NCBI GenBank assembly: GCA_026414605.1 | Contig: JAOAIP010000020.1 | Location: 1 to 37,315 of the forward strand | Source of the DNA: Bacteroidia bacterium | Lineage (GTDB): Bacteria > Bacteroidota > Bacteroidia > B-17B0 > Aurantibacillaceae | Direction: 5' to 3' | DNA: 37,315 nt | In this document: in pieces, positions 1-37,315 of the stretch | How positions within the stretch are numbered: position 1 is the first letter of the stretch | How the letters are laid out: every line of letters begins with the position of its first letter | Made by a program: the position numbers and the translations under genes | The notes under the pieces: generated by a model | Database searches by the model: none | The model's input: only the letters and a program-made list of their open reading frames with translations | Told to the model about the DNA's origin: nothing

Positions 1-330
1 GTTATAAATGAATATGCGATTTATATTCGTGTTGATTTCCCTGCTTTCCATGACCAGGAAAAATAGTAATCACTCACACTCACCACTTGTGCTTTATACC
101 CAACTGTTGTTGTCCCTATGTTTACAGATGTTTTGCGGTCATTAATTACAACGCGCACACTCCCCAGCCAATCACTTAACTCATATCTTTTCTTACCAAA
201 CACTATACTTACACTATTACTTGGCTATACTTGGTAGTAATGGCAGTGTTGGGGCTACAATGTTACAAAATTCTCTAATACACGTTCTACCTAAAAACAC
301 ATTATCTTCAATGTACCTTAATCTCTCTGC
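1..330 (-). pseudogene. Decayed RHS/YD-repeat core-domain fragment
   Basis: Read on the minus strand, 203 to 21 encodes a piece with the hallmark of Bacteroidota RHS repeat-associated core domains: KKRYELSDWLGSVRVV followed by INDRK and, later, a VVSVSDYY stretch that in intact proteins leads into PFG and a YRYGFNGKE-type motif. Here the reading frame dies just after SDYY (stop at 21-23). Upstream, a stop at 225-227 interrupts it, while a second frame (about 225-330) gives a plausible continuation ending APTLPLLPSIAK. No good start codon exists (the longest frame opens with GTG at 203). RHS proteins are large secreted or cell-surface polymorphic toxins; this copy is a frameshifted relic that continues off the left edge. 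The family assignment rests on the recognisable motif; the decay is seen directly. Confidence 0.65.
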
Positions 331-384
331 GAACTGTAGATATAAAATTCCTTGCTATACAAACTATCTTGTTTTATATTTTAA

Positions 385-885
385 TTATTTATTAAATATA
401 TGGTCAATTGCTTTTAAAAAAAACTTTATTAATAAATATATTGTGAATAAAAATACAAAAAAACTAAAAAATAATACAGTGGAATATAAATAATTATTAA
501 GCAACCAATAGGTTATACAATGGTTGTCAATTATATCTATAAATGTTGAAATCGTAAATATAAAACTAGGTAAAAAAATTAAAGTAGTACCACTCGTTAA
601 ACCACTTCCTGGTAAATAGGATTTAAATGCTTTTTCCTTTCTAACATCATACTCATAATAAATTGGAATAATTGAAAAGAATGAAATAACAACTCCAAAA
701 ACAAAAATATAAAGAAACTCATTACATCTATTTTCAAAATGCTCTGGCCAAAATATATATCCTATCCATCCAAAAATAATTGATAAATATAATCCTAAAT
801 CATACAAATTTTCTTTGCTTATTCGTAATCGTAATATTATTTTTTTATATCTCAATCTCACTGAACTTTCAACTAAAAAGTGCAA
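385..885 (-). CDS. Hypothetical four-helix membrane protein next to RHS relic
   Basis: I do not recognise this 166-residue protein. It has about four hydrophobic segments (roughly residues 30-47, 57-77, 96-118 and 132-160), a charged Lys/Arg-rich N-terminus and a Lys-containing C-terminus. No ATG exists in the 5' part: the longest frame starts with TTG at 885, and a GTG at 861 is the alternative, so the start is uncertain. It lies immediately upstream, on the same strand, of the RHS core relic. Orphan immunity proteins or leftover toxin cassettes commonly lie between RHS core fragments, so an immunity-like membrane protein is one inference, unproven. The region is very AT-rich and could also be chance open frame. 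Confidence 0.45.
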   Translation of the reverse strand: MHFLVESSVRLRYKKIILRLRISKENLYDLGLYLSIIFGWIGYIFWPEHFENRCNEFLYIFVFGVVISFFSIIPIYYEYDVRKEKAFKSYLPGSGLTSGTTLIFLPSFIFTISTFIDIIDNHCITYWLLNNYLYSTVLFFSFFVFLFTIYLLIKFFLKAIDHIFNK

Positions 886-1098
886 TTTTTTAACAAAAAT
901 AAACTTTCATATTTCAAACAAAGAAGGCAGGAGAGAAAAAACCTTCTCACTTTTGTCCTCTGTTTGGTCCTGTAAATTATTACCCTATGGCACGCAAATA
1001 TAAGCAATTAAGCAAATGACAGAATTAAAATTCACACTCTATTATCTTGCAATAAAACACAAAAAGAAATTGCACAACTACTTAGGTTGTATTTTATA

Positions 1099-1230
1099 CC
1101 ACAAAGAACACATTAGTAAAAAGTGGAAAGTAAAAAGTTGAAAGTAATAAGAATATTTTTTGCAATTTAATAATTTAAAGTTATAGTGACCTAAAACTTT
1201 TTACTTTACACTTTACACTTTCTACTAATT
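1099..1230 (+). repeat. Dispersed AAAGTG-rich repeat, copy A
   Basis: Starts with ACCACAAAGAACACATTA and continues through runs of AAAGTGGAAAGTAAAAAGTTG, a conserved middle containing TTTAAAGTTATAGT and CCTAAAACTTTT, and ends in TTTACACTTTCTACTAATT. The two flanks are roughly complementary, so the element can fold on itself. The same sequence in reverse orientation occurs at 33812-33934 and 35090-35254. It is non-coding. Confidence 0.75.
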
Positions 1231-1252
1231 ATTGTGGTTAAGTTTGAAATGC

Positions 1253-1362
1253 TGATTAGTAATGTGAAATTTTATTTTAAGATACCGAGAATCCAATCAT
1301 ACAAGTGTGATTTATACATTCTGGTTCTTGGTATTCACTAAAAAATCACTTCTAATCACAAA
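1253..1362. repeat. Long-range imperfect inverted repeat upstream of tpiA
   Basis: TGATTAGTAATGTGA near 1253 pairs imperfectly with a TCACTTCTAATCA stretch near 1346-1359. Nested inside, TACCGAGAATCCA pairs with TGGTTCTTGGTA (one mismatch and one bulge), and AATCATACAAGTGTGATT forms a small inner hairpin. Together they make a compact folded element of about 110 bases. No T-run follows, so it does not look like an ordinary terminator. Confidence 0.4.
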
Positions 1363-1432
1363 TGCCTTAAATACAAAGCAATTAAGCACTCATCATTAAT
1401 AATTAAATTGTACATTTACGCCCCAAAAAACA

Positions 1433-2185
1433 ATGAGACCAAAAATTGTAGCCGCCAATTGGAAATTAAACAAAACACTCAATGAAGGTTTAGATTTAGT
1501 CCAATTTCTTTTGTCAAAAACGAATGAACACGACAATGTAATTAAGATATTGTGTCCTACTTTTCCTCTCTTGTATCCTATTCATCAGATATTAGATAAG
1601 AATAAAAAATTTTATTTAGGTGCACAAAATTGTAGTGCTTTTGAACGTGGGGCTTATACAGGTGAAGTGTCGGCGGCTATTCTCAAATCGGTAGGTTGCG
1701 ATTATGTGATAATTGGTCATTCTGAAAGAAGAAAAATTTTTAATGAAACTGAAGATATACTCAAAGAAAAACTACATATTGCCTTAAAAGAAAACTTAAA
1801 AGTTATTTATTGTGTGGGTGAGGAATTGAATCAAAGACAAGAAAAATTGCATTTCAATGTAGTGAAGAATCAATTAGAAAACATTCTTTCATTAAATGAA
1901 GATCAATTGATTAATGTAATTATTGCTTACGAACCTGTGTGGGCTATAGGAACGGGCATTAATGCTACACCTAAACAAGCCCAAGAAATGCATCAGTTTA
2001 TTCGTGAAACAATTGCTACAAAATCTACCGAGATGGCCAATAATATCCCAATACTTTATGGTGGTAGTTGTAATGCTTCTAATGCTTCACAATTGTTTGC
2101 ACAAAAAGATATTGACGGAGGGCTTATAGGTTCTGCTTCTCTCAAAGGTGATGAATTCATTCAAATCATTTATGCCGCCTCTTAA
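1433..2185 (+). CDS. tpiA: Triosephosphate isomerase
   Basis: Interconverts dihydroxyacetone phosphate and glyceraldehyde 3-phosphate in cytosolic glycolysis/gluconeogenesis. The 250-residue length is normal for the family. Substrate-contacting Asn9 and Lys11 lie in ANWKLN, the catalytic electrophile His96 in GHSERR (95-100), the catalytic Glu167 in YEPVWAIGTG (166-175, including the start of the flexible loop 6), and the phosphate-binding GG is at 210-211. The ATG start sits exactly where the family's N-terminal beta strand begins. It heads a tight + strand run: prmA starts 12 bases after its stop. Nothing is odd about the gene. Confidence 0.97.
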   Translation: MRPKIVAANWKLNKTLNEGLDLVQFLLSKTNEHDNVIKILCPTFPLLYPIHQILDKNKKFYLGAQNCSAFERGAYTGEVSAAILKSVGCDYVIIGHSERRKIFNETEDILKEKLHIALKENLKVIYCVGEELNQRQEKLHFNVVKNQLENILSLNEDQLINVIIAYEPVWAIGTGINATPKQAQEMHQFIRETIATKSTEMANNIPILYGGSCNASNASQLFAQKDIDGGLIGSASLKGDEFIQIIYAAS

Positions 2186-2197
2186 AAATTCTTAACA

Positions 2198-3052
2198 ATG
2201 TATTCCATTCCTTATTATCAATACTCATTTACACTTCCCGAAAATGTGGATAAAGACATCATCATTAGTATTTTAGCAGATTATGATTTTGAAGGATTTG
2301 TAGAAACGGACACGGGCTTTTTAGCGTATGTTCCTTCTGACAAAGATCAACCTCATTTATGGATGCCTGAAATACAAAGCATTTGTCCAACATTCAAGAC
2401 AGATAAAGAAATTATTGAACCGAAAAATTGGAATGAAGAATGGGAAAAAAATTATGATATTGCTAAAATTAATGATCATTGTGAAATATACGCCCCTTTT
2501 CATACCATCAACTTAAATATAAAGTATCCTATATTTATTGAACCTAAAATGAGTTTTGGCACAGGGCATCACGCTACTACTTTTATGATGGCGAATTTAT
2601 TATTTGATATACAAAACGAACTTAAAGACAAAAAGGTTATAGATGTAGGATGTGGAACAGGAATACTTGGAATAGTGGCTAAAAAATTAGGGGCATCCAG
2701 TGTTTGGTTTATTGATAATGATCCTATATGTATTGAAAACACTAAAGAAAACATTTTGAAAAACTTTCCTTCCGAACAAATATCTAATATTCCCATTTTA
2801 TTAAGTGATATACAGCAGGTTCGTCAAAATTATCCAAATGAAAAATGGGACATTATTATTGCTAATATACAAAAAAATGTGATTTTAAATGATTTGCCCC
2901 ATTACAAAGACCTTCTTTTGCCTAATGCATATTTATTGATAAGTGGTATCTTAAAAGAATATCAACAAGAAATTATTACTGCCGCTCAACCACTGAAACA
3001 TATTAAGACATTTAATAAAGATGAATGGATCGCATTATTATTTCAAAATTAA
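2198..3052 (+). CDS. prmA: Ribosomal protein L11 methyltransferase
   Basis: SAM-dependent enzyme that trimethylates ribosomal protein L11. The 284-residue protein has a small N-terminal substrate-recognition domain (about 1-85), a linker containing the diagnostic KMSFGTGHHATT (117-128), the SAM-binding motif I DVGCGTGILG (149-158), an acidic residue pair near DNDP (173-176) and the catalytic-site IIANIQ (220-225). Methyl transfer to L11 is established for the family; activity here is inferred. It follows tpiA by 12 bases, so the two are probably co-transcribed. Confidence 0.93.
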   Translation: MYSIPYYQYSFTLPENVDKDIIISILADYDFEGFVETDTGFLAYVPSDKDQPHLWMPEIQSICPTFKTDKEIIEPKNWNEEWEKNYDIAKINDHCEIYAPFHTINLNIKYPIFIEPKMSFGTGHHATTFMMANLLFDIQNELKDKKVIDVGCGTGILGIVAKKLGASSVWFIDNDPICIENTKENILKNFPSEQISNIPILLSDIQQVRQNYPNEKWDIIIANIQKNVILNDLPHYKDLLLPNAYLLISGILKEYQQEIITAAQPLKHIKTFNKDEWIALLFQN

Positions 3053-3104
3053 CACACATCAAATCTTTATTAATTTGAGTGAAAACTAATTAAACCATAC
3101 TACT

Positions 3105-3737
3105 ATGAAAAAACTTCAAATTCCCATTATCATTGGGATTGGAATTATCTTAATCATTCTTTTATACCTTCAAAAAAAGCAAAGTAAAGAGCCGCTTCGC
3201 CGATTGCCTTATTATGGACCAGTAGAAATGGCGGATAAAACGCAACATACCATTCCTTCTTTTACCTTTGTAAATCAATACAATGAATTAGTTACAAAAA
3301 AAGATGTTGAAGGAAAAATTTATGTAGCAGATTATTTCTTTGTTACCTGCAAATCAATATGTCCACTTATGGCTAAACAAATGCAAAGAGTGTACAAGGA
3401 ATTTCAAAATGATAATGATGTTTTAATTTTATCACACACTGTAAATCCCGAAGACGATAGCGTATCTGTACTAAAAAGATATGCCGAAGAACACGGAGTC
3501 AAAGATAAAAAATGGTTGTTTTTAACGGGAGACAAAAAACATCTTTATGAACTTGCTCGCAAGGGATACTTATTAAACGCAGAAGAAGGAGATGGCGGAC
3601 CAGATGATTTTATTCATACTCAAAATTTTGCTTTAATTGACAAACACGGACACATTCGTGGATACTATGATGGAACGGATAGTGTAGAGGTGAGCCGTTT
3701 AATTCAAGATATTAAAGTACTTAAGCAAGAAGAATAA
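3105..3737 (+). CDS. SCO1/SenC-family thioredoxin-fold copper protein
   Basis: A 210-residue, membrane-anchored thioredoxin-fold protein. It has one N-terminal transmembrane helix (about 5-22) and an extracytoplasmic domain carrying the SCO copper-site signature CKSICP (Cys82 and Cys86) with the distal His171 in DFIHTQNF. SCO proteins deliver copper to the CuA centre of cytochrome c oxidase or act as thiol oxidoreductases; which applies here cannot be told, since no oxidase gene is in the window. The start ATG gives a clean signal anchor. The next gene begins one base after its stop, which implies co-transcription. Confidence 0.9.
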   Translation: MKKLQIPIIIGIGIILIILLYLQKKQSKEPLRRLPYYGPVEMADKTQHTIPSFTFVNQYNELVTKKDVEGKIYVADYFFVTCKSICPLMAKQMQRVYKEFQNDNDVLILSHTVNPEDDSVSVLKRYAEEHGVKDKKWLFLTGDKKHLYELARKGYLLNAEEGDGGPDDFIHTQNFALIDKHGHIRGYYDGTDSVEVSRLIQDIKVLKQEE

Positions 3738-3738
3738 A

Positions 3739-4650
3739 ATGCGTCTTTTTTCATTCCTATCTACCTCTCAAAAAGGTCATCTGTCTTTATTTTTGGCTCA
3801 GATTATCTATGCAATGAATTATTCTATTGCAAAAGATATAATGCCCAAATATTTAAATCCAATTTCATTAGTGTATTTAAGAATTGTTGGTGCGACTGTG
3901 CTTTTTTGGTTACTAAGTTTTTTTCTTCCAACAGAAAATCAAAAATTATCCAACAAAGATCTTCAACGAACTTTTATATTAGCCCTTTTTGGTGTCGTTA
4001 TCAATCAATTCTTTTTTATTTATGGATTAAATCTTACAACACCGATTAATTCTGCGATTATAATGATATCCAATCCTATTATTGTATTTTTGTTGAGTTA
4101 TTTTATTTTTAATTCAACTACATCTTCTATTCATTGGAAAAAATGGTTGGGACTTTTATTCGGGATATTAGGTTCATTGACCTTAATTTTATTCAAAGGC
4201 AATTTTTCATTTGGAACAGACACTTGGCTGGGCGATTTGCTAACGTTGATTAACTCTACCTCTTGGGCGATATTTCTTATTATTGGTAAAGAAACCTTGC
4301 AAAAATACCATACTGTTGCGGTAATGAAATATATGTTTTTATGGGGAACTATTTTATTGGCACCTATTGGAATTTATTTTTTACAACAAGAAAATTGGTC
4401 GTCTATACCTTCTAATATCTATGGGGCAATTACGTTTGTTGTAGTGGCTACTACTTTTATTGCGTATTTATTAAACACTTATGGATTAAAATTATTAAGT
4501 ACATCGGTAGTTAGTATGTATATTTATATGCAACCTTTTTTAGCCACATTATTTGCAGTACTTTTAGGAAAAGATACTATCACACTTACAAAAATTTTTG
4601 CTGGATGCTTAGTATTATTGGGAATTTATTTAGTCAATACTAAAAAATAA
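3739..4650 (+). CDS. EamA/DMT-family transporter
   Basis: A 303-residue polytopic membrane protein with about ten hydrophobic helices in two similar halves, as in the drug/metabolite transporter (EamA) family. Typical features are the first-half sequence AMNYSIAKDIMPK, the helix-4 region TTPINSAIIMISNPI, and the second-half repeat containing LLSTSVVSMYIYMQP near the C-terminus. Members export or import small metabolites such as amino acids; the substrate cannot be predicted. Only one base separates it from the SCO-like gene and four from the yicC-like gene. Confidence 0.9.
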   Translation: MRLFSFLSTSQKGHLSLFLAQIIYAMNYSIAKDIMPKYLNPISLVYLRIVGATVLFWLLSFFLPTENQKLSNKDLQRTFILALFGVVINQFFFIYGLNLTTPINSAIIMISNPIIVFLLSYFIFNSTTSSIHWKKWLGLLFGILGSLTLILFKGNFSFGTDTWLGDLLTLINSTSWAIFLIIGKETLQKYHTVAVMKYMFLWGTILLAPIGIYFLQQENWSSIPSNIYGAITFVVVATTFIAYLLNTYGLKLLSTSVVSMYIYMQPFLATLFAVLLGKDTITLTKIFAGCLVLLGIYLVNTKK

Positions 4651-4654
4651 AAAT

Positions 4655-5548
4655 ATGCTTTATTCAATGACAGGGTATGGAAAAGCCCAAAATAAAAATC
4701 AACAACTGACTATCACTATTGAAATTAAATCTTTAAATAGTAAAACTCTGGATATTAATTTGAAAATGCCTACTTGGTTAAAGACCTACGAATTAGATGT
4801 TCGGCAGTTTATACAAGATAATTTACATCGTGGTAAAATTGATATTTATATTGCTACCGAATTATCTGAAGGATTGGTATTAAAACATTTTCATTCTAAC
4901 ACAATTAAAAATTATTATTTACAACTTCAACAACTTTTACAAGAATTGAATATAGACAATTCAAATCCTTATATAACCGCCACTTTATTTAGAGAGGCAC
5001 TTAATACCCCTGATGCTTATGAATCCAATGAAGATGACTTAAATACAGAAGAAAATAAACAATTACTTTTCTTAACCCTTGAACAATCTTGCCAACAAGT
5101 TAATCAATTTAGACAACAAGAAGGAAGCAAATTGGAAAAAGACATTTTGTATCAAATTCAATTATTAGAAGAATATCAAAAACAAATTCAAAAAATAGAA
5201 CCTGAACGAAAAACTAAAATGCGAGAAAAAATTTTGAGTAACTTAAAAAATTATTTAAATGAATCAAAAATAAACAATGAACGTTTTGAGCAAGAAATGA
5301 TCTATTATCTTGAAAAATTGGACATCAATGAAGAATTAGTAAGATTATCCAGCCATTTGGAATACTTTAAATCTATTTGTAATGAAGGATACAACAAAGG
5401 CAAAAAACTTTCTTTTGTTACTCAAGAAATAGGCAGAGAAATCAATACTATTGGAAGTAAAGCCAACGATGATAGCATTCAAAAAATAGTGGTTGAAATG
5501 AAAGACGTTCTTGAAAAGATTAAAGAACAACTCAACAATATCCTTTGA
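4655..5548 (+). CDS. YicC-family endoribonuclease
   Basis: This 297-residue protein matches the YicC family end to end: the N-terminal signature SMTGYGKA (4-11), the EIKSLNSKTLDINLK strand, and the highly conserved C-terminal block that includes GKKLSFVTQEIGREINTIG and the terminal EKIKEQLNNI. Characterised YicC proteins are stress-associated endoribonucleases; activity here is inferred from family membership. It sits between the EamA transporter and miaA with gaps of 3-4 bases, an operon-type arrangement. In many bacteria yicC precedes gmk; here miaA follows. Confidence 0.9.
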   Translation: MLYSMTGYGKAQNKNQQLTITIEIKSLNSKTLDINLKMPTWLKTYELDVRQFIQDNLHRGKIDIYIATELSEGLVLKHFHSNTIKNYYLQLQQLLQELNIDNSNPYITATLFREALNTPDAYESNEDDLNTEENKQLLFLTLEQSCQQVNQFRQQEGSKLEKDILYQIQLLEEYQKQIQKIEPERKTKMREKILSNLKNYLNESKINNERFEQEMIYYLEKLDINEELVRLSSHLEYFKSICNEGYNKGKKLSFVTQEIGREINTIGSKANDDSIQKIVVEMKDVLEKIKEQLNNIL

Positions 5549-5551
5549 TAA

Positions 5552-6487
5552 ATGGCCAAGAATTATTTAGTTATTATAGGTGGTCCAACAGCCATTGGAA
5601 AGACAGAGATGGCTATTCAATTAGCAAAGCATTTTCAAACGGTTATTATCTCTGCGGACTCACGTCAAATCTATAAAGAACTGAACATTGGTGTTGCTAA
5701 ACCTTCTATTGAACAACTCATTGAAGTAACACATTATTTCATATCATCAATTTCTATTCATCAAAACTACACGGCGTACGATTACCAAAAGGATGTTCAT
5801 TCTCTTTTACCTACATTATTCCAAAAACATCCCATCGTCATTATGACAGGGGGAACGGGCTTCTATATAAATGCTATATTAAAAGGATTAGATGAGATCC
5901 CTTCTGTTTCTCAAAAAACAAAAATTCTTATTCATCAATTATACAAAGAAAAAGGGATTCAGTTTTTACAAGAAGAATTGCAAGAAAAAGATCCTGAGTA
6001 TTTTGCTAAAGTGGATATTCATAATCCTGTCCGATTATTAAGGGCATTAGAAGTTATTTATGAAACCCAAAAGCCATTTAGTTATTTTTTAAACAATAAG
6101 AAAAAGAATAACAATTATTTTCAACCTATTAATCTTTGGATGAATTCTTCACGAGAGATATTATATCAACGTATTAATCAGCGAGTAGATAAAATGATAG
6201 AAATGGGATTAGAAGAAGAAGTAATGGAACTTTACCCATACAGACATTTGAATGCTCTTAATACAGTGGGATACAAAGAATGGTGGTCTTATATTGAAAA
6301 CGATAATATCGACATTCAAGCCATTACTGAACTTATTAAAAGAAATACTCGTCACTACGCCAAGCGACAAATTACTTGGTTCAAACATCAATGGGATGCA
6401 AAAGAATTTTATTTATCGGATTTATTAAATAGTAATACTTTTTTTGATGAATTAGTGAGTTTTGTTAAAAGTAAGATTAATGATTAA
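5552..6487 (+). CDS. miaA: tRNA dimethylallyltransferase
   Basis: Transfers the dimethylallyl group from DMAPP to N6 of A37 in tRNAs that read UNN codons. The 311-residue protein has the P-loop GGPTAIGKT (10-18), the DSRQIYKEL segment with catalytic Asp36, the GGTGFY motif (100-105), the tRNA-binding insertion in the middle, and the conserved LNTVGYKEW and KRQITWF blocks near the C-terminus. It is the last gene of the + strand run; only 3 bases follow the yicC-like stop. A repeat-like intergenic element begins just after its stop. Confidence 0.96.
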   Translation: MAKNYLVIIGGPTAIGKTEMAIQLAKHFQTVIISADSRQIYKELNIGVAKPSIEQLIEVTHYFISSISIHQNYTAYDYQKDVHSLLPTLFQKHPIVIMTGGTGFYINAILKGLDEIPSVSQKTKILIHQLYKEKGIQFLQEELQEKDPEYFAKVDIHNPVRLLRALEVIYETQKPFSYFLNNKKKNNNYFQPINLWMNSSREILYQRINQRVDKMIEMGLEEEVMELYPYRHLNALNTVGYKEWWSYIENDNIDIQAITELIKRNTRHYAKRQITWFKHQWDAKEFYLSDLLNSNTFFDELVSFVKSKIND

Positions 6488-6493
6488 ATTTCA

Positions 6494-6682
6494 GGCAAAT
6501 TCATTTTTGAGGTGCTCAATAGGATTTAATGGAGTACTCTTTGATCATAAAATGATTTTAGTTTTTTAAGATAGTTAGCAATTGTTTTTGTTATCTACAT
6601 AAATTCAGTTCCGTAGGAACAAAAGATATTGAAGTAATGGACTTTAGTCCATCCTTACTAACCCTCAAAAAAAGAATTTGCC
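6494..6682. repeat. MITE-like element with terminal inverted repeats
   Basis: The left end GGCAAATTCATTTTTGAGG (6494-6512) and the right end CCTCAAAAAAAGAATTTGCC (6663-6682) are near-perfect inverted repeats of 19-20 bases bounding about 190 bases. Inside are two small perfect palindromic hairpins, GTTCC-GTA-GGAAC (6608-6620) and ATGGACT-TT-AGTCCAT (6637-6652), and no open reading frame. This architecture fits a non-autonomous miniature element or a REP-like structured repeat. No transposase that could mobilise it is in the window. Confidence 0.55.
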
Positions 6683-6841
6683 AAATTTTAAAGTTTTGTA
6701 TTTTAATTAATTACAAAAAAAAATTAGCAAGTTTTATTTTTTTTAATCATTTTTGTAATCTCAATCACAAATTATCGTATAAAGTTAAAATAAACTAATT
6801 TTATGATAGATGTCTTTATTCCTCCTTAGTTAATTAAAAAC

Positions 6842-6867
6842 AAATTCATTTTTGTTAAAATGAATTT
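6842..6867 (+). promoter_or_regulatory. Perfect hairpin in the presumed leader of the pilin-like gene
   Basis: AAATTCATTTT and AAAATGAATTT form a perfect 11-bp stem with a TGTT loop, about 78 bases before the ATG at 6945. It probably lies in the 5' leader of the surface operon mRNA and could stabilise it or set translation. No clear TAnnTTTG box is visible here, so the transcription start, and therefore whether the hairpin is transcribed, is unknown. Confidence 0.4.
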
Positions 6868-6944
6868 TTAAAAAGTTGTCCTCAAACATTAATAAATTAA
6901 TCAAAAATCAAATCAAAATTAAAATAACCTTAAAATCAAAAACT

Positions 6945-7715
6945 ATGAAAAAGTTAGGATTAATTTTAGGAATCGGTGCTTTAAGCACCTCACTGAGCTA
7001 TGCACAGCTCGTAGATGAGAAAAACGTAACTGTAACAATGGATCTTCAACCCGTGTTACAATTAAACATGACAACACCAGACCAGATTGCCTTCGTATTT
7101 GACGAAATCCGTGAATACTATGGAGGTATTTTGAAATATGGGGCTACTATTTTAAAAGTATCTTCTTCTGTATCATGGGACTTATATGCAGTAGGGCACT
7201 CTCAAAATGGTACATTTTGGGATCAACAAATGGCATATAGTACTGGTGGGGGGCCAAATAGCAAAAACACGCTTCCATTAAGTTTATTAGAATTGCACCA
7301 ATATCCAGCCAACCCAAGAACAAACGGTTTAAGTGGTACTTGGTTAGATTATAGTACTCCATTCGCACCTGCAAATGCTGTAGTGCCTGGACAAAACAGT
7401 GTGTATTATACTGCTGGTAACCCCTATGTAGGTCCTGCTGCTACAGAAAAATACATTGCTGGTGCTGCCGGTTTTATCGGTGGTGGTGGTGATGCAGTAG
7501 ACGGCGGTTCTTTCTTAACTGCTGGTTCTCTTGGTAGCAACTATTATTATGTATTAGATTATCGTATTTTACCTGGATTACCTGCAATTTTCCCCGCCGC
7601 TGGAACAAATGCCGGTGCTCCTGAAGACCTTGTAACATTATTCGGTGCTAACTCTTATGCACAACCTGGTGTTTATACCATGAATGTAAAATATGTATTA
7701 ATGGAAGACCAATAG
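6945..7715 (+). CDS. Exported pilin-like structural subunit (putative major)
   Basis: I do not recognise a named family. The chosen ATG gives a textbook signal peptide, KKLGLILGIGALSTSLSYA, with cleavage before Gln21; an upstream in-frame TTG at 6876 would spoil it. The mature 236-residue protein is rich in Gly/Ala/Ser/Tyr, has no Cys and looks like an all-beta sandwich. Its N-terminal part (IAFVFDEIREYYGGI, then VSWDLYAVG) and its C-terminus (YVLDYRILPG, then PGVYTMNVKYVLMEDQ) align with the next gene's product, so the two are paralogous subunits. A C-terminal beta strand with alternating hydrophobics is what donor-strand or chaperone-capped subunits have. First gene of a four-gene operon, with a strong hairpin behind it, consistent with a more abundant subunit. 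Confidence 0.7.
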   Translation: MKKLGLILGIGALSTSLSYAQLVDEKNVTVTMDLQPVLQLNMTTPDQIAFVFDEIREYYGGILKYGATILKVSSSVSWDLYAVGHSQNGTFWDQQMAYSTGGGPNSKNTLPLSLLELHQYPANPRTNGLSGTWLDYSTPFAPANAVVPGQNSVYYTAGNPYVGPAATEKYIAGAAGFIGGGGDAVDGGSFLTAGSLGSNYYYVLDYRILPGLPAIFPAAGTNAGAPEDLVTLFGANSYAQPGVYTMNVKYVLMEDQ

Positions 7716-7741
7716 TAGGTTATTCCAATTTTTCAATTCAT

Positions 7742-7789
7742 CCTTTTGCCTACCTCCTCATTTCTATGTGAGGGGGTAGCGCTAAAAGG
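7742..7789 (+). promoter_or_regulatory. Intercistronic hairpin after the first subunit gene
   Basis: CTACCTCCTCA (7750-7760) pairs with TGAGGGGGTAG (7769-7779), 11 bp with one G-U, and an outer CCTTTT/AAAAGG stem adds six pairs. No uridine tract follows directly, so it is more likely a 3'-end stabiliser or partial terminator than a full terminator. It separates the putative major subunit gene from the rest of the operon. Confidence 0.65.
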
Positions 7790-7819
7790 AATTTAGTATT
7801 TTATCAATATCTATAAAAC

Positions 7820-8482
7820 GTGATCCGTAAGAAATATACTTACATATCAATATTGAGTGGGTGGATATTTATGTTTTTTATCCACTTTTTTGTGTTGGGT
7901 CAAACTTGTCCAAATCCAATTACGAATAATTGTTCTGATGCGGTAGCGGGAACAAGTCGTTTTTATTTGGACGGGCGACAAAACATTGACTTTACCTTTG
8001 ATGACATGAACAAATATGTTAGAGGTATTACATTTTCTGGGTCAACTCAACTTCGATTAAAAATTGATGAGATCAATCCTGGTATGTGTAAATGGAAATT
8101 AGTGATGATTGTTGAAAACAATGGACATTTACCAAATAATGAATGGGAACCACTTGTTTATTATGGAGGATCGGGAAGTATTCCTAATCTCAATTTAATA
8201 GAGGTGTCTGTTTGGAATGGCTGTGGAACGGCGTTGTACAATGGAGTATTTAGAACTTTTTTTAATAATGTTAATAACGATACTTTAAGTATTATTCCTG
8301 ATCTTGCAGTAAGAAATTTACCAGGTCCTTGTGATGGCACTCACATCAATGGTCCTGGTAGTTATTTAACCAACTACAATGAATTTTCATTTAATATCGA
8401 TTATAGAATTAAACCTGGCTTTGCTTTGAGACCAGGGTCTTATCAAATAAGAATACGCTTTTGCTTAGTAGAAATCCCTTAA
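7820..8482 (+). CDS. Exported pilin-like subunit paralogue (putative minor/tip, six cysteines)
   Basis: A 220-residue secreted protein. The GTG start at 7820 supplies the basic n-region (IRKKY) ahead of a hydrophobic core ending VLGQ, so I prefer it over the ATG at 7871. It shares the fold pattern of the preceding subunit: IDFTFDDMNKYVRGI, then CKWKLVMIV, and the C-terminal IDYRIKPG with PGSYQIRIRFCLVEIP. Unlike the upstream paralogue it has six cysteines in the mature part, which could make three disulphides in the envelope. Its position between the first subunit and the outer-membrane protein suggests a minor, adaptor or tip subunit. The function is inferred from context only. Confidence 0.6.
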   Translation: MIRKKYTYISILSGWIFMFFIHFFVLGQTCPNPITNNCSDAVAGTSRFYLDGRQNIDFTFDDMNKYVRGITFSGSTQLRLKIDEINPGMCKWKLVMIVENNGHLPNNEWEPLVYYGGSGSIPNLNLIEVSVWNGCGTALYNGVFRTFFNNVNNDTLSIIPDLAVRNLPGPCDGTHINGPGSYLTNYNEFSFNIDYRIKPGFALRPGSYQIRIRFCLVEIP

Positions 8483-8513
8483 AACACTAAAAGTAAAAAA
8501 TTATTGACTAAGA

Positions 8514-11495
8514 ATGTTATCTAAATCAAAAGATATATATCATCCTTTTACAAAAATTTTACTTGTATGTACTGCATTATTGTTTAATGTTATTTATGCA
8601 CAACAAGATACATTAAAGAATGTTACCAAAATTGCCGATACTACGAATTTGCTTCAAATTAAAGGGCAACCCAATATCTATGGATTAATTTTGCAGTTTA
8701 ATAAAGATACAGTGAGTTTTAATAAAGGAGAAATCATTTCTAATGTTTTGTATGTAAAAAATGAAGGAACAAAGTCCTATAGTTTTAATGTGCAACTGAT
8801 TGTTCCCAATGATTGGACACCTATAGGATTGCAGAACAAAACATTTCAATTAGAGGTAGGAAAAGAATTATTTATTCCTATTAGTGTTATTCCAAGAATG
8901 AAAGTATCTGGTAATGCTCAGGTATTAGTTACTGCGTTTATACAAAATGCCAATAACCCTGATGAAGTTTTAGGAACTGTATTTTTCCAAAGTATTTACA
9001 ATAAAAAAACGGCTTGGAAAATTTCTTCTGATATAAGTAAAATTTATCTGAAAAACAATCAGGACTCTGTATCGTTTCGCTTAAATGCTTCTAATTTAGG
9101 AAATACTAACCAAGATATTATTATCAATCTAACTAAAAATAAAAATTACATTCAAGTAAGAGATTCTATTAAAAATGAAAAATTTGAAGTAAAAACTATT
9201 TCTCTCAAACCAATGCAAGATACTACTTTTCATTTGAGGTTTATTAAAGAAAAAGAGAGAAGAAATGAAAGATTATTAGATATTGATAATTATCGCCCGA
9301 CCTCTACAGGAATGCCTGAAAAATATAATCTTAATTTTTCTTCTCAATCTCCAAGACCAGACGAAAAAAATGCTTTTCAATCAGGTACAAAATTAGAATT
9401 TATTAAACTTAATGATGAAGTAGAAGGTAATATCTATCAATCCAACAGATTGCCACTCATAATGGACATTAATACTTACAACATATTAGGGGCATCGCCG
9501 GCTATGAATATATGGCTGTATGGTAATGCTACATTAGAAAACAATCAAAATGTGGCGTATAATTTTCAAACTTTTTTTAATCAAAATTTTTTAAGCACCA
9601 ATTTTTTGAAGCAAACCACTTTCTTTTTATTTTATTCTAATCCTAAAATGGCGGCACAAATTGGCAATGGTGGAATTTATACTATTGGTGCTTTTCCTGG
9701 AACATTTAATGTACGAGGCGAATACAAATTTAATCCCTCACACAAAGCAGGTGTTTTTTATTCTCAAAATCCTCAAATATGGTATCAGCCCACACATCAA
9801 ACAGCAGGTACGTATTATGAATTTTTAAAAAATAGCAAAATCAGAGTGTATGCTCAATACGCCCATTCAAGAAGTTTAATAAGTAATTTATATGCTGACA
9901 TATTAAATCTTCAAAGTAACTTTTCATTATTTAAAGGACATTCTTTTGGTATAAGAGGAGGTATTAGTCGTAGAGTAAAAAATGATACAGCCAATTTTGG
10001 TTATTATGTAGGGACTAATTATAGTGGCATCTTTAATAAGCAATGGAGTATTCAAATTAGTAATTTTTATTTTGATCCCTCATTTGGTGTGTTTTCTCAA
10101 TCCAGAGTAAATAATTTATTAAATGTATCTTACAAAATTAAAAACAATTCAATTTTAATGCTCCGAAGCAATGTTTTTTTATACAAAATAGTACAAACAC
10201 AAAGTTATTATGATTATCAAATAAATAATGAATTATTTCATCAACTATTAGGAACTAAAGCGGGTAACTTGAGTTATTCAGGATTTTATAATTTATTTTA
10301 TGTAAAAAAATTCTTAATTCATTCCAGAGGGCTTGGATTTAATACCAATGTATACAATCCAGAAAAGTTTTTGAGATATTATTTTACACTTCGTGCAGGA
10401 TACAATTATTCTCCTGATACATTACGAAAAAATTTCTTCTTTACACAAGTGGGAGCACAAGTATTTTATAGAACATTTTCTATTAATCTTCGTTATTTAT
10501 TAGGAAATCTCACTATTGATGAAAGGTTTTATGCCTTAAATAGTTTTTCTACTCCACAGTTTTTTTCTCTTTCAGCAAGGCATCAATATCAATTTAAATC
10601 CAAAAATTTTGTAACTGAAAATTATGTGGGATATAGTGTATCTACCATTAATTACACAAATATCTATTGGCAACCCAATTTGTTTTATTATAGCAATAAT
10701 GGATGGAGATTTAGGGCTTATTCAGAAGTAAACTGGAATCGTTTAAGACAATTTAATGATTTTTTTGGCGTTCCTTCTTTATCTAATACAAACTCAAATT
10801 CAGGTAAATGGGTGTTTAATATATTTATTGGCTTTGGTGTCAGAAAAGAATTTTCATTGCCACTTCCTTATAGCAAAAAATATTTTGTCAATGTCGTGTT
10901 CCTTCCATTCTTTGATTTGAATGGAGATGGCAAAAAGCAAGATAATGAGAAGGCACTTGAAAATATTGTAATAAGAGTTTATAACGAACAAAAAAATGAA
11001 GAATACGAAATGCTTACCAATAAAAAAGGTGTAGCAACATTGAAAAATATCGAAGCAGGAAATTATGCTTGGAATGTATGGGCATTAGATGAATTAGGTG
11101 GATGGTTCCCGTATATTGCAGATTCTATCAATATCTCTACAGGAGGCGTTCAATACATTCCATTTGTAAGAGGTGTAAAAATTGTAGGTAAAGTATATTT
11201 GCAAAGAGATAAAAATTCACCAGATGCAGATAAAAAATTGGATTTATCAAGAATCAAAATTACTTGTCAAAATTCTAAAACATATACTACGATTACTGAT
11301 AATGAAGGAAATTTTGAAATTTTTGTGCCTGCAGGAAAATATACCATCACTATGGATGAAAAGATTTTAGGAACTAAATTTAAATTGCTTCAAAATAATA
11401 TAGAAATTCAAGTAGATGATAAATATTCAAATATCTTTATTCCATTTCATATTATTGAGAAACCAAAGAAATTAAAAATCGTAAAACCTGAATAA
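8514..11495 (+). CDS. Outer-membrane beta-barrel protein, usher-like
   Basis: A 993-residue exported protein with a signal peptide ending FNVIYA-Q at about residue 29. Two Ig/NEW3-like beta domains follow (about 40-250). Then comes a long Tyr/Phe/Asn-rich region (about 290-790) with alternating aromatic strands and Asn/Ser turns, typical of an outer-membrane beta barrel. The C-terminus has two Ig/carboxypeptidase-regulatory-like domains, introduced by an EF-hand-type loop DLNGDGKKQDNE (801-812; Asp801, Asn803, Asp805, Glu812). N-domain, barrel and C-terminal Ig domains is the architecture of fimbrial ushers. With upstream subunit paralogues and a downstream PapD-like gene, I infer an assembly platform or export pore. 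It could instead be a different beta-barrel scaffold; no sequence-level usher motif is certain. Confidence 0.6.
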   Translation: MLSKSKDIYHPFTKILLVCTALLFNVIYAQQDTLKNVTKIADTTNLLQIKGQPNIYGLILQFNKDTVSFNKGEIISNVLYVKNEGTKSYSFNVQLIVPNDWTPIGLQNKTFQLEVGKELFIPISVIPRMKVSGNAQVLVTAFIQNANNPDEVLGTVFFQSIYNKKTAWKISSDISKIYLKNNQDSVSFRLNASNLGNTNQDIIINLTKNKNYIQVRDSIKNEKFEVKTISLKPMQDTTFHLRFIKEKERRNERLLDIDNYRPTSTGMPEKYNLNFSSQSPRPDEKNAFQSGTKLEFIKLNDEVEGNIYQSNRLPLIMDINTYNILGASPAMNIWLYGNATLENNQNVAYNFQTFFNQNFLSTNFLKQTTFFLFYSNPKMAAQIGNGGIYTIGAFPGTFNVRGEYKFNPSHKAGVFYSQNPQIWYQPTHQTAGTYYEFLKNSKIRVYAQYAHSRSLISNLYADILNLQSNFSLFKGHSFGIRGGISRRVKNDTANFGYYVGTNYSGIFNKQWSIQISNFYFDPSFGVFSQSRVNNLLNVSYKIKNNSILMLRSNVFLYKIVQTQSYYDYQINNELFHQLLGTKAGNLSYSGFYNLFYVKKFLIHSRGLGFNTNVYNPEKFLRYYFTLRAGYNYSPDTLRKNFFFTQVGAQVFYRTFSINLRYLLGNLTIDERFYALNSFSTPQFFSLSARHQYQFKSKNFVTENYVGYSVSTINYTNIYWQPNLFYYSNNGWRFRAYSEVNWNRLRQFNDFFGVPSLSNTNSNSGKWVFNIFIGFGVRKEFSLPLPYSKKYFVNVVFLPFFDLNGDGKKQDNEKALENIVIRVYNEQKNEEYEMLTNKKGVATLKNIEAGNYAWNVWALDELGGWFPYIADSINISTGGVQYIPFVRGVKIVGKVYLQRDKNSPDADKKLDLSRIKITCQNSKTYTTITDNEGNFEIFVPAGKYTITMDEKILGTKFKLLQNNIEIQVDDKYSNIFIPFHIIEKPKKLKIVKPE

Positions 11496-11500
11496 ATTTA

Positions 11501-12469
11501 ATGACTATGAAAAAATTATATGTATTATCAATAACTACTTTTTTAACTATACCTTGCTTGTTTGCTCAACAAAATAATGCTACAAAAGATAGTATCTCAA
11601 CAAAGTCCAACAAAATAGATACTACCACTAATGCATCAACTTCTGCAAAACCGGTTGAAAAAAATATCCCCAAAAGCAATTATCCATCTGTTCCTGATAC
11701 CGCTTTTGATGATGCAGGTGTATCGGTCAGCCCATCTTCAATGCATCTTTCTATCAAACCAGGACAAACTGAAGTAAAAGAAATTAAAGTCAAGAACTTT
11801 ACTAAAAAAACACATAAATTTCAAGTCGGTTTTTCTGATTTTGAAATGGGAACAAATGGAAAACCAATTAGTGTAAAAAACAGAGATAGTAGTCAATACG
11901 GGCTTTCAAAATGGATAAACGTGGCTCCAAGTTATTTTGAATTAAAGCCCGGACAAGAAACGAAAGTGAAACTAACTATTTCTATACCTAATGAACCCGA
12001 AGGATTCAAAGCCCATTGGACAATCGTAACAATAGATATGGTGCCCGATAGACCACCTTTGGATGTTCAGCCCAGCGATAAAACTATTGCTTTTGGGATT
12101 ATCCCCTCTTTTGGATTTGGCGTGTATGTGTATCAAAATCCACCCAATGTACTTGTTAATAAATTAGCCATTAAACAATTTGCACTCGTTGAAAAAGATG
12201 GTAAGAAACAAATCAAATTTGAAGTAAAAAATGTAGGTGATGGTATTAGTTATTGTAAGTCCTATGTAGAACTCACTAATTTAAATACCGGACAACAACA
12301 ACGTTTAAAAGTCAAAAACTTTACTATTTTGCCTCAATTTAATAGAGAATTTTACTATGATATTGATGAGTTGAAACTCAAGCCCGGTAAGTATCAAGCA
12401 ATGGGCGTTATTGACTTTGGAAGTGATGAAGAGATATTAGCCACCGAAATGGAAATTGAAATTAAATAA
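11501..12469 (+). CDS. Periplasmic PapD-like chaperone candidate
   Basis: A 322-residue exported protein with a signal peptide (KKLYVLSITTF to FAQQ, cleavage near residue 22) and a Ser/Thr/Lys/Asp-rich linker to about residue 65. The first Ig-like domain begins VSPSSMHLSIKPGQTEVKEI, followed by VKNFTKKTHKFQV; a second beta domain runs from about 185 to the C-terminus. The VSPSS...L.PGQ opening and the FELKPGQETKVKLTISIP segment resemble the N-domain of pilus chaperones and of DUF916-type proteins. It begins 5 bases after the barrel gene, so they are translationally linked. A role as the chaperone of the operon's subunits is an inference; a structural or anchoring protein is the alternative. 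Convergent with aroB, 4 bases apart. Confidence 0.6.
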   Translation: MTMKKLYVLSITTFLTIPCLFAQQNNATKDSISTKSNKIDTTTNASTSAKPVEKNIPKSNYPSVPDTAFDDAGVSVSPSSMHLSIKPGQTEVKEIKVKNFTKKTHKFQVGFSDFEMGTNGKPISVKNRDSSQYGLSKWINVAPSYFELKPGQETKVKLTISIPNEPEGFKAHWTIVTIDMVPDRPPLDVQPSDKTIAFGIIPSFGFGVYVYQNPPNVLVNKLAIKQFALVEKDGKKQIKFEVKNVGDGISYCKSYVELTNLNTGQQQRLKVKNFTILPQFNREFYYDIDELKLKPGKYQAMGVIDFGSDEEILATEMEIEIK

Positions 12470-12473
12470 TTAT

Positions 12474-13526
12474 CTACTCACTTAATATTCCTTTCAAAAC
12501 TTCTTCTATTAGTTGAGTTGACACTTCTACTTTTGTTTTGCCTTTGCCAATGTCTTCTATTAATGTAAATCTTAAAGCAGTTGTTGTATTTTTTTTGTCT
12601 TGCTGTATTTTACTTAAAAGAATAGGTATTACATCAGCAGTAATAGGATAGGACTCATAAGAATAATATTTCTTTAAATCTTGTTCTATTTTATTTTTGA
12701 TGGAGGTATGGAGTAAGTTCAATTTTTCTGCAATTGCATTTTCTATTAAAATACCTAATATCACAGCATATCCGTGTGGTATGTATATATTCTGATCTTC
12801 AAAGTATCCTTCAATAGCGTGTGCAATGGTATGTCCGTAATTTAATAATTGTCTCTCGTTAGAATCATCAATGTCGTTTTGAATAACATCTAATTTTAGT
12901 TGAATAGATGTTTTGATAATATCACTATCAGGAAGTAAATTTTTTTGTAGATAATGAATGCAATGATTGTAAAATTGGGCATCTTTGACTAATGCTACTT
13001 TTAAAATTTCTGCCCAACCGCTTAATAGTTGTTCTTTTGAAAGCGTGCTTAAAAAATCTTTGACTATTATATTTTGAATAGGTATATGTAGAGTGCCCAG
13101 TGTATTTTTGATATGATTAAGATTCACTGCATTTTTCCCGCCAATACTGGCATCTACCATAGAAAGCAAAGTAGTAGGTACAGATATACAATTTAATCCT
13201 CTTTTGAAAACACTGCAAGCAAACAACACTACATCATTTAATACGCCACCACCTATTATAATTACATTATGATGTCTTGTAATTTTGTTTGAAATGAGTA
13301 TCTGCCAAATATATTCGGCCGTTGATAAATTTTTTTGATGCTCGTTAATATCCATTACAAAATAGGGGAGATTCGTATTCTTTAATATCAATGATGAATA
13401 ATCTTGAAACACTTGTTTATCAATAAAAACAACAGCATTGCTTTGATTTATTAAATATTCTGCTAATTCTTGAATACTCCAAAAAACAATGTTGTGTTCG
13501 TATATTTTTGTAAAACGATATTGCAT
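12474..13526 (-). CDS. aroB: 3-dehydroquinate synthase
   Basis: Second step of the shikimate pathway: NAD-dependent cyclisation of DAHP to 3-dehydroquinate. The 350-residue protein has the NAD-binding GGGVLND (92-98), the PTTLLSMVDASIGGKNAVN block (117-135), and the zinc ligands Glu173 (GWAEILK), His232 (NYGHTIAHAIE) and His251 (HGYAV). All family hallmarks are present; GGGVLND replaces the commoner GGGVxGD. It is convergent with the surface operon and separated from the glycosyltransferase gene upstream by about 50 bases. Confidence 0.95.
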   Translation of the reverse strand: MQYRFTKIYEHNIVFWSIQELAEYLINQSNAVVFIDKQVFQDYSSLILKNTNLPYFVMDINEHQKNLSTAEYIWQILISNKITRHHNVIIIGGGVLNDVVLFACSVFKRGLNCISVPTTLLSMVDASIGGKNAVNLNHIKNTLGTLHIPIQNIIVKDFLSTLSKEQLLSGWAEILKVALVKDAQFYNHCIHYLQKNLLPDSDIIKTSIQLKLDVIQNDIDDSNERQLLNYGHTIAHAIEGYFEDQNIYIPHGYAVILGILIENAIAEKLNLLHTSIKNKIEQDLKKYYSYESYPITADVIPILLSKIQQDKKNTTTALRFTLIEDIGKGKTKVEVSTQLIEEVLKGILSE

Positions 13527-13574
13527 TTATATTGATTTTAATTGACTATAATTTTTTGTTTTCTTTTCACAAGT

Positions 13575-14657
13575 TTATTTCTCAATCATTAATGTTTTCA
13601 AAAATTCAGATTTCCATTTTTCAACAGAGTAATGTTGAATAACGCCCTTTCTACCTGATTTTCCAAGTTGTTTTCGTAATTCTTCATTTGTGATTAGTTG
13701 CGAAAGGCGACCTATCCATTGCTGATCATCAGAAACGACATATCCTCCATTGGTTTTATAAATAATTTCTGCATTCACGCCTACATCACTTGCTACACAA
13801 GGTATTTCACAAGATAAATAAGTTAATAATTTCAATCCACATTTTCCTTTGCTCCATTCATCATTGGGCAGTGGCATTATTCCTATATCAAAGGTATTTA
13901 ATACTTCTACTTCTGTGTCTTTATTCCAATCTTCACAAATCACATTTAATTCAGGAATAAACATTTTTTTTGCAACAAATTTATATTCAACAAAAGGATA
14001 TTTTTTTTGAATTAATTTCAAGATGGGAACAATGTTTAATAAATGCGATAATGTAGAATGACTTCCCATCCAACCAATAACCACTTTATTTTGTTGATGT
14101 CTCAAAGGATGCAATGGAATAAAATAAGTAGTATCTACAACAGTAGGAATTAAAATACTTTGAGAATTATATTTCTTTGAAAAGTTTAGCAAGTAAGTAT
14201 TTCCTGCAATTGTTACATCACTGTTTTTAATGAAGTGTATAGTTTTATGATAAGGTTGTTTAATGACATTGACAAAGATATTGGAAGTGTTTAAGAATAT
14301 CGCATCATCAAAATCAAAAACAATTTTTTTTACTTTGTTTTTAATCCATTTTAACCATAAAGGAAAATGAAACCAATGCAATTCACGATAAATAATGACT
14401 ACATCTGACTCCTTCATTTTTTTAATCTGCCAACATCTCTTGATAAATGTTTTAATAAACACCCAAAATTTTAATAGATAATTATTGGATTGAAACAAAA
14501 TTTGATCCTCGTTTTCATTGATTAAAAAAAGATATTCTACATCAAAGCATTGTTCTATATATGAAGCATATTGCATCCATCGGTATTTTTCATTAGGGGC
14601 ACGATAGGGACGATGAATAGCAAAAACAATTAATTTACTCTTGCCCATTTTCTTCAT
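13575..14657 (-). CDS. GT4-type glycosyltransferase
   Basis: A 360-residue GT-B-fold glycosyltransferase of group 1/GT4 type. The N-terminal acceptor half contains DFDDAIFL (a motif frequent in Bacteroidota GT4 enzymes). The C-terminal donor half starts with VVIGWMGSHSTLSHLL and includes the GLKLLTYLSCEIPCVASDVG segment and a terminal helix ending FLKTLMIEK. It would transfer a sugar from a nucleotide donor to a surface glycan or lipid; donor and acceptor are unknown. The 5' end overlaps the 3' end of the pore-loop membrane protein gene by 14-23 bases (ATG at 14657 or 14648), suggesting translational coupling. Confidence 0.88.
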   Translation of the reverse strand: MKKMGKSKLIVFAIHRPYRAPNEKYRWMQYASYIEQCFDVEYLFLINENEDQILFQSNNYLLKFWVFIKTFIKRCWQIKKMKESDVVIIYRELHWFHFPLWLKWIKNKVKKIVFDFDDAIFLNTSNIFVNVIKQPYHKTIHFIKNSDVTIAGNTYLLNFSKKYNSQSILIPTVVDTTYFIPLHPLRHQQNKVVIGWMGSHSTLSHLLNIVPILKLIQKKYPFVEYKFVAKKMFIPELNVICEDWNKDTEVEVLNTFDIGIMPLPNDEWSKGKCGLKLLTYLSCEIPCVASDVGVNAEIIYKTNGGYVVSDDQQWIGRLSQLITNEELRKQLGKSGRKGVIQHYSVEKWKSEFLKTLMIEK

Positions 14658-14985
14658 ACATCTTAATATGAATCTTATGTAAATATCTTTGGTAAATCGG
14701 TGTCATCATCACGGAAATAGAAGTTAAAAAGGCAACTCCACTATACAACGCATAAAAGGATCCAAATAATTTTGCTCCTAAACTTTTTGCTTCGGCTACA
14801 GGACCCATTCCTGTTAATATCATGGATGCGTTATACAAGCCATCTGCCCAAGATAAATCAAAAAAATACATATACCCAAACATCCCAAGTGCTAATGAAA
14901 AAATAACTATTGATAGAGTAATGATGGACGCTTTTTGTAATTGATTTATGAAATATCTTTTGTGTGGTAATTTTTTTAATCTCAT
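14635..14985 (-). CDS. Small two-helix membrane protein with channel-like pore loop
   Basis: A 116-residue protein with two hydrophobic helices (about 19-42 and 72-95) flanking a re-entrant-looking segment DGLYNASMILTGMGPV. The layout helix, pore helix, TGMGP loop, helix resembles two-TM potassium channels (Ion_trans_2), but the selectivity filter TVGYG is replaced by TGMGP, so potassium selectivity cannot be assumed. Similar proteins are widespread and usually left uncharacterised. It shares a transcription unit with the overlapping glycosyltransferase gene and lies just downstream of trmB. Confidence 0.7.
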   Translation of the reverse strand: MRLKKLPHKRYFINQLQKASIITLSIVIFSLALGMFGYMYFFDLSWADGLYNASMILTGMGPVAEAKSLGAKLFGSFYALYSGVAFLTSISVMMTPIYQRYLHKIHIKMYEENGQE

Positions 14986-14994
14986 AAATTAGTT

Positions 14995-15019
14995 TTTAAT
15001 TTAATTTAATTTAATTTAA
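14995..15019. repeat. TTTAA pentamer x5 tandem repeat
   Basis: Five perfect copies of TTTAA occupy the short spacer between trmB and the pore-loop gene and include the trmB stop codon (15011-15013). Slippage would alter only the extreme C-terminus of TrmB and the spacing to the next gene. Confidence 0.85.
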
Positions 15020-15691
15020 TTGAAACTGACAATATTTTATAGTATGTCCTTGTGCTGAAAATAATTGTTCATAATAGGTTTGAATCTGTCTAATTTCATC
15101 ATATTCTTTTGGAATATCTTGTTGATGCAAGTCAAAAGTATGATAAAGTATGGGCAATCCCAATTCTCTTAATACTTCCAAAGTGTATTCAAAAAAAATA
15201 GTATTATCTGTTTTGAGATGAATAATTCCTTGCGGTCTTAAAAACTTTTTATACAAATTTAAAAATCTTGGATGAGTTAAACGTTTTTTTATTCTTGACT
15301 TTTGAACCTGTGGATCAGGAAAAGTAATCCATATTTCACTTATTTCATTTGGTGCAAAAACTTTGCCTAAAAACTCAACTTTTGTTCTTAAAAATGCTGT
15401 ATTTTTTAATTTACTTTCTAATGATTGTTTGGCTCCCATCCACATTCTATTGCTTTTGTAGTCAATACCAATAAAATTTTTTTGTGGATACTTTTGGGCT
15501 AAACCCACTGTGTATTCTCCTCTTCCACAGCCCAATTCAATAACAATAGGATAATTTGTTTTAAATAAATTAGAATTCCATTGACCATATAAATCAAAGT
15601 GTTTGTTTTCTAAAGCATAATCGTTATACAAATAAGTAAAGCAATTTGGGAATTGTTTATATTGTTCAAATTTCTCCAATTTTGTAGGCAT
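15011..15691 (-). CDS. trmB: tRNA (guanine-N7)-methyltransferase
   Basis: SAM-dependent enzyme that makes m7G46 in the tRNA variable loop. The 226-residue protein has the motif I ELGCGRGEYTVGLA (52-65), GIDYKSNRMWMGAK (75-88), the diagnostic ITFPDPQVQKSRIKKRL (122-138) with HPRFL, and HLKTDN (158-163). It probably shares a promoter with the downstream pore-loop and glycosyltransferase genes. Directly ahead of the ATG the minus strand has CATCTTTG, one base from the TAnnTTTG -7 element. Confidence 0.95.
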   Translation of the reverse strand: MPTKLEKFEQYKQFPNCFTYLYNDYALENKHFDLYGQWNSNLFKTNYPIVIELGCGRGEYTVGLAQKYPQKNFIGIDYKSNRMWMGAKQSLESKLKNTAFLRTKVEFLGKVFAPNEISEIWITFPDPQVQKSRIKKRLTHPRFLNLYKKFLRPQGIIHLKTDNTIFFEYTLEVLRELGLPILYHTFDLHQQDIPKEYDEIRQIQTYYEQLFSAQGHTIKYCQFQLN

Positions 15692-15707
15692 AGCAAAGAT
15701 GTGTTTT

Positions 15708-17114
15708 TTACGATAATGAAGGTTGATGAGTTTGTAATGATGATAAATTAGATTGTTTTAAGTAAAAAAATCTTTTCATTCTTTCTTGTTCGCAATAATA
15801 CTCAATAATGAATAATGACAATACAAAAAAGGGCAGAGCAGGTGTTTTTAGACGAACAAGTGACCCAAAATTTGAAATACTTAATCCTACGGAAAAAGAG
15901 AAAAACAAAGAAAATATAAGCATAAATAATACGATAGATTGATTGTAAATGACTTTAAATATTGTTCTCCATTTATATTTCCAAAATAAGCGAATGAGTA
16001 AGTATAATAAAATTGTATTTTCAATAGCCGATACCAACATCACGATGTTTCTAACATCTAATAATGAAGGTCTAAACAATCCTGCAAAAATGGCCTTTGG
16101 TGCAATACTTATCATTCCTGTAAATGATTTATCATATTCACCAATATCAAATGAGTTTCCTCTATATGCTTCTCTTTTCAAATCACTTCTTACTACTTCA
16201 GATTTTTCCATCACTCTATCTACGGCATAGTCGCCCATTTTATCACTTAATAAACTTAATGCAAAAAAACCCATAACACTACCTATAGAAATAAGCACTA
16301 ATGTGAATACACTACGAATAAAACTTGCATTGTATCTATCTAATACGCTTACACTCCACCATATTAAAGAACCTGGCAATAGTGCATATAACACATAGGG
16401 CTTTACATTCAAATGAATATACACAGCAGCAATAATGGCCAACCAATAATACCACTTAAAATTTCTTTTAATAAACAAGTGATAAAATCCATATAAATAC
16501 CAACAAACTGCAGATAATGTTACTGTATCTTTCATTATACCCGATGTCCAAAAAGCAGTAGAAGGAACAGCGAAAATAGCAATAAACAATTGCTTTTTAA
16601 GATGGGGATATATTTGACAAAATAGTTGAAACAACTTCCAGTTCCCCCAAAAACCTAAAATAGAAAAAGTCAAGGTAGTAGGTATAAATCTTCCTGCACC
16701 AAATAATGTTACAATACTTGTTATTCTTGATACAAAAAAAGCATATTTATCATTTGTCCAAAAAACAGGGAATGTATAATCATCACTATAAAAATAATAA
16801 AAGCGATTGGGATGTGCATTACCAAATAATATCTCAAAATAATCAGAAGGTCTTGTTAATAATAACTCCATCAATGCTTTCCCTGTTCGGTAATAATTTC
16901 CAGTATCTCCATCTTTGTAATAAAATGCATATACCATTGCAAAAGCAAAAGCCCCTGTCATTTTAATGATAATGCCTAAATCAAAATAATGATATTCATC
17001 TTTACCTTCTTTAAGATACTTTTTCTTGTAAAAAATAGCCAGCATTGAAAAGACAATAATATAAATGGGAAAAAGCAAAAAATCATACACTTCTATGAAG
17101 TCACGTAAAATCAT
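15708..17114 (-). CDS. Polytopic inner-membrane protein (polymerase/glycosyltransferase-like)
   Basis: A 468-residue protein with about ten transmembrane helices; I do not recognise a named family with certainty. Notable are a large periplasm-type loop after the second helix (residues about 70-120, rich in Tyr/Asp/Phe, ending at VFWTNDKY), a central TSGIMKDTVTLSAV segment resembling membrane glycan polymerases and GT-C enzymes, and a second soluble loop (about 300-345) rich in Lys/Glu/Arg. With a GT4 gene nearby, a role in glycan assembly is possible but not shown. Its first codons overlap the stop of the upstream ABC ATPase by 4 bases, so the two are co-translated. Confidence 0.6.
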   Translation of the reverse strand: MILRDFIEVYDFLLFPIYIIVFSMLAIFYKKKYLKEGKDEYHYFDLGIIIKMTGAFAFAMVYAFYYKDGDTGNYYRTGKALMELLLTRPSDYFEILFGNAHPNRFYYFYSDDYTFPVFWTNDKYAFFVSRITSIVTLFGAGRFIPTTLTFSILGFWGNWKLFQLFCQIYPHLKKQLFIAIFAVPSTAFWTSGIMKDTVTLSAVCWYLYGFYHLFIKRNFKWYYWLAIIAAVYIHLNVKPYVLYALLPGSLIWWSVSVLDRYNASFIRSVFTLVLISIGSVMGFFALSLLSDKMGDYAVDRVMEKSEVVRSDLKREAYRGNSFDIGEYDKSFTGMISIAPKAIFAGLFRPSLLDVRNIVMLVSAIENTILLYLLIRLFWKYKWRTIFKVIYNQSIVLFMLIFSLFFSFSVGLSISNFGSLVRLKTPALPFFVLSLFIIEYYCEQERMKRFFYLKQSNLSSLQTHQPSLS

Positions 17115-18058
17115 TCTGTTAATGTTGATTGTACTTGTATGTCAGAGTTTTGAGAAACAGTTTTAATAAAAATATCATTCATTGATAGTTCTTCTTCTTT
17201 TACATAAACAATTTCACAAACGGGCAATACTTGTTGTAGTATTTGATTGATACTTGCATTTTGTAAAAGTTTGATACGCACTATCCATTCGTTATGAACT
17301 TCCTTAAAATCAATTAACTCGGCAGATGCCCACAATGCGTGTGTAAATGCTTGTAAATTTCCCTTAAAACAAATTTGATAGATATTGGATTTAAATTGCT
17401 TTTTAATGTTGTACACACTGCCTTTTAGTACTACTTTGGATTGATGAATTAAAGCAATATCATCACAAAGTTCTTCAACGCTATTCATATTATGCGTAGA
17501 TAAGATAATTGTTTTTCCTTCGTTTCTAAAATTCAAAATTTCTTTTTTGATAATTTCTGCATTAATAGGATCAAATCCACTGAATGGTTCATCTAATATC
17601 ATCAATTTGGGTTGATGTAAAATGGTAGCAATGAATTGGATTTTCTGTTGCATCCCTTTACTCAAGTCCTCAATGTTTTTGTTTTTCCATTGATCTATTT
17701 GCAAATGCTTTAACCACCATTCAATTTTTTGTATAGCAGAATAGCGATCTAATCCTTTAAGTTGAGCCAAATACAACAATTGATCAAAAACCTTTACTTT
17801 TTTGTATAATCCCCTTTCTTCGGGCAAATAACCAATGTCTTTAATCATTTCTTCTTGCCATTCTTTACCTTGAAATAATACTTTTCCTTCATCAGGCGAT
17901 ATGATTTGAGTAATAATTCTAATAAGCGTAGTTTTGCCTGCACCATTAGGACCCAATAATCCAAATATCGTTCCTTCATTTACATCAATAGATACCTTAT
18001 CCAGTGCTCTATGCTTGTAGTATTGTTTGCTCACTTCTATTACTTCCAAAAATTTCAT
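17111..18058 (-). CDS. ABC transporter ATP-binding protein, NatA-like
   Basis: A 315-residue ABC ATPase with Walker A GPNGAGKT (36-43), a YLPEERGLY Q-loop region, the signature LSKGMQQK (132-139), Walker B LMILDEP (152-158) and the H-loop His189 in STHNM. About 95 further residues form a DUF4162-type C-terminal domain, as in sodium/drug/lipid exporters of the NatA kind. No separate permease of the usual type follows; the next gene (overlapping by 4 bases) is a ten-helix protein without an ABC permease signature, so the partner is uncertain. Confidence 0.9.
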   Translation of the reverse strand: MKFLEVIEVSKQYYKHRALDKVSIDVNEGTIFGLLGPNGAGKTTLIRIITQIISPDEGKVLFQGKEWQEEMIKDIGYLPEERGLYKKVKVFDQLLYLAQLKGLDRYSAIQKIEWWLKHLQIDQWKNKNIEDLSKGMQQKIQFIATILHQPKLMILDEPFSGFDPINAEIIKKEILNFRNEGKTIILSTHNMNSVEELCDDIALIHQSKVVLKGSVYNIKKQFKSNIYQICFKGNLQAFTHALWASAELIDFKEVHNEWIVRIKLLQNASINQILQQVLPVCEIVYVKEEELSMNDIFIKTVSQNSDIQVQSTLTE

Positions 18059-18106
18059 AATGTAGTTTTAAAGTTTTCTCTTTCAGGTTGAAATTTTTAC
18101 AGGGCT

Positions 18107-18232
18107 TTTTTAAATCACCCCCATCCCTTCTCTTTTTCACAAAGAGAAGGGCGATGCGGATAGTTTTTTTTACTATTGTTCCCCCTCTCCAATTCAATTA
18201 GAAAGGGTGAATTAAAAGGGGGTGAGTAAAAA
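18107..18232. repeat. Structured intergenic repeat with nested hairpins
   Basis: TCACCCCC (18115-18122) and GGGGGTGA (18218-18225) are inverted ends. Inside are a perfect 11-bp hairpin, CCCTTCTCTTT / AAAGAGAAGGG with loop TTCAC (18125-18151), and a second stem AATTCA / TGAATT (18191-18213). It lies between ruvX and the ABC ATPase gene and is non-coding. It resembles repeats scattered between genes in Bacteroidota; a terminator function for ruvX is possible. Confidence 0.6.
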
Positions 18233-18257
18233 TCCATTTTCAACCAATGAATAATCC

Positions 18258-18671
18258 TCATCTTTTCATATCTAAATAATTCTGCAATAATATCGTAGCA
18301 GATATTAAATCGGTATTTGATTTTTTTTGTCTATCTGATTTTTTTGTGCCTGCTAAAATTAAGGTTTGTTGTGCCATTTTAGAAGTCAATCTTTCGTCCA
18401 GTTTTTTAATAGCAATATTCGGAAATTTTTTCTTTAATTCATCTATGAATTTATCAACTAACAATGTAGTACTTGTTTTTTCTCCTTTCATATTTATTGG
18501 ATATCCTACGACAATGGCATCTATTTCTTTTTCTTTGATTATTTTTTCTAATTCTTGTATTATTTCATTTGGGGAATATACATTATAAGCATTGGCAATA
18601 ATTTTAAGCGGATCACTAATTGCTACGCCACATCTTTTTAATCCATAATCTATTGCTAATATCCTTCCCAT
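18258..18671 (-). CDS. ruvX: Putative pre-16S rRNA processing nuclease / Holliday-junction resolvase fold
   Basis: YqgF/RuvX family, RNase H-like fold, normally needed for maturation of the 16S rRNA 5' end. The 137-residue protein has the catalytic Asp8 in AIDYGLKRCGVAIS, the second-strand VVGYPINMKG, the acidic LDERLTS (91-97) and the C-terminal Asp121 in NTDLISATILLQ. Family length is about 140 residues, so it is complete. It stands on its own between two repeat elements. Confidence 0.92.
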   Translation of the reverse strand: MGRILAIDYGLKRCGVAISDPLKIIANAYNVYSPNEIIQELEKIIKEKEIDAIVVGYPINMKGEKTSTTLLVDKFIDELKKKFPNIAIKKLDERLTSKMAQQTLILAGTKKSDRQKKSNTDLISATILLQNYLDMKR

Positions 18672-18747
18672 AAATTTGTTATCGATTTTATTTATCTCTT
18701 CGTTTCTTTTTAAGTTATATTTTATTGCAAAAAAGACAAAGTTCTTT

Positions 18748-18800
18748 CGCAGGGCTTTTGTCCTGTGCTATTTTATTAATATCTTGTTCTAAAGGGACAC
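18748..18800. repeat. CAGGGC-TTTT hairpin repeat, copy 1
   Basis: Contains GCAGGGCTTTTGTCCTGTGC followed by an AT spacer and TTGTTC plus a GGGAC end. A diverged copy lies at 20575-20630 in the same orientation. Each begins with a short hairpin. Non-coding, in the ruvX upstream region. Confidence 0.45.
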
Positions 18801-18825
18801 ATTGCTTTCTACTAATCACAAATAA

Positions 18826-19845
18826 TTATTTTTTCTCCATTAAATATCTTTTGGAAACTTCGTAAATATACGATTTTATTGGTATAAATGAGAAAGATGG
18901 TAATGTGGACTTTATCAATTGATTGTTGTAGTGATTTTGCATAACTGCACCTTGTACTGTGGCTTTGGTAAAATTAGGTTCATATTTAGGACTCAACAAT
19001 CCCCAAAATGCTTCTAAATAACGAGCAAGTTGTAACATTGAATAAGTGGCTTTATACTTTGGAATGGGCTTACCCAATGACAAATGCAGTTCTTCTAATA
19101 TCTCTTTAAAACTATAATTATTTTCTATTAAAATAAATCGTTGTGAAAAAATGTTTTTTTGCATCAACTGAATCATTGCATTTACAACATCTTCTACGGC
19201 TACATAGCCCGTTATTCCTGTGGTATAAAAGGGAATACCTTTACTTGCTTTTTTAACCAACATTCCCCATCCATTGTTCCAATTGCCAGCACCTACTATA
19301 ATTCCTGGATTGACTATAACTGCTTTCATTCCTTCTTCAATACCTCTCCACACTTCGCATTCTCCAAGATATTTTGACAAAGCATAAGCATATTCATATT
19401 TTCCTGGTTGCCAAAAAGTTTTTTCAGTGATATTATCGTGTTCAAATTGATTCAACAAAGCCGCAATAGAACTAACATAGCAAAATTTTATATCTGTATC
19501 AATGCAAGCATTAACCAATTCTGCTGTAATGCCTGCATTTGTTTTCACTAATTCAGATTTTCGCTTATCATTAAAAGATACTAAACCTGCACAATGATAA
19601 ATTTCTTTTATCTGATATTTTTCAAGTAATTCTGCTACTTCCATTGGATTAAAAAAATCTACTTCTACCCATTCAATAGAATTCATCTGATGTTCGGGAT
19701 GATCAAAATAATACGAAAGTATTCTTTTAATTACATTTAAATCGGATGTAGAACGTTTTGTTGCTACAACATTATTTCCTTGTTGTAATAACTTTGCAAT
19801 TAAATGTCCGCCTAATAATCCTGTAGCCCCTGTTACTAAAATCAT
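18826..19845 (-). CDS. NAD-dependent epimerase/dehydratase (extended SDR)
   Basis: A 339-residue extended short-chain dehydrogenase/reductase. The Rossmann glycine motif GATGLLGGH (6-14) binds NAD(P), the HCAGLVSF segment (84-91) follows strand 4, Ser125/Ser126 lie in CYVSSIAAL, and the catalytic YxxxK is Tyr154-Lys158 (YALSK). It most likely acts on nucleotide sugars, dihydroflavonol-type or other carbonyl substrates; the substrate is not predictable. It is followed, on the same strand upstream, by the PAP2-like gene with a gap of about 10 bases, which suggests co-transcription. Confidence 0.88.
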   Translation of the reverse strand: MILVTGATGLLGGHLIAKLLQQGNNVVATKRSTSDLNVIKRILSYYFDHPEHQMNSIEWVEVDFFNPMEVAELLEKYQIKEIYHCAGLVSFNDKRKSELVKTNAGITAELVNACIDTDIKFCYVSSIAALLNQFEHDNITEKTFWQPGKYEYAYALSKYLGECEVWRGIEEGMKAVIVNPGIIVGAGNWNNGWGMLVKKASKGIPFYTTGITGYVAVEDVVNAMIQLMQKNIFSQRFILIENNYSFKEILEELHLSLGKPIPKYKATYSMLQLARYLEAFWGLLSPKYEPNFTKATVQGAVMQNHYNNQLIKSTLPSFSFIPIKSYIYEVSKRYLMEKK

Positions 19846-19854
19846 AGTATTTCA

Positions 19855-20538
19855 TTAAAAATTCAACCAATCTATATTTTGATAGGATGTTGCAAATATA
19901 ACCACACATACAAATAATCCTAATGCCCAACCACTTAATAATTCTTCAAATGCGTGGGCTTTAATCAACATTCTTCCTAACATTACAAAGCCACTTAATA
20001 GTATTGAAAATTCAACTTCTGTCATCAAATCAACTTTGTACAACATACTAAGCATCATAAAAAAACCTGTCATTGCACCCATTCCTGCTGCGTGCAAACT
20101 TATCTTAAAATCATTATTGGTAAATAAAATGATTGCAAATAATAATGCGGACATTACACCTACAAGTACAATAGATGGCTTGAAAAATGGATGCCAATAC
20201 ATACCCCGAAACATATAAAACAAAGAGAAATTATACACTGCTAATAATAAAAAGAAATATCTCCTATCTCTTATAGTATCCAAAAAAAGCGTGCGAACAA
20301 CCCGAAATATCCTTGCAAAAAATAACATTAGTATAGGAATAATAACCACTAACAGTCCATATAAAATAATCCATTTGATTTTTAATTCATTAGGTACTAA
20401 TTCAAGATATACAAATCCTGTATGGCTTGGTAAATACATATACCAAATCATTAAATACAATGGTAAAAACAAAGGATGTAGCAAGATATTCCCGTAAAAC
20501 AAAGTTTCTGAAAATATCTTAAATAAAATTTTTTTCAT
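19855..20538 (-). CDS. PAP2-like integral membrane protein, degenerate active site
   Basis: The ATG at 20538 (sequence KKILFKIFSETLFYGNILL) is preferred over a GTG at 20577. The product, 227 residues, has about six helices. The pattern LHAAGMGAMTGFF and KAHAFEELLSGWALG occupies the places where PAP2 phosphatases have PSGH and SRxxxxxHxxxD, but the catalytic Ser/Arg/Asp are largely missing. It may therefore be a non-catalytic or lipid-binding relative, as seen in several Bacteroidota genomes. It likely shares an mRNA with the adjacent epimerase gene. Family placement is tentative. Confidence 0.6.
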   Translation of the reverse strand: MKKILFKIFSETLFYGNILLHPLFLPLYLMIWYMYLPSHTGFVYLELVPNELKIKWIILYGLLVVIIPILMLFFARIFRVVRTLFLDTIRDRRYFFLLLAVYNFSLFYMFRGMYWHPFFKPSIVLVGVMSALLFAIILFTNNDFKISLHAAGMGAMTGFFMMLSMLYKVDLMTEVEFSILLSGFVMLGRMLIKAHAFEELLSGWALGLFVCVVIFATSYQNIDWLNF

Positions 20539-20574
20539 TTCAATCTTATATGAGTTTAAATTAATTTTTTTAAA

Positions 20575-20630
20575 CACAGGGTTTTGCCTTGTGTTGTTCT
20601 ATTTTTGTTCCTTCAGGGCTACTGTGGGAC
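20575..20630. repeat. CAGGG-TTTT hairpin repeat, copy 2
   Basis: ACACAGGG-TTTTG-CCTTGTGT forms an 8-bp hairpin (one G-U), followed by TTGTTC and CTTCAGGGCTACTG. The order of blocks matches the element at 18748-18800. It sits between gpsA and the PAP2-like gene. Confidence 0.45.
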
Positions 20631-20706
20631 TATTGATGTATTTTTGTTTTATTTTTTTAAGTTGGCTATAGGCAAATGTAATGTGCTTTAACCATTAATA
20701 AAAAAT

Positions 20707-21696
20707 CTATCTCAATTGATAAGTTAATTGCTTTATTACTTTTGCTGGTGATGAGTGCGGTTGTCCAAATACAATTTTGTATACGGCTTCTACAATTGGC
20801 ATATTCACTTGGTATTTCTGATTTATTTGATGAATACATTGTAGAGCATAATATCCTTCGGCTACCATATTCATTTCCAGTTGGGCTTGTTTGACAGAAT
20901 ACCCTTTACCAAGCATTACGCCAAAAGTTCTATTGCGACTAAATTGTGAGTATGCAGTTACCAACAAATCACCTAAATAAGCAGAGTCATTAATATCTCT
21001 TTGAATGGGATGTACAGCATCTATAAATTTTCGTATTTCTTGAATAGCATTGCTTATGAGCACGGCTTGAAAGTTATCTCCATAATTTAATCCGTGGCAA
21101 ATTCCTGCAGCAATAGCCATTATATTTTTTAATACTGCGGCATATTCAGTGCCAAAGATATCATCACTGGTAGTAATGCGAATGTATTCGCATCTTAAAA
21201 ATTGCCGAAATGTAGTACACAATCCTTCGTTTGGTGAAGCCACGGTTAAATACGAAAGTCGTTCTAATGCCACTTCTTCTGCGTGACAAGGACCTGTAAT
21301 GACGGCGATGCGATTAAAATCTACATTAAATACTTTTTGTAGATATTCTCCAACAATGAGATTGTATTCGGGGACAATACCTTTAATAGCAGATACAACA
21401 TATTTGTTAGAAAAATCAAATGTCTTAATCAATGAATGTAAAAATGCCGATGGATAAGCCAGTAAAATATATTGGCAATGTTTTTGTAAATCTTGTAAAT
21501 CAGAGGTGAGATGAATTTTGTTCAAGTCCAATTGAACATCGGTCAAATATCTCGGATTATGTTGATGTATTTTAATAAACTCAATATCTTCTTGTTTAGG
21601 CCAATGCCAATAAACGGAAACATTATTTGTGTTTAATATCTTCACAAGAGCCGTAGCCCAACTACCATAACCAATTATTCCAACTTTTTCTGTCAT
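20707..21696 (-). CDS. gpsA: NAD(P)-dependent glycerol-3-phosphate dehydrogenase
   Basis: Reduces dihydroxyacetone phosphate to sn-glycerol 3-phosphate for phospholipid synthesis. From the ATG at 21696 (a TTG 12 bases upstream opens a longer frame but is less likely) the 329-residue protein has the NAD motif GIIGYGSWATAL (6-17), then LLAYPSAFL, the SAIKGI strand, TGPCHAEEVA and the LKNIMAIAAGICHGL helix containing the catalytic lysine. Standard GpsA. The start codon lies close behind an AATTTGC stretch resembling a -7 element, so the mRNA leader would be very short. It marks the left border of the accessory island. Confidence 0.94.
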   Translation of the reverse strand: MTEKVGIIGYGSWATALVKILNTNNVSVYWHWPKQEDIEFIKIHQHNPRYLTDVQLDLNKIHLTSDLQDLQKHCQYILLAYPSAFLHSLIKTFDFSNKYVVSAIKGIVPEYNLIVGEYLQKVFNVDFNRIAVITGPCHAEEVALERLSYLTVASPNEGLCTTFRQFLRCEYIRITTSDDIFGTEYAAVLKNIMAIAAGICHGLNYGDNFQAVLISNAIQEIRKFIDAVHPIQRDINDSAYLGDLLVTAYSQFSRNRTFGVMLGKGYSVKQAQLEMNMVAEGYYALQCIHQINQKYQVNMPIVEAVYKIVFGQPHSSPAKVIKQLTYQLR

Positions 21697-21820
21697 ATAG
21701 GCCTGCAAATTAAAGCAAAAAAAGGGATAAAAGTAAATGATAGTTTTAAATTAAGTAGATGGATTTTTTAGCATTAGGATATTAAATTAATTTTTTATTT
21801 AATTGAGTAAATTTTTTTAA

Positions 21821-21856
21821 AACGACATACTTTGTCGCTGAAGTAGCGTATATTTG
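21821..21856 (+). promoter_or_regulatory. Operator-promoter module 1 (CGACA-N5-TGTCG, N9, TATATTTG)
   Basis: AACGACA (21821-21827), 5-nt spacer, TGTCGCT (21833-21839; one base off perfect symmetry), then exactly 9 nt, then the -7 element TATATTTG (21849-21856). It faces the secreted-protein gene at 21950. The inverted repeat covers the place of the -33 promoter element, where a bound regulator would control access. Confidence 0.75.
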
Positions 21857-21949
21857 TAGTTAGAAAACTTTATCACTCTTGCCTAAAATGTTCTTTGAAA
21901 TTACATGAAAAATATCAATTTAATAGATTAACTTTTAAAACAAAAAACT

Positions 21950-22990
21950 ATGAAAACTTTGAATAAAATAATAGTAGCATTATTTTTAGCTACTTCAAGT
22001 ATCTTCTCTCAAAATAAAGAAGAGAATTTTGATTTGATCAAAAGAGTGAATGAAGAGATAGATAAATTGCAAGAAGAGTTAGGAGTTAAAGACTTATTAT
22101 TCTTTAGTTTTAAATACTCTAAACCTAAAGATACTAATAATGTTTATTATCAGGATTTAAAAAAGAAATTCAGTTACCAATTCACGGATAAGTTTTATAA
22201 TGATTTAGTAAAATTCTATAAGAGAGATAGGTATTTTAAACTAGGAGATATAACTGAGTATAATTACACGTGTTTCTTTCAGTTGTTCGATGACGAAAAG
22301 TATTACTATAGTTATTATGAAAAACATAAGAATGATAGAGATTATCTTTATGACATATGTGAAATGTCTAATTTGAATAAGCTATTTAAATTCGAAAAGA
22401 TAACTAACTTAGACCAATTGAAAGTAGGAGATAAAATATTAAGTTTATGGAAATACTCCGATGATTCTTTACCTTCTTATCTTAACAAATATCCTGTTTA
22501 TATTTATGGAAACTCTCAGATTATAAAATCATTCTATCGTTTTGATGAAGAGAAGTACTATAATAGAGGTTATCTGACTAGACTTGAGTATAATTTTAGA
22601 AGTGATCATGTATATTATATTTACAAAATAGTAGAACTAAATGAAAGGTATTCAGTATATTTCGTAACCTCTTCTAGATGGAATGAGTCAATTAAGTATA
22701 GACTATATTTTAAATACTTTATTTACGATAAAGAGTTAAATTACGTTTCTGATATTAGATATCAAAAAATAAATCCTAAAGACACCTTAGGTTTTGTTAG
22801 TTTGAATTTCCACTTGAAGTGTTACGGTATAGAATTATACAAGGTTAGTTATACAGGAGATTATATCCCTAATGAAATATCGTATAATAAGGATATAGAA
22901 AACAAAAAGAATGAAGAGAAATCGGTAGTTAAAAAGCAGAAAACAAATAAAAATAATTTAAAAGTAAATATTAATAAATTTAAAAATTAA
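21950..22990 (+). CDS. Secreted/periplasmic hypothetical protein
   Basis: A 346-residue protein with a signal peptide (KTLNKIIVALFLATSSIFS, cleavage near residue 20). I do not recognise the mature part: it is Tyr/Lys/Asp-rich, mixed alpha/beta in appearance, with a Lys/Asn-rich, probably disordered tail of about 40 residues (from DIENKKNEEKS on). The base and codon usage is strongly AT-biased, like the other island genes. Its promoter is operator-promoter module 1, about 87 bases of leader ahead of the ATG. It is followed, on the same strand, by the DUF262-type gene, which has its own -7 element. Confidence 0.7.
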   Translation: MKTLNKIIVALFLATSSIFSQNKEENFDLIKRVNEEIDKLQEELGVKDLLFFSFKYSKPKDTNNVYYQDLKKKFSYQFTDKFYNDLVKFYKRDRYFKLGDITEYNYTCFFQLFDDEKYYYSYYEKHKNDRDYLYDICEMSNLNKLFKFEKITNLDQLKVGDKILSLWKYSDDSLPSYLNKYPVYIYGNSQIIKSFYRFDEEKYYNRGYLTRLEYNFRSDHVYYIYKIVELNERYSVYFVTSSRWNESIKYRLYFKYFIYDKELNYVSDIRYQKINPKDTLGFVSLNFHLKCYGIELYKVSYTGDYIPNEISYNKDIENKKNEEKSVVKKQKTNKNNLKVNINKFKN

Positions 22991-23004
22991 TTTGGACAAT
23001 AGTG

Positions 23005-23035
23005 TTGTAAAATACTAAAAGGTTAAGTATTTTTG
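23005..23035 (+). promoter_or_regulatory. Bacteroidota-type promoter of the DUF262 gene
   Basis: TTG (23005-23007), 20 nt, then TATTTTTG (23028-23035), matching TAnnTTTG. The ATG follows 16 bases later. There is no CGACA/TGTCG repeat here. Confidence 0.55.
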
Positions 23036-23051
23036 CTCAAAAAAAATAATT

Positions 23052-23483
23052 ATGATTAATAATATTAAAAAAATTGAAGATTTATTTAAAAGGGAAAGTG
23101 TTTCAAAAATTGTCGTTCCACCATATCAAAGAGCGTATTCTTGGGAAGAAAAACAATTAATGGAGTTTATAAATGATATAAAAGAATATGCCCAAAAAGA
23201 CAAGAATTATTATTTAGGACATTTCATTTTTGAAGAAAATAAAAACAATGTATTAGAAGTAATTGATGGACAACAAAGGATAACCACAATTATACTTTTT
23301 TTGATAATATGTAAACATAAATTAAATACAAATGAGTTTGACTTGTATATTAATAAATTTGAAACTGTTAATTATGATCAAGAAAATTTTAATATAATTA
23401 AAGAGCAAATTTTTAAATTAAACTCGAATGAAGAAATAAAGAATTTTTTAGAGAAAAAAATTAATGAAATTAAAAAAAAATGA
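23052..23483 (+). CDS. DUF262 domain protein, N-terminal part (frame-broken)
   Basis: The 143-residue frame carries the DUF262 hallmarks: the motif PPYQRAYSWEEKQL (23-36), LGHFIF (55-60) and the nucleotide/ParB-like IDGQQRITTI (71-80). It ends at a TGA (23481) right behind a run of nine A (23472-23480). The +1 frame that opens there (ATG at 23464) continues the same protein to the DUF1524 end. With one A fewer the two frames fuse into one protein of about 620 residues, the usual size of DUF262-DUF1524 (GmrS/GmrD-like) proteins. Such proteins include type IV modification-dependent restriction enzymes and other phage-defence factors; that role here is inference. Confidence 0.8.
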   Translation: MINNIKKIEDLFKRESVSKIVVPPYQRAYSWEEKQLMEFINDIKEYAQKDKNYYLGHFIFEENKNNVLEVIDGQQRITTIILFLIICKHKLNTNEFDLYINKFETVNYDQENFNIIKEQIFKLNSNEEIKNFLEKKINEIKKK

Positions 23484-24912
23484 CAATACAACTTTGTCTT
23501 TTAAAAGAATAATTAATGCTTTAAATTATTTTTATAAAGAAATTAATGAACTTAATAATGAAGATGTAGGAAAGTTAATTAAGGTAATCTTTTCAGCTAA
23601 TATTTCAGTTTATATATCTCAAGATAAATCATTTTCTAATCAAGTATTCGAATTTCAAAATACAAGAGGAGTAAAACTTTCATTATTGGAAAAAGTTAAA
23701 TCAAAATTAATGAAAGAGGTTTATCTTAATTGTGATCTTGATAAAACAGAACAATTCATTGATAAAATCCAAAATAATTTTGCTGAAATTTTTAAACACG
23801 AAGAATTAATCAAATCTAAGTCATTTAGAGGAGAATTAAGTTTAGATCATATTTTGAGATTGCATTTAAGGGTTATTGATGATGGATCTAAGATAAATGG
23901 CAATAATAATGATAAAAGCAAATTTTATAGTCCAAGTATAAGTGATAATATTGAACAATCTGTTTTAGAATACATATCTAAAAGATTAGAAAGTTTTAAG
24001 GATAACAAAGATAAAAAAATTGCATACGTTGATAATTTATCAACTAAATTTAAAGAATCAGTATGTTTCTTTTGTGAGGAACTTGTAAATATTGATAAGG
24101 AAAACCCATTAATTGGCGATTGTTTAATTTTAGAAAGGGACATAAGCATTGAATTTTATATTTTACTCTATCATTTAAATAAAAAGGATTTATTAAAGAA
24201 TAGAGAGTTGGTAGAAAAATGGGAAAGATTACTTTATACGAGAGATTTCCACGATAGATATTATAGAGTTTGGTATAGAGATGATTTTCAAGAATTATAT
24301 TTAAAAATTTGTTCAAATAAAGATGTAATTGGTTGTTTAAATGATTATGTCCAAAATGGGTTCAGACCAGATTTAATGGATAATAATAATTTACAGGAAA
24401 CTGTGAAAAAATTTGTTGATGATAAAAAGGAAGATATTTTAAAAAATGCATATAATTTATGGTTTTCAAATAAGTTAATTTACTTATTATACAAATATGA
24501 AATAGATAATAGTGGTAATAAAGAAGAAGTTAGAAACCAATTAAGAGAAGTAATTAAATCTGGATATTCTCGAGAACATATACTACCGCAAGTAGGATGG
24601 GAAAAATTTATTGAAGAAACTATTAAAGATAAAAATCAAATAGAAAAGATTAAAAATAGTGTAAAGGACGTAATAAATGGTATAGGGAATTTATTAATTG
24701 TTACAAAAAATTTAAATTCAGAGAACGGGAACAAACATCCATCTAAAAAAACATATCCTCCCGAATGGGGAATTTCTTACAAGAATCATAATGATAACCA
24801 AAGTGAGTGGAATAATCCTGAAAATTGGGAAAGGATAATAGAGGAAAGAGGTAAAAAAATATTTGAATATTTAAGAGAAAATCTCTTGAGAGATCTCAAT
24901 CTAAAGAATTAG
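23464..24912 (+). CDS. DUF262/DUF1524 protein, C-terminal part (frame-broken)
   Basis: 482 residues in the +1 frame relative to the N-terminal part. It holds the helical middle of DUF262 proteins (QVFEFQNTRGVKLSLLEKVK is the typical post-DGQQR segment) and the DUF1524 HNH-like end: SREHILPQ (Glu371-His372) plus INGIGNLLIVTKNLNSENGN and the HPSKK lysines. The ATG at 23464 lies within the end of the upstream frame and is probably not a true start. Loss of one A from the A9 tract would restore the full protein. It is convergent with the WYL regulator gene, stop to stop 5 bases apart. Confidence 0.8.
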   Translation: MKLKKNDNTTLSFKRIINALNYFYKEINELNNEDVGKLIKVIFSANISVYISQDKSFSNQVFEFQNTRGVKLSLLEKVKSKLMKEVYLNCDLDKTEQFIDKIQNNFAEIFKHEELIKSKSFRGELSLDHILRLHLRVIDDGSKINGNNNDKSKFYSPSISDNIEQSVLEYISKRLESFKDNKDKKIAYVDNLSTKFKESVCFFCEELVNIDKENPLIGDCLILERDISIEFYILLYHLNKKDLLKNRELVEKWERLLYTRDFHDRYYRVWYRDDFQELYLKICSNKDVIGCLNDYVQNGFRPDLMDNNNLQETVKKFVDDKKEDILKNAYNLWFSNKLIYLLYKYEIDNSGNKEEVRNQLREVIKSGYSREHILPQVGWEKFIEETIKDKNQIEKIKNSVKDVINGIGNLLIVTKNLNSENGNKHPSKKTYPPEWGISYKNHNDNQSEWNNPENWERIIEERGKKIFEYLRENLLRDLNLKN

Positions 24913-24917
24913 TTTTT

Positions 24918-25832
24918 TTAATTACCATAATACCCCAAAGTACATTTTAAAATATCCTTTATCTCTTCCGCTAATTTCTTTGGTTTTAATACATAAGCAT
25001 TATCCCCATAAGAAAGTATTTGCATTATTAATTCGTATGTAATGCATACTTTTAATTTTACTCTTACCCAATTGGGTTTATCTGTTTTTTCTATTATTTG
25101 TGATGGATGTAGGGGGAAAGTTCTCAAATACTCTGCTTGTGTTTTTGCCATTTCCAATTCTATATTGAAGGGCTTATCGTCAGAGTTTACGGTAACGCCA
25201 TATACATTTTCAAAATGTTTTCGTAAATCAAAATCTTTGGGATAATTAAATTTAGAACGTGTTACTTCTAATGTAGTCATTCTCTCCAAAGCAAAGTGTT
25301 TAATTTTCTTTGAGTCCGTTTCAATGCCGATTAAATACCAACGTTGGTGAAACTCTTTTAATCCTAATGGTTGAACAAAACGGGCTTTTGTTTTATCTTC
25401 CCAAAGATTGTAGTAATTAAAAGTTACAATTTTTCTCAATCGTATGGCTTCTAGCAAATCGTAAAGGTGATGCATCCCTTGAATGGGCGATTTGTCAAAG
25501 TCAATATATTTTCCGTACAACTCATATTTGTTTTGGATATACATAAAGTCCAACAACTGTAATATCTTTTCGCTTGATTTGTCAAATGTTGTTATTTCTT
25601 CATCATCTTCAACAATTTTGTATTTTTGAATGTACTTATCGTATTTAATGGTAATTTTGTAAATATCTTCTATTTCCTTAATATCTCTTTGAAATGTACG
25701 AATGGTAAATGAAAAATCAGAATCGCTTAAATAATTTTCAAGATAGTTTTTTAAGGATTCAAAATCCATTGGTGTTGATTGCAATTTACGAATAATTAAA
25801 TGATGTCTTTTAATGATGGATACATACGACAT
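24918..25832 (-). CDS. WYL-domain transcriptional regulator
   Basis: A 304-residue regulator of the HTH-WYL-WCX class. A winged-helix DNA-binding part lies at about 8-75 (it contains FTIRTFQRDIKEIEDIY, a typical recognition helix), a linker helix follows, then the WYL domain (about 125-190) with TFNYYN, FVQPLGLKEF and the naming residues Trp165-Tyr166-Leu167, and a WCX-type C-terminal domain (about 215-300). Relatives such as BrxR and CapW are dimeric repressors that sit in defence islands and bind inverted repeats. Its own promoter carries a perfect AACGACA-N5-TGTCGTT repeat, so autoregulation is likely. The same repeat marks two other promoters of the island. Confidence 0.9.
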   Translation of the reverse strand: MSYVSIIKRHHLIIRKLQSTPMDFESLKNYLENYLSDSDFSFTIRTFQRDIKEIEDIYKITIKYDKYIQKYKIVEDDEEITTFDKSSEKILQLLDFMYIQNKYELYGKYIDFDKSPIQGMHHLYDLLEAIRLRKIVTFNYYNLWEDKTKARFVQPLGLKEFHQRWYLIGIETDSKKIKHFALERMTTLEVTRSKFNYPKDFDLRKHFENVYGVTVNSDDKPFNIELEMAKTQAEYLRTFPLHPSQIIEKTDKPNWVRVKLKVCITYELIMQILSYGDNAYVLKPKKLAEEIKDILKCTLGYYGN

Positions 25833-25848
25833 AGCAATAATTTTTTTG

Positions 25849-25884
25849 CAAATGTAATTACTTTAAACGACATAAATTGTCGTT
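25849..25884 (-). promoter_or_regulatory. Operator-promoter module 2 in front of the WYL gene
   Basis: On the minus strand AACGACA-ATTTA-TGTCGTT (25884-25866, perfect 7-bp arms), exactly 9 nt, then TACATTTG (25856-25849), a perfect TAnnTTTG. The WYL ATG follows 16 nt later, so the leader is about 10 bases. The layout suggests autoregulation. Confidence 0.8.
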
Positions 25885-25914
25885 GATTAAAATTTAGGCA
25901 GTATATGCAATGAG

Positions 25915-28900
25915 TTATTTGCTTTGCAATGCTATTAAGGAATGTGGGGCGTAAATAACTATTTTGGAATAATCATTTAATTGTAGTTCTTTTGCTGTTG
26001 ATTGGATAATTTCTTTTTGCCCATTTTTATTGTGAAGTTCTAATACTACTCTTTCGTAATTAGGTATTACAGTAAGGTATTGAAAATGGATGGAAAGTTG
26101 TTGTAATGCATCTTCATTTAGGGAAGTAACGAGAGCATCATTGATTGGTTGAAATTTATCTTCGTTGTTAAAAAGTGGATATTTTTTCCAAATTGGTAAT
26201 TCAAATTTATAGTCATTGAGTTTAATGAAACAATTATTGATAGTTGGTTGAATATTAAATCCGTTTTTAAGTAGAGTGTGTATAATATCTGCTGTTGGAT
26301 AGTAGGATGAAAGATTTAAATAGAGATTTAAATGATTATTAGGGTCAATGAAATCAAACAGGATATAGAGAGGATGAGTAGATACAAATTCATTGTATTT
26401 GAGATTAAATATTTTTGATAATTCTTCGGTGATAGAATTGTTGATATTCAAATCCCAACCTGCATTCATCAATAATTTTAAGATGTTTAGTAATTCAGAT
26501 GTATCATATTTTTGAATTTTTAATTCAAGTCCGTTCTTACTATGTTCTTTATTTATTTGAGGTTTAAAACTTTCTAATATCTTATAGAATAAAGTATTAT
26601 TGTAGATATTTTGGATATATAGGATATCTATGCTATTAGTTTTATTATTTTTAAGTTTTTGTAGATTATATCTATCGTGATAATTTACGTCTATGCCTTT
26701 ATTTATAAGATAGTTCAAGAAATCATAATTTCTCCAATAAATAGCATTACTTAAAAGAGTATTTTCTTCATAGACAAAATTCAAATCGAATTTGTATTTA
26801 TCACAGATGTAATCAAACAATGAATTAAATTTTTCTTTTAAGTTAGGATTAAATTCAGTTGAACAACGAAAATTTATTAAACTAAAGTAAATACTATGGT
26901 TTATATCTAATATGCAATTGTCAATATCAACATAATCAAGGATAGTTTTTAATACATCTAATGTTTCTTCATAATTAAAGTTGAGATAATTCTGTAGATA
27001 ATCTTGTAGTGTTTTTCCTGAGTTATTTATTACATTTATACATATTCCTGAATGCAGTAATGTTTTTACTACATCCACAATTGCTTCTCTTTTGTGATGT
27101 ATCAACGATTTGCTTTCAAGGACTTTCATTAAAAGTGTATTGTTTCTACTATCTAAAATATCAGGATTAAAGCCCAATTCTAATTGTTTAAGAAAATCAT
27201 CTGGTTTATTTAAATTTAAGTATAGAAATAATAACAGTGTGGAAATGTCTTTATCCTTATTATCTATTATTCCCTTGTCAATAAGGTGTTTTATGTATGA
27301 ATGCAGTTGTTCTTGTTTATCATCATAAGAGTCATCATCAAAGTATATAAATCCTTGTGTATTATCAATAAGATAGAGTAACCAATTCATTAAATAATTT
27401 TTATCCTTTAATTTCTCTTGAATAATATCGTTGTTTATTAAATAATAAAAAGCATTGCTTTCAGTTTGAATCATTATATTAATTAGAAATTTCAAATCTA
27501 ATTTTTCAATATCAAAATGTTGTTGATAGTATCTTAATAGGAATTCAATCTTTTGAATATCATCGGAATTATTATTTAGCATTTGAAGTGTAGTATTTAT
27601 TAGTTCTTCTGATTTATATTTATTCAAGATATTTTCAGCCAATGAATAATTACATTCGTTGAGTGTATTTGTCAATAATCTACTTAATAATTTTAATTTA
27701 TTTTTATGACTTAATTTTTCTTCCACAACTTCATAAAGTTCAATACTAATGTTGTTTTCAAGCAGGTTAATGATACTGTATTCTTTTTCTTCTAATCGAT
27801 TAAATATTGATTTATTAATATCGTAAATAACGGAATCAAAATTTTTCTTAATGATTGAATTAATGAAGTACCAAAATAATTTTTTATCAAATTTTTGACG
27901 CAGAGATTTCAGAAATTCTGGATTTACAAGTTTTGCAGTAACATACGCATTATTTGAATATAATAATTCTACGATATCTATTTCTCTTTCATAAAAAGCC
28001 ACATTTAATGGCGTGTCATACTCTTCATTTAGTTTATTGATATTTATTTCTTTTTTAATTAAATAACTAATTAACTCATATTTGTGTTCTGATGAAAAAT
28101 TTTTATTTCTTATAATTTTTATCAATAAATTATTATATTTATTATCACATGCGTTGAAGTCAATTTCTGTATATGAAAGCATAAATTCTATAAATTCTTT
28201 TTTTTCGGACACATTTAGTTCTTCGCATTCAATAAGTTTCATTAGTAATTTATTTCCATTTTCATCAGTTGCTTTAAATACTTCGTGATGGAATTTGTAT
28301 TTACTTTCAATTTGTGAATTTAAAATATACACAAAATCATCACGATGCAATTTTTCATTCATATAAATTTTAATGGCTAATAAATTCAAACGATTATTAT
28401 CGTTAAACTTAAATATCATGTGAAAAAAAATGTGAGCATAACCGTCAAAGTGTTTTCCTAATCCTACATTTAAAAGTTCATAGCATTTTTCGGAATAAAT
28501 GAATCGAAAGAAGTTGGGTTTTTTATCATCAGGTAATTTGTAATAAAACTCTTTCAAATAATGTTTTATTGTTGTGGGTTTAAGTATGTCTGATACAATA
28601 ATTTTACATTCTGAATGTTTATCATTGAAATCAATAATAAATTGCAATAACTTATCTAATTGCATACACTTTACACTTTCATAAAATAACAACTTGATCA
28701 TTTCAGATAGGTCTTCTTTCATTATGTGGTTATTTAAATTAAACTCTACGATTTTAGTAAGTACATCAAAATAATTGTTGTTTAAAATTAAACTCAATAT
28801 CTTTTGTTTTTTTTCATTATCGTATTTTTTTTCACCATAATTTGAAAAGATTGTGTTTAAACAATAAGTGGGATAAAATTCAAATGCAATTTTTAGTAAA

Positions 28901-29058
28901 TGTGCATCTTCATTGTTTAATGCATAATCTAATATCGTTTCTTTGTTTGCATTGATTGTCATTGGCAGATGATGTGCGGTGAGTATTTGTTTAATTTTTT
29001 CATAATCAGATGCATAAATAGCATCCCATACTAATTTTTGAACATCTTTTGTTTTCAT
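25915..29058 (-). CDS. Large ankyrin-repeat-type protein
   Basis: A 1047-residue protein without signal peptide or membrane segment, built of helical pairs. Recognisable ankyrin-like units are DTPLNVAFYEREIDIVELL, NTLLMKVLESKSL with VVKTLLHSGICINVINNSG, TLLSNAIYWRNYDFLNYLI and others. Many repeats are strongly diverged, so the exact number is not countable by eye. The last 100 residues lose the pattern and look globular. Ankyrin scaffolds bind proteins; the partner is unknown. It lies 62 bases behind the lipoprotein gene with a similar leader and is likely co-transcribed with it. It ends just ahead of operator-promoter module 2. AT-biased like the rest of the island. Confidence 0.75.
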   Translation of the reverse strand: MKTKDVQKLVWDAIYASDYEKIKQILTAHHLPMTINANKETILDYALNNEDAHLLKIAFEFYPTYCLNTIFSNYGEKKYDNEKKQKILSLILNNNYFDVLTKIVEFNLNNHIMKEDLSEMIKLLFYESVKCMQLDKLLQFIIDFNDKHSECKIIVSDILKPTTIKHYLKEFYYKLPDDKKPNFFRFIYSEKCYELLNVGLGKHFDGYAHIFFHMIFKFNDNNRLNLLAIKIYMNEKLHRDDFVYILNSQIESKYKFHHEVFKATDENGNKLLMKLIECEELNVSEKKEFIEFMLSYTEIDFNACDNKYNNLLIKIIRNKNFSSEHKYELISYLIKKEININKLNEEYDTPLNVAFYEREIDIVELLYSNNAYVTAKLVNPEFLKSLRQKFDKKLFWYFINSIIKKNFDSVIYDINKSIFNRLEEKEYSIINLLENNISIELYEVVEEKLSHKNKLKLLSRLLTNTLNECNYSLAENILNKYKSEELINTTLQMLNNNSDDIQKIEFLLRYYQQHFDIEKLDLKFLINIMIQTESNAFYYLINNDIIQEKLKDKNYLMNWLLYLIDNTQGFIYFDDDSYDDKQEQLHSYIKHLIDKGIIDNKDKDISTLLLFLYLNLNKPDDFLKQLELGFNPDILDSRNNTLLMKVLESKSLIHHKREAIVDVVKTLLHSGICINVINNSGKTLQDYLQNYLNFNYEETLDVLKTILDYVDIDNCILDINHSIYFSLINFRCSTEFNPNLKEKFNSLFDYICDKYKFDLNFVYEENTLLSNAIYWRNYDFLNYLINKGIDVNYHDRYNLQKLKNNKTNSIDILYIQNIYNNTLFYKILESFKPQINKEHSKNGLELKIQKYDTSELLNILKLLMNAGWDLNINNSITEELSKIFNLKYNEFVSTHPLYILFDFIDPNNHLNLYLNLSSYYPTADIIHTLLKNGFNIQPTINNCFIKLNDYKFELPIWKKYPLFNNEDKFQPINDALVTSLNEDALQQLSIHFQYLTVIPNYERVVLELHNKNGQKEIIQSTAKELQLNDYSKIVIYAPHSLIALQSK

Positions 29059-29120
29059 AGTTTTAAATTTTTGTTGTTAATGTTTAGTTTGTATTTATTA
29101 TTGTTATAGAAAACATTTTT

Positions 29121-29963
29121 TTACTTCCCACTTTTTACTTTCATTTTCATTCCTGTTGGAATTGAATAGATACTATAGGTATAATGTGCTGTGGGATAAG
29201 CAATCAATACAAGCACTATACTATCGTTTCTTATTCCAAATTCAACATCTTTCCATTTTATATCTGAGTGATATTTTTTGGAATCTATGAATGGATAATT
29301 TATTTTTTCATTGCTATTGGGTTCAGTAAAATTTTTATCAAAATAAATTTTTATCTGTTGATTTAACTCATCTATTTTACTTTTATCAATCATAAAGTCA
29401 TTTTTGGTAAGTATTTTTTTATTTTGAATATCCACATTTACAACTTTTGAATATAAATCAAAAGCATTTCCTCCACCTCCTGCACCTTGTATGCCTTCTA
29501 TTATTACAGAAAGAATTTTATCATTATAGGATAATATCTCAAATTTGCTACGAAACGTTGGAAAAATAGAAGGTATACCATAATCATTTGTATCCTTGCA
29601 AGACACACCTTTTTGTGCCTTTTTCAACATATTTTGGTAAATAGATTGGAAATAATTATTTATTTTTTGTTCAAACTCATTGTCTTGAAGTTCTTTAATT
29701 TTTGGGTAAAAAGATTGTTCTATGCTAAAACAGATATTGTCTAAGGTTGTATCTTTTATTTCAACAGAGTCAATAATATAGGATGGAAGTTTAGGTGATT
29801 GTTTCTTTTCTTCTGTATAGGTGTTTTCTGTAATTGGTTTTGAATCATTATTTTCATTTTCGTTTGTGCAATTTTGTAATACTTGACTTACACTTATTAT
29901 CATTAAAATTTTAATGAAGTGAATCGTTTTAATTTGATAAAAAAATTTTGTGATTGTTTTCAT
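29121..29963 (-). CDS. DUF3298/RsiV-like exported (lipo)protein
   Basis: A 280-residue exported protein with an N-terminal hydrophobic segment (about 14-30) and Cys32 in VLQNC. This could be a lipidation site, but Asn before Cys is atypical. A Asn/Glu/Thr-rich linker follows, then a domain with the DUF4163/DUF3298 pattern: SIEQSFYPKI, an IIEGIQGAGGGGNAFDLYSK strand-turn, VDIQNKKILTKNDFM, and a terminal FGIRNDSIVLVLIAYPTAHY strand pair. Related domains occur in RsiV and PdaC, where they bind cell-wall ligands such as lysozyme or peptidoglycan. The neighbouring ankyrin gene is probably in the same transcript. The function is not known. Confidence 0.7.
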   Translation of the reverse strand: MKTITKFFYQIKTIHFIKILMIISVSQVLQNCTNENENNDSKPITENTYTEEKKQSPKLPSYIIDSVEIKDTTLDNICFSIEQSFYPKIKELQDNEFEQKINNYFQSIYQNMLKKAQKGVSCKDTNDYGIPSIFPTFRSKFEILSYNDKILSVIIEGIQGAGGGGNAFDLYSKVVNVDIQNKKILTKNDFMIDKSKIDELNQQIKIYFDKNFTEPNSNEKINYPFIDSKKYHSDIKWKDVEFGIRNDSIVLVLIAYPTAHYTYSIYSIPTGMKMKVKSGK

Positions 29964-30184
29964 AGTTGTAAATTTTATATGTTGATGATAGAATAATTAA
30001 GACCTACGATTTAAGACAATTGATAACAAAACTTTTCTTTTGGAAATAGCAATTCAACACATATGTAAAAACAAAATCTTTTGCTACTCAATGATATAAC
30101 ACCAACTTTAATTTGTTACATCTAATTTATTTGATTGGTAGAATAGAATGTTTGAATATTAATATAATTTTTTGAACGGTTAAA

Positions 30185-30230
30185 ATTCACGGCTTCCCTC
30201 CCTCCATTATGGAGAGAGAGAAGCGTGAAT
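30185..30230 (-). terminator. Hairpin terminator behind the zinc-ribbon ORF
   Basis: Read on the minus strand, ATTCACGCTTC and, after a C/T-rich to G-rich inner stem with loop around ATAAT, GAAGCCGTGAAT pair almost fully (two G-U pairs, one bulge). The hairpin is followed by TTTTAA. It begins 10 bases after the stop codon at 30241, the expected place for an intrinsic terminator. The complementary strand would carry C-A mismatches, so the minus strand is the better-folding RNA. Confidence 0.6.
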
Positions 30231-30240
30231 AAGCACTCAA

Positions 30241-30396
30241 TTAGAATAATTGCTGAACCCATTTGATAAAGCGACCTAATCTCATCCAGACGTGAAAATC
30301 TCCTTTGGGGCATTTTTCTTGTGGTGGCACTTGATTAGGATTCGATGTGGTCCACCTTTTTCCACATTTGGCACATTGCCAATAATTAAAAGGCAT
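30241..30396 (-). CDS. Small zinc-ribbon protein (51 residues)
   Basis: A short frame with ATG at 30396 and TAA at 30241. The product begins PFNYWQCAKCGKRWTT and continues to EKCPKGDFHVWMRLG. Cys8, Cys11, Cys29 and His35 are well placed to bind one zinc. Small Bacteroidota proteins with a CxxC followed by a CPxGxxHxWxxLG block share this layout. A DNA/RNA- or protein-binding role is a guess. The frame competes with a 63-residue open frame in another phase (30122-30313), which has no motif. An overlapping short frame ends inside its start, and a hairpin terminator follows, so this looks like a real mini-operon. Confidence 0.65.
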   Translation of the reverse strand: MPFNYWQCAKCGKRWTTSNPNQVPPQEKCPKGDFHVWMRLGRFIKWVQQLF

Positions 30397-30520
30397 AGTT
30401 TTGGTTTTTTAAGGTTATGGCTACTCGTGTGGCTTTTCGCCATCCGCCCATTTTTTTAAGTGGTGAATGTCCACTGTTTTTGATGATGATTTTTAATCTT
30501 CTATAAAGAAACGCTTTCAC
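30386..30520 (-). CDS. Small basic ORF overlapping the zinc-ribbon gene
   Basis: A 44-residue frame opening with GTG at 30520 and ending TAA at 30386, so that its last 11 bases overlap the start of the zinc-ribbon gene. It is very basic (LYRRLKIII, PLKKMGGWRKATRVA). No family is recognised. Overlap of stop and start suggests coupled translation, but short open frames are also common by chance; other frames across the same bases show equally protein-like stretches. Confidence 0.3.
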   Translation of the reverse strand: MKAFLYRRLKIIIKNSGHSPLKKMGGWRKATRVAITLKNQNYAF

Positions 30521-30730
30521 CCATCCAAAACGGCAAACCTTTTACTGACTTAACAACCGAATTGCCCAATTGTCAATGTACCCTTAATTTACTTTTATCT
30601 TGTTTTTGCTTTATCAAAAATTCTTTAACGATCTTTACTCTAATTACTTCTCTTACTTACCAAGGACTTTGAATTAAAGAATAGAGAAAAATTAATAGCA
30701 AGACATCCATTTCATTTTCACTTATCAATA

Positions 30731-30766
30731 CAAATATACGCCCCCAAAACGACAAACTATGTCGTT
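30731..30766 (-). promoter_or_regulatory. Operator-promoter module 3, minus strand, beside the KAP gene
   Basis: AACGACA (30748-30754), 5 nt, TGTCGTT (30760-30766): perfect 7-bp arms. On the minus strand exactly 9 nt (TTGGGGGCG) lead to TATATTTG (30738-30731). The module therefore fires leftward, toward the small ORFs ending at the 30185 hairpin, with a leader of about 200-330 nt. The first ATG in the leader gives only a 7-residue peptide (30692-30715). The same operator lies upstream of the divergent KAP promoter and might act on both. Confidence 0.8.
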
Positions 30767-30797
30767 TAAAAAATTTTTTTAAAAAAAATTTGTTTTC

Positions 30798-30827
30798 TTG
30801 TTTGTAAAAAAAAAGTATGTAACTTTG
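30798..30827 (+). promoter_or_regulatory. Bacteroidota-type promoter of the KAP NTPase gene
   Basis: TTG (30798-30800), 19 nt, then TAACTTTG (30820-30827), a perfect TAnnTTTG. The ATG at 30846 follows 18 bases later. The TTG at 30798 also opens the longest reading frame, but it would lie upstream of the transcription start implied by this promoter. Confidence 0.6.
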
Positions 30828-30845
30828 TTTGAAAAAATTACTGAT

Positions 30846-32456
30846 ATGAAATCAGATAACATTCTAAATTCAATAAAAAATTACTTAGCAAATGAGACCG
30901 ATTATGCATTAATGATTACAGGTGATTGGGGAACAGGAAAAACTTTTTATTTTAAAAATGATATTAAAGGAACACTTAAGAAACAGGGATTTAAGGTACT
31001 TTATATTTCTTTATATGGCAAAAATAATATCAATGATGTAAAAAATGAAATCTTATTAAGTTCTTTATCATCTAAAACAGAGTTAAAAAATATCATATCT
31101 TCAATAAGTATAGGAAAAATACCATACGTTAAAGATTTATCATCATTTATAAAAGGTGATAGTATTACTACTTTTTTACTTGAAAAAAGATTAGACAATA
31201 AGACAATTATATGCTTAGATGACTTGGAAAGAAAAAATAAAAATCTTGATTTGACAGAATTGTTTGGTTTTATAAATTTTTTAGTCACTGAAAGTAAATG
31301 TAAAGTATTTATCATAGTTAATGAAAATAAATTAGATGAAAAAGAATTTAGTATCATTAAAGAAAAAACAATAGGTCAAACATTAGTTTTTAATCCTAAT
31401 TTAGGTAATGTCTATGACAGTATTGTTTCTACCTACAAATCAAATAACGAATATCAAAAATTTCTTAATAAACAGAAACAAGTGATATTAAATTTTCTTA
31501 GTGATCAGAAATATTTTAACTTAAGAACGTTGATTTATGCATTAAATCAATTAAAAATTGTTTTTGAAAAATCAAGGTTAGTTTCAAATGAAAACATAGT
31601 AACTAATATTGTTGAGTTTGTTCTTGCACTTTCAATTGAATACAGGGAAAATAGATTAAACAATAAGGATAAAGACCGTTTTAAGGATTTTAATCCAGCA
31701 GAATTATATTTTGGTGGACTATTTGATACTGATAATAAAAATAGAGATAATAAAACGGAAAACAATAATAATAAAACAGATAAAGAGAATTGTTTTAATA
31801 TTAAAAATTTCCACAAAAAGTATAAACGCAAGTTTATCAAAGTATTTTGGGAGTCAATTTTTGATTTAGTAACAATAAATGATTTTGATTCAGATAAATT
31901 CGATAGTGAAATATCATCAATTGATATTGGAGATGAAGAAATAAAAAATCTAATTTTAGAACTTTCTTTTGAAAATGAATTAAAATTAGAAGATAAGGAC
32001 TATATTGATAAATCTGAGAAACTTATATCTTTAGCTAAAGATGGGAAACTTAAAAATATTGATGATTACTATTTTGCGATGTATAATATTGTTAGATATG
32101 ATAACTTACTAAGTAAAGATTTAAATGTACTTAAAGAAGATATAATTAAAGGTGCTGAAAAAAATACATCAAACTTAAAATTAGATTCAATCGTATTAAA
32201 AAAAATAGAAATTGATAATGAAATTTATTTGTTGAAAAAAGATCAATATTATTTGGATATATTAAAAGATTTACGTGATAAATTTATTAAAATTAGAGAC
32301 GAAGCAGAGTCAAAGCAAAGGGAAATACAAGCTAAAGAACTTGAAAGGAAATTATGTGATGGTGATATAAAAACATTTAAAGAGTTATTACTGAAACTTA
32401 AATATAATGTTCTTTCCTATATTGATTGTGATGAATTCTTTGAATGTTATAATTGA
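30846..32456 (+). CDS. KAP-family P-loop NTPase
   Basis: 536 residues from the ATG at 30846 (chosen because the -7 element at 30820-30827 places the transcript start after the TTG at 30798). Walker A is GDWGTGKT (26-33) and Walker B IICLDDLER (121-129), followed by a sensor-like FIIVNEN; this combination is typical of KAP NTPases. A helical, charged region follows, including an Asn/Lys/Asp low-complexity loop near 305-320, and ends in coiled-coil-like EAESKQREIQAKELERKL. KAP proteins occur in phage-exclusion and defence contexts; the role here is inferred. The frame ends at 32456, but the +1 frame carries on with similar charged helices to 32694, suggesting a frame break. AT-biased composition. 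Confidence 0.8.
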   Translation: MKSDNILNSIKNYLANETDYALMITGDWGTGKTFYFKNDIKGTLKKQGFKVLYISLYGKNNINDVKNEILLSSLSSKTELKNIISSISIGKIPYVKDLSSFIKGDSITTFLLEKRLDNKTIICLDDLERKNKNLDLTELFGFINFLVTESKCKVFIIVNENKLDEKEFSIIKEKTIGQTLVFNPNLGNVYDSIVSTYKSNNEYQKFLNKQKQVILNFLSDQKYFNLRTLIYALNQLKIVFEKSRLVSNENIVTNIVEFVLALSIEYRENRLNNKDKDRFKDFNPAELYFGGLFDTDNKNRDNKTENNNNKTDKENCFNIKNFHKKYKRKFIKVFWESIFDLVTINDFDSDKFDSEISSIDIGDEEIKNLILELSFENELKLEDKDYIDKSEKLISLAKDGKLKNIDDYYFAMYNIVRYDNLLSKDLNVLKEDIIKGAEKNTSNLKLDSIVLKKIEIDNEIYLLKKDQYYLDILKDLRDKFIKIRDEAESKQREIQAKELERKLCDGDIKTFKELLLKLKYNVLSYIDCDEFFECYN

Positions 32457-32694
32457 ACTTAAAAATTCAGACAAATACGAAGTAGTAAACATAATTACAG
32501 AACGATATGAATATAATGCAGGTTTAATTAAATCAGAATCTGATTTCTTAAAGAAATTAAAACAAAAAATTATGGAATATTTGAGGAATAATGAAAATAA
32601 TAAAGATAAAATAATAATTTCATATATTAATTCCAAGTTGTTATTAGATAGAATAGAAATTTATTTAAATAAAATAGAAGATGCACATAAATAA
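32431..32694 (+). CDS. C-terminal continuation of the KAP protein in +1 frame (or small overlapping ORF)
   Basis: An ATG at 32431 opens an 87-residue frame (a frame from 32407 gives 95 residues). Its body, from NVIIELKNSDKYEVVNII on, is charged and helical like the KAP C-terminus. If one base were missing near TTCTTTGAAT (about 32440-32449), the upstream DCDEFF would run straight into NVIIELKNS. I therefore consider a frameshifted tail of the NTPase most likely, a separate overlapping small protein less so. No independent promoter is visible. Confidence 0.5.
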   Translation: MNSLNVIIELKNSDKYEVVNIITERYEYNAGLIKSESDFLKKLKQKIMEYLRNNENNKDKIIISYINSKLLLDRIEIYLNKIEDAHK

Positions 32695-32744
32695 TAAAAT
32701 TTTTTCAAAAAAAATTTCTCCCCCATATTATATCATTTATTCAC

Positions 32745-32752
32745 TACCTTTG
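32745..32752 (+). promoter_or_regulatory. -7 element of the transketolase gene
   Basis: TACCTTTG matches TAnnTTTG and lies 18 bases before the ATG at 32771. A good -33 box is not evident in the T/C-rich stretch ahead of it. Confidence 0.5.
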
Positions 32753-32770
32753 AGCCCAAAATAAGGGACA

Positions 32771-33742
32771 ATGGCTTGGAATTTTTCAGAAAAAAAAGAA
32801 ACTCGTGCCGGCTTCGGTGAAGGTCTCCTCGAAGTAGGTAAAGAAAATCCTAATGTGGTAGCACTCTGTGCTGACCTTACAGAATCGCTCAAAATGGATG
32901 CCTTTGCCAAAGCATTCCCCGAACGCTTCTTTCAAGTAGGTATTGCCGAAGCCAATATGATGGGCATAGCCGCTGGTCTCACCATTGGCGGAAAAATCCC
33001 CTTTACTGGCACATTCGCCAATTTCAGCACAGGAAGAGTATACGATCAAATTCGTCAATCTATTGCCTACTCGGGCAAAAATGTCAAGATCTGTGCTTCT
33101 CACGCAGGGCTTACTCTTGGCGAAGATGGTGCCACTCACCAGATATTAGAAGACATTGGGCTAATGAAAATGTTGCCCGGTATGACCGTCATCAACACTT
33201 GTGATTTCAACCAAACTAAAAACGCCGTCAAAGCCATTGTCAATCACATTGGACCTGTGTATTTGCGTTTTGGTCGCCCTGCTGTGCCCAACTTCACAGA
33301 CCCCAATGCCCCTTTTATCATTGGAAAAGCCCTCCATCTTACCGAAGGCGAAGATGTCAGTATCTTTGCCACAGGTCATTTGGTATACAAGGCATTGCAA
33401 GCATACGAAATCCTCAAAGACGAAGGCATATCCGCAGAAGTCATTAATATCCACACTATTAAACCATTGGATACAGAAGCCATTTTGAAGTCCGTCAGCA
33501 AGACGGGATGTGTGGTTACTGCCGAAGAACACAATAAATTCGGCGGAATGGGCGAGAGCATTGCTGGCTATTTATCAACTGTTTATCCTGTTCCACAAGA
33601 GTTTGTAGCCGTGAATGACCAATTTGGAGAAAGCGGCAAACCCGATGAATTGATGAAAAAATACCACTTGGATGTACCCGACATTGTAGAAGCCGCCAAA
33701 CGTGCAATCTTACGAAAAAAAGGCGGAAGGAATAATTGTTAG
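32771..33742 (+). CDS. Transketolase, C-terminal subunit
   Basis: A 323-residue protein that equals the pyrimidine-binding and C-terminal domains of transketolase. Thiamine diphosphate activation uses the Glu60 in VGIAEANMMG (56-65). TFANFSTGRVYDQIRQSIAY (81-100) and HAGLTLGEDGATHQ (111-124) are substrate/cofactor segments, and the C-domain includes VVTAEEHNKFGGMGE. Split transketolases have a separate N-terminal (diphosphate-binding) subunit gene; it is not beside this gene, so it lies outside the window or was displaced. The gene is visibly richer in G/C than the island next to it, in keeping with a highly expressed core gene. It works in the non-oxidative pentose phosphate pathway. Confidence 0.93.
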   Translation: MAWNFSEKKETRAGFGEGLLEVGKENPNVVALCADLTESLKMDAFAKAFPERFFQVGIAEANMMGIAAGLTIGGKIPFTGTFANFSTGRVYDQIRQSIAYSGKNVKICASHAGLTLGEDGATHQILEDIGLMKMLPGMTVINTCDFNQTKNAVKAIVNHIGPVYLRFGRPAVPNFTDPNAPFIIGKALHLTEGEDVSIFATGHLVYKALQAYEILKDEGISAEVINIHTIKPLDTEAILKSVSKTGCVVTAEEHNKFGGMGESIAGYLSTVYPVPQEFVAVNDQFGESGKPDELMKKYHLDVPDIVEAAKRAILRKKGGRNNC

Positions 33743-34044
33743 TGCTTAGTTCAAAGTGAAAAGTTTACTACTCAACACTTCAAACTTAATTACAAAGGAT
33801 ATAAAGAAAATAATTAGTTGAAAGTTCAAAGTGAAAAGTATTTAAACGCTACATCATTAAATTGAAAAAATATTTTCTTTTACTTCAAACTTGTAACTTT
33901 TCATTTTTCACTAAATGTGTTCTTTGTGGTAAAATAATAGAATTGAAAAAAAACTGTTCTAATCAGTAAAACCCGTGTTATCTGTGTGCTATTAAATCTT
34001 ATACGAATTTAATTTTAAAATAATCCCTAACAACCTATAATTTT
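33743..34044. other. Intergenic region carrying repeat copy B, no gene seen
   Basis: About 300 bases between two convergent genes. It has no plausible coding frame. Most of it is the AAAGTG-rich repeat (33812-33934) with further related fragments on its left (TTCAAAGTGAAAAG near 33750). Confidence 0.65.
33812..33934 (-). repeat. Dispersed AAAGTG-rich repeat, copy B
   Basis: Opposite orientation to copy A. It starts TTAGTTGAAAGTTCAAAGTG and ends CACTAAATGTGTTCTTTGTGG; the middle TACATCATTAAATTGAAAAA corresponds to the conserved core but is more diverged than in copies A and C. Confidence 0.65.
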
Positions 34045-35079
34045 TTAATCTTGTTTGTACAAATAATACAATATCGTTTGCCCAACGGCTTTTAAACTTG
34101 ACTTACTAATGTTTTTAAGATCGTCGCTTACTTTATGATGATGTTCAAAAAAATCGGACTTATTTGGATAGTAGTGAATTATATCTATACAAGGGATATT
34201 AGCATATAGGTTAATAAACAAATGATCGTCAGTGATTTCATTTGTACTTTCGTCAATAAAATAATTACCGTATCCTGCTTTTTGTGCAATTTGCCAAAGC
34301 GTATGTACTAATACAGGATGATAACGAATAGAAAGGGCTTCTTTGGGAAATACGGCGTTCGTATCTCCTACCATATCCAAGAGAATCCCTTCTACCGGTT
34401 TGATTTGTGATGCAGGAAAATTTTTTGCCCAATACTGAGAACCCAAACACCACGTCTCTGACTCTCCACCCGGATTACCATAATCTTCTAAATCAAAAAA
34501 CACAATATCAATTCCGATATTGTTTAATGGGGATTCTTGAATATGTTGTGCAATGGTCATCAATACGGCTACGCCACTTGCACCATCATTTGCCCCAAGT
34601 ATGGGCGTTTTTTTATTGGCTGCAATGTCTCTATCTGCAAAAGGACGAGTATCATAATGAGCACATAGTAATATACGATGTTTGAGTTCTGGCTTGTAAC
34701 GGGCAATGATATTAGTGCCTATCCATTGTTTGTTGTCAAAAGTTGTAGCAGGGAATGACTGCAGTTCTACTTGCCAATTCAATTTTTCAAAATGCTTTTT
34801 AATCCACTGAATACATTGTTGATGGGCTTTGCTACCTGGTTGTCTTGGCCCTAATTGTACTTGATATTGAACATATTTGAAACAAGTGTCTGCATTGAAT
34901 GGCGGTGTCTTTTGCCAATAATTTTCTTCTTTTGGTTTTTCAATAGATGTGTCTTTTACGCTTTCTTGCTTTGATTCTTGTTGACAAGATGTGAGTGTCA
35001 AAACAATCAATAATGTTGTGTAAGCAATGAAATGATTGAATATTTCCCTTTGATTTTTGTGATGGATATTGTTTTGCAT
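34045..35079 (-). CDS. M28-family lipoprotein, glutaminyl-peptide cyclotransferase-like
   Basis: A 344-residue lipoprotein (lipobox LTSC, Cys32) with an M28 zinc-hydrolase fold. The metal and catalytic positions are His141 (CAHYDTRPFAD), Asp165 (GANDGASGV), Glu198 (FFDLEDYG), Asp235 (LLDMVGD) and a late His in CIDIIHYYPN, followed by HHHKVSDD. The HYDTRPFAD and FFDLEDYG forms are typical of glutaminyl cyclase-type members, which form pyroglutamate at N-termini, rather than of aminopeptidases. An N-terminal pyro-Glu role in the envelope fits the many exported proteins with Q right after the signal peptide in this window; this is inference. Confidence 0.85.
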   Translation of the reverse strand: MQNNIHHKNQREIFNHFIAYTTLLIVLTLTSCQQESKQESVKDTSIEKPKEENYWQKTPPFNADTCFKYVQYQVQLGPRQPGSKAHQQCIQWIKKHFEKLNWQVELQSFPATTFDNKQWIGTNIIARYKPELKHRILLCAHYDTRPFADRDIAANKKTPILGANDGASGVAVLMTIAQHIQESPLNNIGIDIVFFDLEDYGNPGGESETWCLGSQYWAKNFPASQIKPVEGILLDMVGDTNAVFPKEALSIRYHPVLVHTLWQIAQKAGYGNYFIDESTNEITDDHLFINLYANIPCIDIIHYYPNKSDFFEHHHKVSDDLKNISKSSLKAVGQTILYYLYKQD

Positions 35080-35089
35080 AATGTAATAT

Positions 35090-35254
35090 TTAGTTGAAAA
35101 GTAGAAAGTGAAAAGTAGAAAGTGAAAAGTTTTAGGCTACTATAACTTTAAATCATTAAATTTCAAAAATATTCTCATTAGTTTCAACTTTATACTTTCA
35201 ACTTTCAAACTTTATACCTTTCACTTTTCATTAATGTGTTCTTTGTGATAAAAA
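35090..35254 (-). repeat. Dispersed AAAGTG-rich repeat, copy C
   Basis: Reverse-orientation copy of the repeat at 1099-1230: the reverse complement reads ATCACAAAGAACACATTAAT, then GAATATTTTTGAAATTTAAT, TTTAAAGTTATAGTAGCC and TAAAACTTTTCACTTT, in the same order with few differences. It lies ahead of the M28 gene. Confidence 0.75.
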
Positions 35255-35322
35255 TACCTGATTAGTAAAATTTTTTTCAGGGCTGATGATGAATCATTCA
35301 AAAAAATAATCCCGCATCTTTC

Positions 35323-36228
35323 TTAATATGGCTTCATTTCTATTTGTCTTGGTCTATCTATTGTTGGTACCAATCCCATTTTCTTAAATAATACTTGTCC
35401 TTTTTCTCCTGCTACAAATGCTTCTATTCCTGCACTTAATGAAAAATCATCACCACGGCGAATGCAATAAATAGTGCGAGTAAGCGGATAATCAGTGGTG
35501 GCGATATTACTCTGATCCGGATAATAAGCAGGGCTTTGAGAATTTTTTCTAATTGGAATTAATAGAGTATCGCCTTGTGGATATTTCAAAGATCGTATCC
35601 ATTTATCATCATCGTCGCAAATAAAAGCAAAATCAATAATTCCAATGACCTCTTTATGTTCTAATATCTGTTTTCTGAATTCTGCACTATCTTCTATACT
35701 AAAACAATTTTTCCCAAAATCTGCACCTTTCAATAAAGTATCTTTACAATACAATACCGTGCCATTATTTTTTCCGAAAAAAACAATGGGATAATTTTTT
35801 TCTCCTTTCAATATTTGTACAAGCTCGTCTATACTCATTCCTTGTTTGTACAAAGAGGTACTCAATATAGCAATAGCCGAACGAGCAACAGCCGTTTGTT
35901 GGATAATCAAATTATGGGCTTCAAAAGTTTTTTGTTCTTGTGTAGAAAGCATTCTATTGATGAATATTACTTTACAACTATCTTTCAATAACGCTTCTAT
36001 ACATTCTTGTTCTCCTGCAAAACGATAACCCACCTCTGTATTTTTGTAAATAGAACTAAAAAGATCTATTTGCGGTGGAAGTATGTATTGAAAAGTTTTA
36101 TCTGCCCAAATACTAATTTTTCCCGTTGTTGGTGTATTGGGGATTTCTTGTTGTGTGGATGTTTGACAAGCAACAAGAATAAAAGATAAAACAAAACTTT
36201 TACGGATTACATTCCTGTAGCGTAGCAT
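35323..36228 (-). CDS. PstS-like phosphate-type substrate-binding lipoprotein
   Basis: A 301-residue lipoprotein (lipobox LVAC, Cys21) of the PstS/PBP-like fold. It has the opening ISIWADKTFQYILPPQI, the VIFINRMLSTQEQ hinge strand, the AIAILST strand followed by MSIDELVQILKG (typical of PstS), and the C-terminal TDYPLTRTIYCIRRG with GQVLFKKMGLVP. PstS proteins bind phosphate for an ABC importer, but no pst genes are near, so a solitary binding or sensing protein is possible. Its start overlaps the end of the upstream DUF6089-type gene by 22 bases, which indicates coupled expression. Confidence 0.83.
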   Translation of the reverse strand: MLRYRNVIRKSFVLSFILVACQTSTQQEIPNTPTTGKISIWADKTFQYILPPQIDLFSSIYKNTEVGYRFAGEQECIEALLKDSCKVIFINRMLSTQEQKTFEAHNLIIQQTAVARSAIAILSTSLYKQGMSIDELVQILKGEKNYPIVFFGKNNGTVLYCKDTLLKGADFGKNCFSIEDSAEFRKQILEHKEVIGIIDFAFICDDDDKWIRSLKYPQGDTLLIPIRKNSQSPAYYPDQSNIATTDYPLTRTIYCIRRGDDFSLSAGIEAFVAGEKGQVLFKKMGLVPTIDRPRQIEMKPY

Positions 36229-37031
36229 GGTTCTTTAGATGTTATTCTGATATTAATAGTTAGTCCTGTAAAAAAATACCAATCTTTGGTATAAGGATTT
36301 CCACGAGAATAGCCCGATATAAAAGACCAAGGATATTTAGTACGATTACTCATCAACATACCCATTTGTCCTTTGGGCGGATTTACACTCAAATTGGGAT
36401 ATTTATCACTTACATCGTCTAAATAATCGGTAAATGTTTTTCTTGGTCCCCATTCTATTCCAAGCCCTACATTTTTTGCTACATTGATTTTAATACCAAT
36501 GCCAAAAGGAATAGACACTTGCCACAGCGGATACGCCTTAGATTGCCCTTCGGTTCGCAGAGGACGAAGTTCTACCCAACTGTTTCCACCCACATTACCT
36601 AATGGATTAAAATGAAAAACAGATAACCCTGCAAAAAGATACAGAGTAAAAAAATGTTTCTCATTACCAATTCTATAATCATAAAAATTAAACTCTGCAA
36701 TGCCGTAAAATTCTTGAATAGAGGACTTGAAGTTCAAATTTCTTTCTATTTGATCTTTATTTTCGCTTTGAGCATCATCGCCTTCTATTTGTCCCCAATT
36801 AAAACCAAAGCGAGCCGCCCCTCTATAATCCCAAGCATATCTATAAAATCCACCAAAAGCAGGACGTGTCATATAAAAATGTTGCCTTGGATTTAAATCC
36901 CCCAAATAATAAGACCCACCAATAAAAATTCCTATTTCGTGCTGATGAAAAGCCCTCCTTTTGCCCTGTGCAAAAGCATTTGATAGCATTAAAATAAACA
37001 ACAAAAAAAATATGAAAAAGCGTGTATTCAT
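36207..37031 (-). CDS. DUF6089-type outer-membrane protein
   Basis: A 274-residue exported protein with a signal peptide ending LSNAFA-Q (about residue 21). The mature part looks like a small outer-membrane beta barrel: GIFIGGSYYLGDLNP, FGGFYRYAWDYRGAARFGF, the FYGIAEFNFYDY hairpin, FTLYLFAGLSVFHFNP and KNVGLGIEWGPRKTFTDYLDDVS. These are the marks of the DUF6089 family found widely in Bacteroidota. It ends within the first bases of the PstS-like gene. Function is unknown; many members lie near envelope biogenesis genes. Confidence 0.85.
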   Translation of the reverse strand: MNTRFFIFFLLFILMLSNAFAQGKRRAFHQHEIGIFIGGSYYLGDLNPRQHFYMTRPAFGGFYRYAWDYRGAARFGFNWGQIEGDDAQSENKDQIERNLNFKSSIQEFYGIAEFNFYDYRIGNEKHFFTLYLFAGLSVFHFNPLGNVGGNSWVELRPLRTEGQSKAYPLWQVSIPFGIGIKINVAKNVGLGIEWGPRKTFTDYLDDVSDKYPNLSVNPPKGQMGMLMSNRTKYPWSFISGYSRGNPYTKDWYFFTGLTINIRITSKEPCYATGM

Positions 37032-37081
37032 TGAGTAAAGATTTTATTATTTAATTTTTTTATTTGGGCGTGCCCCTTGCA

Positions 37082-37176
37082 GGCAACAGCCCACTTTTTC
37101 AAATTGTATTTTTTTAATTCAAAATGTTTTTCAAAACGACATAAAATGTCGTTTAAACTTTCAATCGGCTGTTGCC
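37082..37176. repeat. Inverted repeat GGCAACAGCC / GGCTGTTGCC
   Basis: A perfect 10-bp inverted repeat (37082-37091 and 37167-37176) bounds an AT-rich stretch that also contains the fourth CGACA/TGTCG operator-like palindrome. It is part of the structured region at the right edge. Confidence 0.6.
37135..37153. promoter_or_regulatory. Fourth AACGACA-N5-TGTCGTT inverted repeat
   Basis: Perfect 7-bp arms with spacer TAAAA. Neither strand has TAnnTTTG at the 9-nt distance; on the minus strand CATTTTG lies 2 nt too close and lacks the TA. It is about 100 bases ahead of the DUF6089-type gene on the minus strand. Confidence 0.6.
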
Positions 37177-37315
37177 TGATCGGGTCGGGCTGCTACGGGC
37201 TTCGCTATCGCTTCGGCAATCCCTTCGCTACGCTCAGGGCAGTGCCGGCGGTTCGCTTCGCTCACCGCCGCCCTCCGCATCCCTCACGCATTCCACCAAC
37301 TATCGTTGGTGGCTA
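37155..37315. repeat. GC-rich hairpin-dense repeat at the right edge
   Basis: An abrupt change from AT-rich to GC-rich sequence with short hairpins: CGGCGGT...ACCGCCG (37246-37270) and a perfect CCACCAAC-TATC-GTTGGTGG (37293-37312), plus repeated TTCGCT-ACGCTCA / TTCGCTTCGCTCA motifs. No open frame with protein-like character. It resembles the GC-rich intergenic repeats of several Bacteroidota genomes, and it runs off the window. Confidence 0.55.

Follow-up and report, generated by a model that had tools for sequence, protein, structure and literature searches.

The Caulobacter transcription activator DriD is a WYL protein that binds the palindrome ATACGAC-N7-GTCGTAT, in which arginine residues read the conserved guanines (PMC12340889). 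The DriD site extends over the -35 element and keeps a constant distance to the -10 element, in promoters with poor -35 boxes, and the protein is switched on by single-stranded DNA (ssDNA) but does not activate its own gene, driD (PMC12340889). The printed promoters read TGTCG-N11-CAATCT for driD, TGGCG-N11-CAAGGT for didA and TGGCG-N11-CAAGCC for bapE (PMC12340889). Other WYL proteins work in the opposite direction; BrxR and CapW are repressors of defence islands and bind palindromes near promoters. Here we describe a promoter module of a Bacteroidia bacterium that shares the operator core and the register of the DriD promoters, and discuss how a WYL regulator encoded beside it is likely to use it.

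The module was found in a stretch of 37,315 nt, referred to as the window, which constitutes contig 19 of a 2.48 Mb host genome in 76 contigs. The original prediction, made from this DNA alone, described three intergenic sites with a common layout, a fixed spacing and a perfect TAnnTTTG, and an exact re-reading agrees with it: all three match CGACA-N5-TGTCG-N11-TAnnTTTG, where N11 corresponds to 9 nt if counted from the seven-base arm (Table 1). The longer form given in its title, AACGACA-N5-TGTCGTT, holds for sites 2 and 3 but not for site 1, whose right arm is TGTCGCT. With at most one mismatch allowed, the window contains four CGACA-N5-TGTCG palindromes versus 0.14 expected from shuffles. 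By its placement site 2 would make the WYL gene autoregulated, and it is the weakest operator according to the position weight matrix (PWM; 14.3 versus a median of 24.4, at about the 5th percentile of modules). We consider it likely that the three sites are the promoters of a small regulon under the control of the WYL protein encoded in the window, which most likely acts as a DriD-type activator.

Table 1. Promoter sites, palindromes and genes of the window
Feature	Position	Strand	Description
Site 1	21821-21856	+	AACGACA-TACTT-TGTCGCT-GAAGTAGCG-TATATTTG
Site 1 operator	21821..21839	+	AACGACATACTTTGTCGCT; PWM score 24.6, close to the median for 115 modules in other genomes
Site 1 -7 element	21849..21856	+	TATATTTG; N11 from TGTCG
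Site 2	25884-25849	-	AACGACA-ATTTA-TGTCGTT-TAAAGTAAT-TACATTTG
Site 2 operator	25866..25884	-	AACGACAATTTATGTCGTT; faces the WYL gene (autoregulation)
Site 2 -7 element	25849..25856	-	TACATTTG
Site 3	30766-30731	-	AACGACA-TAGTT-TGTCGTT-TTGGGGGCG-TATATTTG
Site 3 operator	30748..30766	-	AACGACATAGTTTGTCGTT; PWM score 23.8
Site 3 -7 element	30731..30738	-	TATATTTG
Fourth palindrome	37137..37151		Belongs to the interspersed repeat, not to a promoter; may be a decoy
Secreted protein, 346 aa	21950..22990	+	Unknown family; first gene after site 1
GmrSD (DUF262)	23052..24912	+	Type IV restriction-like nuclease; GmrSD_N 3.8e-26, GmrSD_C 2.8e-5
WYL-domain regulator, 304 aa	24918..25832	-	wHTH-WYL-WCX; predicted DNA-binding protein for sites 1-3
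Large ankyrin-repeat protein	25915..29058	-	Within the island; no module directly ahead
Zinc-ribbon protein, 51 aa	30241..30396	-	First ORF after site 3; leader of ~330 nt; Zn_ribbon_8, below cut-off
P-loop protein	30846..32456	+	Candidate defence family PDC-S49; match 4.5e-42

Across the host genome the bare palindrome CGACA-N5-TGTCG occurs 51 times versus 0 for a reversed control; it is abundant because about 42 of these copies belong to one interspersed repeat, and about six others lie elsewhere, several of them apparently within genes. The full module of palindrome, N11 and TAnnTTTG is present exactly three times, all inside 9 kb of the window, and a whole-genome search found no N11-TAnnTTTG after any other palindrome, repeat copies included. 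It is therefore the promoter module and not the palindrome that is unique to the island. An expectation of far below one occurrence had been put forward for the fixed bases alone, which needs correcting for the bare palindrome; likewise, abundance without promoter association is literally what we find for the bare palindrome, by way of the repeats, and not for the full module.

The interspersed repeat, represented in the window at 37060-37315, occupies about 57 places in the genome and was not found in the three other genomes of the genus. Its outer stem covaries (for example CACACACCACAGC/GGCTGTGGTGTGT versus GCAGGCAACAGCC/GGCTGTTGCCTGC), with variable inserts nested inside, and about 42 copies carry a near-invariant operator-like CGACA-N5-TGTCG with PWM scores like those of true operators (median 22.5). 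These palindromes are possible decoys for the WYL protein. The share of genome palindromes that sit in the repeat, together with a 3' flank of site 3 that resembles the AT-rich flank of the repeat, might invite the view that the three promoter sites are repeat fragments devoid of regulatory meaning. However, no repeat copy is followed by N11-TAnnTTTG, and the view is already contradicted because the same module occurs in relatives that lack the repeat (a single weak match to its core across 20 other genomes); we give it next to no credence.

We searched 297 related genomes for exact, free-spacer and relaxed versions of the module. The exact version gave 15 matches in six genomes, and in five of these a match precedes the best homologue of the window WYL protein by 17-400 nt. 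When the spacer was left free between 0 and 30 nt, N11 accounted for 15 of 23 matches (binomial p ~2e-17). The relaxed pattern CGMCA-N5-TGKCG-N11-TAnnTTTG produced 31 matches in 20 genomes, while its reversed control gave four; 14 of these genomes have a match no more than 4 kb from the WYL gene. The module is present in 15/46 WYL-positive genomes versus 5/251 others (OR 24, p = 7e-10). A separate sample, which shares a few genomes with the first, was obtained by scanning the WYL family alignment against 84,980 genomes and comprises 80 loci, nearly all labelled Bacteroidota. With a free spacer, N11 prevails around these loci among exact matches (30/32) as well as with up to one (66/72) or two mismatches (89/99), while 20 of the 80 loci contain no relaxed module in the DNA examined. 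At another 20 loci, where gaps of 3-27 were tried, N11 was found in 14 of 18 cases. No N11 module was detected in 299 kb around 20 distant WYL genes; since N11 recurs at the loci of the subfamily, the module belongs to this WYL subfamily and not to WYL genes in general, a conclusion that is strongly supported. A generic dyad search upstream of WYL genes was noisy and is left out of the evidence. The regulon is real and family-wide. A scan of the genome and its relatives for the module near WYL and defence genes had been proposed as a check, and it has revealed both the association and the recurring N11; the WYL protein as the candidate regulator gains support from co-occurrence, proximity and the recurring spacing.

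The same surveys bear on the notion that another regulator, either a LexA-type SOS repressor or an unlinked factor, binds the module and that the WYL gene is merely one of its targets. SOS-like regulators do occur in Bacteroidetes, and a few genomes carry modules without a close WYL homologue, as is the case for the assemblies of 5 of the 20 module-bearing genomes. Yet the module goes with the WYL subfamily, in whose immediate vicinity it lies, and is lacking near other WYL genes, its operator is identical to the one bound by a characterised WYL protein, and the LexA-like boxes of Bacteroidetes (GGA-N5-TCC or CTAA-N5-TTAG) are unlike it, all of which renders a different regulator highly improbable. 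LexA was rejected as the regulator: its model TIGR00498 has no match in the host genome in a search that detected the positive control, and the box motifs differ.

The sequence logo of 118 modules reads CG[A/T]CA-[TC][AG]TTT-TG[T/G]CG-[TC][AT]-N9-TAnnTTTG. The modules behave like promoters in their placement: for 105 of the 118 an ORF begins no more than 300 nt away (median 24 nt), and two fall inside ORFs; among 676 TAnnTTTG elements without an operator the corresponding counts are 211 and 461. In flavobacteria the -7 box spans -12 to -5 (PMC9723704), so that the operator covers roughly -38 to -24, in agreement with the earlier claim that the repeat occupies the -33 region, and leaves no room for a -33 box. 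Indeed, a TTG at the usual -33 distance of 17-23 nt upstream of the TA is found in none of the 118 modules; as Flavobacteria generally have a weak -33 motif, however, the missing box is only a soft argument. The CAA of the DriD promoters can be read as -12 to -10 on account of the conserved G-14 (PMC12340889), and because the flavobacterial -7 box starts at -12 the N11 registers of the two phyla agree. The two phyla thus have operator, half-site variation and register in common. One relative carries a single operator flanked on either side by N11-TAnnTTTG (locus L105, ~5970; G188:C19:10950-11002), which apparently gives rise to two divergent promoters.

In the relatives the modules precede the WYL gene itself and a range of defence-type and other genes. 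These include an AAA ATPase of about 555 aa that adjoins the WYL gene (IetA-like), a second AAA protein that neighbours GmrSD, a DnaB/RadA-like ATPase, a DnaQ-like exonuclease (PDC-S48), a patatin effector of the CBASS type, an HNH protein that itself follows a UG39 reverse transcriptase, an M15 peptidase and RHS proteins; PD-(D/E)XK nucleases (PDC-S26) adjoin the WYL gene in two genomes. Some genomes (G107, with loci L094, L095 and L097, and the Chryseobacterium loci L201, L220 and L223) contain several modules each, ahead of patatin, M15 peptidase, HNH, RHS and LRR genes, and such multi-module genomes have a dispersed regulon instead of one island. The exact module is also encountered on viral or proviral contigs (L224, 5572-5605; L226, 1689-1722), once before a 97-aa phage gene and once before an RHS-type gene.

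In the window, the 346-aa secreted protein behind site 1 has no Pfam or PADLOC match, and GmrSD starts 62 nt after its gene and thus probably belongs to the same operon. At nine consecutive A residues (23464-23483) the GmrSD gene breaks up into two overlapping frames, which could reflect a frameshift, phase variation or an assembly error. The leader that separates the zinc-ribbon gene from site 3 has an ordinary structure (z 0.1), and a search of the window against Rfam gave no match at the gathering threshold; a sub-threshold similarity to the DUF805 RNA (RF03081) covers 30414-30479 on the minus strand of this leader (41.9 bits, gathering 51.1, E 3.5e-6). The PDC-S49 gene beside site 3 has a plain -7 element, TAACTTTG (30820-30827), about 18 nt before its start and without an operator. 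Relatives of the 346-aa, ankyrin, lipoprotein, zinc-ribbon and PDC-S49 genes were found at none of the module loci examined (by tblastn for the 346-aa protein); the window's own target genes are therefore not conserved targets, and only GmrSD recurs.

The WYL regulator matches the Pfam families WYL (1.1e-15) and WCX (1.7e-12). Its AlphaFold model (mean pLDDT 79) displays N-terminal HTH helices and a linker, residues 81-120, of low pLDDT (51-60). In the homodimeric activators of the DriD type, a three-helix bundle makes contact with RNAP beta and alphaCTD. The best structural match of the model is DriD (Z 14.5 over 192 residues of the C-domain), with a second DriD match at Z 13.2, and PafBC, BrxR and CapW rank behind it. 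By sequence the similarity to DriD is limited to WYL-WCX, with about 22% identity (E 3e-5 with the single sequence, 1e-11 by profile), and PafBC outscores DriD by profile (1e-19), where it is the best PDB match. The predicted fold alone does not tell an activator from a repressor.

The promoter geometry is more instructive in this respect. Two options had been offered in the original prediction, occlusion by a dimeric regulator and activation in place of a weak -33 box; the latter fits better with the fixed register, which the DriD promoters share, and with the lack of a -33 box, and we infer that the WYL protein binds the module and activates rather than represses. In this mechanism, a WYL homodimer would bind CGACA-N5-TGTCG at about -38 to -24, taking the place of the -33 box and sigma region 4, and by virtue of the N11 register to TAnnTTTG would keep the RNA polymerase at a promoter lacking this box. 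If the protein resembles DriD in this respect too, as is expected, its WYL domain would sense ssDNA, which presumably arises from DNA damage or phage infection and serves as the inducer; this would turn on the WYL gene together with the operon of the secreted protein and GmrSD, as well as the zinc-ribbon unit. Alternatively, the WYL protein could be a repressor of the BrxR/CapW type that occludes the -33 region until a phage or damage signal releases it. Autoregulated repressors are common, and the island content is defence-like, with GmrSD and PDC-S49 in the window and PDC-S26, PDC-S48, patatin and IetA-like proteins in relatives, in keeping with the role of BrxR and CapW. But the operators of CapW overlap the -10 element and the repeat bound by BrxR is situated between the predicted -10 and brxR, whereas the operator described here is located upstream; occlusion does not need the one fixed register seen in about 90% of cases, no -33 box remains from which an unrepressed promoter could operate, and the register matches that of the DriD promoters. 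We therefore deem a repressor unlikely and retain DriD-type activation as the preferred reading.

In the literature found on DriD, PafBC, SiwR, BrxR, CapW and the LexA-like repressors of Bacteroidetes, a search confined mostly to papers outside subscription, the module is not described. It provides a precise promoter signature by which WYL-controlled defence genes can be searched for throughout Bacteroidota, predicts unknown defence genes and opens the activation of defence islands by WYL proteins to direct tests. It would also link the induction of defence to a DriD-type damage response, with operator and register conserved between two phyla that use different -10/-7 boxes. More tentatively, and with slightly less than even confidence, we propose a phylum-wide, SOS-independent response of Bacteroidota in which DriD-like ssDNA-sensing WYL activators would induce defence islands via fixed-register promoters shared with Caulobacter, and in which the ~42 repeat operators may act as threshold-setting decoys in the present host.

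Compared with the systems characterised to date, the module is closest to DriD. The operator ACGAC-N7-GTCGT is common to the Caulobacter sites and to sites 1-3, the TGTCG/TGGCG half-site variation recurs in the Bacteroidota modules, and both systems have N11 between half-site and -12, a non-optimal -35 and an operator in place of the -35 box; the proteins share the wHTH-WYL-WCX architecture, with DriD (PDB 8TP8, 9PFQ) as the top structural match. They differ in phylum and sigma factor, the Bacteroidota modules using the TAnnTTTG -7 box, in protein sequence, with the low identity restricted to WYL-WCX, and in targets, since DriD controls didA, bapE, recJ and dnaG whereas here defence-type genes and the WYL gene itself follow the module. 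Mycobacterial PafBC and SiwR are also WYL activators, act in the -26 promoter region and are triggered by genotoxic stress; PafBC functions by sigma adaptation, but it is a heterodimer with a non-palindromic motif (PMC6789036), unlike the palindromic site and single WYL gene reported here. BrxR and CapW are likewise WYL-WCX regulators linked to phage-defence islands with palindromic sites, and a BrxR spacer also measures 5 bp; they differ as repressors with operators over or downstream of the -10 element, and the parts of the literature on them that were covered describe no fixed upstream register. The LexA-like SOS repressors of Bacteroidetes have the phylum, the damage response and N5-spaced palindromes in common with the module, but are S24 peptidase proteins that recognise other motifs and target DNA-repair genes.
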